Assembly: GCF_000973085.1 (NCBI RefSeq)
Contig: NZ_CP011280.1
Location: 832,642 to 896,641 of the forward strand
Origin: Sneathia vaginalis
GTDB lineage: Bacteria > Fusobacteriota > Fusobacteriia > Fusobacteriales > Leptotrichiaceae
DNA: 64,000 nt
Direction: 5' to 3'
Notes under the pieces: model-generated
Database searches by the model: none
Seen by the model: the letters and a program-made list of their open reading frames with translations, nothing else
Told to the model about the DNA's origin: nothing
Position numbers and translations under genes: made by a program
Part shown: piece after piece, positions 1-64,000 of the stretch
Layout of the letters: every line of letters begins with the position of its first letter
Position numbering within the stretch: the stretch's first letter is position 1

Positions 1-389
1 TTTGGCAATACTGTATTATATATTTTTGCATTATTACCTATTGCTATTGCTTTTGCAGCATTATTTTCAACTACTGAACCATGCCCTATTGAAACTGAAT
101 CACTAGCATTTGCTTCAGATCCTAATCCTATTGCTATTGCATAATCTTTAACTACTTGATATTGTACTTTTGAATCATTTTCACCTTTAGGATTTAAAGC
201 TATTGATCCTTTATTAGTATTTTCGCTACCCCAACTTCCAATTTTTCCCTTTTCTATACTTATATTAGTAGCCATCCCTATACTATTACTCATCATAAAT
301 AGCACTATCAAACTCGTTGTTATCTTTACCTTCTTCTTTAAACTTCTTTTTAAATATCTTTTTACTTCTTCTATATTTATATTCTTCAT
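1..389 (-). CDS. YadA-like trimeric autotransporter, N-terminal part (runs off window)
   Basis: The ATG at 389 opens a frame that continues past the window edge. It begins with a long basic signal region (MKNINIEEVKRYLKRSLKKK, then a hydrophobic stretch ending SNSIGMA), which resembles the extended signal peptide of large autotransporters. The mature part shows YadA-head repeats of the form AIAIGLGSEANA, SVSIGHGSVVENNA and AIAIGNNAKI. Such proteins form trimers that are secreted through their own C-terminal barrel and display an adhesive head on the surface. The stop codon of the upstream 170-residue gene overlaps the start (ATGA), so translation is probably coupled and both genes share the promoter with a G9 tract at 964-993. 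Only about 129 residues are visible, so the stalk and anchor are inferred. Confidence 0.88.
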   Translation of the reverse strand, partial: MKNINIEEVKRYLKRSLKKKVKITTSLIVLFMMSNSIGMATNISIEKGKIGSWGSENTNKGSIALNPKGENDSKVQYQVVKDYAIAIGLGSEANASDSVSIGHGSVVENNAAKAIAIGNNAKIYNTVLP

Positions 390-898
390 TTGTTAATCAC
401 TCCTAAATAATCATAATTTGTTTTTTTCTTGTACTGTCTGTAGAACTTGTACTTGAAATAGTCTTGCTTATACAATGAGTTATCCTTAGTATCTGCTATG
501 AATCTTTCTGTTTCCTCATCATCTAGTGATACTAGTATTATCTGTACATTCTTTGGAAAGCTATTATCCTTTAATTCCTTTATACTTCTATTCTTTAATT
601 TATCATTCTTTTCTTTTAGTAAGAATACAAATATTTTCTCACCAAACTTACTTAATCTGTCTTTATTCTTTTCTAATACACTTACATCTGGTAATATTAC
701 TAAAAACTCATTAGATACTTTCCAATTTAGTTTCGATTGTGTTAAGAAATAGTCTGCAAACTCATAGTCTATACCCTGTAAGTCTACGTGTTTAGTACTT
801 TCTATTTCTTTAGTATAATATGCATAATTATCCAATGATCGTGATACTGTAATATTACTTAATATTACAAAAATCCATATTAAAATTCCTTTTTTCAT
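386..898 (-). CDS. Secreted 170-aa protein coupled to a TAA; unknown function
   Basis: I do not recognise the family. The protein starts with a short signal peptide (MKKGILIWIFVILSNITVSR) and the rest is a soluble, lysine-rich domain with no membrane segment. Its N-terminal third matches the decayed ORF at 1320-1637 (shared ESTKHVDL/EGTKHVDL, FADYFLTQ), so it is a duplicated element that travels with TAA genes. It lies directly upstream of a TAA and overlaps its start by ATGA. A periplasmic helper for autotransporter biogenesis, in the way SadB serves SadA in Salmonella, is a reasonable guess from position only; no sequence similarity to SadB is claimed. Transcription starts from a promoter containing a G9 spacer tract about 75 bases upstream. 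Confidence 0.75.
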   Translation of the reverse strand: MKKGILIWIFVILSNITVSRSLDNYAYYTKEIESTKHVDLQGIDYEFADYFLTQSKLNWKVSNEFLVILPDVSVLEKNKDRLSKFGEKIFVFLLKEKNDKLKNRSIKELKDNSFPKNVQIILVSLDDEETERFIADTKDNSLYKQDYFKYKFYRQYKKKTNYDYLGVINK

Positions 899-963
899 TT
901 AACCTCCATTTTTGTCTATTTTTTAATGTTTATATTATAAAGTAAATATTTGCGATCTCTATC

Positions 964-993
964 ATTTTAACACCCCCCCCCAATAAAAATCAA
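964..993 (-). promoter_or_regulatory. Promoter with G9 spacer tract for the 170-aa gene and TAA
   Basis: On the minus strand: -35 TTGATT (988-993), -10 TAAAAT (964-969), spacer 18 bases, of which nine are a pure G run (973-981 read as C on the plus strand). Gain or loss of one G would change the spacer to 17 or 19 and so change promoter strength, as known for porA of Neisseria meningitidis. Confidence 0.7.
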
Positions 994-1140
994 CTTTATT
1001 TTACAGTTCTATGCATTTCATTATTTAACCTTTTATTTATTACTATTTCAAAGTTAATGTTTGTTTAACTCTCCACACAATACTTTTTTAACCTTGTTTA
1101 CTTTCTTTTTTTTGTGTAATCAAAAAAGATAGCTTTTTTT

Positions 1141-1637
1141 CTAAAACTGCCTTTTTCTTACTTTTTCTTTTTTAACCTTTTCAGGATAATTATTTTCATT
1201 TTCTTCACCAAGCATAACTCCAGCTCCAACACCGAATGCAAGATTTCCCTTATTATTTACTGAACCACTTAATTTATATACAAAGTTACGTTCTTCATTA
1301 GTTCCACTAAATCCTACTGCTAATGTATGTTATCCTCCATAGTATCCATATGCTGTGAATATATTATGTCTATATCTTGAAACTCACTAGATACTTCCCT
1401 ATCTATTTTTAATTGTGTTAGGAAATAGTCTGCAAATTCAAAATCTACTGCATGTAAGTCTACGTGTTTAGTACCCTCTATTACATTTGTATAATATACA
1501 AAATTGTCTAAATTTTTTGCTAAAGTAATATTAGTCATTATTACTAAAAATGAAATTAAAAGCTTTTTAGTAGTTAAAAAATTAAAATGTTGTTTAATTC
1601 TATATAGTAGTTTAGATAATATCACTGTATTCTCCAT
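1141..1637 (-). pseudogene. Fused remnant of a paralogous helper gene and TAA anchor
   Basis: From ATG 1637 the frame reads a signal-bearing protein related to the 170-aa gene at 386-898 (LDNFVYYTNVIEGTKHVDL), then leaves the homology after about residue 85 and ends at 1320. From about 1362 down to a stop at 1141 another frame encodes a YadA anchor: TAYGYYGG, then an in-frame stop, then AVGFSGTNEERNFVYKLSGS and NLAFGVGAGVMLGEENE. The simplest reading is a deletion that removed the end of the helper gene and nearly all of the adhesin, joining them out of frame, plus a further nonsense mutation in the anchor. The promoter copy (TTGAAA 1719-1724, TAAAAT 1695-1700, spacer 18) lacks the G tract. 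A short secreted ORF may still be translated. Confidence 0.8.
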
Positions 1638-1762
1638 TTTTTCCTCCTTATTGTTATGCTTTTACTTGTTTTTGTTTAAAAAAACAACTTTTTTATTTTA
1701 TCATTTCTAGTCTAAAATTTTCAACTTTATTTTACATATATACCCATCTGTTATTTAACCAT

Positions 1763-1802
1763 TAAAAAAAAGCATAAATCTATATTGATTTATACTTTTT
1801 TC
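1763..1802 (-). terminator. Rho-independent terminator after the RpiR-type regulator
   Basis: Ten-base stem (1771-1780 with 1787-1796, one mismatch-like G-T position) with a six-base loop, followed on the minus strand by seven or more T. The opposite face also has a T run, so it may work both ways. Confidence 0.7.
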
Positions 1803-1824
1803 CATTTATGTTCTTTTTTTTAAC

Positions 1825-2565
1825 CTATTTTATCATTAACACAAGCTTTTCAATTATCATGGTTGCTGCTAGGTGTAACATAAGTCTTGATCTGACTCTT
1901 TTTCTTAAGACAGTATTGTATACTGATAACACAATATCACTAATATTTCCTAGTGTGTTATTACCTAGTGAACATATGCAAGCTATCTTAACTCCATTCA
2001 TTTTGCTATTTATTAGTATATTATTGATTTCACTGTCTTCACCACTAAGTGAGAATACTATTATTAGGTCATCTGGTCCAGCTATTTCTGGTATTCTTTC
2101 TATTGCATATTTTTCAATATAGTCATTAGACCAAAAGCCTAATAGCTTTAGTTGTCTATTAAACTCTGTACTAACTTGTGAACTCATACCTAGACCTATA
2201 CAGAATATTCTCTTTGAAATTTTTATAGACTCAACTATTTTGTCTATAGTTTCTTCATTCAAGATACCTAGTGTTTTTAAAAAGTCCGACTTTATTGTTT
2301 CCTTTACTTTTTTAAAATCATTTACCTTATTCTCATTTTCATTCTCACGTATGTTGATAAGAGAAAACTTAAACTTAGAAAATGAACTATACCCTAACTT
2401 CTTACATGCACGTATTATTGTAGATGAGGATATGTATAAGGCATCCTCAATGTTTTTTATTTTCAATTCTTCTTTATTCTTATATTTCAACGCAAAATCT
2501 ACAACAAGCTTTTCAGTTTCTGATAATTCTTTATACTTCTCTCCTATATTACTTAGAATATCCAT
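1825..2565 (-). CDS. RpiR-family transcriptional regulator (HTH + SIS domain)
   Basis: A 246-residue protein of normal length for the family. Residues 1-75 form the HTH_6 domain (IEDALYISSSTIIRACKKLG is the helix-turn-helix), and residues 105-235 form a sugar-isomerase (SIS) fold with the phosphosugar-binding signature IVFSLSGEDSE. RpiR proteins sense phosphorylated sugars or amino sugars and control uptake and catabolic genes. The gene follows the TPR lipoprotein gene by 12 bases and ends at a strong terminator, so it is the last gene of that unit. The start is supported by GGAGAAG ten bases upstream. No sugar genes lie next to it, so the effector cannot be named. Confidence 0.88.
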   Translation of the reverse strand: MDILSNIGEKYKELSETEKLVVDFALKYKNKEELKIKNIEDALYISSSTIIRACKKLGYSSFSKFKFSLINIRENENENKVNDFKKVKETIKSDFLKTLGILNEETIDKIVESIKISKRIFCIGLGMSSQVSTEFNRQLKLLGFWSNDYIEKYAIERIPEIAGPDDLIIVFSLSGEDSEINNILINSKMNGVKIACICSLGNNTLGNISDIVLSVYNTVLRKRVRSRLMLHLAATMIIEKLVLMIK

Positions 2566-2577
2566 CTACTTCTCCAA

Positions 2578-3900
2578 TTATCTTAAACTACTTCCTACAC
2601 TTTTTATCAATTCAACAAATTCTTGATCTATATCTCTTTGGTAGAAGTTTAGCAATCTATCTAGTCCCATGTATCCGTTATACATATATCTATTTGTTTT
2701 TTCAACCTTTCTTGATTTATCTATACCATTACCAACAACTCTCATGCTTACAGTCACTTTTTCTTTAGTGTTATCTTGATCATAGTCTACATTTTGAAAG
2801 TACTTTAAGTTAATATTTGCCCCATAAGATACTTTTGTATATCCATATCTAGCTAATATTCTCTCTATTTGTGCTTCTTTTTCATAGCCAGCGTTTGTAG
2901 ATAATGTATATGTTCTTTCATAATTACTTTTTTCTTTGTTTTCTTTGTATAGTCTGTAGCTTCCCTTGTAATTATCAACTAATCTATGTGCATTGTAGAA
3001 AGCTTCAGCTGCTCTTTTGTAGTCTCCTCTTGATTGATAGTATAGACCTCTTTCATAGTATTCTTGAGCCTTAATTTGTTTTATTCTATTTCTACAAACT
3101 TCTCTATACACATCTATATCGCTTAGAATATATCTATAGTCAGAATACTTATTAAATATTTCATATGCCTTATCAAATTTATCTATAGCTCTTTCATAAT
3201 CTGCGAAATTATAGTCTCTTCTAGCATCATTTAAATATTCATTAGCATTACGTATGTCTATAGTCTTAACTAATGCATAGTATTTAGATTTTGAACCTAA
3301 ATAATTTGAATCAAAGTCTTGATATGTAGTATATGTTAATTTTAAGTATTTTAATTGTTCATCTTCATATGTACTAGCCTTATACAAACTAAAGAATTTA
3401 TCTGCTAACATTCTTGATACATCCTTATACATCCCAGAATATTCTGAAGAATATATGTTAATATCACGCATATCTTTTTGTATATTTGCTAGAGTATCTA
3501 ATTCCCCTTTAGAATACATATTAATATTTCTTGCTATACTATGTTCAAGACTACTAGCTAGTCTATTTGTAGTATATTTAGTTAGATAATTATCTCTGGT
3601 TAACACTTCTGGCATATATCTATTTACCATATACCCTACAGCAAATGCATCATACTTTATTTGTACATTATTTGTATTTTCTAATGACTTGTAGTAAGAA
3701 TCTATTGTGTTAAATCTTTTTAAAATTTCTTCTTTTTCTTTTAATGATAACCCTGTATATTTATTGTCTCCTGCTATTTTTAATGTTGTTTTAATACTTT
3801 CCCTGTATTCTCCTCTTTCAAATTGATTCCTTGCAATTTGTGCATCACAAGAAATGAAGAAAAGTAATAGAGAAATGTAAAACAAGATTTTTTTAAGCAT
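2578..3900 (-). CDS. TPR-like repeat lipoprotein, function unknown
   Basis: The start ATG at 3900 has AAAGGAG nine bases upstream, while the longer reading overlaps argS and lacks one. The N-terminus MLKKILFYISLLLFFISC is a lipoprotein signal with lipobox FISC, so the mature protein is probably anchored to a membrane on its periplasmic face. The 440 residues are rich in Tyr, Arg and Asp, and residues about 220-320 contain helical pairs of the TPR type (DYERAIDKFDKAYEIF, GDYKRAAEAFYNAHRL). The C-terminal 110 residues look like a separate beta-containing domain. It lies between argS and the RpiR regulator on one strand. Function is not recognised; a scaffold role is inferred from the repeats. 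Confidence 0.75.
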   Translation of the reverse strand: MLKKILFYISLLLFFISCDAQIARNQFERGEYRESIKTTLKIAGDNKYTGLSLKEKEEILKRFNTIDSYYKSLENTNNVQIKYDAFAVGYMVNRYMPEVLTRDNYLTKYTTNRLASSLEHSIARNINMYSKGELDTLANIQKDMRDINIYSSEYSGMYKDVSRMLADKFFSLYKASTYEDEQLKYLKLTYTTYQDFDSNYLGSKSKYYALVKTIDIRNANEYLNDARRDYNFADYERAIDKFDKAYEIFNKYSDYRYILSDIDVYREVCRNRIKQIKAQEYYERGLYYQSRGDYKRAAEAFYNAHRLVDNYKGSYRLYKENKEKSNYERTYTLSTNAGYEKEAQIERILARYGYTKVSYGANINLKYFQNVDYDQDNTKEKVTVSMRVVGNGIDKSRKVEKTNRYMYNGYMGLDRLLNFYQRDIDQEFVELIKSVGSSLR

Positions 3901-3919
3901 AAAATCACACTCCTTTATT

Positions 3920-5629
3920 TTACATCTTATCAACTGTCTTTATACCTAATAATCCTAAACCTTTTTTCAAAGCTTCTCCTACTTTTTGTGATAAAAGTAC
4001 TCTTGCATTTTTTAATTCTTCTGTTGGTGCTGTTAATATCTTTTCGCTATTGTAGAAACTATTGAATTTCTTAGCTAAATCGTAGATATAGTCGGCAATA
4101 ACATTAGGTCTTTTTGTTTCATATGCTTTAATAACTGATGTAGGGAATTTAAGTATAGTTGATACTAATTCTCTTTCTAATGGCGTAGAACCTTCTACTA
4201 ATACATCTTGATTTTCATCAGTACTATTTACCTTGCTTAGTATAGAGTTAATTCTTACATATGTGTATAGTAAGTATGGTCCTGTATTTCCTTCGAAACT
4301 TAAAACTCTATCCCATTCAAATAAGATAGGTGAAGTTCTATTTTGACTCAAGTCAAAGTACTTAATTGCACATACTCCAACTGCTTCTGAAATTTTATCT
4401 TTTTCTTCATCACTTAGGTCAGGATTTTTTACATCTACAACTTTTCTAACTTGTTCTTTTGCTTGATCTAGTAAGTCTGTTAAATGTATTACATTTCCAC
4501 CACGTGATGATAATATTACACCATTACCAAATCTCATTATTCCAAATTGTGTGTGGTGTTTTTCATAATCATATGGAGCACCTAACATCTTAGCTATTTC
4601 AAATACTTGTTTGAAGTGACCTTGTTGTCTTTCATCAACAACATATATTGATATATCTCCACCTAATTCATCTTTTACATATTTTATCTTTGCAAGATCT
4701 GAAGTTGAGTATAGGAAACTTCCATCTTTCTTTTGTACGATACATGGTGGTAATTTATCTTCATCAAAGAATACTACTAATGCACCATCATCTTCTTTTG
4801 CTATACCACGTTTTTTTAGATCTTCTAATACACCTGGCATCATGTCATTATAGAAAGATTCTCCATTAACTAATTCAAATTTAATGTTTAATCTGTCATA
4901 TACCTTGTTGTATTCCTTCATAGAGTAAGCTATGAATTCTTTCCATAGTGCAAGATTTACTGGATCTCCTATTTGAACCTTTCTTAATTCTTCTCTAGCT
5001 TGTTCTTCTAGTGAAGGATCTTTTTTTGATTCAGTTGAGAATAGAACGTATAGTCTTTCTAATTCTTCTATTGCATCTTTTTCATAAGCTTCTCTATTTA
5101 ACCACTTGTTATAGGCTACTATCAATTTACCAAATTGTGTTCCCCAGTCTCCTATATGGTTATCTCCTAATACTTTGAATCCTATTTCTTCATAGATCTT
5201 CTTTATTGAGTCCCCTATTATTGTTGATCTTAAATGCCCTATGTGCATTCTTTTTGCAATATTAGGTGATGAATAATCTATTACAACCAATCTGTCATTT
5301 GGTATTTCATAATCAAATTTTTCCTTACCAAATTTCTTTATTTCATCATTAATCTTTTCTTTTGCTACAAATATATTAATAAATCCTGGACCTGCTAATT
5401 CTAATTTTTCAATTATCCCTTTTCCATCAAATTTATCTATAAATTCTTGTGCTATTTCACGTGGATTTTTACCTAATGTTTTTGCATTTACCATTGCAAA
5501 GTTTGTTTGGAAATCTCCAAATTCCTTCTTTGTTGAATTTTGAACATATTTACTATCTAATTCTATGTTAAAAATCTTTTTTGCATTTTCATTTAACACA
5601 TCATAGACTTGATTTATTAGTAATCTCAT
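3920..5629 (-). CDS. argS: Arginyl-tRNA synthetase
   Basis: Class I synthetase that charges tRNA-Arg. In order it shows the Add1 N-terminal domain (about 1-80), the catalytic Rossmann fold opening with SSPNIAKRMHIGHLRSTIIG (HIGH box), the region FGIMRFGNGVILSSRGG in place of a canonical KMSKS as is usual for ArgRS, and an all-helical anticodon-binding DALR domain at the end. Length 569 is typical. I start at ATG 5629 because GGAGGT sits just before it; the ATG four codons earlier is itself part of that ribosome-binding site. A promoter is visible at 5664-5693. The downstream lipoprotein begins 19 bases after the stop. Confidence 0.97.
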   Translation of the reverse strand: MRLLINQVYDVLNENAKKIFNIELDSKYVQNSTKKEFGDFQTNFAMVNAKTLGKNPREIAQEFIDKFDGKGIIEKLELAGPGFINIFVAKEKINDEIKKFGKEKFDYEIPNDRLVVIDYSSPNIAKRMHIGHLRSTIIGDSIKKIYEEIGFKVLGDNHIGDWGTQFGKLIVAYNKWLNREAYEKDAIEELERLYVLFSTESKKDPSLEEQAREELRKVQIGDPVNLALWKEFIAYSMKEYNKVYDRLNIKFELVNGESFYNDMMPGVLEDLKKRGIAKEDDGALVVFFDEDKLPPCIVQKKDGSFLYSTSDLAKIKYVKDELGGDISIYVVDERQQGHFKQVFEIAKMLGAPYDYEKHHTQFGIMRFGNGVILSSRGGNVIHLTDLLDQAKEQVRKVVDVKNPDLSDEEKDKISEAVGVCAIKYFDLSQNRTSPILFEWDRVLSFEGNTGPYLLYTYVRINSILSKVNSTDENQDVLVEGSTPLERELVSTILKFPTSVIKAYETKRPNVIADYIYDLAKKFNSFYNSEKILTAPTEELKNARVLLSQKVGEALKKGLGLLGIKTVDKM

Positions 5630-5663
5630 ATTTACCTCCATTTTTTTATTACTTTTTCTATAT

Positions 5664-5693
5664 ATTATACAATAATTTTAAAGTTAGTGTCAA
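5664..5693 (-). promoter_or_regulatory. Promoter of argS
   Basis: -35 TTGACA (5688-5693) and -10 TATAAT (5664-5669), both perfect, with an 18-base spacer, immediately after the end of mgtE. Confidence 0.75.
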
Positions 5694-5694
5694 T

Positions 5695-7140
5695 TTATAG
5701 TTTTGTTATAAACATAGTTGCTAAACCTAAGAATAGGAAAAATCCACATACATCTGTTACTGTTGTTAATATTACAGCTGATGCCATCGCTGGATCTATA
5801 TTCATAGCTTGTAGTCCTATAGGTATTAAATATCCTACAAGACAGGCAATTATACAATTTCCTATCATTGACAAAAGTATTACTACACCTAAGTAGATAT
5901 TTTGAAAAGCTAGCGAAATTATTAATGCACATACTATTCCTATTAGTAGTCCGTTAATAAATCCTAAAACTATATATTTTATTGATATTTCTAAATTATC
6001 ATTACCATCATATTCACCAAGGGCTATAGACCTTATAGTTACAGCTAATGCTTGTGTTCCTGCATTACCACCCATTCCACTAACTATTGGCATAGTAACT
6101 GCTAATGCAACTACTTTATCTATAGTGTTTTGGAATAAGCCTACTGTGAATGAAGCTAAAAATGCTGTTAATAAATTTATCAATAACCATGGTAACCTCT
6201 TTTTTGTAGATTCATATAGGGATGTATATATATCTTCATCATCACCAGTACCTGCTAATTTAAGCATATCTTCTGTATGTTCTTCTTGTATTACATCTAC
6301 AACGTCATCTATTGTTATTATCCCCATTAAAGCCATCTTATCACTAACAACAGGAACTACCTTTAAACTATACTTTGAAACTAGTAAGGCTACCTCTTCT
6401 TGGTCGTCTTTGGGATTAACATATTTAAAATTTTCTTCTGTAATTTCTGATAATAGGGTGTCGTCTGATGAGCAAAGTATGTCTCTTAAATCGGCTTCCC
6501 CCATTAAAGCTCCATTTTCATCTAAGACAAATATTGTTTCTATATACTCTGTCTTAGGTCCTATTATCTTTATTTTTTCTAATATATCTTTCATCTTAAG
6601 ATTTTTTTTGAAGGCTATAAACTGCGTTGTCATTATACCCCCAGCACTATCAGTTTCGTAACCTAATAATTCTCTTAACTTATTAGCATCTGATCTTTTC
6701 ATGCTGTCTAGTAAGCTCTTCCTCTTTTGGAAGTTTATATACCCTAAAATGTCGACTATATCATCGGGTGACATATGTGAAAATATTTCAATAACTTCAT
6801 CTTCTGGCAATATTTCAACTATCTTTTTTTGTATTTTTTCATCTGCTTCTTCTATTACATTTGCTTTTTCTTCATAGTCTAGTGCATTCAAAATCCTTAA
6901 TATATCTTCATCATCTTCAAATTCTTCAAATGATTCTGCTATATCTACATCATGATGTTCTTCTAAGTACTCATGCAATTCTTCCTCTGTCCCTATATTC
7001 CTTATCTCATCAGCTATTTCCTCACAACTGACTTTTTCTTCCTCATTTTCCTTTTCATCATAATTATCTGATAGTCTTGCCTTTATTTCTTGTTTTAATT
7101 CTTCAACTTTTTTCTCGCTCAACTTATCCATATTTTCCAT
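5695..7140 (-). CDS. mgtE: Magnesium transporter MgtE
   Basis: Homodimeric Mg2+ channel of the inner membrane. The first 40 residues are an acidic Glu/Lys-rich leader. Residues about 45-160 form the superhelical MgtE_N domain (HMSPDDIVDILGYI), about 165-290 hold two CBS domains (GGIMTTQFIAFKK; MGIITIDDVVDVIQEE), and about 310-480 form five membrane helices with the pore signature PIVSGMGGNAGTQALAVTIR. Length 481 is close to the family's usual 450. Start ATG 7140 follows AAAGGAGG by eight bases; the GTG at 7149 overlaps that site and is rejected. It is divergent from tuf. I looked for an M-box magnesium riboswitch in the 238-base gap and saw no convincing one. Confidence 0.96.
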   Translation of the reverse strand: MENMDKLSEKKVEELKQEIKARLSDNYDEKENEEEKVSCEEIADEIRNIGTEEELHEYLEEHHDVDIAESFEEFEDDEDILRILNALDYEEKANVIEEADEKIQKKIVEILPEDEVIEIFSHMSPDDIVDILGYINFQKRKSLLDSMKRSDANKLRELLGYETDSAGGIMTTQFIAFKKNLKMKDILEKIKIIGPKTEYIETIFVLDENGALMGEADLRDILCSSDDTLLSEITEENFKYVNPKDDQEEVALLVSKYSLKVVPVVSDKMALMGIITIDDVVDVIQEEHTEDMLKLAGTGDDEDIYTSLYESTKKRLPWLLINLLTAFLASFTVGLFQNTIDKVVALAVTMPIVSGMGGNAGTQALAVTIRSIALGEYDGNDNLEISIKYIVLGFINGLLIGIVCALIISLAFQNIYLGVVILLSMIGNCIIACLVGYLIPIGLQAMNIDPAMASAVILTTVTDVCGFFLFLGLATMFITKL

Positions 7141-7311
7141 TATGTACACCTCCTTTTATTTTAGCCTTTACGGTATATATAGTATAACAAAAAAAAGTAA
7201 ATATATCTATTTAAAAATCAAAAAAATGCTTCTATCTCCAGAAACATTAATTTTTCATTTTGTATCATTTCCTCGTAATTTTTTTAATTAGCCCCTACAA
7301 TTCTAATATCA

Positions 7312-7341
7312 TTAGACAAAACGCATAAACTATGGTATAAT
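7312..7341 (+). promoter_or_regulatory. Promoter of tuf
   Basis: -35 TTAGAC (7312-7317), -10 TATAAT (7336-7341), spacer 18, with a short leader to the GGAGG at 7364-7370. Confidence 0.75.
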
Positions 7342-7378
7342 TTAAAAAAATATTATTAATTTTTTGGAGGAAAAACAA

Positions 7379-8563
7379 ATGGCAAAACAAAAGTATGAAA
7401 GAAGTAAACCACACGTTAACATTGGGACAATAGGACACGTTGACCATGGTAAAACAACAACAACAGCAGCAATATCAAAGGTATTAGCAGCAAAAGGGTT
7501 AGCACAAAAGGTAGATTTTGAAAATATCGACCAAGCACCTGAAGAAAGAGAAAGAGGAATAACAATCAACACTGCTCACATAGAATACGAATCAGAAACA
7601 AGACACTACGCACACGTAGACTGTCCAGGGCACGCTGACTACGTAAAGAACATGATAACAGGAGCAGCACAAATGGATGGAGCTATCTTAGTAGTTTCAG
7701 CAGCAGATGGTCCAATGCCACAAACAAGAGAACACATATTACTAGCAAGACAAGTTGGAGTACCTTACATAGTAGTATTCTTAAACAAAGTAGATATGGT
7801 TGATGACGAAGAATTACTAGAATTAGTAGAAATGGAAGTAAGAGAATTATTAACTGAATATGGATTCCCAGGAGATGAAATACCAGTAGTAAAAGGATCT
7901 GCATTAAAAGCACTAGAAGGAGACGCAAAAGCTGAAGAACAAATTCTAGAATTAATTAAAGCAGTAGACGATTACATTCCAACTCCAGATAGACCAGTAA
8001 ACTTACCATTCCTAATGCCAATAGAAGACGTTATGACAATAACAGGAAGAGGAACAGTAGTAACAGGAAGAGTAGAAAGAGGAACAGTTAAGGTTGGAGA
8101 AGAAGTAGAAATAGTAGGAATAAAACCAACTACAAAGACAACAGTAACAGGAATCGAAATGTTCAGAAAATTATTAGACCAAGGAGAAGCAGGGGATAAT
8201 ATCGGAGCATTATTAAGAGGAGTTAAGAAAGAAGAAGTAGAAAGAGGACAAGTATTAGCAAAACCAGGAACAATAACACCACATACAGAATTCAAAGGTG
8301 AAATATATGTTCTAACAAAAGAAGAAGGTGGAAGACATACACCATTCTTCACAGGATACAAACCACAATTCTACTTTAGAACAACTGATATAACTGGAGA
8401 AGTACAATTACCAGAAGGAGTAGAAATGGTAATGCCAGGAGACAACGTATCAGTAGAAGTTAAGTTAATACACCCAATCGCAATGGAACCAGGATTAAGA
8501 TTTGCGATAAGAGAAGGTGGAAGAACAGTAGCTTCTGGAGTTGTTGCAAAAATAGACAAGTAA
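7379..8563 (+). CDS. tuf: Elongation factor Tu
   Basis: GTPase that delivers aminoacyl-tRNA to the ribosome. The G domain motifs are all present: [10 protein letters not shown] (P loop), RGITI (switch I), DCPGHADYV (switch II) and NKVD. Domains 2 and 3 follow, including [20 protein letters not shown]. Length is 394, normal. Start ATG 7379 lies eight bases after GGAGG. The gene stands alone with its own promoter and terminator, away from any str operon. Its codon use differs visibly from its neighbours (strong preference for A-ending codons and few T-ending ones), which fits a very highly expressed gene and is not evidence of transfer. Confidence 0.99.
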
Positions 8564-8570
8564 GAAACAA

Positions 8571-8608
8571 AAAAAGGCTAAATGCTAATGAGCATTTAGT
8601 CTTTTTTT
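8571..8608 (+). terminator. Terminator of tuf
   Basis: Eleven-base stem (8576-8586 with 8591-8601), four-base loop, then seven T. Confidence 0.85.
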
Positions 8609-8615
8609 AACTACA

Positions 8616-9017
8616 TCACTTTATCTTCAATTCTTCTTTTAAAGCCTGTTGTAATAACTGAGAAAAATTAATTTTTTGTTCTTGTGCTAATATATCTAGC
8701 CACACTGGTAATACAACAGTCTTATTTTTTAAAGCTTGCTTTACTTTTGCTATCTCATATTCTAAATTAAACCTTACAAACGATATGATTTGATTTTCTC
8801 CAACTTTTTCTTGCAACTCATCAAAAGTTGATAATCTAGGAATTTCTATATTTTCATTAACATAGTCATTCATTTCTAAAACAATTACTTCATATACATT
8901 GTTTACTGCCTCATCAATCGTATCTCCATAAGTAACATGATAATCGATAGAACCATCTTTAAACTTATTAAAATCTGGACTGCAAGCATAATATACACCT
9001 TCACACGTGGTGTACAC
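8616..9017 (-). CDS. HicB-family antitoxin, apparently 5'-truncated and without HicA
   Basis: Residues 1-70 match the degenerate RNase H-like HicB fold (GVYYACSPDF, then VTYGDTIDEAVNNVYE), and the last 40 match the HicB ribbon-helix-helix end (KTVVLPVWLDILAQEQKINFSQLLQQALKEEL in part). The usual first 12-15 residues of the family (around a YPAVF-like strand) are missing. The only available start is GTG 9017, with a TGA two codons before it and no ribosome-binding site. HicB normally neutralises the mRNA-cleaving HicA toxin encoded beside it; no hicA is visible on either side. This is probably a decaying orphan, but it could be a working repressor if a cryptic start is used. Confidence 0.7.
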   Translation of the reverse strand: MYTTCEGVYYACSPDFNKFKDGSIDYHVTYGDTIDEAVNNVYEVIVLEMNDYVNENIEIPRLSTFDELQEKVGENQIISFVRFNLEYEIAKVKQALKNKTVVLPVWLDILAQEQKINFSQLLQQALKEELKIK

Positions 9018-9037
9018 TTGTCAAGATGGAATATTAC

Positions 9038-9604
9038 CTACTTGACAGTAAACAATATACTCTTATCATCCTTAACTTCTATTGTATAGACTAAGCCATT
9101 AATGTACTTTATTTGTACCGAACTTTTATTCTTATTTAAACTAGTCAAAAGTTCTGATAAGATTTGTAGTGCTTCCTCTCTTTTTATACTCTTATCTGAC
9201 ACTTGTATAAGTATGCTTATTGCTTTTTGAAAAATGGGCATATTTTTTTCATTTACTTCTAATATATTAGCGTGTAGTGTCGCTACATTTATACCCTCAT
9301 AATGTATTAAATATGTACTATTTTTTAATTCAGGTATCTCTATTTTAAAATATGTCTTGTTATCATACTTAACCAATGAGAAATTATCAAGCTTAAGTTC
9401 TTCCTTATTTGATAAATCTTTAAAACTATCTACTATATTTTCCAATAATTCAGATTTGAAATTTTTCTTTTTGACATCGGTAATAACTACACTGTCATTT
9501 TGTTTTTTCTCCTTATTCAACACCCATAATTCCTTAACTATGGCAGTAATTACTACTATTAATCCTAGTAATAGTAGCAAAAAATATTGTAACTTTTTTT
9601 TCAA
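9038..9604 (-). CDS. Small membrane-anchored protein, unknown
   Basis: I do not recognise it. One N-terminal membrane helix (QYFLLLLLGLIVVITAIV) is followed by about 155 residues of mixed charge predicted to lie outside the cytoplasm, with alternating strands and helices near the end (VQIKYINGLVYTIEVKDD). I prefer the TTG start at 9604, eight bases after GAGG, over the GTG at 9613 that overlaps the same site. It sits between rpsR and hicB on the minus strand, after the rpsR terminator when read in the opposite sense, so it needs its own promoter; none is obvious. Confidence 0.6.
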   Translation of the reverse strand: MKKKLQYFLLLLLGLIVVITAIVKELWVLNKEKKQNDSVVITDVKKKNFKSELLENIVDSFKDLSNKEELKLDNFSLVKYDNKTYFKIEIPELKNSTYLIHYEGINVATLHANILEVNEKNMPIFQKAISILIQVSDKSIKREEALQILSELLTSLNKNKSSVQIKYINGLVYTIEVKDDKSILFTVK

Positions 9605-9657
9605 ATTTCTCACCTCGCCTTATTATACAGGAAAATGCTAGCAGAATCAACTATCAT

Positions 9658-9691
9658 AAAAAAAGTGAGACCATAATTTTAGCCTCACTGT
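9658..9691 (-). terminator. Terminator after rpsR
   Basis: Six- to seven-base stem AGTGAG/CTCACT (9665-9670 with 9685-9690) followed by seven T on the minus strand. Confidence 0.65.
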
Positions 9692-9696
9692 ATAAT

Positions 9697-9930
9697 CTAT
9701 TTTTCTATCTTTGTATATGGTAATAAAGCGATTTGTCTTGCTCTCTTTATTTCCTTTGCTATTTTTCTTTGAAGTTTAGCATCAAGACCTGTTACTCTTG
9801 CAGGAGATATTTTTCCTTTATCATTCATAAAGTTTTTTAATAATTCTGCATTTTTGTAATTAATTTCTTCTATTTTAAATTTAACTTTTGGTCTTCTTTT
9901 TCTTCTCTTAAATTCAGCAACTGGTTTCAT
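9697..9930 (-). CDS. rpsR: 30S ribosomal protein S18
   Basis: 77 residues, normal length. The basic N-terminus ([12 protein letters not shown]) and the core [20 protein letters not shown] followed by [10 protein letters not shown] are diagnostic. S18 pairs with S6 on the platform of the small subunit. The gene is last in the conserved rpsF-ssb-rpsR order, 15 bases after ssb. A T of the start region is preceded by AAGGAGG. The usual zinc-binding Cys pair near the N-terminus is absent, so this is the Cys-free form. Confidence 0.97.
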
Positions 9931-9945
9931 ATTTCTTACCTCCTT

Positions 9946-10341
9946 TTAGAATGGGAAATCCTCACCATCATCAGGATCATCTACGGTATCTATATAATCA
10001 TTTGTATCTGCGTTCTTGTCAAAACTTGAACCAGAATTAGATTGTGTTTCAATAAATTCTGCCCTATCTACTACTACATCAAATGAATTTCTCTTTTCTC
10101 CGTTGACTTCATATGATCCTACATTAATTCTTCCTTGGACTAGTATTCTTTGTCCTTTACCAAAGTAGTTGGCTATAAACTCAGCTCTTTTATCCCAAGC
10201 AACGCAGTTTATAAAATCAACGCCATCTTTAACAAATTCTTTTTTTACTGCAATAGAAAATCTACAATATGATTTTCCAGATGATGTTTGCTTTAATTCA
10301 GGGTCCCTTGTTAATCTACCCATTAATCCTACATAATTCAT
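9946..10341 (-). CDS. ssb: Single-stranded DNA-binding protein
   Basis: OB-fold protein of 131 residues that coats single-stranded DNA in replication and repair. It begins MNYVGLMGRLTRDPELK, contains FINCVAWDKRAEFIANYFGKG, and ends with the acidic tip DDGEDFPF that recruits partner proteins. The linker between residues 105 and 122 is short. Its place between rpsF and rpsR is the common bacterial arrangement and links ssb expression to ribosomal-protein control. Confidence 0.97.
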   Translation of the reverse strand: MNYVGLMGRLTRDPELKQTSSGKSYCRFSIAVKKEFVKDGVDFINCVAWDKRAEFIANYFGKGQRILVQGRINVGSYEVNGEKRNSFDVVVDRAEFIETQSNSGSSFDKNADTNDYIDTVDDPDDGEDFPF

Positions 10342-10359
10342 TTAGTTCACCTTCCTGGT

Positions 10360-10647
10360 TTACTTCTCATTCTTAACAATCATGTATTTTAATAAACTTT
10401 CAGTTATATTTAACTTAGTTTCAACATCGATTAGTTTTGTTCCATCAATAACAAAGTTTGTTAAAACATAATATCCATTTTCTTTTTTCTTAATAGGATA
10501 AGCTAATTTTCTTTCTCCCATGATTTCAGTAGAAATTTCTTGTGCTCCAGCTTTAGCTAATATGTCTTCAACCTTTGCAACACTTTCTTTCTTTTCTTCA
10601 TCAGTTAAATGTGTTGAAAGTATGAACATAATTTCGTATTTTGTCAT
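10360..10647 (-). CDS. rpsF: 30S ribosomal protein S6
   Basis: 95 residues. MTKYEIMFIL and GERKLAYPIKKKENGYY are typical S6. It binds 16S rRNA with S18. It is the first gene of the rpsF-ssb-rpsR unit, with a promoter at 10714-10743 and a leader of about 60 bases that could fold (GCC/GGC and CCTT/AAGG pairs). S6:S18 autoregulation through a leader hairpin is known in many bacteria; I cannot confirm the motif here. Confidence 0.97.
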   Translation of the reverse strand: MTKYEIMFILSTHLTDEEKKESVAKVEDILAKAGAQEISTEIMGERKLAYPIKKKENGYYVLTNFVIDGTKLIDVETKLNITESLLKYMIVKNEK

Positions 10648-10713
10648 TTTCTTTTCTCCTTTCCTTCTGGTTTAATAGCCCTAAGAGTAAGCCCCTTAAA
10701 GCAAGGCAATAGT

Positions 10714-10743
10714 ATTATAGCAATTTTTCTATTACTTTGTCAA
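10714..10743 (-). promoter_or_regulatory. Promoter of rpsF-ssb-rpsR
   Basis: -35 TTGACA (10738-10743) and -10 TATAAT (10714-10719), 18-base spacer; the -35 overlaps the last codons of the TetR gene. Confidence 0.8.
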
Positions 10744-11367
10744 ATTTTCTTTGTAGTTTACTAAAAACAAAAAGCTTGTAAGGTAATATTTGAAATATAG
10801 TCTTAGATATGGTTTAGCTTTTTCATAGTTTTCATAATCTATAAGGAAAGGAATAGCTCCACTAAAGCATTCCCTTGCTATTAATCTTAATATTCTTTCT
10901 ATATATTTTTCTATCTTTACTACACCTTTTACTTTTTTGTATAAATCTATTGTTGATTTAATATCTTCTTCCGTAAAGGTATTAACTATCTTTTCATATT
11001 CTGTACCTTGTGATGAGTATAGTAGTATAAAACTATCCTTGTATTCAAACATAATCTTATACATATTCATAGCTTCATCCATTACTTCTTCAGTTATTAT
11101 ACCTTTTTTTAATATATCCACCACTTTTTTGTTACAAGCTAATGATTTAGATTTAGCAATTTCAAAAACTTCATGTATTTTTGGCATATCCACTAAGATG
11201 ATTTGATTAAACATATCTTCCTTATTTTTAAAATTACCATATATAGCACCAGTTGTTAACTTACATAACTTTGCAATATGACGCATTGAAACACCCTTAT
11301 ACCCTTTTTTTAAGAATTCTTTCTTTGCAACTTTTAAAATCTTGTCTTTACTAAATTTACAATTCAT
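10732..11367 (-). CDS. TetR/AcrR-family transcriptional regulator
   Basis: 211 residues. Residues 1-50 form the TetR DNA-binding domain (ILKVAKKEFLKKGYKGVSMR, then IAKLCKLTTGAIYGNFKNKE). The rest is a helical ligand and dimer domain with no recognisable family. I start at ATG 11367, which has GGAGTG eight bases before it; the ATG at 11388 lies at the promoter's start point. Its promoter (-35 TTGATT 11411-11416, -10 TATAAT 11389-11394, spacer 16) is clear. No transporter or enzyme lies beside it, so the target is unknown; autoregulation is likely for the family. Confidence 0.88.
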   Translation of the reverse strand: MNCKFSKDKILKVAKKEFLKKGYKGVSMRHIAKLCKLTTGAIYGNFKNKEDMFNQIILVDMPKIHEVFEIAKSKSLACNKKVVDILKKGIITEEVMDEAMNMYKIMFEYKDSFILLYSSQGTEYEKIVNTFTEEDIKSTIDLYKKVKGVVKIEKYIERILRLIARECFSGAIPFLIDYENYEKAKPYLRLYFKYYLTSFLFLVNYKENLTK

Positions 11368-11388
11368 TTTTTCACTCCATTCAATCAT

Positions 11389-11416
11389 ATTATACAGATT
11401 TTTTAATGAAAATCAA
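11389..11416 (-). promoter_or_regulatory. Promoter of the TetR gene
   Basis: TTGATT (11411-11416), 16-base spacer, TATAAT (11389-11394). Its placement decides the translation start downstream. Confidence 0.65.
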
Positions 11417-11426
11417 CAAAATGTAT

Positions 11427-11450
11427 AAAAAAAAGAAGCTTAGCTTCTAA
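11427..11450 (-). terminator. Terminator of the tRNA cluster
   Basis: Perfect seven-base stem AGAAGCT/AGCTTCT (11434-11440 with 11442-11448), very tight loop, then eight T on the minus strand. Confidence 0.75.
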
Positions 11451-11453
11451 AAG

Positions 11454-11536
11454 TGGTGCGCGAGGAGAGACTCGAACTCTCAAGCCGAAGCGCTAGATCC
11501 TAAGTCTAGTGCGTTTACCAATTTCGCCACTCACGC
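11454..11536 (-). tRNA. tRNA-Leu (anticodon UAG)
   Basis: Acceptor stem GCGTGAG/CTCGCGC, anticodon stem CTAGA/TCTAG with loop CTTAGGA, a short class II variable arm (CGCTTCGGC region) and encoded CCA. Last of four tRNAs read as one unit. Confidence 0.95.
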
Positions 11537-11550
11537 ATATTTTGTTCAAG

Positions 11551-11627
11551 TGGGGTGACCGACGAGATTTGAACTCGCGACAACCAGATCCACAGACTGG
11601 CGCTCTACCAACTGAACTACGGTCACC
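11551..11627 (-). tRNA. tRNA-His (anticodon GUG)
   Basis: Encoded extra 5' G (position -1) opposite C73, acceptor GTGACCG/CGGTCAC, anticodon loop CTGTGGA, T loop TTCAAAT and encoded CCA. The G-1 is the histidine identity element. Confidence 0.95.
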
Positions 11628-11632
11628 ATAGA

Positions 11633-11708
11633 TGGAGCGGGAAACGAGGGTCGAACTCGCGACATTCAGCTTGGAAGGCTGACGCTCTACCATCTGAGCT
11701 ATTCCCGC
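11633..11708 (-). tRNA. tRNA-Gly (anticodon UCC)
   Basis: Acceptor GCGGGAA/TTCCCGC, D arm GCTCAGATGGTAGAGC, anticodon loop CTTCCAA, T loop TTCGACC and encoded CCA. Confidence 0.95.
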
Positions 11709-11709
11709 A

Positions 11710-11786
11710 TGGTCGGTGTTATAGGATTTGAACCTACGACCCCTTGCTCCCAAGGCAAGTGCGCTACCGAGCTGCGCTAAACACCG
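11710..11786 (-). tRNA. tRNA-Pro (anticodon UGG)
   Basis: Acceptor CGGTGTT/AACACCG, anticodon stem CTTGC/GCAAG with loop CTTGGGA, T loop TTCAAAT and encoded CCA. First gene of the Pro-Gly-His-Leu cluster. Confidence 0.95.
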
Positions 11787-11805
11787 TTCCATCAAGACAA
11801 TAATT

Positions 11806-11834
11806 ATAATAGCATTTTTTAAATCTTATGTCAA
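11806..11834 (-). promoter_or_regulatory. Promoter of the Pro-Gly-His-Leu tRNA cluster
   Basis: -35 TTGACA (11829-11834), -10 TATTAT (11806-11811), spacer 17; about 20 bases before the tRNA-Pro 5' end. Confidence 0.75.
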
Positions 11835-11866
11835 TAACTTTTTTTCATATTATATATTATCTCTAC

Positions 11867-12400
11867 TTAGATATTTATTTTTTCTTGTTTTATTTCTTCA
11901 ATACTCTTATTTAATGCTTCATGATAATCATAGTTTTTATCTATCTTTGCAACTTCATCTAGTTTAGCTTGCTTTTCAGTGTCAAATGAAAATCTAATTA
12001 TTTTTTCGCTTGTTTTTTTATAAATATCTTTAATTGTACAATTAGGGATATATTTAATATTATTATCATTATTTCTTACTAAAAATGTTTCCATATAATA
12101 AGTCCCACATTTATCTATTGCTAAACCAAGTTGCAAATATTTGTTATCATTTATTTCCAGTAAAAAATTTACAGACTTTATAGTCGTATTTTTGTTATTC
12201 ATACTAACAAATCGGGCTTTTTCCAAATTCTTTAAAAAGAAATTTATTGTTAATACTCTATCTTTGAAACTTTTTAATGGTATTTTTCTTGACTTTATAA
12301 CATCATTATATATTTCGAAATCACTTAACTTATTGTATATAATATTTTTAGCATATACAGATGCATAATTATTATTTTTATCACAATAATGTAATCCCAT
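11867..12400 (-). CDS. Hypothetical protein with doubtful N-terminus
   Basis: I do not recognise this 177-residue Lys/Asn/Ile-rich protein; it has no signal peptide or membrane helix. The central part alternates short strands (KSVNFLLEINDNKYLQLGLA) and the last 60 residues are helical and charged. The ATG at 12400 has only a weak site before it (AGGTAAG, 15 bases away). A better-placed start with AGGAG lies 35 bases upstream, but its frame ends after six codons (MNKNLI). This suggests a frameshift near the beginning and that the visible ORF may be the surviving part of a longer gene. Confidence 0.45.
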   Translation of the reverse strand: MGLHYCDKNNNYASVYAKNIIYNKLSDFEIYNDVIKSRKIPLKSFKDRVLTINFFLKNLEKARFVSMNNKNTTIKSVNFLLEINDNKYLQLGLAIDKCGTYYMETFLVRNNDNNIKYIPNCTIKDIYKKTSEKIIRFSFDTEKQAKLDEVAKIDKNYDYHEALNKSIEEIKQEKINI

Positions 12401-12460
12401 TAAATGGGAAAACTTACCTATATTAAATTTTTATTCATTCTTACTCTCCTAATTTTATAT

Positions 12461-12495
12461 AAAAAAACTAGATTCAATAAATTCTTAAATCTAGT
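12461..12495 (-). terminator. Strong terminator ending the possible small RNA
   Basis: Eight-base stem (ACTAGATT/AATCTAGT; arms 12467-12474 and 12488-12495), 13-base loop, then seven T on the minus strand. Confidence 0.75.
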
Positions 12496-12649
12496 CTTAT
12501 AGTTTTTTGAATTTTTTCAATTCTTTGTTTCAAAAACTGTAAACAACCTGCACTACTTTTAATTTTTTTAAAAGCCATATGTTTTTATTTCTAGCGTGAA
12601 AACTACACCACTCATGCACAGCCTAGAGCGAGACCTATATATCTCTTTC
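12461..12649 (-). ncRNA. Possible 190-nt small RNA or leader-like transcript
   Basis: A clear promoter (12656-12683) and the terminator above bracket about 190 bases with no ordinary gene. The first 70 bases contain a short inverted pair (CTAG about 30 bases apart) enclosing GTG/CAC pairings. The stretch TGCATGAGTGGTG at about 12611-12623 resembles the 5' part of the nearby tRNA-Leu (TGCGTGAGTGGCG), so a decayed tRNA is possible. A 34-codon ORF (12578 to 12474, starting MAFKKIKSS) lies inside and its stop falls in the terminator arm and loop; it has no good ribosome-binding site. The ends do not pair, which argues against 6S RNA. Identity unknown. Confidence 0.4.
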
Positions 12650-12655
12650 AAGTAT

Positions 12656-12683
12656 ATTATATCATTTTGTTTAATAAAATCAA
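12656..12683 (-). promoter_or_regulatory. Promoter of the possible small RNA
   Basis: -35 TTGATT (12678-12683), -10 TATAAT (12656-12661), spacer 16, lying just after the end of nrdG. Confidence 0.6.
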
Positions 12684-12713
12684 GACGAAATTTAATTATA
12701 CAGTTTTCACATA

Positions 12714-13280
12714 TTATATATTATTTGTTTGTTTTCTCTTCCTATACTTAGCTTCTTCTTCCTTACTAAGTGCCCAGATTATCTTATGTTCCTTTTCAGT
12801 TTTTCTAAGATCTATAACTCTTTGGTTGGCTGAACCTCTAAATTGTAGTTTTAGATCTAATAAGTCTTGTATAAATTTACCATCCACTAATACATCAACT
12901 AAATCTAAAAGTTTTTTTGTATATGGCAACTTCTTATACATGTACCCTATAACAAACTCATATGTGTACCCTGTATAGCACCATATTGTCTTATTAGGCA
13001 CTTCTTCTCTCACTCTAACTACAAGCTTATACACCCATTCTTGATTATCTGGATCTAATGGTTCACCACCCAAAAGAGTTAGCCCTTTAATGTAGTCTCT
13101 TTTTAACAATTTAACAATATACTCTATAGTATCATAAGTAAACTCTTTACCTGTATCAAATTCCCAAATATCTTCATTAAAGCAACCTTTACATTTATGC
13201 TTACAACCACTAACAAAAAGTGACGTTCTTATACCAGGTCCATCTGCAACATCCATTTCTTTTATTAAAGCATAATTCAT
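12714..13280 (-). CDS. nrdG: Anaerobic ribonucleotide reductase activating protein
   Basis: Radical SAM enzyme of 188 residues. It uses a [4Fe-4S] cluster held by CKHKCKGC (residues about 27-34, the CxxxCxxC motif) to cleave S-adenosylmethionine and generate the glycyl radical on NrdD. The usual N-terminus ALIKEMDVADGPGIRTSLFV and the LLGGEPLDPDN segment are present. The start overlaps the nrdD stop by ATGA, so the two are translated together. It is about 30 residues longer at the C-terminus than the shortest family members; the extension (TEKEHKIIWALSKEEEAKYRK) is charged and lacks known motifs. Confidence 0.96.
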   Translation of the reverse strand: MNYALIKEMDVADGPGIRTSLFVSGCKHKCKGCFNEDIWEFDTGKEFTYDTIEYIVKLLKRDYIKGLTLLGGEPLDPDNQEWVYKLVVRVREEVPNKTIWCYTGYTYEFVIGYMYKKLPYTKKLLDLVDVLVDGKFIQDLLDLKLQFRGSANQRVIDLRKTEKEHKIIWALSKEEEAKYRKRKQTNNI

Positions 13281-15403
13281 AGATGTAGAACTCTTTTACT
13301 AATTTCTTTAGTTTTACCTTCATTCCAGAAGTTTTCACCTAAGTAACCACAAGTTCTTCTAGTTACATTCATCTTTCCATGATCCTTATTATGACATTGT
13401 GGACATTCCCATTCACCATCACTATTTACTATTATTTCTTCATCATATCCACATACGTGACAATAGTCTGACTTAGTGTTGAATTCTGCATATTGTATAT
13501 GATCATACATAAATTTAACCACTTCTTCTATTGCTTCTAGGTTTTTTGATAAATTAGGAATTTCTACATAAGATATAGCTCCACCATTAGAGATAGATTG
13601 GAATTGTGATTCAAATTCAAATTTACTCATTGCATCTATTTTTTCACGAACATCTACGTGATATGAATTTGTGTAATATCCCTTATCAGTGATATCCTTT
13701 ATACTTCCAAATCTTTCTAAGTCTATTTTAGCAAATCTATAGCATAGAGATTCTGCTGGTGTTCCATATAGCCCAAATCCTATACCAGTTTCTTTTTTCC
13801 ACTTATCACAAGCGTCTCTTAATTTATGCATAACTTTCAATGCAAATTCAAGTCCCTTTTTAGTTGTGTGACTTTGACCTGTAACAAGTTTTGATGCTTC
13901 ATATAGCCCTATATATCCCAATGATATTGTTGAGTATCCGTTAAGTAAATACTTATCTATTTTTTCACCTTTTTTAAGTCTAGCAATTGCACCATATTGC
14001 CAATGTATTGGTGATATATCTGATAGTGTTCCCATCAATCTATTATGTCTTGCCATTAAACCTTCATAGGCTAAATTAAGTCTTTCATCTAACAACTTCA
14101 TATATTCTTCTTCATTAGGCCCTGATAATATACCTATTTGTGCAAGATTTAAGCTGACAACACCTTGATTAAATCTACCTTCAAATATATATTCACCTTT
14201 TTCATTTTTGTATGGAGATAAAAATGATCTACATCCCATAGGACTAAATACATTACCTTCATAATTTTCTCTCATTTTTTTAGCACTAATATAGTCTGGA
14301 TACATTCTCTTACTGCTACATTTTACAGCAAGTTTTGTTAAGTAGTCATACTTACCACCTTTTAAGCAATTACATTCATCTAGAACATAAACTAATTTAG
14401 GGAATGCTGGTGTAATATATACTCCTTTTTCGTTTTTTATACCTTCATATCTTTGTTTTAAGACTTCTTCTATTATCATTGCTGCTTCTTCCTTGTATGG
14501 ATCATTTTCATCTATTTCAAGGAATAGTGTAACAAATGGTGATTGTCCATTAGTAGTCATCAAAGTATTTATTTGATATTGTATTGTTTGTACACCTGAT
14601 TTCAATTCATCTTTTAATCTTTCATCTACTAATTTTTCTAATAAATCTTCTGTTAATTCACCTTCAAATTTTTCCTTTATTTGTTTTAAGTACTTTTCTT
14701 TACTTCTTCTCAAATACTTTCCTAGGTGTTTAATATTTACAGATTGACCACCATATTGGCTACTTGCAACAGCTGCAATAATTTGTGTCATAATAGTACA
14801 AGCTACTTGGAAGCTCTTAGGTGATTCAATTAGCTTACCGTTCATTACAGTTCCGTTTTCTAACATATCTTTAATATTTATCAAACAGCAATTGAATATG
14901 GGTTGTAAAAAATAGTCCATATCGTGAAAATGTAGTACACCATCATCATGAGCTTTTCTTAATTTTTCAGGTAAAAGTATTCTTCTACTTAAGTCTTTAG
15001 ATACTTCTCCTGCTATTAAGTCTCTTTGTGTTGAGGCAACGCTTGCATTCTTATTAGAATTTTCTTCTCCAACTTCCTTATTCTTATTACTTATCAAACT
15101 TAATATTGAATCATCAGTTGTATTTGCCTTTCTAACTAAAGCTCTCTTATATCTATATATTATATATTTTTTAGCTAATACATACTTATTATCTTCCATC
15201 AACTTTTGTTCTATAAAGTCTTGTATTCCTTCAACAGTCAAGTTATTCTTTAGAGTTGTCTCAACTTCAGAAACTATTTCTAATATTTTTTCATGTGAAA
15301 CTCTTTCACTTTCTGTAACTTCTGCATTTGCCTTATTTATAGCATTGATTATCTTGTTTTCATCATATTGGACTTTTCTTCCATCACGCTTTTTTACTAA
15401 CAC
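13277..15403 (-). CDS. nrdD: Anaerobic ribonucleoside-triphosphate reductase
   Basis: Class III reductase that makes deoxynucleotides without oxygen. The N-terminus holds an ATP-cone regulatory domain (VKKRDGRKVQYDENKIINAI), the middle the ten-stranded barrel (TTNGQSPFVTLFLE), and the end a zinc site (CHVCG and CPQCH) and the glycyl radical loop RRTCGYLGENFW. The start is taken as GTG 15403, eight bases after AGGTGG: a start at 15493 would lie inside the -35 box of the promoter at 15465-15493. That gives 708 residues. Tandem NrdR boxes lie between promoter and start, so expression should fall when dATP is plentiful. Confidence 0.96.
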   Translation of the reverse strand: MLVKKRDGRKVQYDENKIINAINKANAEVTESERVSHEKILEIVSEVETTLKNNLTVEGIQDFIEQKLMEDNKYVLAKKYIIYRYKRALVRKANTTDDSILSLISNKNKEVGEENSNKNASVASTQRDLIAGEVSKDLSRRILLPEKLRKAHDDGVLHFHDMDYFLQPIFNCCLINIKDMLENGTVMNGKLIESPKSFQVACTIMTQIIAAVASSQYGGQSVNIKHLGKYLRRSKEKYLKQIKEKFEGELTEDLLEKLVDERLKDELKSGVQTIQYQINTLMTTNGQSPFVTLFLEIDENDPYKEEAAMIIEEVLKQRYEGIKNEKGVYITPAFPKLVYVLDECNCLKGGKYDYLTKLAVKCSSKRMYPDYISAKKMRENYEGNVFSPMGCRSFLSPYKNEKGEYIFEGRFNQGVVSLNLAQIGILSGPNEEEYMKLLDERLNLAYEGLMARHNRLMGTLSDISPIHWQYGAIARLKKGEKIDKYLLNGYSTISLGYIGLYEASKLVTGQSHTTKKGLEFALKVMHKLRDACDKWKKETGIGFGLYGTPAESLCYRFAKIDLERFGSIKDITDKGYYTNSYHVDVREKIDAMSKFEFESQFQSISNGGAISYVEIPNLSKNLEAIEEVVKFMYDHIQYAEFNTKSDYCHVCGYDEEIIVNSDGEWECPQCHNKDHGKMNVTRRTCGYLGENFWNEGKTKEISKRVLHL

Positions 15404-15417
15404 TGCACATCCACCTT

Positions 15418-15465
15418 TCACTATATGTTGTGGTGTTCCCACAACCTTTTCACAATATATCCATA
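15418..15465 (-). promoter_or_regulatory. Tandem NrdR boxes before nrdD
   Basis: Two matches to the NrdR core CwATATaTwG: CAACATATAG (15421-15430) and GGATATATTG (15453-15462), exactly 32 bases apart, the helical spacing expected for the pair. They cover the region from the -10 box to the leader. The second box is the weaker. Confidence 0.7.
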
Positions 15466-15493
15466 TTATATCCCAATTAATGTATTTTGTCAT
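15465..15493 (-). promoter_or_regulatory. Promoter of nrdDG
   Basis: -35 ATGACA (15488-15493), -10 TATAAT (15465-15470), spacer 17. Confidence 0.7.
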
Positions 15494-15555
15494 CTTTTTT
15501 TTATATGAAATTCTTGCATTTTTTAACTAGATTATCTAATACCTATTTAAAGCAA

Positions 15556-15586
15556 CAAAAAAGGTGTAAAAAAATTTTTACACCTT
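15556..15586 (-). terminator. Terminator after the thioredoxin-like gene
   Basis: Near-perfect hairpin AAGGTGTAAAAA/TTTTTACACCTT (15561-15586) followed by T6 on the minus strand. Confidence 0.8.
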
Positions 15587-16436
15587 ATTTAACCTTAAAT
15601 TCATCATTTCCAATAAAGCCATTTGTAAATAAATTATCTTTAACTTCTAGTACACTAGGTATCCACTTTAGGTTAAATCTACTCTTTATTTCATCGTTTA
15701 AGATATAGTAAACATTAGATTTACCCTTAGAATAATCTAGATATTCTTCATAAGTATACTTAGTTGGTTGTATCAAATAGATTAACTTTCTATTGCCCTT
15801 TATTTTTTTTAGTCTTTCATATTCTTTTACACAATCAGAACACCAAGGTGCACCGTAGATTATTAAAGTATTGCTAGAGACTATATCTAATAATCTATAC
15901 TCTTTTTCCTTATCATCCTTTACCTTAATATCTTGTAATTTTTCTCTAACAGCTTTATCAATATTTAATTTTTCATGATTATAGAAAGTCTTAGTAGTGA
16001 AATATTCATCATCTAGCTCTACTATATTATTCTTTTCACCATCATACTTGTATATCATAGGCACATATTTAATACCCATATAATTTGCCATATCACCATT
16101 ATTGTCATAGTAAACTTCATAATTATATCCATTATTTTTGAAATATTCTTCTATTTTTTCTTTTGTTTCATTTGGATATATTACACTCACAATATTTGCC
16201 ATATCCTTATACTTATTCTTTATTTCTTGCATATGCTTAAATTCAGATACACAAACATGACAATATATAGAGCCATATACAATATATTTATTTTTTAGTT
16301 TATTGTAATCTAAATCATTTACAATTTTATTTCCATTTTCCACCACTTTATTTTCTATCATACATTTATTCCCGCTACATTCATTAGAAAATGAAAATAC
16401 AGAAAATATTGTAAATAATAATAAAATTTTTTTCAT
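15585..16436 (-). CDS. Exported protein with two thioredoxin-like domains
   Basis: After a signal peptide (MKKILLLFTIFSVFSFS) come two thioredoxin-type folds in tandem, each opening with a strand and a CxxC: IVYGSIYCHVCVSEF (about residue 60) and IIYGAPWCSDCVKEY (about residue 205). Each also has the expected later proline loop (YVPMIYKY; WIPSVLEV). Both CxxC motifs are intact, so two redox-active sites are likely, acting on periplasmic or surface proteins. ATG 16436 is chosen because upstream in-frame starts are GTGs inside the end of the previous gene. It is last in the ruvC-trmL-metG-lipoprotein unit, eight bases after the lipoprotein gene. No disulfide partner such as DsbD is nearby. Confidence 0.8.
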   Translation of the reverse strand: MKKILLLFTIFSVFSFSNECSGNKCMIENKVVENGNKIVNDLDYNKLKNKYIVYGSIYCHVCVSEFKHMQEIKNKYKDMANIVSVIYPNETKEKIEEYFKNNGYNYEVYYDNNGDMANYMGIKYVPMIYKYDGEKNNIVELDDEYFTTKTFYNHEKLNIDKAVREKLQDIKVKDDKEKEYRLLDIVSSNTLIIYGAPWCSDCVKEYERLKKIKGNRKLIYLIQPTKYTYEEYLDYSKGKSNVYYILNDEIKSRFNLKWIPSVLEVKDNLFTNGFIGNDEFKVK

Positions 16437-16444
16437 ATTCACTC

Positions 16445-17680
16445 TCACTTATACATTTTTAATATATTCGTATAGCAAGCAATGTTTTTATCATTTTTAG
16501 ATAATTCTAATAAACAGCTTGCTGCTAACTTAGGATTTGTAATCCACATATTCAATGCTATTCTCTTTTTTTCTAGCTTGTCTTTTGATAAATCATATCT
16601 CATCTTTAATATGATATATTCATTTTCTCCAGTATAATTCTTTGTTAATTTTAGAAATTCTTTTTCTTTTCCTATCTTCTTTGCTATATCCGATAATCTA
16701 TATACTACATAGTCTATATCAAACCCATAACTATATGCCTTCAAATATTCATTATACGCAGTTTTTAAGTCTTTGTAATAATAGTCAAAATCTGCAATAT
16801 ATATACAATTTTTAGGATTATCATCTACATTTGATAAAATATAGTTAATATTTGATATATTACCTGATTCTACACAATTTGAAAGTAAAATTGCATAGGC
16901 CCTTTTTGCATACTTATTCATCTTATCTAACAATTCTACACTAGGATTGTCTATCTTATTAACACTAACATATTCTTCTATTGCAGGTCCAAAATTCATA
17001 CTAACTAATTTGTTTAAAATTTGATTTGACACTACACTATCCTTATCCAAGGTAAGGTATTTTATAAACAAAGCCGTTTTATCATTCTTTTCTATATCGT
17101 CTTTTAAGACATCATAAACAATTTCATAGTCTACAGGATAATTAATAACGAAGTTTTTAAATTTTTCTTTTTCATCATCACTCGCTTTTTTATCCTTCAT
17201 CTTGTTATATATCTCTTCAACTTCAAAAAACTCATCCTTATTTTTATCCAACACCTTATATATATATTCATCACTCTTAACATTACACTTAGTAAGTATG
17301 TTATATGCCTTTTTAAATTCAAAATTATAGTAATACTGCTCATATAAAGCCTTTATAGCAAGCACATTACCACTATCTTTTGCCTTTACAAAGTCCTTGT
17401 TTATATAATAATCATAACCCAAACACTTATCTTTTTTTGTACTATAAAACTTAACTAATTCATCATACTCTAGTAGATTATTCACCACCTTGTATAATAA
17501 ATCATCACTAGGGTTTTGAGAATACGCCTTATCAAAGTATTTGATATAGTCTTTATCTCCATTATATAAAGAAATTATACCACTTTCTATATAATCTAAA
17601 TATTTCCCTTCCCTATTATTAAAGTCAAAACATGACATACATAAAAGTAATAAAAGAGAAATAAATATCTTTTTTATCAT
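16445..17680 (-). CDS. Helical-repeat lipoprotein, unknown
   Basis: The N-terminus MIKKIFISLLLLLCMSCF has lipobox CMSC, so this 411-residue protein is a membrane lipoprotein. The remainder is Tyr/Lys/Asp-rich and mostly helical, with TPR or Sel1-like spacing (DLKTAYNEYLKAYSYGFD), but no repeat fits a family cleanly. It overlaps metG by ATGA and precedes the double-thioredoxin protein by eight bases; its function may relate to that envelope protein instead of to metG. Not recognised further. Confidence 0.7.
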   Translation of the reverse strand: MIKKIFISLLLLLCMSCFDFNNREGKYLDYIESGIISLYNGDKDYIKYFDKAYSQNPSDDLLYKVVNNLLEYDELVKFYSTKKDKCLGYDYYINKDFVKAKDSGNVLAIKALYEQYYYNFEFKKAYNILTKCNVKSDEYIYKVLDKNKDEFFEVEEIYNKMKDKKASDDEKEKFKNFVINYPVDYEIVYDVLKDDIEKNDKTALFIKYLTLDKDSVVSNQILNKLVSMNFGPAIEEYVSVNKIDNPSVELLDKMNKYAKRAYAILLSNCVESGNISNINYILSNVDDNPKNCIYIADFDYYYKDLKTAYNEYLKAYSYGFDIDYVVYRLSDIAKKIGKEKEFLKLTKNYTGENEYIILKMRYDLSKDKLEKKRIALNMWITNPKLAASCLLELSKNDKNIACYTNILKMYK

Positions 17681-19548
17681 TTCACTTTAGCACCAACTTT
17701 TACTTCATCAGAAATTTCTATAAGTCTAACATTCTTTTTTTGTTCTGTTGTAAGTAACATACCTTGAGAAATGTTACCTACTAACTTAACTGGTTCTAGA
17801 TTTAAAACTGCCAAGACTTTTTTACCAACTAACTTTTTAGGTTCTTTGTAATAATGCTTTATACCTGATAATATTTGTCTTTTTTCCTTACCAGTATCAA
17901 CTATGAACTTAAGTAATCTGTCTGATGATTCTACTTCACTAACTTTCAATATTTCAACAACAGATATTTTTACCTTAGAAAAATCATCTATATTTATTGC
18001 ATCTTGTATTTTTAATTCATCATCAAATTCTTTTTCTTTCTTTTCAATACGTGGGAATATGGGGCTAGCATTTCCTATCTTAGTATTAGGCATATAGTCA
18101 CCAATTTCATATATATTTGTCTTAATATCTACAACACCTAATTGATTTAGCATTTTTTTGCTTGAATCAATTAATACTGGAGAAACTAAATAACTGCACT
18201 TGTATATCATATCAAATAGTGTATACATTACTGTTCTTAGTCTATCAAGATTATTTTCTTTAAATAAGTTCCATGGCATAGTTTCGTCTATGTACTTATT
18301 CATTCTAGATATTAACTTCCATATAGATTCTAGTGCCTTAGAAAAGTTTGCTTCTTCCACCTTAGAATATACATCTTTTAATACTTCGTTATATAGTTCA
18401 TATATACCATTTTCTATTTCTGTTCTTTCTCCTGATTCTTTAACTACTTCTCCAAAGTATTTCTTTTGCATACCTAGTGTTCTATTTAATAAATTACCTA
18501 AGTCATTAGCTAAATCTGCATTTATTCTTAATACCATTTGGTTTTCTGAATAGTCTGCATCTTGTCCTAGTGTAGATTCACGCAATAGGAAGTATCTAAA
18601 GGCATCTACACCATATTTTTCTACTTCTTCTATAGGATCTACTACATTACCTAAAGACTTACTCATCTTCTCACCATTAACTGTCCACCAACCATGTGCA
18701 ACTATATGGTCAGGTAACTTTATACCAGCTGACATTAACATTGCAGGCCATATTATTGCATGGAATCTTAAAATATCTTTACCAACAAAGTGATAAATAT
18801 CTCCATTATTCCAAACATGATTGAAATATTCTTCATCTGTTCCATATTTTGCACCTGTTAAATAGTTAGTTAATGCATCAAACCAAACATATACTATATG
18901 ATTCTTTTCTTCTGTAAGATTAATTGGTATACCCCAATTAAATGATGTTCTTGAAATAGATAAGTCTTGTAACCCTTGGTTTATAAACGCAATCAATTCA
19001 TTTTTTCTTTGTTTTGGTATAATGAAATCATCGTGTTCTTCATAGTATTTAAGTAACTTATCTGCATATTTTGATAGTCTAAAGAAATATGATGGTTCAG
19101 ATACTTCTATTACTTCCTTACCCATATATTTCCCATCAACTAATTGACTTTCAGTTACAAATGTTTCTTCTGATACACAGTATTTTCCCTTATACTCACC
19201 TAAGTATATATCACCATTATCATAAACTTTTTGTAGTATCTTTTGCACTGTATCTATATGTCTTTGTTCTGTTGTTCGTATAAAGTCATCATTTGATATA
19301 GATAAAGCCTTCCATAAATCAATGAAATCTTTTGACATTTTATCTACCCATTGTTGTGGTGTCACCTTATTTTTCTCTGCTGATTCTTGTATTTTTTGTC
19401 CATGTTCATCAGTACCTGTTAAAAATTTAACTTCTTGTCCGTATAATCTTTCATATCTTGCAAGTGTATCACACAATATTGTTGTATATGCTGTTCCTAT
19501 ATGTGCCTTTGCATTTGGATAGTATATAGGTGTTGTTATGTATTTCAT
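17677..19548 (-). CDS. metG: Methionyl-tRNA synthetase with C-terminal tRNA-binding domain
   Basis: Class I synthetase, 623 residues. It shows PNAKAHIGTAYTTI (HIGH box), WFDALTNYL, the KMSKS loop GEKMSKSLGNV and, from about residue 520, an OB-fold EMAP/Trbp111 domain (KVSEVESSDRLLKF, GKKVLAVLNLEP). The zinc knuckle region (YCVSEETFVTESQLVDGKY) has lost the usual CxxC pairs, so this is the metal-free form. It follows trmL by nine bases and overlaps the next gene by ATGA. Confidence 0.97.
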   Translation of the reverse strand: MKYITTPIYYPNAKAHIGTAYTTILCDTLARYERLYGQEVKFLTGTDEHGQKIQESAEKNKVTPQQWVDKMSKDFIDLWKALSISNDDFIRTTEQRHIDTVQKILQKVYDNGDIYLGEYKGKYCVSEETFVTESQLVDGKYMGKEVIEVSEPSYFFRLSKYADKLLKYYEEHDDFIIPKQRKNELIAFINQGLQDLSISRTSFNWGIPINLTEEKNHIVYVWFDALTNYLTGAKYGTDEEYFNHVWNNGDIYHFVGKDILRFHAIIWPAMLMSAGIKLPDHIVAHGWWTVNGEKMSKSLGNVVDPIEEVEKYGVDAFRYFLLRESTLGQDADYSENQMVLRINADLANDLGNLLNRTLGMQKKYFGEVVKESGERTEIENGIYELYNEVLKDVYSKVEEANFSKALESIWKLISRMNKYIDETMPWNLFKENNLDRLRTVMYTLFDMIYKCSYLVSPVLIDSSKKMLNQLGVVDIKTNIYEIGDYMPNTKIGNASPIFPRIEKKEKEFDDELKIQDAINIDDFSKVKISVVEILKVSEVESSDRLLKFIVDTGKEKRQILSGIKHYYKEPKKLVGKKVLAVLNLEPVKLVGNISQGMLLTTEQKKNVRLIEISDEVKVGAKVK

Positions 19549-19557
19549 GTATCCTCC

Positions 19558-20016
19558 TTAGTTATAAAAATTAAAGTTTGTTTGTCTATATGCTTCATAT
19601 AAAATAATTGCTACCGAATTAGAAAGATTTAATGATCTTCCCAAAGGTAACATAGGTATTGTTATACATCTTTCTGGATTTTCCATTAATATGTCCTCAG
19701 GTATACCCCTTGATTCAGGACCAAACATAATAAAATCATCTTGATTAAACTTGACGTCTGTATAGCGAGTATCAGTCTTAGTTGTAGCATAAAATATTCT
19801 ACATCCCTTATTATTTTCTAAAAATTCTTCAAAACTTTCCCATACAAATAATTGGACATCATGCCAATAATCAAGTCCTGCTCTTTTTATTTTCTTTTCA
19901 TCTAATTCAAATCCTAATGGTTTTATTAAATGTAGTTCTGAATTAGTTAATACACAAGTACGACCAATATTTCCTGTATTATACGGAATTTCTGGTTGGT
20001 ATAAAACGATACGCAT
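19558..20016 (-). CDS. trmL: tRNA (cytidine/uridine-34-2'-O-)-methyltransferase
   Basis: SPOUT methyltransferase of 152 residues that modifies the wobble base of tRNA-Leu. Its trefoil-knot motifs are clear: YQPEIPYNTGNIGRTC near the start, MFGPESRGIPE, and the SAM-binding end IPMLPLGRSLNLSNSVAI. It lies nine bases after ruvC and nine before metG in one unit. Length and motifs match YibK/TrmL. Confidence 0.94.
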   Translation of the reverse strand: MRIVLYQPEIPYNTGNIGRTCVLTNSELHLIKPLGFELDEKKIKRAGLDYWHDVQLFVWESFEEFLENNKGCRIFYATTKTDTRYTDVKFNQDDFIMFGPESRGIPEDILMENPERCITIPMLPLGRSLNLSNSVAIILYEAYRQTNFNFYN

Positions 20017-20025
20017 TTTTTCTCC

Positions 20026-20592
20026 TTATTTCTTATTCATTAGTAGCTTATATTCCTCTAAGCTGATTTTTTGTCCAGATTTAAAATTATTCTTTCTAAC
20101 TCTAGCCCCTGTTGTAGTCGGGATATTCCTATTATTTATGTGTGTTATAGCTATTGCAATTGCATCTGCTGCATCATCTGGTTTGGGTATTTCATCTAAA
20201 TTTAATATCATTTTTACAGTTTCTTGTATTTGCTTTTTAGTTGCTCTACCATATGATGTAACTCCCATTTTCACCTGTAATGGCGTATAATCAAATATAT
20301 CTAAACCATTCATTTGGCAAGCTAGAACTATTACACCCCTTGCTTGTCCTACTTTTATTACAGTCTTTTGATTTTTAAAAAAGTATAATTCTTCAATTGC
20401 AACTTCTCTTGGCTTATATAATTTAATAATCGTATCTAATCTTTGAAATATTATCTCCAATCTTCTGGGCATAGGTAAATCTTGTTCAGTAAATATACAA
20501 CCATAATCAATTAGCTTGTACTTCCCATTTTCTATATCCAAAATTGAATACCCAACTATAGCTGTACCTGGATCTATACCCAATACTCTCAT
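20026..20592 (-). CDS. ruvC: Holliday junction resolvase RuvC
   Basis: Endonuclease that cuts four-way junctions at the end of recombination. Catalytic acidic residues are in GIDPGTAIVGY, AIEELYF and DDAADAIAIAITH. Length 188 is slightly above the usual 170 because of a basic tail (RVRKNNFKSGQK). ATG 20592 has AGAGGTG seven bases upstream; the GTG at 20601 overlaps that site. A -10 TATAAT lies just upstream. ruvA and ruvB are not in the window. Confidence 0.96.
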   Translation of the reverse strand: MRVLGIDPGTAIVGYSILDIENGKYKLIDYGCIFTEQDLPMPRRLEIIFQRLDTIIKLYKPREVAIEELYFFKNQKTVIKVGQARGVIVLACQMNGLDIFDYTPLQVKMGVTSYGRATKKQIQETVKMILNLDEIPKPDDAADAIAIAITHINNRNIPTTTGARVRKNNFKSGQKISLEEYKLLMNKK

Positions 20593-20645
20593 TAAAATCA
20601 CCTCTTTGTATTATATCATAATACTATTTAAATGTATATATGAGT

Positions 20646-20672
20646 TAAAAAAAGCCTATCCCAAGGCTTTTA
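20646..20672 (-). terminator. Terminator at the end of patB/malY
   Basis: Eight-base stem AAAAGCCT/AGGCTTTT overlapping the last codons of the gene, followed by T7 on the minus strand. Confidence 0.75.
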
Positions 20673-21810
20673 ACATATTTTTTAACACTCTTTCTAATTT
20701 CTTTCTACTACAGGCTGCATTTAACCTAATGTAACCCTTTCCACTTTCTCCAAAGACACTACCCATAACTACCACTAAATTAGCCTTATTCACTAAAATG
20801 TCTTGCATTTGTTTTTCTGGTATACCAAGACTTCTAAGGTCTATAAAGCAAAGGTATGTTGCTTCTGGAATAAAGAATTTAACATTAGGTAAGTTTTCTT
20901 TTAAAAACTTATCTATGAATAATAGGTTTTGTTCTATATATTTTTTTAAGTTATCTCGCCATAATGTTGCCCCACTATGTGCTGCCATAATAGCTTCTAT
21001 TGCTATAGCATTAGGTCTATATATATCTTTTTTTCTCCATTCATCAAAATATATACTAGCTTCTTCTTTGTTTCTTAAAACACATACACTTGCCTGTATT
21101 CCAGATAAGTTAAATGTTTTTGTACTAGATATGAAGGTAATTGTATTTTCATAATATTTTCTAAAAACATGGTGTTTGTTGTTAAATAAGGTTAAATCTG
21201 CGTGTATTTCATCTGATATAACCAGAACGTTATACTCCCTACAAATATTAGCAATCTTTTTTAATTCTTCACTTGTCCAAGATCTACCTAATGGATTATG
21301 AGGATTACATATTATTATCACCTTAACATCACGTATTTTTCTATAAAAATCATCAAAATCTATTACAAACTTACCATTTTCATTTTTTAGCTCGCTTATT
21401 ACAATATCTCTATTGGTATTTCCTACTATTCTTTTAAATGAAGCATATACAGGTTCAAATATTAATATCTTATCATGTTCTTTTGTAAATGTTTCTATTA
21501 CAACTCTCATACCTGATATTACACCAGGGCAGTGCACCATACAATCTACATCAAATTTAAAGTCATAATTTTTTTCATACCAAGTCACATAAGATTCAAA
21601 ATATTTTTTAGGTCTACTTGTATAGCCTAATATCCCCTTATTAACCTTATCTATTATTGCCTTTTTAATGCAATCTGCTGTTTTAAATTCCATATCAGCA
21701 ACAGATAATATATCTAAGTCTTTTCTTTTGTATAAGTCAAATGCTTCATCATATTTTGAGGAATTTGTATCTTCCCTATTAACTATCTCATCAAAATTAA
21801 ATTCTTCCAT
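20656..21810 (-). CDS. PLP-dependent aminotransferase / cystathionine beta-lyase (MalY/PatB type)
   Basis: Fold type I PLP enzyme, 384 residues. The PLP lysine is in SSTKTFNLSG, the cofactor Asp/Tyr region in IICNPHNPLGR and VISDEIHADL, and the Arg that binds the carboxylate in GYIRLNAACSR. MalY/PatB enzymes split cystathionine or cysteine, releasing thiols or H2S and pyruvate. It follows the LysR regulator by four bases, so that regulator likely controls sulfur or amino-acid use. Substrate cannot be set from sequence. Confidence 0.9.
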   Translation of the reverse strand: MEEFNFDEIVNREDTNSSKYDEAFDLYKRKDLDILSVADMEFKTADCIKKAIIDKVNKGILGYTSRPKKYFESYVTWYEKNYDFKFDVDCMVHCPGVISGMRVVIETFTKEHDKILIFEPVYASFKRIVGNTNRDIVISELKNENGKFVIDFDDFYRKIRDVKVIIICNPHNPLGRSWTSEELKKIANICREYNVLVISDEIHADLTLFNNKHHVFRKYYENTITFISSTKTFNLSGIQASVCVLRNKEEASIYFDEWRKKDIYRPNAIAIEAIMAAHSGATLWRDNLKKYIEQNLLFIDKFLKENLPNVKFFIPEATYLCFIDLRSLGIPEKQMQDILVNKANLVVVMGSVFGESGKGYIRLNAACSRKKLERVLKNMLKALG

Positions 21811-21814
21811 ATTC

Positions 21815-22717
21815 TTACACTTTCTTAATATCTTTTAGTGAACTTCTAATATCTATTTTTCTAACAAATGACACAAAATCTGTTATCAAATCATTAGTTG
21901 TATTATCTCTCATATACATAATTTGAAACTTATTATAGCTCTTTGTAAATCTATACATTACTTTAAATTCGTTATACTTTAAATTTTCATGTACGCAATA
22001 ATATGGTAATACAGCATATCCAACACCCATTTTTACTAATCTTTTGGTTGTTTCTATACTACCATTTACATTCATTATCTTTTCAATATTTATCCCAATT
22101 TTTTCTTCAAATTTATTTATATATAGCAATGTTTGTTCTGCATTACGCTTTAGATAATATATATTATTTAAATCTTCATAATTTTCAATTTCATTTGGTG
22201 CTATTATTACAAAAGGATAATCATCTGTATTAATTACCCTTATACTATCGTCTTTAATATACAAGTCTTCCGTTATTATTACATCTAACTTACCTTCTTT
22301 TAAGTATTTGTATAAGGTTGCTGAGTTTTTTACAAATATATCTAATTCAACATTAGGTCTTAATTGTAAATACTTTTTAACTATCGTAGGTAGTATAGGT
22401 TCACCAACATTATGTGTTGCACCGATTAATATCTTCTTTTTTTGTTCAGTTATTAATCTTTTCATAACACATTCCATTCTATCTACTCTCTCAAAAATAT
22501 CTTGAGCCATTTTGAATAAATTTTGACCTTCTATTGTTAATTTAAAAGATTTTGAATTTCTTTCAATTAGTTGAACATCCATACTTTGTTCTAGTTTCTT
22601 TATTTGTATAGATACTGCTGATTGACTAATGTATAACTTCTGACTTGCCTTTGTAAAGCTTTTAGCAAGACACGCTTCATAAAACACCTTCAAACTATTG
22701 AGATCCACACTATTCAC
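21815..22717 (-). CDS. LysR-family transcriptional regulator
   Basis: 300 residues. The winged HTH is at residues 1-65 (FYEACLAKSFTKASQKLYIS followed by QSAVSIQIKKLEQ) and the periplasmic-binding-like effector domain at about 90-290. Genes of this type usually sense a small molecule and activate a neighbour. Here it sits between a sirtuin (overlap of eight bases) and the PatB/MalY enzyme (four-base gap) on the same strand, an unusual position because LysR genes are often divergent. It resembles the CysB/CysL group only in general features. Confidence 0.9.
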   Translation of the reverse strand: MNSVDLNSLKVFYEACLAKSFTKASQKLYISQSAVSIQIKKLEQSMDVQLIERNSKSFKLTIEGQNLFKMAQDIFERVDRMECVMKRLITEQKKKILIGATHNVGEPILPTIVKKYLQLRPNVELDIFVKNSATLYKYLKEGKLDVIITEDLYIKDDSIRVINTDDYPFVIIAPNEIENYEDLNNIYYLKRNAEQTLLYINKFEEKIGINIEKIMNVNGSIETTKRLVKMGVGYAVLPYYCVHENLKYNEFKVMYRFTKSYNKFQIMYMRDNTTNDLITDFVSFVRKIDIRSSLKDIKKV

Positions 22718-23401
22718 CTAACACTTTCTCTATATCATCATATATGACTAAGTCTGCAATATAGTCCATATTAGTTTTAGTCATATTTATTAACACTAAC
22801 TTTCTTCCATTAAAGTATCTAATATATCCTGCTGCAGGATATACTGATAATGATGTCCCAGCTACTATTAACACATCTGCATTTTGTATATATTTAATCG
22901 CTCTACTACTTGATGTATAGTCTAACATTTCACCATATAGGGTAATATCTGGTCTAATTACACCACCACAACTACATCTACTAATACCCTTATCTTTCAT
23001 TACATCATATATGGTATATTTTTTCTTACACTTTATACAATATTGACGATACAAGCTACCATGTAACTCTATTACATTTTTAGTACCTGCAAGTTGGTGT
23101 AAGTTGTCAATATTCTGTGTAATAACTGCCTTAACTTACCCATTTTTTCTAATTTTGTAAGAAACATATGAGCTTTATTAGGCTTTGCATCAAGATAAAC
23201 TAAATTTTTCTTATAGAACTCTGAAAAACCTTCTTTATCTTCATTGAAATAATCTATACTCAAAAGATATTCAGGATTTTTGGAATACAATCCGTTACTT
23301 GATCTAAAATCTGGTATACCTGATGGAACAGACACTCCTGCTCCTCCAAAAAACACAATATTATCACTTTCATCTATGATTTTTTTTAGCCGTGTATCCA
23401 A
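22710..23401 (-). pseudogene. NAD-dependent protein deacetylase (sirtuin) with one-base frameshift
   Basis: The first frame (start 23401) gives FFGGAGVSVPSGIPDFRSS and runs normally to KMGKL, then leaves homology. The second frame carries the continuation AVITQNIDNLHQLAGTKN, IELHGS (catalytic His), the zinc cysteines CIKC and CSCGG, and the NAD site AGTSLSVYPAAG, ending at 22710. The frames join at 23130-23133, where TTAAGGCA would read correctly as TTAAAGGCA, so one A has been lost. Sirtuins remove acyl groups from lysines using NAD. Either the gene is dead or the base is missing from the sequence; no slippery sequence is visible that would explain programmed shifting. Confidence 0.85.
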
Positions 23402-23426
23402 CTTTCATCCTTTCTGTAAAAAAAAA

Positions 23427-23503
23427 TGGTGCCTAAGATCAGGGTCGAACTGATAACCTTACGGGTATGAACCGTATGCTCTAACCAGTTGAGCTACCTA
23501 GGC
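23427..23503 (-). tRNA. Elongator tRNA-Met (anticodon CAU)
   Basis: Acceptor GCCTAGG/CTTAGGC, D arm GCTCAACTGGTTAGAGC, anticodon stem ACGG/CCGT with loop TTCATAC, T loop TTCGACC and encoded CCA. The anticodon arm matches elongator tRNA-Met and not initiator tRNA. Its promoter (TTGACA 23547-23552, TAGTAT 23524-23529, spacer 17) is clear. Confidence 0.93.
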
Positions 23504-23523
23504 GCCTTTTTTTGAACAATACT

Positions 23524-23552
23524 ATACTATCAAATTAAAAAAAGTTTGTCAA
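23524..23552 (-). promoter_or_regulatory. Promoter of tRNA-Met
   Basis: -35 TTGACA and -10 TAGTAT with a 17-base spacer. Confidence 0.7.
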
Positions 23553-23598
23553 GCACTTTTTTTCGACCTTACGTATAGTATAATCTTTTTTTTGTAAT

Positions 23599-23628
23599 TT
23601 GACAATATATAGTCTTTAATGTTACAAT
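23599..23628 (+). promoter_or_regulatory. Promoter of the thioesterase-typA unit
   Basis: -35 TTGACA (23599-23604), -10 TACAAT (23623-23628), spacer 18. Confidence 0.7.
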
Positions 23629-23658
23629 TTTAGTTAGTTCGTTAGAAGGTGATATTAA

Positions 23659-24057
23659 ATGAAAAACATATTAATTGGTTCAATTTTAAAAAAAGATATG
23701 ATAGTAACTGAAAATGATTTAGCAACTATTTGGGGTTCTGGAAAGGCAAAAGTTTATGCAACACCTTGCATGATTTCCTTTATGGAATTAACATCTACTG
23801 AATTAATTGATCAATTTTTAGAAAATGATGAAATTACTGTTGGTACTATGGTAAATATTCGTCACCTAAAAGCAAGTCCTGTTGGGGCAAAGATAACTTG
23901 CAGAGCAGAAATTACTTCTGTTAATGGAAGATTAATTAACCTTAATGTAGACTGCTATATGAATGATGATATATTAATAGGTACAGGTACTCATCAAAGA
24001 TGTATCGTAGAAAAAGAAAAATTTGAAAATAAATGCTATAACAAAAAGGAGATATAA
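23659..24057 (+). CDS. Hotdog-fold thioesterase (FlK-like)
   Basis: 132 residues with the single hotdog fold of the fluoroacetyl-CoA-thioesterase-like group: a first helix region CMISFMELTSTELIDQFL, a strand pair GTMVNIRHLKASPVGAKITC and the end LIGTGTHQRCIV. Such proteins hydrolyse acyl-CoA thioesters; the residue set does not define the acyl group, and true fluoroacetate resistance is unlikely. The stop overlaps the typA start (TAATG), so the pair is translationally coupled. AAGGTGAT lies before the start. Confidence 0.82.
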   Translation: MKNILIGSILKKDMIVTENDLATIWGSGKAKVYATPCMISFMELTSTELIDQFLENDEITVGTMVNIRHLKASPVGAKITCRAEITSVNGRLINLNVDCYMNDDILIGTGTHQRCIVEKEKFENKCYNKKEI

Positions 24058-25880
24058 TGCAAAAGATAAAAAATATAGCGATAATAGCTCACGTTGACCA
24101 TGGTAAAACAACATTAGTCGATGCACTATTACGCCAATCAGGAACTTTTTCAAGTCATCAAAAAGTTGAAGAAAGAGTTATGGATAATAACGACCTTGAA
24201 AGAGAAAGAGGTATTACAATATTCTCAAAAAATGCCTCTATACATTATAAGGACTATAAGATAAACATAGTTGATACTCCAGGACATGCTGATTTTGGTG
24301 GTGAAGTACAAAGAATTTTAAAAATGGTAGATTCTGTACTTTTACTTGTAGACGCTTTTGAAGGTGTTATGCCTCAAACAAAATACGTACTAAAACAAGC
24401 ATTAGATCATGGATTATGCCCTATTGTTGTAATAAATAAGATTGATAGACCACACTGTACACCAGAAGAAATTGTTAACAACGTCTTTGACTTATTTGTC
24501 GAACTAGGTGCTAATGAAAAACAATTAGACTTCCCTATAGTCTACACTAGTGCAAAAATGGGAATCTCAAAGCTTGATTTAAATAGTGATCATAGTGATA
24601 TGAAAGACTTATTTGAAACAATCTTAAAATATGCAAATGATCCATCTGGTGATGAAAATAAACCCTTACAAATGCAAATTATGAATACTGAGTATGATGA
24701 TTATGTTGGGAAACTTGGAACAGGTAGAATATATAATGGGAAAATATCAAGAAACCAAGAAGTTGCCATTGTTAAAAGAAATGGTGATGTAGTAAAAGCT
24801 AAAATAGGAAGAATCTATACATATGAAGGACTAAAAAGAGTAGAAACTGAAACTGCAACTTGTGGTGAAATTATTACCATTGCAGGTATAGACCATATAG
24901 ATATAGGGGAAACTATTTGTGATAAAGATAATGTTAAGGCTTTACCTTTAATAGAAATTGATGAACCTACTTTATCAATGACATTTATGGTTAATTCTTC
25001 ACCTTTTGCAGGTCGTGATGGTAAGTTCATTACTTCAAGAAATATACTAGAAAGACTACAAAAAGAAGTAAGCCATAATGTAAGTATGAGATTAGAATTA
25101 ACAAATAGTGCTGATGCCTTTATTGTAAAAGGTAGAGGTGAATTACAATTATCTATACTACTTGAAAATATGAGAAGAGAAGGATATGAAGTTGCTGTTT
25201 CAAGACCACAAGTTATCTACAAACAAATTAATGGTGAAAAATGTGAACCTATAGAACTTGTTACAGTAGATGTTAACAGTGATTTTAGTGGTGTTGTTAT
25301 AGAAAAGCTTGGTTTGAGAAAAGGTGAGTTAATAAGTATGACACCTAATAATGATGGATATACTAGACTAGAATTTAAAGTTCCATCACGTGGATTATTA
25401 GGATTTACTAATGAATTCTTAACTGAAACTAAGGGTACTGGTATACTAAATCATACTTTCCTTGAATATGAAAAGTATAAGGGAGATATAGCTACTGGTA
25501 AAAAAGGTGCATTAATTGCAATAGAAGCTGGTGTTTGTTATGCATATGCATTAAATAACCTTCAACCAAGAGGTATACTATTTGTTGAACCTGGTGATGA
25601 AGTTTATGAAGGTATGGTAGTTGGTGAACATACAAAAGATAATGATCTTGTTGTAAATACATGTAAGAGTAAGAAATTAACTAACATGAGAGCAGCAGGT
25701 TCAGATGACAATGTTAATCTAGCTCCTGCTAAAAAGTTCACACTTGAATTAGCACTAGAATATATTTCAGATGATGAATTAGTTGAAATAACACCTAATC
25801 ATTTGAGATTGAGAAAGAGAATACTATCTGAACTTGAAAGAAGAAAACATAGAAATCAATTAAGTAGAGAAGAAATTTAA
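24057..25880 (+). CDS. typA: Translational GTPase TypA/BipA
   Basis: 607 residues. G motifs [37 protein letters not shown] and NKIDRPHC are followed by domains II, III and V and the TypA-specific C-terminal domain ([19 protein letters not shown] and [16 protein letters not shown]). TypA binds the ribosome at the EF-G site and supports growth under stress and large-subunit assembly. It is second in a two-gene unit after the thioesterase and ends at a two-way terminator shared with the lysozyme gene. Confidence 0.97.
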
Positions 25881-25895
25881 AAAATACAGGCAAGT

Positions 25896-27880
<1,985 letters not shown>

Positions 27881-28501
27881 CTATTTCATTAAATTTTTAT
27901 ATATACTCTTTTTTTCTATACTCATATTATCATCACCTAATATATCTAACTTTCCAAACTTTTTGGTATATATTAGGACATATAACGCTGAAGCATTTTT
28001 TAAAAATAGCTTTTTTTGCTCAGCACTTACATAACCAGGATATGAATATGTGAAATATCCTATTAAATTTCTTAATAGAAATTCTTCATATCCAATTTCG
28101 TTAGATATACACTCAAACAAATATGTTTTAATCAATTTATTCTCGTCACAGGATATATATGACAAATCATATAGTAGTTGTAATAAAGTTTTAGGATCTC
28201 TTATCATTAGTTCATTTGCTAATTGTAAACTATGATACTTATCTGTATTAACTAAACTACGAAATAGTCTATCATATATTGTATCTGTATCTAACTTTGT
28301 TAATCTTTTTATCTTTTTATATTTTTTAACTACACAGTCTTTTTGATTCTTTTCTGCAAGTTCTTGTTCACCAAAATATATTAATTCAAAAATATATGAA
28401 GGTTCTAAGACTTCTACAGTTAAGTCCTTTTTTACCCTATAATATGTCGGCTTTTCATTTTTTAAAATATATTTTTGCATTATTTGCTTCAAGTTCTTCA
28501 T
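27881..28501 (-). CDS. Hypothetical cytoplasmic protein overlapping whiA
   Basis: Not recognised. 206 residues, largely helical and Leu/Lys/Tyr-rich, without signal peptide, membrane helix or motif. The ATG at 28501 overlaps the 3' end of whiA by 47 bases and has AGGAGG 13 bases upstream; a second ATG at 28480 would reduce the overlap and has a weaker site. It lies between whiA and serS in one transcription unit. Confidence 0.65.
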   Translation of the reverse strand: MKNLKQIMQKYILKNEKPTYYRVKKDLTVEVLEPSYIFELIYFGEQELAEKNQKDCVVKKYKKIKRLTKLDTDTIYDRLFRSLVNTDKYHSLQLANELMIRDPKTLLQLLYDLSYISCDENKLIKTYLFECISNEIGYEEFLLRNLIGYFTYSYPGYVSAEQKKLFLKNASALYVLIYTKKFGKLDILGDDNMSIEKKSIYKNLMK

Positions 28502-29339
28502 ATATTTCTTTTAGCCTCCTAAATCTATTTCTTATACCAGATTTTGTAATATTTAATTTTTCTGCTAATTCTGATAATGATAAGTCCTCATTTTCTAATC
28601 TAATTATTGCAACTTCTCTTAGTGCATTATTTAAATTTTCAAGTCCTACACTATCTTTTATCTTATTTATCATCCTTATTTGTTCAGTAGCAGTTGCAAT
28701 TTTTTTCGTTTCATTAGCAATTTCATAATTCATATTTCTTGTTATCTTTAATGATATCTCCTTGTTTATTGTAGTATCTTGATAACTAAAAAATGTATTT
28801 ACTGCTCCAAATATGACTAATAAGTCAAGTATGTCTTCATTATTTCTAATATATACAATATTTTTTTCTTTTTTCTTAGATAAAAATACTTTCTTATCCA
28901 TTTTTTTAAGTTGGTCATACACCATATTTGCTACTCTATCATTATCTAGAAAAAAATCCATAGAATAACCTTTTTGTGGATCTTTAACATAACCATTACC
29001 TAGGAATATGCCTTTTAATAACCAGATATCATCTATATCAGTAGAGAATAAGTTATTAGTATCTTTTAACTGTATATTATACATATTATGACTTGTAATC
29101 TTATCACTTTTAATATAGCTAAAATTAAATTCTAAATCCTTTAATTTTTTTATATCCTCTAAAACTCTTTTAGCAATATAGCTTATTTCAGTTTTAAAAT
29201 TAACTTCTTCCTTTATTATACCATCTTTTGATAGAAAAATTCCATATAATTCTGAAATTATTTCTTTTTCTGTTAAAGGTTGTATTAAAAGCATTTCTTT
29301 TTTTATCTTTGTTGAAAAAGATATTATATTATCTTGCAT
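28455..29339 (-). CDS. whiA: DNA-binding protein WhiA
   Basis: 294 residues. The first 190 residues are the LAGLIDADG-like domain in degenerate form (LKGIFLGNGYVKDPQKGYSM), and the C-terminus is the WhiA HTH (LSLSELAEKLNITKSGIRNR). In Actinobacteria WhiA controls sporulation; in Firmicutes it affects division and chromosome segregation. Its usual partners (rapZ, yvcK) are not visible here; it lies between a MATE exporter gene (11-base overlap) and a hypothetical gene. The role in this organism is open. Confidence 0.9.
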   Translation of the reverse strand: MQDNIISFSTKIKKEMLLIQPLTEKEIISELYGIFLSKDGIIKEEVNFKTEISYIAKRVLEDIKKLKDLEFNFSYIKSDKITSHNMYNIQLKDTNNLFSTDIDDIWLLKGIFLGNGYVKDPQKGYSMDFFLDNDRVANMVYDQLKKMDKKVFLSKKKEKNIVYIRNNEDILDLLVIFGAVNTFFSYQDTTINKEISLKITRNMNYEIANETKKIATATEQIRMINKIKDSVGLENLNNALREVAIIRLENEDLSLSELAEKLNITKSGIRNRFRRLKEIYEELEANNAKIYFKK

Positions 29340-30690
29340 ATTTTATTCCTGATTCCCACTTAATTCTATATATTATTATAATAAAGAAAATTGCTGCTAC
29401 TACATTTGAAAATAGGTTACCATAAAATACTGAATAATATGATAAGTATTTTTGCGTACATAGTATAAAGACATATCTAAATAACCATATTCTAAGAAAA
29501 CTCATTATTAATGGTACTGTTGTTCTACCTAGGGCATTAAATATTGCTTGGCATATCATAAATATACCATATGGTAGTATAGAATAAGTGTAAATCTTTA
29601 ATGCTGAGTCAGCTACATTCAATACTTTTTCATGTGATGTAAATAGTAGTGTTAACTTAGTAACATTCGGTATTATTATACCTAAAGTTACAAGTGCAAT
29701 TATTGTTGCAATTGTTAACCCTATCTTATATATCTTCTTAGCTTTTTCCTTATTACCCACTCCTATATTCAAACTTACCATAGTTGTAACTGTTGTACTT
29801 ATACATGATGGTAGTTGGAAGCATAAACTGTTTATATTACTTGCTATACCAAGACCAGCTATAACTATTGCTCCATACTTACTTATTTCCATATTAATTA
29901 GTAAGAATCCTAAGTTTATCATCATATAGCTTATCATTGATGGTATCCCTATTTTTATCAATGTCTTTATTATTGAAAAACGGAATCTATAATCATTAAT
30001 GTTTAATTGATATTCATATTTTTTTAAGAATAAGTCATAATACATCCAAAAGCTTACTACTATATATGCAGATAATGAAGCAAATACTGCCCCCTTTATA
30101 TCCAATCTTAATAATTCTAGGAATATGAAGTTAAAGAATACTTTCAATATTAAAAGAACTACCATTCTACAAAACGATGCTTCTGGATTACCAGTTCCAT
30201 CTTTAATAGAATTAAATATTGACGCCATAAATTGAAAAGGTATTACTAATGAATATAGCGATAGATATAGGTATACATCATTAGTCATATCTTTTGTTAC
30301 TGTTGTTGATATATATGATGCAACAAATAGGCTAACTGGAATTAGAACTATACCACAAAATATCCCAAACACTAAAACCTGTAAGGATATTTTTTTTACT
30401 TCTTTTACATCTCCTTTACCTGCCATTTGACCTACCATTGCCATTGCTGCAACACCTAATCCTTGTGATAGACCTAACATAATGTTTATAGTAGGTTGTG
30501 AATAAGTTATTGCACCAGTTCTTTCTGGACCTATTATATGATTTAAGTATAGTCCATCAGTAAATGGTATCATGGCTTGTACTATTGCCATCATAATTGT
30601 TGGAATACTTAATAGAAAAAGTGTCTTTAGAACATTCCCTTCTAAAATTATTCTTCTTCTGTCTTCCATTGTTAATTCTCTGTATTTCAA
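29329..30690 (-). CDS. MATE-family efflux transporter
   Basis: 453 residues with 12 predicted membrane helices in two related halves, each containing the MATE signatures (TDGLYLNHIIGPERTGAITY in the first half, a related segment around residue 270). MATE proteins export drugs or metabolites against Na+ or H+ gradients. A short charged N-terminus (MKYRELTMEDRRRIILEGN) precedes helix 1. It begins the MATE-whiA-hypothetical-serS-lysozyme run and follows the PTS IIA gene. Substrate unknown. Confidence 0.9.
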   Translation of the reverse strand: MKYRELTMEDRRRIILEGNVLKTLFLLSIPTIMMAIVQAMIPFTDGLYLNHIIGPERTGAITYSQPTINIMLGLSQGLGVAAMAMVGQMAGKGDVKEVKKISLQVLVFGIFCGIVLIPVSLFVASYISTTVTKDMTNDVYLYLSLYSLVIPFQFMASIFNSIKDGTGNPEASFCRMVVLLILKVFFNFIFLELLRLDIKGAVFASLSAYIVVSFWMYYDLFLKKYEYQLNINDYRFRFSIIKTLIKIGIPSMISYMMINLGFLLINMEISKYGAIVIAGLGIASNINSLCFQLPSCISTTVTTMVSLNIGVGNKEKAKKIYKIGLTIATIIALVTLGIIIPNVTKLTLLFTSHEKVLNVADSALKIYTYSILPYGIFMICQAIFNALGRTTVPLIMSFLRIWLFRYVFILCTQKYLSYYSVFYGNLFSNVVAAIFFIIIIYRIKWESGIKYAR

Positions 30691-30711
30691 TATTTAAACT
30701 CCTTAATCTAT

Positions 30712-30735
30712 AAAGGCATGCCTAAGCATGCCATA
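30712..30735 (-). terminator. Possible terminator after the PTS IIA gene
   Basis: Seven-base perfect stem GGCATGC/GCATGCC with four-base loop (30715-30732), followed by a weak T-rich tail. It could instead be a protein-binding palindrome before the MATE gene. Confidence 0.45.
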
Positions 30736-30741
30736 AAAATC

Positions 30742-31239
30742 TTATTTTTCTATTTCTATTATCTTTTCTTGTCCTGCATGCACAGATTGACCTTCGTATT
30801 TTTGAATATTTTTGTATTCATCTGATTCTAAAACTATTACTGGTGATGTTACAGATGGTGCATTTTCTTTTAAGAATGCTAAATCATATTTAATTATACC
30901 ATCTCCTGCTTTAACTTTGGTACCTGATTCAACTAATTGTTCAAATCCCTTACCATTTAATTTTACAGTATCTACACCTAAATGGACTAATATACTAACT
31001 CCATCACTTGATTCTAGAGTGAATGCATGTAATGTTGGAGTTATATCCACTACTCCATCCATAGGCGCTAACATAACGCCAGATTCTTTGGGTTCAATTG
31101 CAACACCGTCTCCTAGCATCTTTGATGCAAAAGTTTCATCCTTAACTGTGTCTAAAGGTACTACATCTCCTGTTATAGGTGCTATTAGAACTTTTTTTGT
31201 GTTTGTTTCTTTCTTTTTAAATAAATCAAAAAATCCCAT
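30742..31239 (-). CDS. crr: PTS glucose-type IIA component
   Basis: 165 residues, free-standing IIA(Glc). It shows the IIA fold with the active His in VSILVHLGVDTVKLNG and the preceding HAFTLES, and the typical LAPMDGVV strand. It accepts phosphate from HPr and passes it to sugar-specific IIBC proteins, and in many bacteria regulates uptake. ATG 31239 (MGFFDLFKKK) has GGAG eight bases upstream; the longer frame begins in the promoter. Promoter: TTGATA (31294-31299), TAATAT (31271-31276), spacer 17. ptsH is 21 kb away and ptsI is not in the window. Confidence 0.93.
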   Translation of the reverse strand: MGFFDLFKKKETNTKKVLIAPITGDVVPLDTVKDETFASKMLGDGVAIEPKESGVMLAPMDGVVDITPTLHAFTLESSDGVSILVHLGVDTVKLNGKGFEQLVESGTKVKAGDGIIKYDLAFLKENAPSVTSPVIVLESDEYKNIQKYEGQSVHAGQEKIIEIEK

Positions 31240-31270
31240 ATTTTTTTCTCCTTCGCAATGTATATTATTA

Positions 31271-31299
31271 ATATTATCATATTTAGTATAATATATCAA
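31271..31299 (-). promoter_or_regulatory. Promoter of crr
   Basis: -35 TTGATA and -10 TAATAT with a 17-base spacer, ending exactly at the stop codon of the upstream gene. Confidence 0.65.
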
Positions 31300-32256
31300 T
31301 TAGAATAATGTTAAAAATACTAGAGCTACTTGAGGCCAAAAAATTGTGTAATCTGCTAACCCATGTATCATAATTAAGGCTATAACCAATATTTTTTTCT
31401 TATTAAACTTAACTTCACTTATATTATACAATGCATAAACTAGTCCTATTAAGCCATAGCTTAATATATATTCTATTAATATATTATGCGAATGTGGATA
31501 TACGTGTTTTGAATACTCATAAAAATACGTTGGTCCATGACCTAATAAAAATCCATGTGACATACCCTTTATTCCTAGCTGATATATCCATAGTCTTAAA
31601 TCTAAATATTTACTTATAGTATCTGCCCTAACAAATGGCACTATACCTTTATAGACTAAATAAAAGTATATAAGCGAAATAATAAGTGCTATACTTCCTA
31701 ATACTCTATTTTTATCAAGTAGTACTAAAGCATATGTTAGTATAAGGGAGACAAGTGCAAATCTAGAACCTGTTAATAGTAGTGCTATTATAAACACCAA
31801 CAAGTACTTCCTATCATATTTTTTTATATGATAATATACTATTAATAAGGCAAGAAATGCTCCATAATAATTCGGATTAAAAAAGCTATATACACCAGCT
31901 CTCTCACGTAACAATAGCGATAATACTATTTCAACTACTGCCATATATGAACTATATCTCACAACCAAGTTATAGTCTATCCTATTTCTAATATACGAAA
32001 CATAGAAAAAGGCAATTAATGCTATATCTACTAATATCCCTAAATAATTCCTATAATACACACAAATGGGTATATTGAATAAAAATAATAAATATATCTT
32101 TTTAAATTTTAAGTTATACCCCTTATACAAGGAATAACATAATATCATAATTAATAAAATAGTTGTAGCTATGTATGAAATTCCTAACACAACAGACAAT
32201 AATAATATAAGTGTAGAAAGTATTTTATCTTCCTGTACTTCCAAATCCACCTTCAC
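31300..32256 (-). CDS. O-antigen ligase/polymerase-like membrane protein
   Basis: 318 residues with about ten membrane helices. The Wzy_C/ligase region shows SRFALVSLILTYALVLLD and the periplasmic-loop motif HSHNILIEYILSYG, with the His-x-x-x residues conserved in O-antigen ligases. Such proteins join or polymerise glycans on the outer leaflet of the inner membrane. It is short for the family (usually 380-420). The start is uncertain: GTG 32256 overlaps dut by 32 bases, and a TTG at 32244 is an alternative. No other glycan genes are in the window. Confidence 0.72.
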   Translation of the reverse strand: MKVDLEVQEDKILSTLILLLSVVLGISYIATTILLIMILCYSLYKGYNLKFKKIYLLFLFNIPICVYYRNYLGILVDIALIAFFYVSYIRNRIDYNLVVRYSSYMAVVEIVLSLLLRERAGVYSFFNPNYYGAFLALLIVYYHIKKYDRKYLLVFIIALLLTGSRFALVSLILTYALVLLDKNRVLGSIALIISLIYFYLVYKGIVPFVRADTISKYLDLRLWIYQLGIKGMSHGFLLGHGPTYFYEYSKHVYPHSHNILIEYILSYGLIGLVYALYNISEVKFNKKKILVIALIMIHGLADYTIFWPQVALVFLTLF

Positions 32257-32653
32257 CTCTTACAGTTTCACTAAGTTCATCAACTTCATCAAATTGTTCC
32301 ATAATATATGGCATAAATATAATTTGTGCAATTCTTTCACCATGCTTTATTACTTTTTCTTCTTTAGTATGATTGTGTAGAGGTACCATTATTTCTCCCC
32401 TATAATCACTATCAATTACTCCCACCTTATTTGCAGGTGCTAGACCTTTTTTTGTTGCTAGTCCACTTCTTGCAAAAACTAAACCTACCAAACCAGTTGG
32501 TATTTCCATACATATACCTGTATGTACTAATACAGTTTCAGATGGTGCTATTACTAAATCTTCATCTAATAAAGCATATAAGTCAGCTCCAGCTGAATAT
32601 TTTGTCCCATATGTAGGCAATATAGCCCTTTTATCCATTCTCTTTATATTCAT
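32225..32653 (-). CDS. dut: Deoxyuridine 5'-triphosphate nucleotidohydrolase
   Basis: 142-residue trimeric dUTPase that hydrolyses dUTP to dUMP and prevents uracil in DNA. All five motifs are visible, including YSAGADLYA, ARSGLATKKGL, GVIDSDYRGEIMV, GERIAQIIF and the C-terminal RGEGGFGSTGR. The start codon overlaps the mreB stop (TAATG). Confidence 0.97.
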   Translation of the reverse strand: MNIKRMDKRAILPTYGTKYSAGADLYALLDEDLVIAPSETVLVHTGICMEIPTGLVGLVFARSGLATKKGLAPANKVGVIDSDYRGEIMVPLHNHTKEEKVIKHGERIAQIIFMPYIMEQFDEVDELSETVRGEGGFGSTGR

Positions 32654-33690
32654 TAATTTTCCCTCATAAGTAAAGTTTTTAACAACGCCTTATTATCAAA
32701 AGCAAGTCCTGCTCCTACAACTACTGATTCCAATGGTTTTTCAGCAATTTTTACAGGAACTTTTGTTTTTTCTTCTATATATTTATCAAGATGCTTAATT
32801 AAAGCTCCTCCACCTGTTAGAACTATACCATTATCTAGTATATCTGCTGCTAATTCAGGAGGGCATTTACTTAATACTTCTTTTACACTATCTACCATAG
32901 ATTCTATTGTTCTTCCTATAGCTTCTTGTACTTGATTTGCACTTATTTCTAATTCCATAGGTGTATTTGTAGATAAAGATCTTCCTTTTACAGGCATTTT
33001 AATATTTTCATCTTCGCTTAATTTTACAGCTGTTGCAAGTTCTTTTTTTATCTTTTCAGCAGTTCTATCACCTATTACTAAATTTAAATTAGTTTTTACA
33101 TATCTTGCAATATCTTGATCTAGTGTATTACCTGCCATCTTTATTGACTTACTTGCTACTATTTCATTAAGTGATAATATCGCTATATCTGTTGATCCTC
33201 CCCCTATATCTATTACCATGCTTCCCATAGGTAGTGATATATTTACTCCAGAACCAATAATAGCTGCCCTACCTTCTTCGATTAGATAAACTCTTTTAGC
33301 TCCTCTAACAGATTCGAATAAAGCTCTTTTGTCTACTGTATTTACTTCTATTGGTATACATATCATAATATCAGGTTTAAATGGTGATACACCATAAACT
33401 TTTTTCATAAATTCACTTAACATATCACGTGCTGAATTATCATCTGATATTACTCCATCTTTTAGTGGCTTTATTACCTCAATAGAATCTGGATTCTTAC
33501 CTAACATCTCTCTTGCTTCACGACCAACAGCAATAACCTTGTTTGTCTTCTTATCTCTAACTATTACTGATGGTTCATTTAATACTATTTTTCTTTTATG
33601 TCTATCATAAATTAATACATTAGATGTACCAAGATCTATTGCCAGATTCTTATTAACTCTAAAAAAATTAATAATCTTACTTAAACTCAT
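32653..33690 (-). CDS. mreB: Rod shape-determining protein MreB
   Basis: Actin-like ATPase of 345 residues that guides lateral wall synthesis under the inner membrane. Phosphate-1 AIDLGTSNVLIYDRH, phosphate-2 MVIDIGGGSTDIAILS and adenosine motif GIVLTGGGALIKHLD are clear. An amphipathic N-terminus (MSLSKIINFFRVNK) precedes the fold. mreC and mreD do not follow; dut does, and rodA lies 20 kb away. The gene is ten bases after frr. Confidence 0.95.
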   Translation of the reverse strand: MSLSKIINFFRVNKNLAIDLGTSNVLIYDRHKRKIVLNEPSVIVRDKKTNKVIAVGREAREMLGKNPDSIEVIKPLKDGVISDDNSARDMLSEFMKKVYGVSPFKPDIMICIPIEVNTVDKRALFESVRGAKRVYLIEEGRAAIIGSGVNISLPMGSMVIDIGGGSTDIAILSLNEIVASKSIKMAGNTLDQDIARYVKTNLNLVIGDRTAEKIKKELATAVKLSEDENIKMPVKGRSLSTNTPMELEISANQVQEAIGRTIESMVDSVKEVLSKCPPELAADILDNGIVLTGGGALIKHLDKYIEEKTKVPVKIAEKPLESVVVGAGLAFDNKALLKTLLMREN

Positions 33691-33700
33691 ATTTTTTCCT

Positions 33701-34258
33701 CTATATACTCATTAATTCTTTTTCTTTTTTAGTCAATATTTCATCAATTCCAGAAACATATTTATCTGTTAATTTTTGAACCTTTGTTTCTCCATCTTTT
33801 AATTCATCTTCTGTTATTTCACTATCTTTTTCTAATTTCTTTAGTTGAGTATTTGCTTCTTTTCTAAGATTTCTAATTGCAATTTTACCATCTTCAGCAT
33901 CTTTTTTTACTAATTTTACATATTCTTTTCTTCTGTCTTCTGTTAATTCTGGTAAAACTAATCTAATTACTCTGCCATCATTTGATGGAGTAAATCCTAA
34001 ATTAGCCTTCATTATTTCCTTTTCGATAGCTGGTATTAATGATTTATCCCACGGATCAATTACTATTAATCTGCTTTCTGGTGCTGTTAATGAACCAACT
34101 TGGTTTAAAGGTGTCATTTGACCAAAATAGTCTACTTTAACTCCATCTATCATAGATACATTAGCTCTTCCAGCTCTTACGTGTGAGAATTTAACCTTAG
34201 TTGCTTCTACAGTTTTAATCATTCTTTCTTCAGTTTCTAATAAGATATCATCTAACAT
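33701..34258 (-). CDS. frr: Ribosome recycling factor
   Basis: 185 residues, standard length. It contains SHVRAGRANVSMIDGVKVDYFG in its first helix and loop and LTEDRRKEYVKLVKKDAEDGK. With EF-G it splits post-termination ribosomes. It lies 13 bases after pyrH in the conserved rpsB-tsf-pyrH-frr order. Confidence 0.97.
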   Translation of the reverse strand: MLDDILLETEERMIKTVEATKVKFSHVRAGRANVSMIDGVKVDYFGQMTPLNQVGSLTAPESRLIVIDPWDKSLIPAIEKEIMKANLGFTPSNDGRVIRLVLPELTEDRRKEYVKLVKKDAEDGKIAIRNLRKEANTQLKKLEKDSEITEDELKDGETKVQKLTDKYVSGIDEILTKKEKELMSI

Positions 34259-34271
34259 ATATTTTCCCTTT

Positions 34272-34976
34272 CTATTTTACAACAGTACCTATTTTTTCAC
34301 CTTGAACTAACTTTAACATATTTCCTTCTGTTAAAGCATCAAATACGATAATAGGCATAGAATTTTCCTTACATAATGACAGTGCTGTTGCATCCATTAC
34401 TTTTAAATTCTTTACTATTGCTTCATCATAACTAACTTCACTATATTTTACAGCATCACTGTACTTAACAGGATCTTTATCATAAATACCATCTACTTTT
34501 GTTCCTTTAGCTAGAACATCTGCATGTATTTCTATTGCACGTATTGCTCCACCTGAATCTGTTGTAAAGTATGGCATACCTGTTCCTGCTGAAAAAATTA
34601 CTACTCTTCCCTTTTCAAGGTGTCTTATGGCTCTTCTTCTGATGTATGGTTCTGCTACTTCTGGCATACTTATTGAAGTTAATACCCTTGTTGGTATTCC
34701 AAGTACTTCAATAAAGTTTTGCATTGCAAGTCCATTCATAATAGTTGCAAGCATACCCATAGTATCTCCTGTAGCTCTATCTACACCATATTGTTGTCCA
34801 GATAGACCTCTAAAGATATTTCCTCCACCTATTACTATTGCGACTTGTACTCCATTATCATGTAATTCCTTAATTTGTTTTGCAAAACTCAATAAGACAT
34901 CTTCATCATATCCAAATTCTTTTTTACCTGCTAAGGCTTCACCACTAAGTTTTAGTAGTATTCTTTTATACTTCAT
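34272..34976 (-). CDS. pyrH: Uridylate kinase
   Basis: 234 residues, hexameric UMP kinase of the amino-acid-kinase fold. [15 protein letters not shown] opens the protein and [11 protein letters not shown] and [20 protein letters not shown] follow. It makes UDP for RNA and wall precursors. It is separated from tsf by a terminator at 34994-35024, so its level may be lower than that of rpsB-tsf. Confidence 0.97.
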
Positions 34977-34993
34977 TTTTGTACCTCATTTTT

Positions 34994-35024
34994 AAAAAAA
35001 GGAGTTTTTAAGAAAACTCCTTTT
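34994..35024 (-). terminator. Terminator or attenuator between tsf and pyrH
   Basis: Strong stem AAAAGGAGTTTT/AAAACTCCTTTT with four-base loop followed by T7 on the minus strand. Genes downstream need readthrough or another promoter. Confidence 0.8.
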
Positions 35025-35033
35025 AATCAATTG

Positions 35034-35942
35034 TTATTTTCCTGCTATTTGAGCAGCTACTTCTGCTGCGAAATCTTCTTCTTTCTTTTCTATTCCATCT
35101 CCAACTTTGTATCTTACAAATGATACTAATGTGATTGGACTTAAGAATTGTTCTACAGTCTTCTTGTCATCTCTTACATATTTTTGTTGGTTTAAACAAT
35201 TTTCTTCGTAATATTTTCCAAGTTTACCTGAGATAATTCTTTCAACCATTTCTGGTTTTAAAGTCTTACCTTTTGCCTTTGATTCTTCTTCGAATTGTAT
35301 TCTTAATACTTCTTCTTCTCTCTTTAAATCTTCAGGGCTTACTTGTTCTTTAGATAAGAATTTAGGATCCATAGCAGCGATGTGCATTGCAACTCCTCTT
35401 ACTTTTTCAATATTTTCAGCAGATGAATCACCTTTAGCTTTTACTAATACTCCTATCTTTCCACCCATATGAATGTAGTCAACAACGAAAGTATCGCAAC
35501 ATCCCTTAACTACTTCTAATCTTCTAATATTTAAATTTTCACCTATTTTTGCTATTAATTCTGTTAATTGTTGTTCAACAGTCTTTCCACCGAATTCTAG
35601 TTTCTTTAATTCTTCAACAGAACTTACTTCTGAATCTAAAGCTCTTTCAGCTAAGATATTACCGAAACTCTTGAAGTCTTCATTCTTAGCAACAAAGTCT
35701 GTTTCAGAGTTGAATTCTAAAACTATACCTTTTTTATGGTTTTCAGATATCTTAGCAAATACTAAACCTTCTGCAGCTATTCTTCCAGATTTTTTAGCAG
35801 CCTTTGATATACCTTTTTCTCTTAACCAATCTATTGCTTTTTCAATATTTCCTTCATTTTCTACTAGAGCTTTTTTACAGTCAAGCATTCCTGCTCCTGT
35901 TCTTTCTCTTAATTCTTTAACTAAACTTGCCTTTATTTCCAT
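35034..35942 (-). CDS. tsf: Elongation factor Ts
   Basis: 302 residues. The UBA-like N-terminus (VKELRERTGAGMLDCKKALV), the EF-Tu contact TDFVAKN and the core VDYIHMGGKIGVLV are present. It recycles GDP on EF-Tu. It follows rpsB by two bases and ends just before a terminator. Confidence 0.97.
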   Translation of the reverse strand: MEIKASLVKELRERTGAGMLDCKKALVENEGNIEKAIDWLREKGISKAAKKSGRIAAEGLVFAKISENHKKGIVLEFNSETDFVAKNEDFKSFGNILAERALDSEVSSVEELKKLEFGGKTVEQQLTELIAKIGENLNIRRLEVVKGCCDTFVVDYIHMGGKIGVLVKAKGDSSAENIEKVRGVAMHIAAMDPKFLSKEQVSPEDLKREEEVLRIQFEEESKAKGKTLKPEMVERIISGKLGKYYEENCLNQQKYVRDDKKTVEQFLSPITLVSFVRYKVGDGIEKKEEDFAAEVAAQIAGK

Positions 35943-35944
35943 AA

Positions 35945-36721
35945 TTATTCCTCCACAACACTTTCATCTTCAGTTGTTGCTAGTTCTTCTTCCTTTACTA
36001 CTTCTTCAGTTTCAACAAGTCCTTCTTCACCTTCAACTCCACCTTGACCTTCAATTACAGCGTTAGCAATAACTGATGCAAATAATGATACAGATCTTAT
36101 GGCATCATCGTTAGCAGGTATCTTGTAAGTTACTAAATCTGGATCTACGTTTGTATCGATTAATGCGATTACTGGTATACCTAATTTAGCAGCTTCTTGT
36201 AAAGCTAAAAATTCTTTCTTAATGTCAACAACAAATAAGGCAGCAGGTAATTTTGACATACCCTTTATTCCACCAACATTTTTTTGTAATTTCGCTAATT
36301 CTTTTCTTAAAAGACTAGCTTCTTTTTTAGTATAAGCAGTGTCTAATTCTCCACTTTCGTCCATTTCTTCTAATTCTTTAAGTCTTTTAACTCTTGATTT
36401 TATTGTTTGAAGATTAGTTAAAAGTCCTCCTAACCATCTTTGGTTAACATAGAATCCACCACATCTTAATGCTTCATCTTTAACAGCATCTTGTGCTTGT
36501 TTCTTAGTTCCTACGAATAAAACTTTTCCACCGTTACTTGCAATTTCTCTTACAAAATCGTAAGCCTTTTCAGTCATTGTTAAAGTTTGTTTTAAGTCTA
36601 AAATGTGTATACCATTTCTTTCTGCATAGATATATGGTTTCATTTTAGGATTCCATCTCTTAGCTTGGTGTCCAAAGTGAGCACCTGCTTCTAATAATTG
36701 TGTCATGCTTATTACAGCCAT
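35945..36721 (-). CDS. rpsB: 30S ribosomal protein S2
   Basis: 258 residues. Core motifs [33 protein letters not shown] and [13 protein letters not shown] are diagnostic. The last 35 residues are an acidic Glu/Val-rich tail, which is longer than in Escherichia coli. GGAGGA lies eight bases before the start. The promoter is at 36817-36846 and the leader is about 90 bases. Confidence 0.97.
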
Positions 36722-36846
36722 GTTATTCCTCCTATTTTGGTTTTTTTAGTATCTAGACTCAGTGCAAAACATATAGTCACCAAACACTAATCTATCTAGA
36801 CACCTTTTTTCATATCATGATAGCATAAAATGAGGTGTAATGTCAA
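36722..36846 (-). promoter_or_regulatory. rpsB promoter and leader
   Basis: -35 TTGACA (36841-36846) and -10 TATCAT (36817-36822), spacer 18. The leader contains two copies of GTCTAGATA about 45 bases apart, whose TCTAGA cores can pair to close a large loop. S2 is known to repress its own mRNA in several bacteria; a similar role here is inferred. Confidence 0.6.
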
Positions 36847-36850
36847 CTTT

Positions 36851-38698
36851 TTACCATGAATATCTTAAACTAATTCCACCTTTTATGCTTGTATCGATAT
36901 ACTTAAATTCTTTACCTCCAAATTTAATTGGTGCTTCAATAAATCCTTTAGCCTTAATATGTTCTACTATATCACGTTCTACTGATAATTTAGGTGCTAG
37001 AACTAATTCAGGAACTAGGTTAACAAATTTAGTTGTAATATTTATTTCTGGACTTATCCCTTTATATTCATACTTTGCACATGCATGTAATTTAATATAG
37101 CTTGTTGTATATGAAGGGAATTTTTTTAATGATACAAATTCAGAATGATATGTACCACCAAATACACCATCTAATGTTATTGTAAGGTTCTTAATATCTT
37201 CATACTTAAATCCTAATTTAACACCAAAGTTAACTAAATCAGCACTAGATTTAGAAGCATTAATTAAAGCATACTCCTTCTCATCATAACTCAATGCTTT
37301 AACAGCTGAATCTAAAGCTTTTTTCTTTTTAGAATATTCATTTTTTTCAAGTTCTGTTTCCATTTGTTTTATAGTTTTACCATTATCATTTGATGTACGA
37401 TTACCATTTTCATCAACTTTATATCCACCTACATGATCTCTAGGAAATTGGGTATTATCTTTTTCATATTTTTCTAATCTTTGTTTTGCATTTAAATAAT
37501 CTGCTATTTTATTTGATTTTTCATAAGTTAAAGATTGCCCTAAATCATCTACTTCTTTAATTGCCTTTCTTAATTTTTCACCATTTTTATCTATTAAATC
37601 TTCAATTTCTTTTAGTCTTTTTGCCCTAATATCTTCATTAACACCTTTTTTATCTTTTAAATTTTGAAGTTCTATTTGTTTAGATTCAAGAGAATCTTTT
37701 ATACCATCTAGTTTTGCTTTCCTGTTATATGCATCTTCATATTTTTTTGCATTTTCATCATTTTTTAAGCTCTCATAATCTGGTTTTAACTTATTTACTT
37801 CTTCTTTAAGATATCCCCCTAGTCCTATAATCGCTTTATCTACTGCAGCTTTGTATTTCAAATATTGTCCTTTATGATTTTCTACTGCTTTTAAAGCTGC
37901 ATTAGCAGTTTCTATTGTTCTTAATTTTTCTTCTCTTTCTTCCTTAGTTTCATATACATCCATCATGTTATATGGTGTAATTTTATCAAGTGATATTTCA
38001 GTATAATGTATATGTTGTGCAAAAGCACCTATTGTGAAATATGATTTTTTAGCTTCTACTTCATATGAATGTGCATAAGAATTTTTATTTAACTCTATAC
38101 TGTCATCTTCTTCAGTAAGTATATTTTTTATCTTAGATGTTCCATTAAATTGATATCTAAATTGAGCTTTTCCCATTAAGTTATCATTTTTAGCTTCTAA
38201 TTTTGTTTCTACATATTTTAATGCTTCATCACCATATGAATGTTTTAGACCTAAGCTTGCATTTATTTTATCATTACCTAATGTTACAGTGCTTGTTGAT
38301 AGAACATTATCTTTTGTAGTTTTAAATGGTATAACTGTATTTGTTGTAAATTTAAATATCCCTTTTTTTAATTCTCCATCTAATTCTACGTTACCATTAT
38401 CTTTTTTTGGATTTACTGTAATTTTACCTGTAATATTATCATTAGTATATTTTAAATATACATTTGATGCTTCTAACCTAGGTTCTTTTTGTTTAGCTAA
38501 TATATTAGCTCCTAGTGTAACTCTTTTATTAAATGATATTTCTCCACTAACACCACTATTTTCTAATTCGTGACTTAATTTACTACCTTTTTCAAATTTA
38601 ATATTCCCATTAATTTTACCTTCAATATATCCATTAGTCGTTAATGCCATTGTATACACTGATGTTAAAATAGAAAATATCAAAAACTTTCTCTTCAT
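36851..38698 (-). CDS. Outer-membrane beta-barrel protein with large helical insertion
   Basis: After a signal peptide (MKRKFLIFSILTSVYTMA) come about 230 residues of alternating beta strands, then a highly charged helical section (residues about 251-481) with coiled-coil character, then more strands ending SIKGGISLRYSW. The C-terminal strand with terminal aromatic residue is the usual outer-membrane insertion signal. The end (GGKEFKYIDTSIKGG) is clearly related to the protein at 48106-49578 (GKEFKYTDTQVKTSL), which lacks the insertion. ATG 38698 follows AAAGGAG; the promoter (TTGCAA 38756-38761, TATAAT 38733-38738, spacer 17) has no homopolymer tract. A porin or adhesin role is inferred; no named family is recognised. 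Confidence 0.78.
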   Translation of the reverse strand: MKRKFLIFSILTSVYTMALTTNGYIEGKINGNIKFEKGSKLSHELENSGVSGEISFNKRVTLGANILAKQKEPRLEASNVYLKYTNDNITGKITVNPKKDNGNVELDGELKKGIFKFTTNTVIPFKTTKDNVLSTSTVTLGNDKINASLGLKHSYGDEALKYVETKLEAKNDNLMGKAQFRYQFNGTSKIKNILTEEDDSIELNKNSYAHSYEVEAKKSYFTIGAFAQHIHYTEISLDKITPYNMMDVYETKEEREEKLRTIETANAALKAVENHKGQYLKYKAAVDKAIIGLGGYLKEEVNKLKPDYESLKNDENAKKYEDAYNRKAKLDGIKDSLESKQIELQNLKDKKGVNEDIRAKRLKEIEDLIDKNGEKLRKAIKEVDDLGQSLTYEKSNKIADYLNAKQRLEKYEKDNTQFPRDHVGGYKVDENGNRTSNDNGKTIKQMETELEKNEYSKKKKALDSAVKALSYDEKEYALINASKSSADLVNFGVKLGFKYEDIKNLTITLDGVFGGTYHSEFVSLKKFPSYTTSYIKLHACAKYEYKGISPEINITTKFVNLVPELVLAPKLSVERDIVEHIKAKGFIEAPIKFGGKEFKYIDTSIKGGISLRYSW

Positions 38699-38732
38699 AT
38701 TTTTACTCCTTTTTACTTTTGTTACAGTCACG

Positions 38733-38761
38733 ATTATATTACATATATTCTAAATTTGCAA
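38733..38761 (-). promoter_or_regulatory. Promoter of the barrel protein, without homopolymer
   Basis: -35 TTGCAA and -10 TATAAT with a 17-base spacer. It contrasts with the tract-bearing promoters of neighbouring surface genes. Confidence 0.65.
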
Positions 38762-38850
38762 TATTTTTTTCTAAATTTTCTTCATACCTGTCTTAAAAAG
38801 TAAGGAGAGTGACAACTATACATATCATTATGGTTTTATGTATAAAATAT

Positions 38851-38883
38851 AAATGGGGCTATCGCATTTGCAACGCCCCATTT
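38851..38883 (-). terminator. Terminator after the 834-aa TAA
   Basis: Stem AAATGGGGC/GCCCCATTT (38851-38859 with 38875-38883), moderate T-rich tail. Confidence 0.65.
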
Positions 38884-38893
38884 AAAATATATA

Positions 38894-41398
38894 CTATTTC
38901 ATAACTCCTAATTTCTTGAACATTTCTCTAAATTCACTATTTTCTTTTTCTAATTTAGATATTTTTTCATATAGTTCTTTTACATTAATATCTTTATGTT
39001 CCATGCTTTCTTCCTTATTACCAAGCATTACTCCAGCTCCAACTCCAAAGGCAAGATTTCCTTTATTATTTACTGATCCACTTAATTTGTATACTAATCT
39101 TCTATCCTTTGTTACTCCACTAAAGCCTATTGCCAATGCATGAGAACCACCATAATATCCATACGCTGCACTTAAGTTATGTCTATAGTCTGAATATGAA
39201 TTTACTTGTACTAAATTAGCTATAGCCACAGCATTAGCTACTCCACCTAAAGCAAGATCTGATTTCTTATCTACTTCTTTAACATCTTTTTGTAATTGTT
39301 GTATATTACTAGTATTCTTTTCTACATTTGTGCTAACAGTCTTTAATTGATTTACATTTACTGCATCGTTAGCTTTGACACCATCAGCTACATCAGTAAT
39401 TATCTTACCATATTTTGTGCTTAAAATTACTTTTTCATCTTTTTTGTCGTATTGGTTATCTTTAAGTATACTATCTTCTGTTGAACCTTTTTTTACCCAT
39501 TTATTATTCTTGTATTCATTATTTTGTATAAATTCATTAGTGTATAGCTTACCATCAGGACCTTCTTTTAATTCTGTTTCTTTACCTTTATCATCTCTAT
39601 ACTTATACCCAAATGTATCTGAACCTCCAACATTTCCTTTTGTTTCAAATGTCGCAGTGTGTTCTGGTGCTTTAGTTTCTGTTGGTGCAGCAGGTGCAGG
39701 TGTAACAGGTGTAGGTTGTGCTGGTTCTGGTGCTTTAACTGTAACATCTACTGTTGTTCCTTTTAATGTTAATGTATCTCCTAATTTAACTTGTGTTGAA
39801 TGTCCATTTTCATCTTTTACAGTTATATATTGCTTAGCAACATAGTTAAATAGTTGTGAACCATTAATTGCATCTGTTGATGTAGCTGATATTAATCCTG
39901 GTGCTACATTTTGTATAACACGTGTTAATGTATCATTACCTACTGTAACTATTCCACCAATATGATCAAAGCCTGCATATTCTTTATACTTTTCTTTATA
40001 TTCATCTTTATCTTTATTATTCCACAATGTTGTATTTTCTGCTTTTGCTTCAGTACTATTTGTCCCTAAATATACTGAGTTATCTGTGTTAATTTTAATA
40101 TCATTACCAAGGGCTACAACGTTATTATTAGTCACTTCCCTTCTTTCGTTATTAGTAGGATTATTGAATCCCTGAAGAACATTTCCTTCACCTTTAACAT
40201 GAAAGTTTTTACCTGCAACAATATTTCTTGAATTTTCAACTAAGTTGTTATCTCCACTAACTGAAACTAATTCTGTTTTTTTATCTTTAGTCCCTTTAAT
40301 TTCATTTTTAGTTCCAATTATTGAAACTTGTTTTGTATAGTCTGCCTTATTACCACCACCTATAGCAAGTGTTGCTCCACCACTTTTATTTTTAATTACT
40401 CCCTTTCTTAATTCTTCTGATAATTCATTAGGAGATTCAAACAGAGAACCAAAAAGTCCAGACTTTTTCATTGGAAACTTGATTTCTTCAACAGAATTTG
40501 TTATTTCATTACCTGCCCCAAATATTAATGAACCATTAGAATTATTTGTTCTATTAGCTACTCCTACAACCGAATTAGCTATACCTGAATATTTACTATC
40601 AGATGCAAAGGATTCTATGCTATTTAAAGGTCCATTTATTAATGCTCCAAAATTTTGTGTAGCATAAGAATTATTCCCATCATATTTACTTGTTATTATT
40701 GAATAAGCTCCTAATGTAGTCGCAAAAGCACCATTTGTAAAGCTATTTGTTCCTAATGTAGTAGATAAAACTCCTAGTCCTAATTTAGCTTTTTCGTCTC
40801 TTGTATCTGTTGATATATTATCTATATCCCCCATCTTACCTCTAAAATTGTGAGGTCCTATCATTATACCACCAGATCTTGCATATGTATTATTACCAAT
40901 AACTAAAGTGCTTATTAATTTATCAAAATCATTTTGTGGGATAGACCCGTATCCAAATTTATTATATCCAATATTTTTATTAAAAGTAAAATACTTTTCT
41001 TGTTGACCAATCATAGATTCAGCATATGCATTTTGTCCTATTGCTATACCTCCATATTGGTCAGCATAGTTATGAACAGTTGCGTTTTCACCTATAGCAA
41101 TACCACCTTTAGTTTTATTATCAAGTCCTCCTGCATTATTTATATATGCACCTTTTCCTACAAGTACATATTCACTACTAAATCTATTTTCAATTTCTTT
41201 ATTCTTTTCTTCTATTTGTCTATTTTTTTCTTGTATTTGTTGTTGTAGATCTATTATTTGTCGTTGTAATTCTTCTACTGTTGGTTCAGCATACCCTATA
41301 ACACCTGTCATTAAAAAGCCTAACATTAGTGTTAATGTTATTTTCTTTCTTCTCTTTATGCTTGTTTTTAATTTTTTTAAGTTTGCTTCTATATTCAT
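38894..41398 (-). CDS. Trimeric autotransporter adhesin, 834 aa
   Basis: The N-terminus is an extended basic signal (NLKKLKTSIKRRKKITL, ending GVIGYA), followed by a short coiled coil (residues 40-70), a long YadA head with repeats such as GGIAIGENATVHNYADQYG, GGIMIGPHN and SLGTNS-like turns, a neck (RVIQNVAPGLISATSTDAIN) and a Pro/Ala-rich linker near residue 570. A second neck (TDVADGVKANDAVNVNQLKT) leads to the anchor (AYGYYGGSHALAIGFSG, GNLAFGVGAGVMLG). A 41-residue coiled-coil tail follows the anchor. It forms a trimer on the outer membrane and probably mediates adhesion. It is the largest TAA here and is preceded by a promoter with a G9 spacer. Confidence 0.94.
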   Translation of the reverse strand: MNIEANLKKLKTSIKRRKKITLTLMLGFLMTGVIGYAEPTVEELQRQIIDLQQQIQEKNRQIEEKNKEIENRFSSEYVLVGKGAYINNAGGLDNKTKGGIAIGENATVHNYADQYGGIAIGQNAYAESMIGQQEKYFTFNKNIGYNKFGYGSIPQNDFDKLISTLVIGNNTYARSGGIMIGPHNFRGKMGDIDNISTDTRDEKAKLGLGVLSTTLGTNSFTNGAFATTLGAYSIITSKYDGNNSYATQNFGALINGPLNSIESFASDSKYSGIANSVVGVANRTNNSNGSLIFGAGNEITNSVEEIKFPMKKSGLFGSLFESPNELSEELRKGVIKNKSGGATLAIGGGNKADYTKQVSIIGTKNEIKGTKDKKTELVSVSGDNNLVENSRNIVAGKNFHVKGEGNVLQGFNNPTNNERREVTNNNVVALGNDIKINTDNSVYLGTNSTEAKAENTTLWNNKDKDEYKEKYKEYAGFDHIGGIVTVGNDTLTRVIQNVAPGLISATSTDAINGSQLFNYVAKQYITVKDENGHSTQVKLGDTLTLKGTTVDVTVKAPEPAQPTPVTPAPAAPTETKAPEHTATFETKGNVGGSDTFGYKYRDDKGKETELKEGPDGKLYTNEFIQNNEYKNNKWVKKGSTEDSILKDNQYDKKDEKVILSTKYGKIITDVADGVKANDAVNVNQLKTVSTNVEKNTSNIQQLQKDVKEVDKKSDLALGGVANAVAIANLVQVNSYSDYRHNLSAAYGYYGGSHALAIGFSGVTKDRRLVYKLSGSVNNKGNLAFGVGAGVMLGNKEESMEHKDINVKELYEKISKLEKENSEFREMFKKLGVMK

Positions 41399-41422
41399 TT
41401 TACCCTCTCCTTTATCTACTTA

Positions 41423-41452
41423 AATATACACCCCCCCCCATAAATTTTTGAA
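41423..41452 (-). promoter_or_regulatory. Promoter with G9 spacer tract for the 834-aa TAA
   Basis: -35 TTCAAA (41447-41452), -10 TATATT (41423-41428), spacer 18 containing G9 (41431-41439 as C on the plus strand). Confidence 0.7.
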
Positions 41453-41488
41453 GGCTTTTTTCTATGCTTTCATTTACGTTTATTAACT

Positions 41489-41528
41489 AAAAAAAATGAA
41501 GCCTCTTTTCTTGATTGTAGCTTCATTT
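41489..41528 (-). terminator. Terminator left from a deleted TAA
   Basis: Stem AATGAAGC/GGCTTCATT (about 41496-41503 and 41519-41526) with T8; similar in form to the terminators at 44356 and 51497. Confidence 0.6.
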
Positions 41529-41659
41529 TCTAGCCCCTATAGTTTATTAACCATTTTTATAGTGAAATTATAAACAAACATTTTATTTATCTATTTTTTT
41601 GATTTTTATAAATTCAATATTAATCTTTTTAATTGTATTAATAATAAATTTTTGCTTAT

Positions 41660-41753
41660 TCATGGTTTTTTAATAACTTTTCTAAGTAGTGCTTTTATCT
41701 CCATATTTTCTTTTCTTAATTCTTTAACTTCCTCCTATACCAAAGGCTAGATT
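41660..41753 (-). pseudogene. 3' remnant of a TAA anchor and tail
   Basis: One frame reads NLAFGIG, the end of a YadA anchor, and directly afterwards another frame reads EVKELRKENMEIKALLRKVI and stops at 41660. Compared with the intact TAA at 49837, about 20 codons between these parts (rest of the last strand and start of the tail) have been lost and the frame is broken. The sequence further upstream has no anchor homology. It is debris of an additional adhesin copy. Confidence 0.75.
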
Positions 41754-41810
41754 ACATATATATACTTAAAACAATTTTATAAATTGTAAAGTGATAAAGT
41801 TAGAAGTCGG

Positions 41811-41997
41811 CTACATCCCTTTCTTAACCCTTGATATTACAAAACCTATCTGTTCTAAAGAAATTGTATTAATCCTAGAAAAATATTTTTTTAAATTCCC
41901 CATATCCATAGAATAGACTGTATTAAAACTATTAGCTATCGCATAAGATATTGAGTCTCTCATAAACTTTTCAAAACTAAGTCTATCGCTAAGTTAA
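41811..41997 (-). pseudogene. Unidentified ORF fragment downstream of the AbiEi-type gene
   Basis: An open frame without a usable beginning (an in-frame TAA stands before LSDRLSFEKFMRDSISYAIA) runs about 60 codons to a TAG at 41811. It immediately follows the AbiEi-type antitoxin gene on the same strand, where an AbiEii toxin gene would be expected, but I cannot match it to AbiEii or to any other family. An internal ATG would give 50 residues. Probably the end of a deleted gene. Confidence 0.45.
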
Positions 41998-42001
41998 TGT
42001 A

Positions 42002-42613
42002 TTATTCATCTTTAGCCTCACAAATTTCCCTTATTACTTCATATATCCATGCTGGTACTGATTTTGATTCATTCATTAAGTCTGTCCTTTCTTTTTCAGT
42101 CAGGTTTTCTCTAATTTTTTCTATAACTTTATCACTTATATTTTCTTTGCCCAAAGTCTTGATTGCCTGTATAACTGTTGCAGTCTTTATGGACATATTG
42201 GCAATTTCTCCTGGATTTACTTTTTTAAATTCTAAAATGGTATCTTCAATTTTATATTCCTTGTATCTTCCACTAGATATATATTTATAGTGAGTTGGTA
42301 CTTGTGTTGAAAGTCCTAATAAGTTTAAGGCTGTGCTATTATATGGTGCAATATTCCAATTGTATTTTCTTGCTATAGCAAGTGCTAACTCGTGAATTGA
42401 TACTGCTTCGTACTCTCCAATTAATACACTATATCTTGGATTGTAATAAAAGCCATCAATGACACGCTTAATTTTTCTTTCATTAACCATTCTATTCAAT
42501 GTCTTTCTAGCAGTTTCATACGAAGTAATATCTAAAAAGTCATTAGCAAAAAATACTTTATGTGAGTTAAAATCATTTATTCTATCTGATATTTTTTCTG
42601 TATACGAACTCAT
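42002..42613 (-). CDS. AbiEi-type (DUF6088-like) transcriptional antitoxin, orphan
   Basis: 203 residues. Residues 1-75 form a winged-helix domain (FFANDFLDITSYETARKTLN, then RMVNERKIKRVIDGFYYNP), and the rest is the AbiEi-type C-terminal domain (LALAIARKYNWNIAPYNSTA, YKIEDTILEFKKV). AbiEi proteins repress their own operon and neutralise the nucleotidyltransferase toxin AbiEii. ATG 42613 has AAAGGAGG six bases upstream. A perfect 9-bp inverted repeat covers the promoter. No toxin gene follows; a short fragment of unknown identity occupies its place. The gene lies among the TAA genes, as islands of turnover often carry such modules. Confidence 0.78.
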   Translation of the reverse strand: MSSYTEKISDRINDFNSHKVFFANDFLDITSYETARKTLNRMVNERKIKRVIDGFYYNPRYSVLIGEYEAVSIHELALAIARKYNWNIAPYNSTALNLLGLSTQVPTHYKYISSGRYKEYKIEDTILEFKKVNPGEIANMSIKTATVIQAIKTLGKENISDKVIEKIRENLTEKERTDLMNESKSVPAWIYEVIREICEAKDE

Positions 42614-42624
42614 TACAATCCTCC

Positions 42625-42658
42625 TTTGTCCCAAATATCATATCATATCTGGGACAAA
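42625..42658 (-). promoter_or_regulatory. Operator and promoter of the AbiEi-type gene
   Basis: Perfect 9-base inverted repeat TTTGTCCCA/TGGGACAAA (42625-42633 and 42650-42658). On the minus strand one arm lies between -35 (TTGAAC, just upstream) and -10 (TATGAT), the other just after -10, over the start point; the -35 to -10 spacer is 17. This is the layout expected for autorepression by the encoded winged-helix protein. Confidence 0.75.
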
Positions 42659-42725
42659 AGTTCAATTGTATTTAAATTTAATATTCTTATAATAGTTCAT
42701 TAGATTCATCTTCTGCTATTTTATT

Positions 42726-42757
42726 AAAAAGAAGACCCCATAATACATATGAGATCT
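42726..42757 (-). terminator. Terminator of the 501-aa TAA
   Basis: Ten-base stem with G-T pairs (AGATCTCATA/TATGGGGTCT region), then T-rich tail. Nearly identical to the one at 46346-46377. Confidence 0.6.
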
Positions 42758-42765
42758 CCTTATTA

Positions 42766-44271
42766 TTACTTACGAATTAATTTATTAACTATTTCTTTTA
42801 ATTCTTTAACTTCATTAGTTAATTCTTCTATTCTCTTATCCTTATCATTTACACTACCAAGCATTACACCTGCTCCTATACCAAGTGCTAGATTACCCTT
42901 ACTATTAACTGCTCCACTTAATTTGTATGTGAAGTTTTGCTTGTCATTTGTTCCACTAAATCCAACAGCTACTGCATGAGATCCTCCATAGTATCCATAT
43001 GATGCAACTAAATTAAACTTTCTATCTCCACTTACTTGTGGTAAGTTTGCCATTGCTACTGCATTTGCTACTCCACCTAATGTGAAGTCTATTTTTTTAT
43101 CTACTTCTGTTTTATTATAGTAATTATCTTTTATATATTTTTCATTTGCACCTTGATTTTGTATACTCTTTTGGACTTTCTTTAATTGTGCAACTGTTAC
43201 TGCTTCATCATCTTCTGCACCATCTGCTAGACCTTGAATTCTTCTTTTTGCTTTATATACTGTTTCATTTCCTTTATCATCTTTATATACATATTCACCA
43301 CCAACAGCTAATGCATAAACATCTTTTGTATCTTGATTTGTTAAATATCCTTTATTTTTAATTTCTTTAGTAGTACTAAATGCTCCTAATGCTAATGAAT
43401 TATTCATATTTACACTACTAAAATATCCTCCTATAATTGAACTATTTGCTGCATTTTTAATATTTGATGCATAACCTTGAATATATGAATTTTCACTGTT
43501 TCCTATTTCATTTGATTTTCCTTGTATATGTGAATTTTCAGAATTTAATATTTTATTATAATCTCCAAAAATATAGTTTGAATCTTTTGTAGTTGAATTT
43601 TTTGTGGTATCAATAGTATTATCATCATTATTTATTTCACTTCCATATCCTTCAATATGTGAATAAGCACTATTCTTTAAATTATTATGATCACCATGAA
43701 TAAATGCATTTTGTCCCTTTACAACCTTATTTCTAAATCCAAAAACTTGTGAATGAAAACTTAATCCTTCAACTTTATTTTCGCTTCCATTAACGCTTGA
43801 AAATGCACTATAGTTTAATTCATTATCATGTCCTAAAACATTTGAATATTCACTAAATGCTGCCTTATTATCAGAACCAATAATACTTGAAGCATAATTA
43901 CGATCTAGGTTATTTCTATTACCTTGAATAAAAGCAAATTGGCTATCAGTAACTTTATTATTATCACCTATAAGCATTATGCCATCATTATTATTATATT
44001 TTCCTTTATTTAAGATGTTATTCTCATTCCCTAACATCAAAGAGTTTTTACCAATTTCAAAATTATTATTATACCCTATTAAAAAATTATGAAATCCTGT
44101 CTTTACCTTATGTCCAAAACCAAATAAAAAATTTCCACTAGAATTTTCAGTTAAATTTTTAAAATCTTTTTCTCCATTAATTATTATATTACCATTATTG
44201 TCTACTGCATAAGGTTCTATAGCTAAGCTTAAAACACTTAGAAAACAACTAAATAAAATAATCTTCTTCAT
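42766..44271 (-). CDS. Trimeric autotransporter adhesin, 501 aa
   Basis: A short signal peptide (MKKIILFSCFLSVLSLA) is followed by an Asn-rich head with about 15 imperfect repeats of roughly 14-15 residues (for example NSENSHIQGKSNEIG, NSENSYIQGYASNIK), a diverged form of the YadA left-handed coil. A neck (IQGLADGAEDDEAVTVAQLK), a short stalk and the anchor (SYGYYGGSHAVAVGFSG, GNLALGIGAGVMLG) follow, then a 29-residue coiled-coil tail ending KLIRK. The anchor is nearly identical to those of the three neighbouring TAAs. Promoter with G9 tract at 44292-44319. Confidence 0.94.
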   Translation of the reverse strand: MKKIILFSCFLSVLSLAIEPYAVDNNGNIIINGEKDFKNLTENSSGNFLFGFGHKVKTGFHNFLIGYNNNFEIGKNSLMLGNENNILNKGKYNNNDGIMLIGDNNKVTDSQFAFIQGNRNNLDRNYASSIIGSDNKAAFSEYSNVLGHDNELNYSAFSSVNGSENKVEGLSFHSQVFGFRNKVVKGQNAFIHGDHNNLKNSAYSHIEGYGSEINNDDNTIDTTKNSTTKDSNYIFGDYNKILNSENSHIQGKSNEIGNSENSYIQGYASNIKNAANSSIIGGYFSSVNMNNSLALGAFSTTKEIKNKGYLTNQDTKDVYALAVGGEYVYKDDKGNETVYKAKRRIQGLADGAEDDEAVTVAQLKKVQKSIQNQGANEKYIKDNYYNKTEVDKKIDFTLGGVANAVAMANLPQVSGDRKFNLVASYGYYGGSHAVAVGFSGTNDKQNFTYKLSGAVNSKGNLALGIGAGVMLGSVNDKDKRIEELTNEVKELKEIVNKLIRK

Positions 44272-44291
44272 TTAAACCACTTCCCTCTCTA

Positions 44292-44319
44292 ATATTACCC
44301 CCCCCCATTTATTTTTCAA
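44292..44319 (-). promoter_or_regulatory. Promoter with G9 spacer tract for the 501-aa TAA
   Basis: -35 TTGAAA (44314-44319), -10 TAATAT (44292-44297), spacer 16 with G9 (44298-44306 as C on the plus strand) directly against the -10. Confidence 0.7.
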
Positions 44320-44420
44320 GACTTTTTTCATACTTTATTTAACCTTTTTTAACATTAAAAAAATGAAGCCCACAACACCTTGTAGTACTTCATCTTCCGT
44401 ATATCATTATTTATTAACTA
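44298..44420. repeat. Promoter-terminator cassette, copy 1
   Basis: About 120 bases nearly identical to 51440-51562 (about 90% by eye): C tract, -35 region, TTTATTTAACC block, hairpin and following TATATC-TTATTTATTAACTA. It begins at the promoter tract of one adhesin and ends at the stop codon of the next one upstream. Confidence 0.8.
44356..44392 (-). terminator. Terminator of the 567-aa TAA
   Basis: Two-part stem (GAAG/CTTC and ACAA/TTGT) followed by T7 on the minus strand; part of the cassette repeated at 51421-51560. Confidence 0.6.
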
Positions 44421-46121
44421 TTTATTCATTAATTTTTTAATAACTTCTTTTAACTCTTTATTTTCTTTTTCTAATTTATTTAATCTTTCTTCAAAATTAG
44501 TACCTTTATTAACACTACCCATCATAACTCCAGCTCCTATACCAAAGGCAAGATTTCCTTTACTATTAACTGCTCCACTTAGTTTATATGTAAAGTTTTG
44601 CTTATCATTTGTTCCACTAAGTCCTACTACTACTGAATGAGATCCTCCATAGTATCCATATGATGCAGCTAAATTAAACTTTCTATCTCCACTTACTTGT
44701 GGTAAGTTTGCCATTGCTACAGCACTTGATACTCCACTTAAGGCTAAATCTGTTTTTTCATTAAGTTTAGCAACTTTTTCATCTACATATGCCTTATCAG
44801 CCTTATTTTCCTTAATAGTTTTTAAGTCCTTAATTACAACAACACTATCTCCATTTTCACTAGTTGCTGATGCTGGTGTTGTACCTGTACTTGTTGTATT
44901 ACCGTCACCTAATGAACTTGCAATATTAGAAAGTTTGTGTGGTTCTTTGGCTTGTATGATAACTTCATCAACTTTACCTTTGTATTCCTTATTAGTTTCT
45001 TTATAATAGTATTTATCACCATACTTATATAGACTCTTATTATCTTTAGTAGCATATTCAAATGGTGTAGAATTATCTACATAAGTCTTTAATTCTTTTA
45101 ATTGAGCAACATTGACAGCATCTGTATCATTGTAACCTGCAGCAACGTTCACTATTTGTCTTGTATGTAATTTATTAACTAATTTTTCAAAACCACCAAC
45201 AGATACTACTCCATAATCAGCTATCCATTCACTTTTATTTTTATATTCTTCTTCATTTAAATTATATGGTCTATACCCAACTTCTTTGCTAGCATCTCCT
45301 GCTATAGACCGTATCCCTAATGCAATACTATTCATTCCATACGCATAAGACTGGCTACCTATAGCTGTAGAATACTTACCTAAACTTTTTGCATTTTCTC
45401 CTAATGACACAGCACCTTTATTTAAAGCTTTAGCTTCTGATCCAATAGATATTGTTGCATCTCCTGTAGCTAACGCGACTTTTCCTATAGCAATATTCCC
45501 CTGAGTTCCAGAATTTTCAGCCTTAGCTGACAATCCTATAACAACACTATTAGATGAATTATACACTTTGCTAAAAGGTCCCAATACCGTATTATAGTCT
45601 AAATAATTTGATTGTGTTTTGACAATCTGTTTTATAACTCCATCTTCCTTATCTTTATTTTCAATTACTTTTTGTATTTTATTTTTATTATACCAATCAT
45701 ATGGATCAAATGCTGAATACAATAGTTTATTATCATCTTGAGCACCTTTTTTTACTTCATCAATAAGTGTATCAATAAATTTAAAATCATATCCATCAAT
45801 ATTAGATAATTTATCTTTTATTATATTTATTATTTCACCTTTAGATTTCTTTTCATTTTCTTTTATAGTAGATAAAATACCAGTTTCTTTATATTTATTA
45901 CTAAGTTCTTTAGAAATTTCATCTTTAATTTCTTCTACTTTTTTATTCTTATTTTTTACAACTATATCTAAAATAGGATCATCAATTATGTTATTTATAC
46001 CTCCAATAACATTATTTCTACTCACTAATTTTTCATAATTTTTTTCGTGACTTTTTTCAAATATAATGTTGTTGTTAATCACAAAATCTTTAGTATCTGC
46101 ATACCCAACACTTGTTATCAT
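44418..46121 (-). CDS. Trimeric autotransporter adhesin, 567 aa, start codon lost
   Basis: Residues from VGYADT onward form a helical charged N-terminal region (to about 150), a YadA head with SVVIGLSAKAENSGTQGNIA and KALNKGAVSLGENAKSLGKY, a neck (RQIVNVAAGYNDTDAVNVAQ), a stalk and the common anchor, then a 32-residue coiled tail ending KLMNK. The ATG at 46121 leaves only MITSVGYA as signal peptide. In frame upstream the sequence reads KNRKVLILICAALT, a proper signal peptide, but the codon before its first Lys is TAG where ATG is expected, seven bases after AGGAGA. The gene may therefore be silent, or start from the internal ATG or a non-standard codon. A T17 run lies further upstream. Confidence 0.85.
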   Translation of the reverse strand: MITSVGYADTKDFVINNNIIFEKSHEKNYEKLVSRNNVIGGINNIIDDPILDIVVKNKNKKVEEIKDEISKELSNKYKETGILSTIKENEKKSKGEIINIIKDKLSNIDGYDFKFIDTLIDEVKKGAQDDNKLLYSAFDPYDWYNKNKIQKVIENKDKEDGVIKQIVKTQSNYLDYNTVLGPFSKVYNSSNSVVIGLSAKAENSGTQGNIAIGKVALATGDATISIGSEAKALNKGAVSLGENAKSLGKYSTAIGSQSYAYGMNSIALGIRSIAGDASKEVGYRPYNLNEEEYKNKSEWIADYGVVSVGGFEKLVNKLHTRQIVNVAAGYNDTDAVNVAQLKELKTYVDNSTPFEYATKDNKSLYKYGDKYYYKETNKEYKGKVDEVIIQAKEPHKLSNIASSLGDGNTTSTGTTPASATSENGDSVVVIKDLKTIKENKADKAYVDEKVAKLNEKTDLALSGVSSAVAMANLPQVSGDRKFNLAASYGYYGGSHSVVVGLSGTNDKQNFTYKLSGAVNSKGNLAFGIGAGVMMGSVNKGTNFEERLNKLEKENKELKEVIKKLMNK

Positions 46122-46211
46122 CGTTAATGCAGCACAAATTAAAATAAGTACTTTTCTATTTTTCTATTTCTCCTTTTATTATTGTTTGGTTTACTACGTA
46201 TATTTTATTCT

Positions 46212-46228
46212 AAAAAAAAAAAAAAAAA
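46212..46228 (-). promoter_or_regulatory. T17 homopolymer upstream of the 567-aa TAA
   Basis: Seventeen T on the minus strand followed after four bases by TAAAATATAC, the same block that follows the T18 run at 49641-49658. If TAAAAT is the -10, the tract lies in the spacer; if not, it lies just before the -35. Confidence 0.5.
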
Positions 46229-46345
46229 GCAGTTTTTTTAATTAACTTGCTTATTTTTTAACCCGCATATTCTTTATGCACTGCATTTATCTAAATTTAT
46301 ATCTTTTAATTTCATAAACTTTTTTAACTAAATATATATATTTTT

Positions 46346-46377
46346 AAAAAAAAGACCCCATAATGCATATGAGATCT
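46346..46377 (-). terminator. Terminator of the 505-aa TAA
   Basis: Stem AGATCTCATA/TATGGGGTCT with T8; duplicate of the terminator at 42726-42757. Confidence 0.65.
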
Positions 46378-46385
46378 CATTATTA

Positions 46386-47903
46386 TTACTTACGAATTAA
46401 TTTATTAACTATTTCTTTTAATTCTTTAATTTCTTGTCCTTGTTTATCTATTTTTTCATCACGTTTTCTATTTTCTTCTTTTAATTGTTCTATAACCTTA
46501 TCCTTATCATTTACACTACCAAGCATTACTCCAGCTCCTATACCAAAGGCAAGATTTCCTTTACTATTAACTGCTCCACTTAGTTTGTATGTAAAGTTTT
46601 GCTTGTCATTTGTTCCACTAAAGCCTACTGCTACTGCATGAGATCCTCCATAGTATCCATATGATGCTGCTAAATTAAACTTTCTATCTCCACTTACTTG
46701 TGGTAAGTTTGCCATTGCTACAACATTTGTTACTCCGCCTAATACGAAGTCTATTTTTTTATCTACTTCTGGTTTATTATAGTAGTTTTCAGCTGAAAAA
46801 GAATTAGCTTTAACATATTCTTTTAATTGTGATACATTAACTGCATCTGTATCATCTGTACCAGCTTTAACATATTTAATTTGTCTAGTTGTTGTATCAT
46901 TACCAATTGATACTGCATTTTCTATTGCTTTAGAGCCATTACCTATTACTATTGCGTTATTTACATCAGTATTTGTTATATTAGATCCTAATATTATATT
47001 ATTATTCACACTACTTTTATTTTTCTCTCCTAGATGTACATTAGTACCAAATACTGCATTACCTTGACCTATAACTAAATTATCATTACCTTTTATGATA
47101 TTTCCAATAAAATCAGGTTTAAACTTATTTTCAGTTATATTTACATTAGGGGTATCATTTTGTTTTGGTTCTTCTTCTGTAAATCTTTTTAATATCTCTT
47201 CACATTCATTTATTGAACTTTGCATAGCAGATTCACTTTTACCATGATTATTACTAGCTCTTTTTACAACTTCTTCTACATTTTCTAATATTTTTTCTTT
47301 TTCTTCATCACTTGATTTTAAAAATTTCTTACTTTCTTTAACTATGTCTCTTGTAAAATCAATTAATAGACTTAATTTTGAATGTAGCTCTTCTTGTTTT
47401 GTTTCAGTTTTATCGTTTTCAATAAATCTACCAAAAATTATTGTATTATTTTTAATTGTTTTTTCTATATCATTATTCCACCATACCAATTTCGCACCAT
47501 CAACACTTCCATTGAATTTAACTTTTTCACCTTCTCTTATACTACGAACTCCTCTAACATTTTGCCCACTTGGTAATTCGACTGCCCAAAATACTTTATA
47601 CTCTCTAGTTGCCTTATTAACAGGATCAGGATAGATTTCATTATTATTCCCAAACACCAAATTTTTATCTATTCTAGAATTTTCTCCCCCAACCTTATTT
47701 TTATCACCATGAACTTGGTTATTATTTCCATAAATATAGTTATCATTACCTATTGAATATGCATTATTCCCATCAACCCAAGTATTTTCACCAAAATAGT
47801 AGCTATTTTCTCCATTATATGCTTCCTTCCATTTTCCTTCTTCATCAGCAAAAGAAAAAATACCTAAAATTAAAAGTATACTTAGTACTATCTTATTCTT
47901 CAT
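46386..47903 (-). CDS. Trimeric autotransporter adhesin, 505 aa
   Basis: Signal peptide MKNKIVLSILLILGIFSFA. The head begins with GENSYYFGENTWVDGNNAYS and Asn-rich repeats, is interrupted by a helical charged insertion (about residues 165-255), and resumes with GNIIKGNDNLVIGQGNAVFG and NAIVIGNGSKAIENAVSIGN. Neck RQIKYVKAGTDDTDAVNVSQ, then the common anchor, then a 43-residue coiled-coil tail that shares both ends with the 29-residue tail of the 501-aa protein but carries two extra heptads. Promoter with G9 tract at 47933-47962. Confidence 0.94.
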   Translation of the reverse strand: MKNKIVLSILLILGIFSFADEEGKWKEAYNGENSYYFGENTWVDGNNAYSIGNDNYIYGNNNQVHGDKNKVGGENSRIDKNLVFGNNNEIYPDPVNKATREYKVFWAVELPSGQNVRGVRSIREGEKVKFNGSVDGAKLVWWNNDIEKTIKNNTIIFGRFIENDKTETKQEELHSKLSLLIDFTRDIVKESKKFLKSSDEEKEKILENVEEVVKRASNNHGKSESAMQSSINECEEILKRFTEEEPKQNDTPNVNITENKFKPDFIGNIIKGNDNLVIGQGNAVFGTNVHLGEKNKSSVNNNIILGSNITNTDVNNAIVIGNGSKAIENAVSIGNDTTTRQIKYVKAGTDDTDAVNVSQLKEYVKANSFSAENYYNKPEVDKKIDFVLGGVTNVVAMANLPQVSGDRKFNLAASYGYYGGSHAVAVGFSGTNDKQNFTYKLSGAVNSKGNLAFGIGAGVMLGSVNDKDKVIEQLKEENRKRDEKIDKQGQEIKELKEIVNKLIRK

Positions 47904-47932
47904 TTTTATACACCCTTTCTAGTATTACATAT

Positions 47933-47962
47933 ATAGTACCCCCCCCCGTACTTTTTTGTCAA
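47933..47962 (-). promoter_or_regulatory. Promoter with G9 spacer tract for the 505-aa TAA
   Basis: Perfect -35 TTGACA (47957-47962); -10 either TACTAT (47933-47938, spacer 18) or TATATA (47930-47935, spacer 21). G9 lies at 47939-47947 as C on the plus strand. Confidence 0.65.
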
Positions 47963-48039
47963 GTATTTGTTACTGAATTTAAATATATACTGTATTTTTT
48001 TGTTCATATAAAAATTTTATATATATTTTTTTAATATGC

Positions 48040-48073
48040 AAAAACCCCTCGGGTGACTAATCCCAAGGGGTAG
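48040..48073 (-). terminator. Terminator of the 490-aa barrel protein
   Basis: GC-rich stem ACCCCTtGGG/CCCgAGGGGT (48045-48070) and T5. Confidence 0.75.
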
Positions 48074-48105
48074 AAAAAACAATTATATATCAAACGTGTT
48101 GATAA

Positions 48106-49578
48106 CTATTTCCATTCATATTTTAAGTTTAAGCTTGTCTTAACTTGAGTATCTGTATACTTAAATTCTTTTCCAACTACCTTAAATTTAACTGGAGTTT
48201 CTACACTTCCTTTTAATGTTAATGTGTCAGTTGGTTTGTATTCAGCTGATACTTTTGGTGTTAATGTTAATGAAGGTACAGTAACTAATTTATCTGCTGG
48301 TTTAGATACATTTAATTCTAAGTTAGCATTAGCTTCAGGACTTACTGTGAATTTGTCTGTTACGCTATAGTCATATTTAGCATTTGCATCAAATACAAAT
48401 ACACCTGTATTCTTTTTTGTTCCATCAAACATTCTATCATGTAAACCTGCAAGTAATGATTTACCTGTTAATGTTAATTTGTCATTTAACATCTTGTATT
48501 CTGCATTAAGTTCTACACCATATGCAACATGGTCATTTCTCTTTACTTTGTTATCTGATGTAACTTCTTTAGCAATATTTACATGAGCAACAAAAGGTTT
48601 TGCAGATAATGTTAAGTGTTTAACACCTTTGTATGTTCCTTTTAATTCATATGAGTGTATGTATCTAGCTTCTTTTTCTTCAAATAATTTAGTTTCTAAG
48701 ACTTTATAATCTCCAATCTTTTCAGTAGATTTAAAGTTTTTCTTAAATGCAACTTTACCTTCAAGTTCAAGATCTTTTACAGCATCATATTTTGCTGATA
48801 CTTCACCTGAAACATAGTCTACAGCTTCAGAAGCTTTTTGATTTTTTTCTATCTTTCTGTAATCATGTTTTACTTCAACGTTTGCTTTTACGTCTTTTAA
48901 TCCTTTAACGAATACATCTTTACCTTCTTCGCTTTCAACGAATAGTTTGTGAGTTGATTTAACTGTTGCACCATAATCTTTAACAGATGCCTTATTAGTT
49001 TTTGTTCCATCATATGTATATTCTTCATTACTTAATGGGAAGTTAGTCTTTGAATTTAGACCAAATGTAAATTCATTATATTTGTAACTTACTTGTCCTT
49101 CTAATTCTGCACTTCCTTTATCTGCAACTTTACCATTAGTTATTTTCTTTAATACTTCTTTTTTAAAATTGTATTCACCAATTGTTACTGCAGGTCTTTT
49201 AGCTATTTTATTTGCTAATGTTACTTCTTCTTTTAAAGTGTTAACAAATTTAGGACTTACAGTTGCTTTAACATATGATTTAACTCCCTTTATTTCAGGT
49301 AATTCATATTTAGCCCATACACTTGAATGATTTAAGTAGTTAGCTTTTGTAACTTTACCTAATTCTAAATCTTCAGCTTTAAATTCTCCACCAAAGCTAA
49401 ATCCAGTTCCTTCTACTTTAACTTCTGTTTTAACTCCTGTTTTCTTTGCTACGAAAGTTGGTTTTGCACCTTTTACAAATGTAGCTTCATTTTCGTTATA
49501 TGCTTCAACTGATCCAGTTGTTCCAGCCATTGCAACTATTGATGCAACTAAGCTAGTTAGCAATAATGTCTTTTTCAT
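48106..49578 (-). CDS. Outer-membrane beta-barrel protein, 490 aa
   Basis: Signal peptide MKKTLLLTSLVASIVAMA, then some 470 residues of alternating strands with many Lys/Glu and few Cys (LEGQVSYKYNEFTFGLNSKT, LTLTPKVSAEYKPTDTLTLK) ending TSLNLKYEWK. The length suits a barrel of 20 or more strands. The C-terminal 25 residues align with those of the barrel protein at 36851-38698. No porin family is named by motif. It sits in the middle of the TAA cluster, has its own strong terminator and is preceded by a T18 run, so it too may vary in expression. A major outer-membrane protein or porin is the best guess. Confidence 0.78.
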   Translation of the reverse strand: MKKTLLLTSLVASIVAMAGTTGSVEAYNENEATFVKGAKPTFVAKKTGVKTEVKVEGTGFSFGGEFKAEDLELGKVTKANYLNHSSVWAKYELPEIKGVKSYVKATVSPKFVNTLKEEVTLANKIAKRPAVTIGEYNFKKEVLKKITNGKVADKGSAELEGQVSYKYNEFTFGLNSKTNFPLSNEEYTYDGTKTNKASVKDYGATVKSTHKLFVESEEGKDVFVKGLKDVKANVEVKHDYRKIEKNQKASEAVDYVSGEVSAKYDAVKDLELEGKVAFKKNFKSTEKIGDYKVLETKLFEEKEARYIHSYELKGTYKGVKHLTLSAKPFVAHVNIAKEVTSDNKVKRNDHVAYGVELNAEYKMLNDKLTLTGKSLLAGLHDRMFDGTKKNTGVFVFDANAKYDYSVTDKFTVSPEANANLELNVSKPADKLVTVPSLTLTPKVSAEYKPTDTLTLKGSVETPVKFKVVGKEFKYTDTQVKTSLNLKYEWK

Positions 49579-49640
49579 AATTTTTCTCCTTTTTAAAAAA
49601 ATATTTTAATATTTCTATAGTAGTCAAGTATATTTTAGCC

Positions 49641-49658
49641 AAAAAAAAAAAAAAAAAA
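49641..49658 (-). promoter_or_regulatory. T18 homopolymer in the promoter region of the 490-aa barrel gene
   Basis: Eighteen T on the minus strand, then GGC and TAAAATATAC. Possible promoters: TTGGCT-17-TATAGA directly after the tract, or TAAAAT as -10 with the tract in the spacer. Either placement would make transcription sensitive to tract length. Confidence 0.55.
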
Positions 49659-49783
49659 GGACATTTTTATTAAATGTATGTTTATTTTTTAACCACATAA
49701 AGATACGTTAAATAAAATGTAGATTTTATCTATATATCTCGCACATTGTGTTTTTTAACTTTATTAAAAGAAATTTAATTAAT

Positions 49784-49817
49784 AAAAAATGTACTGAATC
49801 ATTTTAATCCAGTACAG
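49784..49817 (-). terminator. Terminator of the 522-aa TAA
   Basis: Seven-base stem TGTACTG/CAGTACA (49790-49796 with 49810-49816) and T6. Confidence 0.7.
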
Positions 49818-49836
49818 TTTATTATTTTTAATATAT

Positions 49837-51405
49837 TTATTTATTCATTAATTTATTTATAATCTCTTCTAATTTTTGTATTTTCATATTTTGCTTTTTA
49901 ACGTTTTCTTTAGTATCCATATTTTCTTTTCTTAATTCTTTAACTTCATCAGTCAATTCTTCTATTCTCTTATCCTTATTATCAACACTACCCATCATAA
50001 CTCCAGCTCCTATACCAAAGGCAAGATTACCCTTACTATTAACTGCTCCACTTAATTTGTATGTAAAGTTTTTCTTGTCATTTGTTCCACTAAAGCCTAC
50101 TGCTACTGCATGAGATCCTCCATAGTATCCATATGATGCTGCTAAATTAAACTTTCTATCACCACCTACTTGTGGTAAGTTTGCCATTGCTACTGCATTC
50201 GATACTCCACCTAAAGCTATATCACTTTTTAAACTCACTGCCTTTAATTGTCTAATATTAACAGCATCAAAATCATTTATACCTTCAGAAAGATTTGTAA
50301 TTCTTCGTTTTATTCTATCGTTACCTAAAGATACTGTATTTCTCTCGTTTGCTTCAGAAAAATTACCTAATGCAACAGAATTTTCACCTGTAGCAACAGA
50401 TGCAAGTCCTATACTAACTGAATTATTATATGCTTCTGAAAATGCACCTAATGAAGTCGAATATTTCCCTAAAGTTTTAGAATTAAACCCTATTGTTGTA
50501 TTAAACCCATCAGCTTTTTGATCTCTTTTTATCCATCTTTCTCCTTCTTCATTTATTTTATATCCTGAATATTCTTTATATAACTTAAATGAGGCCATTT
50601 TTCTAACTTCTTCTATTAAAGATTGGTTAACATCTTTTTCAGTAAAAGCTTTATTTGTTTTTTTATATTCTTCTCTAATTTTAGATTTTAAAACTATTTC
50701 ATTTTCTTTTTTTATTTCATCAAAATATTTTTTATATAGTTCTTCTTTTTTTGTACTGTCTATAATATTATTACCATCAATTTCTAAACTTTTTTTAGAA
50801 TATGAGATAGCTCCAGGTCCTATAACAACTGATCCTTTTGTAGTATTAATACTTTCACTACCTAATGCTATAGAATACATTCCACTATTAAAAGTATTAT
50901 TTCCTATACCAATACTATCGTTTTCAGTTACTTTTGCTCCGCCAATTGAAACTGCATTATTTCCTGCATAATTATCATACCCGATGGAAACTCCATATTG
51001 ATTTGTATATACCTCAGTACCTATTGCAACATTTTGACCATTCTCTACTAAAACACTAGCACCTATACCAATAGAATAACTTGAATTATCTCTAACTTTA
51101 ACTTTGTTTCCTATAGCAACACTAGTTTTACTTTGATTAACTGTTCCTTCTCCATATGTTATTCCAGAACCTACTCCTTCAAGATTCTTTTCTGTATTTA
51201 AATAATTTATATTTATATTTTTTTTATATCTATATTCAGAACCCACTTTTTCGTATAATTTTTTTGAATTTTCATTTAATTTATTATACTCTGTTTCTGT
51301 AATATATATATATCCATTTTCTATCCTAGGTATATTTTGTTGACTTTCGCTTGCATATGAAATTATTGTAGAAATTAAAGAAATAATCAGTATTTTTTTA
51401 TTCAT
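49837..51405 (-). CDS. Trimeric autotransporter adhesin, 522 aa
   Basis: Signal peptide MNKKILIISLISTIISYA. The head shows classical YadA repeats (SVAIGNKVKVRDNSSYSIGI, NAVSIGGAKVTENDSIGIGN, TTKGSVVIGPGAISYSK), a helical insertion (about residues 215-290), then NTTIGFNSKTLGKYSTSLGA and NSVALGNFSEANERNTVSLG. Neck RRITNLSEGINDFDAVNIRQ, common anchor, and the longest tail, 50 residues of coiled coil ending KLMNK. The G10 promoter at 51431-51461 has an extended -10 (TGCTATAAT), the best match of the group. It is the first TAA of the cluster, next to dapB. Confidence 0.94.
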   Translation of the reverse strand: MNKKILIISLISTIISYASESQQNIPRIENGYIYITETEYNKLNENSKKLYEKVGSEYRYKKNININYLNTEKNLEGVGSGITYGEGTVNQSKTSVAIGNKVKVRDNSSYSIGIGASVLVENGQNVAIGTEVYTNQYGVSIGYDNYAGNNAVSIGGAKVTENDSIGIGNNTFNSGMYSIALGSESINTTKGSVVIGPGAISYSKKSLEIDGNNIIDSTKKEELYKKYFDEIKKENEIVLKSKIREEYKKTNKAFTEKDVNQSLIEEVRKMASFKLYKEYSGYKINEEGERWIKRDQKADGFNTTIGFNSKTLGKYSTSLGAFSEAYNNSVSIGLASVATGENSVALGNFSEANERNTVSLGNDRIKRRITNLSEGINDFDAVNIRQLKAVSLKSDIALGGVSNAVAMANLPQVGGDRKFNLAASYGYYGGSHAVAVGFSGTNDKKNFTYKLSGAVNSKGNLAFGIGAGVMMGSVDNKDKRIEELTDEVKELRKENMDTKENVKKQNMKIQKLEEIINKLMNK

Positions 51406-51430
51406 TCTATCCTCCTTGTATATAGTACTG

Positions 51431-51461
51431 ATTATAGCACCCCCCCCCCATTTATTTTCAA
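51431..51461 (-). promoter_or_regulatory. Promoter with G10 spacer tract for the 522-aa TAA
   Basis: -35 TTGAAA (51456-51461), -10 TATAAT (51431-51436), spacer 19 with G10 (51440-51449 as C on the plus strand). Loss of one or two G would give 18 or 17. Confidence 0.75.
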
Positions 51462-51562
51462 TACTTTTTTTTACTTTATTTAACCTTTTTTTAACATAAA
51501 AAAAATGAAGCCCACAACACCTTGTAGTACTTCATCTTCTGTATATCGTTATTTATTAACTA
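51440..51562. repeat. Promoter-terminator cassette, copy 2
   Basis: Second copy of 44298-44420. Here the homology stops close to the dapB end, at the point where copy 1 meets a TAA stop codon. Confidence 0.8.
51497..51534 (-). terminator. Terminator after dapB, of TAA type
   Basis: Same two-part hairpin as 44356-44392, followed by T8. It now serves dapB. Confidence 0.6.
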
Positions 51563-51571
51563 TTCTTCCAT

Positions 51572-52252
51572 TTAATCAACATCAAAATACAATCCATTTC
51601 CTAAACCTAATAGCTTTCTTGCAAACTTAATTGCACCAACAGCAAATATCTTTCTTGAAAGGGCTGTATGTTTAATTTCTACTATTTCATCTTCACCTGC
51701 AAATATGGCTATATGTTCTCCTACTATACTTCCACCTCTTACACTATGTATTCCAAGTTCATCTTTTTCTCTTTTTCCTACTCTATTAGTTTGTATCTTT
51801 AAATTTCTTACCTCTTGTATGTTTTTTGCAAGTGTAAGTGCTGTTCCACTAGGTGAATCAACTTTTCTATTGTGATGTGCTTCAACAATTTCTATATCAA
51901 AATCTTCTAATAGTTGTGTTGCTAATTTGGAAAGCTTATTCAAGACTTTTACTCCAAGTGAAGTATTTGTCATCTTAAGTATAGGTATATATTTTGAAGC
52001 ATTTTCTATAGCTTTCATTTCATCTTCTGTCTGTCCTGTTGTTGCAATTAGCAGTGGTTTTGAATACTCTTTCGCTAAATTTAACACAGTATTTGTTGCT
52101 AAATGGTGAGAAAAATCTATAATAACATCAAAATCTTTTTCTATTTTTTTTACATCAAATGGGTCTATCATATCAACAAAAATATCTTCATTTTGTATAC
52201 TATCTTTGACTATATTAGCCATAACTCCATTTCCAAACACTAAAATCTTCAT
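51572..52252 (-). CDS. dapB: 4-hydroxy-tetrahydrodipicolinate reductase
   Basis: 226 residues, shorter than the usual 240-270 because of a compact N-terminal part. The NAD(P) loop VFGNGVMANIV, the catalytic EAHHNRKVDSPSGTALTLAK and the end RKIFAVGAIKFARKLLGL are present. It makes tetrahydrodipicolinate for lysine and diaminopimelate, needed for peptidoglycan. It is divergent from ptsH, alone, and borders the TAA cluster. Confidence 0.95.
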   Translation of the reverse strand: MKILVFGNGVMANIVKDSIQNEDIFVDMIDPFDVKKIEKDFDVIIDFSHHLATNTVLNLAKEYSKPLLIATTGQTEDEMKAIENASKYIPILKMTNTSLGVKVLNKLSKLATQLLEDFDIEIVEAHHNRKVDSPSGTALTLAKNIQEVRNLKIQTNRVGKREKDELGIHSVRGGSIVGEHIAIFAGEDEIVEIKHTALSRKIFAVGAIKFARKLLGLGNGLYFDVD

Positions 52253-52275
52253 TTTTTATACTCCTTTTCGTCATA

Positions 52276-52304
52276 TTGACTTTTTTTGCAATCTGTTATA
52301 TTAT
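52276..52304 (+). promoter_or_regulatory. Promoter of ptsH
   Basis: -35 TTGACT (52276-52281), -10 TATTAT (52299-52304), spacer 17. Confidence 0.7.
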
Positions 52305-52337
52305 TTTATTATCAAAGCATTATATTAGGAGGACACA

Positions 52338-52598
52338 ATGGTTAGTAAATCATTAACTTTCAATGGACCACAAGGTATGCATGCAAGACCTGCAGGTGCA
52401 TTAGTTAAAAAAGCAAAAGAATTTGAAAGTAAAATTGAATTAGTTTACAATGGTAACTCATTTAACGCAAAAGCAATAACAAAGCTTCTTTCAGCAGGGA
52501 TTAAGAGTGGTGCAGAAATTACTGTAACTGCTGATGGTCCAGATGAAGAAAAAGCACTAGAAAGTGTTTCTGAATTTATATCAAATATTGTTGATTAA
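52338..52598 (+). CDS. ptsH: Phosphocarrier protein HPr
   Basis: 86 residues. The active His15 is in GMHARPAGALVKKA. It transfers phosphate from enzyme I to IIA proteins such as the one at 30742. At the regulatory position 46 the sequence is NAKAITKLLSAGI, with Ala where Gram-positive HPr has the Ser phosphorylated by HPr kinase, so regulation by Ser46 phosphorylation is unlikely. AGGAGG precedes the start. It is a single-gene unit; ptsI is not adjacent, which is less common. Confidence 0.95.
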   Translation: MVSKSLTFNGPQGMHARPAGALVKKAKEFESKIELVYNGNSFNAKAITKLLSAGIKSGAEITVTADGPDEEKALESVSEFISNIVD

Positions 52599-52602
52599 TT
52601 TT

Positions 52603-52630
52603 TTAAAAAGCCTTTTTTAAGGCTTTTTTA
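52603..52630. terminator. Bidirectional terminator between ptsH and the rlu gene
   Basis: Stem AAAAAGCC/GGCTTTTT (52605-52612 with 52621-52628); T runs on both strands. Confidence 0.75.
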
Positions 52631-53405
52631 TTTTAAATAAATAGTCATCAAAGGCTATAGAATTACAAACTAATTCTAATTCATCACTCTTTTTGTAATT
52701 ACCATACTTATCATCACCGATAATAGGGATGCCTAGATGGGCTAGTTGTACCCTTATTTGATGTTTTCTTCCTGTTAATATATTAACACTAAATGTTATA
52801 TTCTCCTTTTTAACATCAATAACTTCAAATTCACTAATAGATAAAAGTCCATTTTCATCTACTCTAACTTTATCCTCAAATGTTTTTAATTTTAACTCTA
52901 CTCTAAATTTATCTCCCAACACATATTTACCATTGTTTTTAGTCTTGGCAATATATGTCTTTTTTACTTCTCTTTTTCTAATTAATTCTGTTATGTGTCT
53001 TAGACTAACCTTATTCTTACAACCAATAACTAGGCCCTTAGTTTTTTTATCTATCCTATTTGCAAAGGAAATATTATACATCTCTGCTAAGCCCCGTTCG
53101 TTACCAGTACCTTTATGCATTGCAACATCTTTTGGTTTATTTATTATCAAATAGTTTTCGTCCTCGTAAACTACCCACTTCATATTTTTCGTATTAGCTC
53201 TTTTTTCTTCTTGTTTAAAGTCTAGATTAGATATACATACATCATCACCTATTTGTAGTCTATAGTCTTGCTTTTTCTTCTTGTTATTTACCTTTACATC
53301 GCCTTTTCGTATAGCCTTAAATATATCACCTAAACTATTATTCTTACAAGTATTCTTTAGAAATCTATCTAATCTTACATTCTCATTTTCTTTATCTATT
53401 ACCAT
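52617..53405 (-). CDS. RluA/RluC-family pseudouridine synthase
   Basis: 262 residues. An S4 RNA-binding domain (residues 10-60: RLDRFLKNTCKNN, KGDVKVNNKKKKQDYRLQIG) precedes the synthase domain with NRIDKKTKGLVIGCKN (catalytic Asp in the usual H/NRLDKxT position), and GRKHQIRVQLAHLGIPIIGD. It isomerises uridines in 23S rRNA; RluC specificity is likely from the S4 domain but not certain. Last gene of the rny-rodA operon, one base after rodA. Confidence 0.9.
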   Translation of the reverse strand: MVIDKENENVRLDRFLKNTCKNNSLGDIFKAIRKGDVKVNNKKKKQDYRLQIGDDVCISNLDFKQEEKRANTKNMKWVVYEDENYLIINKPKDVAMHKGTGNERGLAEMYNISFANRIDKKTKGLVIGCKNKVSLRHITELIRKREVKKTYIAKTKNNGKYVLGDKFRVELKLKTFEDKVRVDENGLLSISEFEVIDVKKENITFSVNILTGRKHQIRVQLAHLGIPIIGDDKYGNYKKSDELELVCNSIAFDDYLFKIKKP

Positions 53406-53406
53406 A

Positions 53407-54507
53407 CTAATCTGAATTCATTTTAACGCTTTCAACTAATGCGATTAGCATAAAAGCTGTTAAATATGAGCTACCTCCATAACTTAAAAATAGTAAAGTT
53501 TTACCAGTAACAGGAACTAAACCTAGTGTCATCCCTATATTTATCAATGTATGTCCTAAAAATATTCCAACAACTCCATATATTATTACCCTTCCATAGT
53601 CATCATCTATTAATCTACTAATCTTTAGCATATTAAAGATCAATAGAAAGTAAAGGAATATTACAAAACATGACCCTGCAAACCCAGTTTCTTCAGAAAT
53701 TACTGAGAATATGAAGTCAGTTTGTGGTTCTGGTAAAAATTTAAGTCTACTTTGACTTCCATGAAATATTCCAGTTCCAAATACCTCTCCTGAACCTATT
53801 GATATTTTAGACTGTGTTACGTGCCAACCCTTATTCTTAATATCTTTTTCAGGGTTCAAAAATACCTCTATTCTTGTTTTTTGATAGTCATCCAATGCAA
53901 AATGATATACTGGATAAGCAGACAAGATGACAATAACCCCTATTACAAGCAATGGTTTAATATTTGCATCATTTAAAAAGAGGATACATAAGTACGAAAA
54001 GGTAATGATAAGTGTATTACCTAAATCGGGTTGTAGTAAAACTAGTGCTACTATAGGGAGTATTGATAGATATACTTTTATAATATCAAATAAGTTGTTT
54101 ATACCTTTTCTAAACTTTGAGATTATTACATACGACAAAACCATTATTGTTATTATCTTAACAAATTCAGACGGTTGTATCTGTACACCTGCTATAGATA
54201 TCCATCTTTGTGCACCAAGAGTTTTTTTACCAACTAATCTTACCGCAATCAATACTACTATGGCTAGAGTATAGAGATAAAATATATATTTTTTTGTTGC
54301 CCTGTAATCAATAAACACAGATAGAAGTAGTATAATAGTACCACAAAATATCCATAATAGATTTTGCTTAACATAATGTGCTGATCTTGTTGCACTATAT
54401 ATAAATATGGTGCTGATGGTAACTAATATATATACTATTACTATAAGGGACTTATCTAATTTTAAAAGTCTATTCTTGTACTCACCAATATTAAAATTAA
54501 TCTTCAT
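53407..54507 (-). CDS. rodA: RodA-type peptidoglycan glycosyltransferase (SEDS)
   Basis: 366 residues with ten membrane helices. SEDS motifs AQRWISIAGVQIQPSEFVKI, GTGIFHGSQSRLKFLPEPQT followed by DFIFSVISEETGF, and GKTLLFLSYGGSSYLTAFML are clear. RodA polymerises lipid II for wall elongation with MreB, which is encoded 20 kb away. The start overlaps the CvpA-like gene by 11 bases. Confidence 0.93.
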   Translation of the reverse strand: MKINFNIGEYKNRLLKLDKSLIVIVYILVTISTIFIYSATRSAHYVKQNLLWIFCGTIILLLSVFIDYRATKKYIFYLYTLAIVVLIAVRLVGKKTLGAQRWISIAGVQIQPSEFVKIITIMVLSYVIISKFRKGINNLFDIIKVYLSILPIVALVLLQPDLGNTLIITFSYLCILFLNDANIKPLLVIGVIVILSAYPVYHFALDDYQKTRIEVFLNPEKDIKNKGWHVTQSKISIGSGEVFGTGIFHGSQSRLKFLPEPQTDFIFSVISEETGFAGSCFVIFLYFLLIFNMLKISRLIDDDYGRVIIYGVVGIFLGHTLINIGMTLGLVPVTGKTLLFLSYGGSSYLTAFMLIALVESVKMNSD

Positions 54508-55054
54508 TTGTTTTTACACCCTTTTTTAACTCTTCATATACTTCGCCTTTTAATTTTAAATTTTGATTTTTAAAATTAAACTCATCTAACCTATTTTCTA
54601 TTGTTTTTGGAAAATACTTATTTAATTTTTTAGTGTTAATAGAAACATAGTAAATTACACGACTTGTATCCAATGTCTTTTCAACACTTTTTATACTTCT
54701 CATAAATAGCATAACTGTCATTAGAAAAAAAGTTATTCCAAACGAAAGTACAAGTCCTAGTAATGCCCCTACCAGCTTATTTATTCCACCCAAGTGTGCA
54801 GTTTCTAAAAATTTGTGTATAATACGAACTATGATATGTAGGACGATAAAGATAAATACAAACGAAACAATATATGTAAATACCTTACCATATTTATTAC
54901 CCAATAAGTTTTCTACTATTCCTTGTATATATGGCACTAAAAATATTGATAGTAGGAAGTGACATACATCAAATATCATAAATATGGCACCTTTTTGCAG
55001 TCCATATATTACCATTCCTACTGTTAATAGTATTATTACTATATCAAAAACCAT
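54497..55054 (-). CDS. CvpA-family membrane protein
   Basis: 185 residues with four membrane helices in the first 120 (VFDIVIILLTVGMVIYGLQK; FVFIFIVLHIIVRIIHKFLE) and a charged cytoplasmic tail. CvpA proteins are linked to envelope integrity and bile or colicin V phenotypes, without a settled biochemical role. It lies ten bases after alr and overlaps rodA, in an operon rich in wall and RNA-processing genes. Confidence 0.82.
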   Translation of the reverse strand: MVFDIVIILLTVGMVIYGLQKGAIFMIFDVCHFLLSIFLVPYIQGIVENLLGNKYGKVFTYIVSFVFIFIVLHIIVRIIHKFLETAHLGGINKLVGALLGLVLSFGITFFLMTVMLFMRSIKSVEKTLDTSRVIYYVSINTKKLNKYFPKTIENRLDEFNFKNQNLKLKGEVYEELKKGVKTNED

Positions 55055-55064
55055 ATACCCCTCC

Positions 55065-56087
55065 TTAATATATATATTCTTTTTCTAATCTATCGGTGTT
55101 TCTACACATTATTTCATAGCTAATGGTATCGCAGTCATCAGCGACCTTTGTTATACATATGTTATCACCATATATTTCTACGAAATCTCCCACCTTTATA
55201 CTTCTATCTGCCTTTATCATCATTTGATCCATGCAGATATTTCCAATTATATCATAATACTTCCCATTAAAAAATACTTGACCGTTATTAGATATTCTCC
55301 TAGTTAAACCGTCAGCATAGCCTATAGATACTGTTGCAATAATATCTCCTTTTTTAGCTAAATATGTGTTCCCATAGCCAATATAGCTATCATACTTCAA
55401 TTCCTTTATATAGCTAACCCTTGCATAAAGACTCATTGCTTGTTCAAACTCTCTTGTCTTGTCTCCACCATAAATGATAATACCTATTCTACATAAATCA
55501 TACATATCATTTGGTATGTTTAAACTTCCATAGCTATTTAATGCGTGCTTGTATGGTATATCATATTTTCCTGAAATTTCATTGAATAAATCTATTTGCT
55601 TTTTAGTATATTCCTTATCATTTTCAGCAACAGATAAATGTGTAAAAATACCTGTAGGTTTGTAATTTTCTAAGACCTTCTCTATATCAACCTTATCAAA
55701 GCCTATTCTTCCCATACCAGTATCAAAGGCTATGTGGTATAGACAAGACTTACAATTTTTTTCTATATATTCTAATTCTGAAAAATTAGTTACAGTAAAA
55801 TGTATTTTTCTTTTTTCTAGCTCCTTATACTCTTCTTTTTCTGTTGGACCTAGTATTAATATATTAATATCTAATCCCATATCAGATAACTTTATTGCCT
55901 CTGTATATGTTGCAACTGCATACCATTTGATTCCCATGTCAAATAGCATACTAACAACTTTCTCATATCCATGTCCATAGGCATTTGCTTTAACAACTGC
56001 CATAAATTTTTCTTTTGGTACAACCTTTAAAATCTTTTCTACATTTTTTCTGATTTTTCTCATATCTACAACTAACTTACAACGCAT
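55065..56087 (-). CDS. alr: Alanine racemase
   Basis: 340 residues. The PLP lysine is in VVKANAYGHGYEKV, the barrel motif HIAFDTGMGRIGFDK follows, and the second catalytic base Tyr is in VSIGYADGLTRR with ICMDQMMIKAD later. It supplies D-alanine for peptidoglycan. ATG 56087 has AAAGGTGG before it; the GTG nine bases earlier lies in that site. It overlaps cmk by 11 bases. Confidence 0.95.
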   Translation of the reverse strand: MRCKLVVDMRKIRKNVEKILKVVPKEKFMAVVKANAYGHGYEKVVSMLFDMGIKWYAVATYTEAIKLSDMGLDINILILGPTEKEEYKELEKRKIHFTVTNFSELEYIEKNCKSCLYHIAFDTGMGRIGFDKVDIEKVLENYKPTGIFTHLSVAENDKEYTKKQIDLFNEISGKYDIPYKHALNSYGSLNIPNDMYDLCRIGIIIYGGDKTREFEQAMSLYARVSYIKELKYDSYIGYGNTYLAKKGDIIATVSIGYADGLTRRISNNGQVFFNGKYYDIIGNICMDQMMIKADRSIKVGDFVEIYGDNICITKVADDCDTISYEIMCRNTDRLEKEYIY

Positions 56088-56706
56088 TTTGACCACCTTT
56101 TACTAAAGATATTATCTTTTGTATTACTTGTTCTTTAGTCATTTGACTTGTATCTATCACTGTTGCACCTTTAGCAATTCTTAAAGGAGAATTTTTTCTA
56201 TTCATATCTTGATAATCTCTTTTTTGTATATCTTCTAGTATCTTATCATAACTTAGAGTTTTATCCTGTAAAAATCTTCTTTTTGCTCTAACTTCTACAC
56301 TAGCTGTTAAGAATATCTTAAAATCTGCATTAGGAAACACAACTGTAGATATATCTCTACCATCTAATATTACAGAATGTGACTTAGAGATCTTTCTTTG
56401 TAAATCTACCATATATTCTCTAACTTCCTTAATTTTAGAAATATCTGATGCTTTTTTTGATATATCATTTGTTCTTATCTTCTTGCTTACATCTACCCCG
56501 TTTAAGTAGAAAGTTTCACCTGATTGTTTAATGTTAAAATCTTTTAAGACTTCCTTACTAAACTCTAAACTATTTTCTTCTAAATACAAGGCAAGTAATC
56601 TGTACATAGCTCCTGTATCTAAGTATTGTATATTTAATTTCTTAGCTATTTCCTTTGAAATACTACTTTTTCCACTACCTGATGGTCCATCAACTGCTAT
56701 TATCAT
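56077..56706 (-). CDS. cmk: Cytidylate kinase
   Basis: 209 residues. P loop VDGPSGSGKSSISKEIAKKL, CMP-binding insert (YLDTGAMYRLLALYLEEN), GRDISTVVFPNADFKIFLTA and lid RDYQDMNRKNSPLRIA. It phosphorylates CMP and dCMP. Start overlaps prmA by four bases. Confidence 0.96.
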   Translation of the reverse strand: MIIAVDGPSGSGKSSISKEIAKKLNIQYLDTGAMYRLLALYLEENSLEFSKEVLKDFNIKQSGETFYLNGVDVSKKIRTNDISKKASDISKIKEVREYMVDLQRKISKSHSVILDGRDISTVVFPNADFKIFLTASVEVRAKRRFLQDKTLSYDKILEDIQKRDYQDMNRKNSPLRIAKGATVIDTSQMTKEQVIQKIISLVKGGQNAL

Positions 56707-57617
56707 CTCTTATCCTTTAACTTAAATACTAATCCTATCCATTTATTTTTTATCTTCTCATCTACTAGTTCTAATCCATATTCATTTGCATAAGATATGA
56801 ATGAGTCCCTCTTTTCTTGTAATATACCTGAGAATATGACATAGGTACTATCTGTCATACTTTGTATAATATTAGGTAATATCTTTTCTAATACATCTAC
56901 TAATATATTAGATACAATTACTGAAAACTTTTCAAAACTGTACTTTTTAATATCCCCTATATACACCTCATAACCACTTGATATATCATTTTTCAAAAAA
57001 TTATCCTTAACTACTTCTAGACAATTTTCGTCTATATCTATACCTACAACCTTTTTGTATCCTAGTTTTTTAGCTATTAACATAAGTATACCTGAACCAC
57101 AACCTAAGTCAAGTAAACTATCTCCCCTAGCATATTTTTCAAGTAATTCTATGCAAAGAGCAGTTGTTTCATGTGTACCTGTACCAAATGCCATAGCTGG
57201 ATCTATATGTATGACAATTTCATTGTCTTTTTGTTCATACTCTTCCCAGCTAGGATTAACAACAATATTTTCAGTTATTTTAGTTGTATGGAAACTCTTC
57301 TTCCACTCGTCCTTATAGCTATCAGTATTTAACTCACTTGTGTATACCTCATAAATGATATCTTCTATTACTTTTATCTCATCTTCTATCATTTTTAATT
57401 TTTTTGTAAAAAACCTATTATTCGGTAAATAGAAGATAATTGCCCATACTTGATTTACTAATTGTATATTTTCAGTATAGTCTAGTACATCATCACTAAA
57501 ATTTTCTATTAATTCTACTTCAAATATACCGAATTTTTTTAAAATTTCAAGTATATCATTTTTTGTTTTCAACATATTATTTGAGTAATATCTAATTAAA
57601 ACTTTTTTTAATATCAT
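56703..57617 (-). CDS. prmA: Ribosomal protein L11 methyltransferase
   Basis: 304 residues. The SAM-binding core is AFGTGTHETTALCIELLEKY, LLDLGCGSGILMLIAKKLG and VSNILVDVLEKILP. PrmA trimethylates lysines of L11. The N-terminal L11-binding domain is longer and more diverged than in enterobacteria. Overlaps of four bases link it to ymdB and cmk. Confidence 0.93.
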   Translation of the reverse strand: MILKKVLIRYYSNNMLKTKNDILEILKKFGIFEVELIENFSDDVLDYTENIQLVNQVWAIIFYLPNNRFFTKKLKMIEDEIKVIEDIIYEVYTSELNTDSYKDEWKKSFHTTKITENIVVNPSWEEYEQKDNEIVIHIDPAMAFGTGTHETTALCIELLEKYARGDSLLDLGCGSGILMLIAKKLGYKKVVGIDIDENCLEVVKDNFLKNDISSGYEVYIGDIKKYSFEKFSVIVSNILVDVLEKILPNIIQSMTDSTYVIFSGILQEKRDSFISYANEYGLELVDEKIKNKWIGLVFKLKDKR

Positions 57618-58393
57618 ACTTCATCGTACCCTAAATCTAATCTTTCTATACTTACACATTTAAATGTCTTATCATCTACAACTACTTCTATACCATTAAT
57701 ACGTAGTCCTTCTTCACAAGGTACATATCTTTCAGAAAAACCTGTTTTTAGTCTTTTTAAACTTTCTCTCTTATTCATTCCTAACACTCCATCATGACCA
57801 CCTGTCATTCCTATGTCAGTTATGAATCCAGTCTTACCTACAAGTATCTTGTTATCAGATGTTTGTGTATGTGTATGTGTTCCATATATTGCTGTTGCAA
57901 TACCTGCTAAATTCCAACCCATAGCTTGTTTTTCTGAAGTTGCTTCAGCATGAAAGTCTACTATTAAAACATCACATTCTTTTTTTAATTTAGGTGCTAG
58001 CTCATCTATACTTGCAAAAGGACAAGGAATAGGTTGCATAAATACCTTACCTTGTAAATTAACTACTCCAACTCTAACACCCTTCTTATTAACCACAACA
58101 TAACCATGTCCTGCATTTTGTGGATGATAGTTATATGGACGTATTATTCTTGGTTCTTCATTTAGGTATGAATAAATTTCTTTTCTATCATATGTATGAT
58201 TACCAAGTGTTATTACATCAACACCCTTATCAAAAAATTGTATAGCAATCTTAGGTGTTATACCAAATCCTGCTGCTGCGTTTTCTCCATTTACAATAAT
58301 GAAATCATAATTCTTTTTACGTTTTTCTAAAAATTTGTATAGTACTTCTCTACCAGGTTGACCTACTACATCGCCTACCATTAAAAATTTCAT
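57614..58393 (-). CDS. YmdB-family metallophosphoesterase
   Basis: 259 residues of the TIGR00282 family. Metal ligands are in MVGDVVGQPG, IVNGENAAAGFG, LGNHTYDRKE, VDFHAEATSEKQ and GTHTHTQT. YmdB proteins hydrolyse 2',3'-cyclic nucleotides and affect global gene expression; the gene next to rny is a conserved arrangement, consistent with a joint role in RNA turnover or signalling. ATG 58393 follows GGAGGT; the earlier in-frame TTG is part of that site. Confidence 0.93.
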   Translation of the reverse strand: MKFLMVGDVVGQPGREVLYKFLEKRKKNYDFIIVNGENAAAGFGITPKIAIQFFDKGVDVITLGNHTYDRKEIYSYLNEEPRIIRPYNYHPQNAGHGYVVVNKKGVRVGVVNLQGKVFMQPIPCPFASIDELAPKLKKECDVLIVDFHAEATSEKQAMGWNLAGIATAIYGTHTHTQTSDNKILVGKTGFITDIGMTGGHDGVLGMNKRESLKRLKTGFSERYVPCEEGLRINGIEVVVDDKTFKCVSIERLDLGYDEV

Positions 58394-58435
58394 ATATACC
58401 TCCAAAAAAATATAGCAGTCATACGACTGCCTTTA

Positions 58436-60010
58436 TTATTTTGCATATTCTATAGCTCTAGTTTCCCTTACAACTGTTACTTTTATCTGACCAGGATATT
58501 GCATCTTTTCTTCTATTTCTTTAGCTATATCTCTTGATAGTATAACAGCTTGATCGTCGTTTATCTTTTCTGGACTGACTATAAGTCTTAATTCTCTTCC
58601 TGCTTGTATTGCATATGAATTTTCAATACCTTCATGAGAATTTGCAATTTCTTCTAATTGTTCTAATCTCTTTAAATAGTTAGTTAGAGTTTCACGTCTT
58701 GCACCTGGTCTAGAAGCTGATATGGCATCTGCTGCTTGAACTATTACTGCTTCTATGCTCTTTTGTTCCACTTCATCATGGTGTGATTCAACTGCGTTTA
58801 TTACAACTTCACTTTCTTTAGAGAACTTTCTTAAAAATTCTGCACCATTTATTGCGTGTGAACCTTCTTGTTCATGTGAGAAAGCCTTCCCTATATCATG
58901 GAACAATCCTCCTCTTTTTGCATAGTTAACATTAGCCCCTATTTCTGCTGCTATTGCTCCTGCTAAATGTGCTACTTCTATACAGTGTTGTAGTACATTT
59001 TGACCAAATGATGTTCTGTATTTTAATCTTCCTAATGCTTTTAATACTTCTTTTGGTAATGTTGGAATACCTACTTCTAGTATTGCTTGTTCTGCTGCAT
59101 CAAACATTGCTTGTTCTACTTCACTTGCAGCCTTATCAACCAATTCTTCTATCTTTGTAGGATGTATTCTTCCATCTTGTATTAATTTTTCTAATGCTAT
59201 TTTCGCTACTTCACGTCTTACACCATCAAATGAAGATAAAACAACAGCTTCAGGTGTATCATCTATTATTAAGTCTACTCCTGTTGCAGCTTCTATGGCT
59301 CTAATATTTCTACCTTCCTTACCTATTATTCTACCCTTCATTTCTTCACTAGGTAACTCAACTACGGTAATTGTTGCATCTACTACATAGTCTGAAGCTG
59401 ACTTATTTATTGCTGTTGATAAAATTCTTTTTGCTAATTTATCTTTTTCTCTATCAAGAGTATATTCAAATTCTTTTATCCTAACAGCCTTATCGTGTTC
59501 TAACTCATCGTCCATTTTTGCAAGTATAATATCTTTTGCTTCTTCTCTTGTTAATTCAGCAATTTTTTCTAATTCACTAGATTGCTTATTTATCAATTCA
59601 TCTAATTCACTTTGCTTCGTAACTAAAACTTCTTTTTGCTTTTCAAGTTTTACTTCTTTTTCTTCTATCTTTTGATTCTTATACTCTAAATTCTCTTCTT
59701 TTTTTGCAATCCTTGCTTCTTTTTGGCTGATTTCATGCTTCATTTGCTTTATTTCTTCATCAGCTTCTCTTTTAGTATTTAAAAGTTGTTCTTTAACTTT
59801 AATTACTTCTTCTTTTTTAAACGCTTCAATATCTCTTTCAACTTCTTTTTTAGTTGTTTCAAACTTCCTCTTGGCATCAATTATTTTTAGCTCTAATTCA
59901 CTTAGTTCACCATATTTTTGAACAAATGTTTTCTTTATTGATTTTAATGAAACAAAAAAAGTAACAAGAAATATGACAGCGAATATTGCTATTACAATAT
60001 AGCTTAACAT
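58436..60010 (-). CDS. rny: Ribonuclease Y
   Basis: 524 residues. One N-terminal membrane helix (YIVIAIFAVIFLVTFFV), a long coiled coil (about 30-200), a KH domain (GRIIGKEGRNIRAIEAATGV), and an HD domain with HCIEVAHLAGAIAAEIG and KRGGLFHDIGKAF. It is the main membrane-bound endonuclease that starts mRNA decay in Firmicutes and related groups. It follows a small lipoprotein gene by 12 bases. Confidence 0.96.
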   Translation of the reverse strand: MLSYIVIAIFAVIFLVTFFVSLKSIKKTFVQKYGELSELELKIIDAKRKFETTKKEVERDIEAFKKEEVIKVKEQLLNTKREADEEIKQMKHEISQKEARIAKKEENLEYKNQKIEEKEVKLEKQKEVLVTKQSELDELINKQSSELEKIAELTREEAKDIILAKMDDELEHDKAVRIKEFEYTLDREKDKLAKRILSTAINKSASDYVVDATITVVELPSEEMKGRIIGKEGRNIRAIEAATGVDLIIDDTPEAVVLSSFDGVRREVAKIALEKLIQDGRIHPTKIEELVDKAASEVEQAMFDAAEQAILEVGIPTLPKEVLKALGRLKYRTSFGQNVLQHCIEVAHLAGAIAAEIGANVNYAKRGGLFHDIGKAFSHEQEGSHAINGAEFLRKFSKESEVVINAVESHHDEVEQKSIEAVIVQAADAISASRPGARRETLTNYLKRLEQLEEIANSHEGIENSYAIQAGRELRLIVSPEKINDDQAVILSRDIAKEIEEKMQYPGQIKVTVVRETRAIEYAK

Positions 60011-60022
60011 ATTTTCTCCTTT

Positions 60023-60415
60023 CTAATTTTGTTTTTCATAAATGTCTAAAATCTTCCATGTATTATTTATTCTCGTCCAAACGGCAACAAAATACGCACT
60101 ATCCATCCCTTTTGTAAGGACAAGTAGTGTGTTTATTCTATCATTTGATACAACTTCTATTTTGTTATCTGGAACAAATACAAGTATATCAGATAAATCA
60201 GTTTTATCAATATTATTAAGTATTATCTCATTTTTTAAACTATTTACGAAAAACTTATGTATATCTTTTTTACGATTTTCTTTTACAGTTAGCATAAATT
60301 CATTTTTGGTCAAAAGAAAAGATTGACTAATTTTTTCTTTTTCAATGGGGTTTAAACTAACTGTTGTACAACCGCATAACATTATTAAAATTGTTGATAT
60401 TATTATTCTTTTCAC
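60023..60415 (-). CDS. Small lipoprotein, unknown
   Basis: 130 residues from GTG 60415, which has GGAGG six bases upstream. The signal KRIIISTILIMLCGC has lipobox LCGC. The mature domain is about 110 residues with a beta-rich end (SAYFVAVWTRINNTWKILDI) that recalls small NTF2-like or lipoprotein folds without a firm match. It heads the rny-ymdB-prmA-cmk-alr-cvpA-rodA-rlu operon behind the promoter at 60436-60464. Confidence 0.72.
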   Translation of the reverse strand: MKRIIISTILIMLCGCTTVSLNPIEKEKISQSFLLTKNEFMLTVKENRKKDIHKFFVNSLKNEIILNNIDKTDLSDILVFVPDNKIEVVSNDRINTLLVLTKGMDSAYFVAVWTRINNTWKILDIYEKQN

Positions 60416-60435
60416 AATACCTCCACTTTCAATAG

Positions 60436-60464
60436 ATTTTAACATATATAGCCTTTTTTTTCAA
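60436..60464 (-). promoter_or_regulatory. Promoter of the rny operon
   Basis: -35 TTGAAA (60459-60464), -10 TAAAAT (60436-60441), spacer 17. The spacer contains A5 after the -35, so there is a run of eight A, shorter than the surface-gene tracts. Confidence 0.65.
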
Positions 60465-60520
60465 TAAAAAAATTTGAGGCTAAATCTTGAAAATATTAGA
60501 AAATATGAAGTTTATTAAGC

Positions 60521-60554
60521 AAAAAAAAGACTATATATTATACAGTCTTTTTTT
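60521..60554 (-). terminator. Terminator of a lost gene
   Basis: Stem AAAAAGACTGTATA/TATATAGTCTTTTT with T8. It stands between divergent promoters, where no intact gene needs it, and directly follows the remnant at 60565-60635. Confidence 0.65.
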
Positions 60555-60564
60555 GAATATTATA

Positions 60565-60635
60565 TTTCTAATGCACTTTTAAGATCTTCCACAATCTTTT
60601 CTCCTTACTTAATTGCCTCTATTGTACTTTCATTT
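60565..60635 (-). pseudogene. Possible antitoxin C-terminal remnant
   Basis: A short minus-strand frame reads PNESTIEAIK, a stop, then GEKIVEDLKSALEI and a stop. Read through the first stop (TAA for an expected GAA) it resembles the C-terminal half of RelB/DinJ-type antitoxins (form PNExTxEAIxEGEK). The part further upstream is not open and no toxin gene is present. The match is short, so this is tentative. Confidence 0.3.
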
Positions 60636-60793
60636 GGTATATTTTTTTAATAACTGATATATATCTGAATTCTTTTTAACCTATATAGCTTAACATTCAC
60701 CTACTTTCCTTTATACATTACCTTTTTTATCCTAAAAATATTTGATTTTTGTCTTTAAGTACTGATAAACTCTTGTATATTAAGGAGATGAAA

Positions 60794-62755
60794 ATGACAA
60801 AAAAAATATTATTAGCTTTATTAATTATTCATGTCTCATATGCAAACAATACACACATTAAATTAAAAACATCATTTGAGACTAATTCAACAAAGGCACT
60901 TGGTAAAGATATTACAAGTATAAAGTACATACCAATAGAAGGTAAAATATATCATAAGACAAACCATGGTATGTTTAACGTTTTTTTTAAGTTGCGTGGA
61001 GAAAGAAAAAATATACATGTTCCAGATACAAACTTTGTATTTACAGACTCAAAAATGTATGCAGGAGCTCCAGAAGGACATATAGATGCTCCAGTTAATG
61101 AAAATAACTTAATTGATACTCTTCTAGAGGAACAAACTAAACTACAAAACCTTTACTCAGGTGTACACTTACACTATCATGGACCACACGAACATGATGA
61201 AATAGGACTTGACGAAGATCATTCAGATGAAGAAGAACATGAACATAATCATGATACTTTTTCTCCAATAACTAAAAAATGGGTAAAACCTGTATTTTTA
61301 AATAATGACTTTCAGGCAAAAATTGGTGTAGAATATTTACCTAATTCATTGAATAAATTTGCATTAACATATATTCCAACCATATACAATGGTGATGATA
61401 TTATGTACTACAAATCTTTCATATTTGATATTAAAAATACTAATTTAATAAAAGATAAATTTGCTATTACATTTAACCCTAGATTAACTACAATTAATCA
61501 CTTTACACCATATATTTTAAATACAGGTGTACATTTACGTTATGCTATAGACAAAGACACTACAATAGGGTTAAGTGGAGTTAATAAATTCCAACTTGAT
61601 AATTTGAAAGATTATCGTAATTTAAAAAATAGCATAACTCTTTTTTATGACTACAATAAGGAAAAATTCAGAGCTCATAAATTCTATGAGGTACTAGACC
61701 ATGAACATGAAAAACTAGAGCAATATAAGTTGGAGTTTAAATTTGACCATACAGGTACATATACACTACCTGATAGTAAAAAAGAAAAATTAAAATATGC
61801 AAGTAAAGTAAATCAATACGAATTTAAGTTAAAACAAAAAATCAAAAAGCCTGACTTTCTAATTAAAGGTCTTACATTTGAAAATGTTACTGACTTAAAT
61901 TACACTCTAGGATATATTGAAAATGCTCATAAATACTTAGGAACTTACAAGTTATACTCAATGCATAAACCTACACAAGCAGATAAAAACTTAAAGGTTG
62001 ATGAAATATACAATAAAGAAAACCATTTACCAGAATTTTCACATACTTGGAGCAATGAAGATTTAAGTTTAATTGAAGGGCAAGTTGGTGTATTAAAAGG
62101 TGCAAAAATGTATTTTATAAAAAAAAGAAAAGAAGCAATATACTTTGATCAATACTCAAAAGAAAAAAGAATTAACCTATTTGAATTAAAAAATGTAACT
62201 AAGATAGATTACAATAACTTCAAACTTAAAAACTCTTTATACCTTTCAAAAGATAATTTCTTTAAAACTTTTGCACTAGATAATGAATTAACTTTAAGCT
62301 ACCTATACAAAAATGGAATATTTGAAGCTAAACCATATATTACCCACAACTATGATGTATTTTACAAAAAAGATTTAAAACTCTACGACTACAATGTATT
62401 AACACCTGGTATAGATATTGGTATAAATTACAAAAAGGATAATTTTTCTCTAAAACTTGGTACTGATATTAAAAATGATTTTCAATTTAGAAGAGCAACT
62501 AAACTTGGTATAAATGATACATTAGGTAACCAAAATGAAATAGATAAATTAGTTAAGGGTTCTATCATATATGTTAAGCCATATTTAAAGGTAGAAAATA
62601 AATTTGGTGATCACTTAACAGTTAAAGGTGATTTTAGCTATGAATATATGAAGTCATTTGACGTTACAAGAGGTAGTACATATACGATGTATAAGCCAAT
62701 AGAATTCAAACAACACAACATTAAAACTAAAATTAGTTTGCAATATGATTTATAG
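60794..62755 (+). CDS. Outer-membrane beta-barrel protein with His-rich loop
   Basis: 653 residues from ATG 60794, which has AAGGAG seven bases upstream; the TTG-started extension is rejected. Signal peptide MTKKILLALLIIHVSYA. The mature protein is rich in beta strands and Lys/Asp/Asn and ends HNIKTKISLQYDL. Residues about 125-153 carry nine His with many Glu/Asp (VHLHYHGPHEHDEIG, then EEEHEHNHD), a likely zinc- or other metal-binding loop. It is a single-gene unit on the plus strand before a two-way terminator. No homopolymer lies in its upstream region. Function is not recognised; metal capture or metal-dependent adhesion is inferred. Confidence 0.75.
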   Translation: MTKKILLALLIIHVSYANNTHIKLKTSFETNSTKALGKDITSIKYIPIEGKIYHKTNHGMFNVFFKLRGERKNIHVPDTNFVFTDSKMYAGAPEGHIDAPVNENNLIDTLLEEQTKLQNLYSGVHLHYHGPHEHDEIGLDEDHSDEEEHEHNHDTFSPITKKWVKPVFLNNDFQAKIGVEYLPNSLNKFALTYIPTIYNGDDIMYYKSFIFDIKNTNLIKDKFAITFNPRLTTINHFTPYILNTGVHLRYAIDKDTTIGLSGVNKFQLDNLKDYRNLKNSITLFYDYNKEKFRAHKFYEVLDHEHEKLEQYKLEFKFDHTGTYTLPDSKKEKLKYASKVNQYEFKLKQKIKKPDFLIKGLTFENVTDLNYTLGYIENAHKYLGTYKLYSMHKPTQADKNLKVDEIYNKENHLPEFSHTWSNEDLSLIEGQVGVLKGAKMYFIKKRKEAIYFDQYSKEKRINLFELKNVTKIDYNNFKLKNSLYLSKDNFFKTFALDNELTLSYLYKNGIFEAKPYITHNYDVFYKKDLKLYDYNVLTPGIDIGINYKKDNFSLKLGTDIKNDFQFRRATKLGINDTLGNQNEIDKLVKGSIIYVKPYLKVENKFGDHLTVKGDFSYEYMKSFDVTRGSTYTMYKPIEFKQHNIKTKISLQYDL

Positions 62756-62758
62756 AAA

Positions 62759-62792
62759 ATAAAGTGTGTAAGCCTCAAAACTTACACACTTT
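62759..62792. terminator. Bidirectional terminator between the His-rich protein and metQ
   Basis: Twelve-base stem AAAGTGTGTAAG/CTTACACACTTT with eight-base loop. Confidence 0.8.
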
Positions 62793-62798
62793 GCTTCA

Positions 62799-63515
62799 TT
62801 AAAATGCAGGTATTATTAAACCATTATATTTTTCTTCTATGAACTTTTTAACTTTTTCTGAACGTAATGCTTTCATTAATTTCTTTATCTTTTCGTCATT
62901 TTCTCTACCCTTTAATACTGTTACTATATTAGCATATGGTGAATCTTTGCTTTCAACTAATATTGCTTTATCTTGAGGTATTTTGCTTGAAATAGCAAAG
63001 TTAGTATTAATAACTGCACCATCAACTTCTTTTAATCTTGGACCTATTTGTTCAGCATTTAATGGTGTAATATCTAAGTCCTTTAAATCTTTTAATAATG
63101 TTAAAGCTCTTGCCTTATTTGTTGGATCATTAGGTATTAATATCTTAGCGTGTTTTGGTAATTGTTTAACATCTGTATATTTATCTGAATAAAGTTTTAA
63201 TGGTTCTAAGTGTACTGCTCCAACACTTACTAAATCAATATTATTTTTCTTTCCAAATTCAATCATGTATGGTATATGTTGGAAGAAGTTAGCATCTAAG
63301 CTCTTATCTTTTAAACCTAAATTAGGTTGAACATAATCATTAAATACAACTATTTTTAAGTCTATTCCTTCCTTTTTCAAATCATCTTTTACTGCTTCAA
63401 CTATCTCTTTATGTGGAACTGGTGAAACCCCTATTACTAATGTATTGTTTTTCTTCCCTGAACATGACACTAATGTTAGTGTTAATAAAATAAATAATAA
63501 AATCTTTTTAATCAT
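62799..63515 (-). CDS. metQ: Methionine ABC transporter substrate-binding lipoprotein MetQ (NlpA family)
   Basis: 238 residues, slightly short for the family. The signal ILLFILLTLTLVSC has lipobox LVSC. Family motifs VIGVSPVPHKEIVEAV, DANFFQHIPYMIEF, and PNDPTNKARALTLL are present. It binds methionine, or a related amino acid, in the periplasm for MetI and MetN. It is two bases after metI. A SAM-responsive element could only be upstream of metN, outside the window. Confidence 0.93.
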   Translation of the reverse strand: MIKKILLFILLTLTLVSCSGKKNNTLVIGVSPVPHKEIVEAVKDDLKKEGIDLKIVVFNDYVQPNLGLKDKSLDANFFQHIPYMIEFGKKNNIDLVSVGAVHLEPLKLYSDKYTDVKQLPKHAKILIPNDPTNKARALTLLKDLKDLDITPLNAEQIGPRLKEVDGAVINTNFAISSKIPQDKAILVESKDSPYANIVTVLKGRENDEKIKKLMKALRSEKVKKFIEEKYNGLIIPAF

Positions 63516-63517
63516 AA

Positions 63518-64000
63518 TTATCTCCCTCTTCTTTCTTCTACTGTTTTTGCAATTTTTGTCCCTAAATATTGTATTATTTGTACCAGTAATATGATTATCA
63601 CTGTTGATAGATACATTGTTTTTTGATCTGCTCTTTGATATCCTTCTATGACTGCCATATTACCTAATCCTCCACCACCAATTACACCAGCAATTGCTGT
63701 GTATGATACAAGTGAAATTAATGTTAGTGTTAGACCGTTAATAATAGCTGGCAATGCTTCAGGTATTAATATTTTAAATATTATTTGACAAGGTGTTGCA
63801 CCTATTGAAAGTCCCATTTCAATTAGCCCCTTATCTACATCATTTATTGCATTTTCTATTATTCTTGCAACAAATGGTACACTAGCTATAGAAAGTGGTA
63901 TTAAAAATGCTGTAGTTCCATATGATCTTCCTACTAATAGTCTTGATAATGGTATTAATAGGACTATTAGTATTACAAATGGTATTGATCTTGTAATATT
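63518..64000 (-). CDS. metI: Methionine ABC transporter permease MetI (5' end outside window)
   Basis: The frame is open to the window edge, about 160 residues of the C-terminal part. The permease signature is GLIEMGLSIGATPCQIIFKI (EAA loop), followed by SYTAIAGVIGGGGLGNMAV and two membrane helices. The upstream residues NITRSIPFVILIVLLIPLSR are the usual MetI helices. It is part of the D-methionine/L-methionine importer with metQ. Confidence 0.93.
   Translation of the reverse strand, partial: NITRSIPFVILIVLLIPLSRLLVGRSYGTTAFLIPLSIASVPFVARIIENAINDVDKGLIEMGLSIGATPCQIIFKILIPEALPAIINGLTLTLISLVSYTAIAGVIGGGGLGNMAVIEGYQRADQKTMYLSTVIIILLVQIIQYLGTKIAKTVEERRGR

Follow-up and report, generated by a model that had tools for sequence, protein, structure and literature searches.

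Dedicated periplasmic partners are known for only a few trimeric autotransporter adhesins (TAAs), and the mechanism by which such partners act is still open (PMC8151025). SadB and TpgA are the precedents for accessory genes linked to TAAs (PMC8151025, PMC3953254). SadB, encoded in the sadBA operon of Salmonella, is a small exported protein whose gene lies directly upstream of that of an ESPR-containing TAA (PMC3953254, PMC8151025), and TpgA, from the ataA-tpgA operon of Acinetobacter, is a periplasmic partner co-transcribed with its TAA (PMC8151025). In Fusobacterium, the small exported proteins RapA, RapB and FAD-I are co-encoded with a large autotransporter in the radD operon (PMC7023056). 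Here we describe a gene of Sneathia vaginalis, hereafter the helper, whose product we regard, with the balance standing about even, as an exported and most likely periplasmic pseudo-hydrolase that would serve as a dedicated accessory to long ESPR-like TAAs.

The genome is a single contig of 1,330,224 bases, of which the window, i.e. the whole stretch of 64,000 nucleotides that was analysed, covers positions 832642-896641. At the beginning of the window, on the minus strand, an intact gene (386..898) identified by its ORF and translation, the family profile and dN/dS encodes a helper of 170 aa, with a hydrophobic, signal-peptide-like N-terminus, no cysteine and a degenerate alpha/beta-hydrolase-like domain in the remaining part. 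As a sequence-only reading of this DNA had claimed, the gene for this exported protein overlaps the start of a TAA by ATGA, in which the TGA stop of the helper meets the ATG of the TAA (386..389, minus strand), and the overlap is kept in relatives. A ribosome-binding-like site precedes the helper (GGAGG, 903..907, minus strand), and that of the TAA (AGGAG, 400..404, minus strand) is placed within the last codons of the helper and is also kept in the sister species. Only the 5' end of the partner TAA lies in the window (1..389, minus strand), as shown by its ORF and a YadA_head match, and comprises an extended, basic, ESPR-like signal peptide, MKNINIEEVKRYLKRSLKKKVKITTSLIVLFMMSNSIGMA, and the first of the YadA_head repeats that follow it; the E-value for YadA_head is 1.2e-4 for this piece and 7.6e-63 for the TAA frame of 2017 aa, which extends mostly past the window edge. 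After this frame the TAA goes on in two other frames, to a YadA_anchor and a coiled-coil-like tail. The frame changes are located outside the window, at L015:978-1006 and L073:16595-16700, and either the gene is broken in this assembly or these are assembly errors.

A second, decayed pair is found nearby, in agreement with the same reading, which had placed a decayed paralogue beside TAA anchor debris and taken the pairing to be duplicated. The N-terminal part of a truncated paralogous helper (1374..1637, minus strand), with a longer signal-peptide N-region, displays 57% identity over helper residues 3-67 and is cut off after about 65-70 matching residues. Straight after it, a remnant of a TAA anchor (1219..1356, genome positions 833860-833997, minus strand) matches YadA_anchor (PF03895, E 5.9e-6) with one internal stop, and a promoter-like site for the decayed pair, TTGAAA-18-TAAAAT, is found at 1695..1724 (minus strand). 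Together, the truncated helper and the anchor remnant support a duplication, and the decayed copy would correspond to a former helper-TAA pair with one internal deletion.

A total of 98 Fusobacteriota genomes were searched with a four-row profile and then with a nine-row profile. Fifteen helper copies were found in six genomes, all from the Sneathia/Streptobacillus group except one, which is more distant within the order: two copies in this genome, one of them decayed, two in G001, two and a contig-end fragment in G013, three in G014 (probably S. moniliformis), four in Streptobacillus notomytis AHL 370-1 (G022) and one in G038. Reading of the loci indicated that homologues do not occur mostly away from autotransporters, since all 15 copies adjoin a TAA. 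The expectation that every homologue would be located directly upstream of a TAA holds, on the same strand, for 14 of the 15, but not for the copy of G038, which is convergent with its TAA, the stops being 139 bp apart. Two G022 copies, placed at the ends of contig C255, each lead into a TAA-like start, and a stop interrupts one of the two. Helper and TAA overlap by 4-11 bp in the Sneathia-like pairs and in the two whole pairs of G013, and are separated by gaps of about 10-30 bp in Streptobacillus. Weak genome matches at L006, L010, L012 and L014 corresponded, on reading, to unrelated genes or frames with stops, and many matches obtained with A3 at E of about 0.001-0.01 were rejected, as they covered the signal peptide only. 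A pattern scan of genome contigs with the window protein gave no match, the same scan with a Streptobacillus copy returned S. notomytis alone, its reach beyond Fusobacteriota being limited, and no plasmid match was obtained.

A run of nine C at 973-981, which is G9 on the coding strand, is positioned 75 bp ahead of the helper ATG, inside the 18-nt spacer between the -35 and -10 hexamers of a promoter-like site, TTGATT-18-TAAAAT (964..993, minus strand). This site is a candidate phase-variable promoter for both the helper and the TAA. Likewise, in the pairs and TAAs scored, a tract of 8-12 G occupies a spacer of 15-21 nt that separates a TTGACA-like from a TATAAT-like hexamer, and such promoters precede most helper-TAA pairs and many helperless TAAs; the promoter-like sites of G001b and of the decayed copy lack the tract, and upstream of G013a there is a methyltransferase-like gene, the G tract being located still further upstream. 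Twelve of the 13 G/C runs of 8 or more in this genome are upstream of TAA genes, the single exception being a G9 at L101:1105-1113, inside a 615-aa ORF. Because these 12 tracts precede TAAs with or without a helper, the G tract belongs to TAAs in general and the helper has it in common with them, which rules out a helper-specific tract. The claim of a shared G-tract promoter stands as far as the promoter-like site ahead of helper and TAA is concerned, but the tract is not special to the pair. The genome-wide placement of the tracts suggests a phase-variable TAA repertoire, resembling the phase-variable surface genes of Neisseria and Campylobacter in having a G/C tract potentially able to change length, here between the -35 and -10 of TAA genes. 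Elsewhere in the window, G tracts of 9-10 at 41431-41439, 44298-44306, 47939-47947 and 51440-51449 are found ~26-36 bp upstream of TAA genes. At L091:7298-9873, behind a G9 tract, an exported ORF of 268 aa overlaps by 4 bases a following TAA that lacks a signal peptide of its own, the two being perhaps one split TAA. Among the open-access papers searched, those on Sneathia genomes, which do mention autotransporter adhesins, yielded no match to phase variation or homopolymers, and none combines Streptobacillus moniliformis with phase variation, an earlier report elsewhere being possible.

Several observations count against an accessory function, among them the convergent position of the G038 copy and the two frame breaks of the partner TAA in this assembly. 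Helpers are also a minority in the genomes that bear them, where most TAAs have none: YadA_anchor matches number 20 in this genome, which has one intact helper, 15 in G001, 12 in G013 and 24 in G014, which has three helpers. L090, a helperless TAA of this genome, has a signal peptide almost the same as that of the partner TAA. Moreover, the signal-peptide region of one G014 helper (L059:9598-10095) is disrupted where its frame breaks within AAAT-rich sequence, and the adjacent TAA is an open frame of 1813 aa. One helper acting on several TAAs in trans would reconcile the helperless TAAs and the loss of the signal peptide with an accessory function. The L059 locus also fits a dispensable accessory, and in this respect agrees with an alternative, which we consider unlikely, in which the helper itself is exposed at the surface or secreted, as a second component attached to the completed fibre or recognising a ligand on the host or on bacteria, the pair forming one adhesive unit and not a chaperone with its client. 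Adjacency and the shared promoter are equally compatible with such a component, and the small proteins of the radD operon of Fusobacterium have not been shown to be chaperones (PMC7023056). Nevertheless, the helpers carry only a Sec-type signal peptide and no outer-membrane, lipoprotein or secretion signal beyond it, 11 of 13 copies contain no cysteine, inspection of the N-termini reveals no lipobox, and the helper has no known ligand-binding domain.

The earlier reading had not recognised the family, and in fact no sequence match was found in Pfam, NCBIfam, PHROGs, PADLOC or PDB; a fold and an origin can be assigned all the same, with fair support, to a degenerate alpha/beta hydrolase. A weak Pfam match to Thioredoxin_8 (E 0.008) received no support from homologues, and PDB sequence matches to Toll-like receptor 3 (E 0.015) were judged due to chance. 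The weak distant matches of the helper profile fall in G023 and G006, on domains at the C-terminal end of filamentous-haemagglutinin-type (FHA-type) ORFs, the term FHA-type being our own reading of a long repeat-bearing ORF of G023 that no Pfam domain names. With this profile the two domains reach E 1.2e-10 and 6.3e-9, compared with 0.0057 for the best of 10,000 shuffled sequences, a test in which CutC-fused domains gave no score; a reverse search from the G023 domain recovers the helpers (best E 1.7e-6), and a profile-profile comparison of helper and FHA hydrolase domain in hhalign scores 95.7% (E 9.7e-9). Related to the FHA-type domains is an alpha/beta-hydrolase-like domain fused to CutC, found at L076:1372-2790 and L077:679-2121. 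These CutC-fused domains (G013, G004) retain IHGAG and GHSVGA, and one such relative matches LIDHydrolase (PF10230) at 3.6e-5, just under the curated cut-off. AlphaFold models of the G013 helper homologue (pLDDT 80.4, pTM 0.76) and of the FHA domain (pLDDT 74.2, pTM 0.76) have the same order of core strands and helices, the nucleophile serine of the latter falling between a strand and the next helix, and the best Foldseek matches of both are alpha/beta hydrolases, with weak E-values (best 0.035 and 0.007).

The predicted topology of the helper contains the core formed by strand, nucleophile elbow and helix, with alternating strands and helices after it. The full sheet with the N-terminal strands bearing an HG-type motif is absent: four strands are predicted, and the signal peptide and a linker replace the N-terminal half. 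The match is statistically strong for the last three strands and less so for the elbow. FHA-type and CutC-fused domains are homologous to the helper in the core, which begins at the helix of the nucleophile elbow and ends with the last strand, and keep GHSxGA, the acid (all but one) and the histidine, whereas the helper is truncated and exported alone, and Ser, acid and His are replaced in all aligned copies. The nucleophile motif GHSxGA corresponds to A(D/N)(I/V)xxAD or IDYEFAD, the acid motif GDRS to NRS/NRD (in one copy YRS), and no NH motif remains; the acid and histidine were assigned by conservation in four sequences, one of which has GNRS, and not from a known active site. A domain in an ORF of G028 (GYSMSAD), intermediate-like by eye, was left out for want of a clean alignment. 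Homology between the helper and the C-terminal alpha/beta-hydrolase domains of FHA-type proteins has fair support, the helper having apparently lost its N-terminal half along with each of the three catalytic positions. This loss bears on another alternative, to which we give little credit, that the helper is an active hydrolase with a non-standard active site, modifying the TAA, lipid or cell wall. The predicted models retain the fold core, and polar positions are conserved near the former active site (AD, PD, the R of NRS and N135 in A3 numbering), but none of the Ser, acid and His of hydrolase relatives is retained, and the helper also lacks the N-terminal strands with an IHGG-type motif.

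Ten pairwise comparisons of helpers gave dN/dS values of 0.15-0.48, the window helper and the sister species giving 0.15-0.17, and by this measure the helper gene is under purifying selection. Since dN/dS is 0.15-0.17 and the overlap is kept in relatives, the pairing is more than chance. By a rough classification of N-termini, an extended signal peptide is present in 10/10 scored helper-paired TAAs vs 11/23 helperless TAAs, after setting aside by hand partial, misclassified or contig-end-cut frames from the latter count, and the hypergeometric value of about 0.004 is descriptive, as the genes are related. The selection values weigh against the proposal that the helper is a leader or translation-control frame which brings ribosomes to the TAA start, its product being immaterial. 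This proposal would account for the ribosome-binding-like site of the TAA within the helper and for the tight overlap of the Sneathia-like pairs, but dN/dS remains at 0.15-0.48 with residues conserved across genera, and the protein is still kept in the spaced pairs of Streptobacillus, which makes it very improbable. That the helper is a decoy or immunity-like remnant tied to toxin-like FHA domains and travelling with adhesin loci, as its homology to the C-terminal domains of FHA-type proteins could suggest, is scarcely credible, considering that neither this genome nor G001 gave a match to such an FHA domain and that the link is always to TAAs and never to FHA loci.

Among the roles considered, a periplasmic assembly factor, as the sequence-only reading had suggested by way of example, is the likeliest for the helper. 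The protein probably descends from an alpha/beta-hydrolase domain such as that found at the C-terminus of FHA-type proteins in related genomes, and on the way would have shed its N-terminal half as well as the positions of Ser, acid and His; because of these losses, the helper is probably a binding protein and not an enzyme. One mRNA may carry both genes, the helper being translated first and the TAA by translational coupling, and the G tract in the spacer could allow the two to be switched on and off jointly. Once exported, the helper is expected to meet the TAA chain on the periplasmic side and, by analogy with SadB and TpgA, may aid its export, folding, trimerisation or stability. The complete scenario is somewhat more tentative than its outcome, and falls a little short of an even chance: an FHA-type hydrolase domain that lost catalysis and gained its own signal peptide would have become a dedicated periplasmic TAA helper, co-switched by a G-tract promoter and constituting a third structurally unrelated type after SadB and TpgA. 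If true, the helper family would add an unrelated fold to the partners of TAAs, and would do so in a phylum whose type V secretion has received little study; it would also clearly exemplify the recruitment of a pseudoenzyme to protein export. Both the helper and fragments of the TAA can be made as purified proteins, and therefore its role is directly testable.

Compared with the described systems, the radD operon differs in its adhesin, since RadD is autotransporter-like but of a different type; among its small proteins, RapA resembles FadA, whereas RapB and FAD-I are lipoproteins, which by their descriptions sets them apart from the helper. TpgA resembles the helper in its location and co-transcription, both putative in the case of the helper, and differs in binding peptidoglycan, whereas for an OmpA-like peptidoglycan-binding domain no Pfam match in the helper reaches the cut-off. 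In Streptobacillus, an OmpA domain is fused to the TAA itself, and a published genome of S. moniliformis carries such TAAs (PMC7549365); TAAs whose YadA anchor is followed by an OmpA domain were also observed here at L058, L109 and L113. SadB shares with the helper the position of its gene, found directly upstream of the TAA in 14 of the 15 copies, but SadB is a trimeric lipoprotein of the inner membrane whose C-domain is MATH-like, whereas the helper is not a lipoprotein with a lipobox cysteine and is predicted to adopt an alpha/beta fold. By analogy, we read the helper as filling a role similar to that of SadB and TpgA without being homologous to either.
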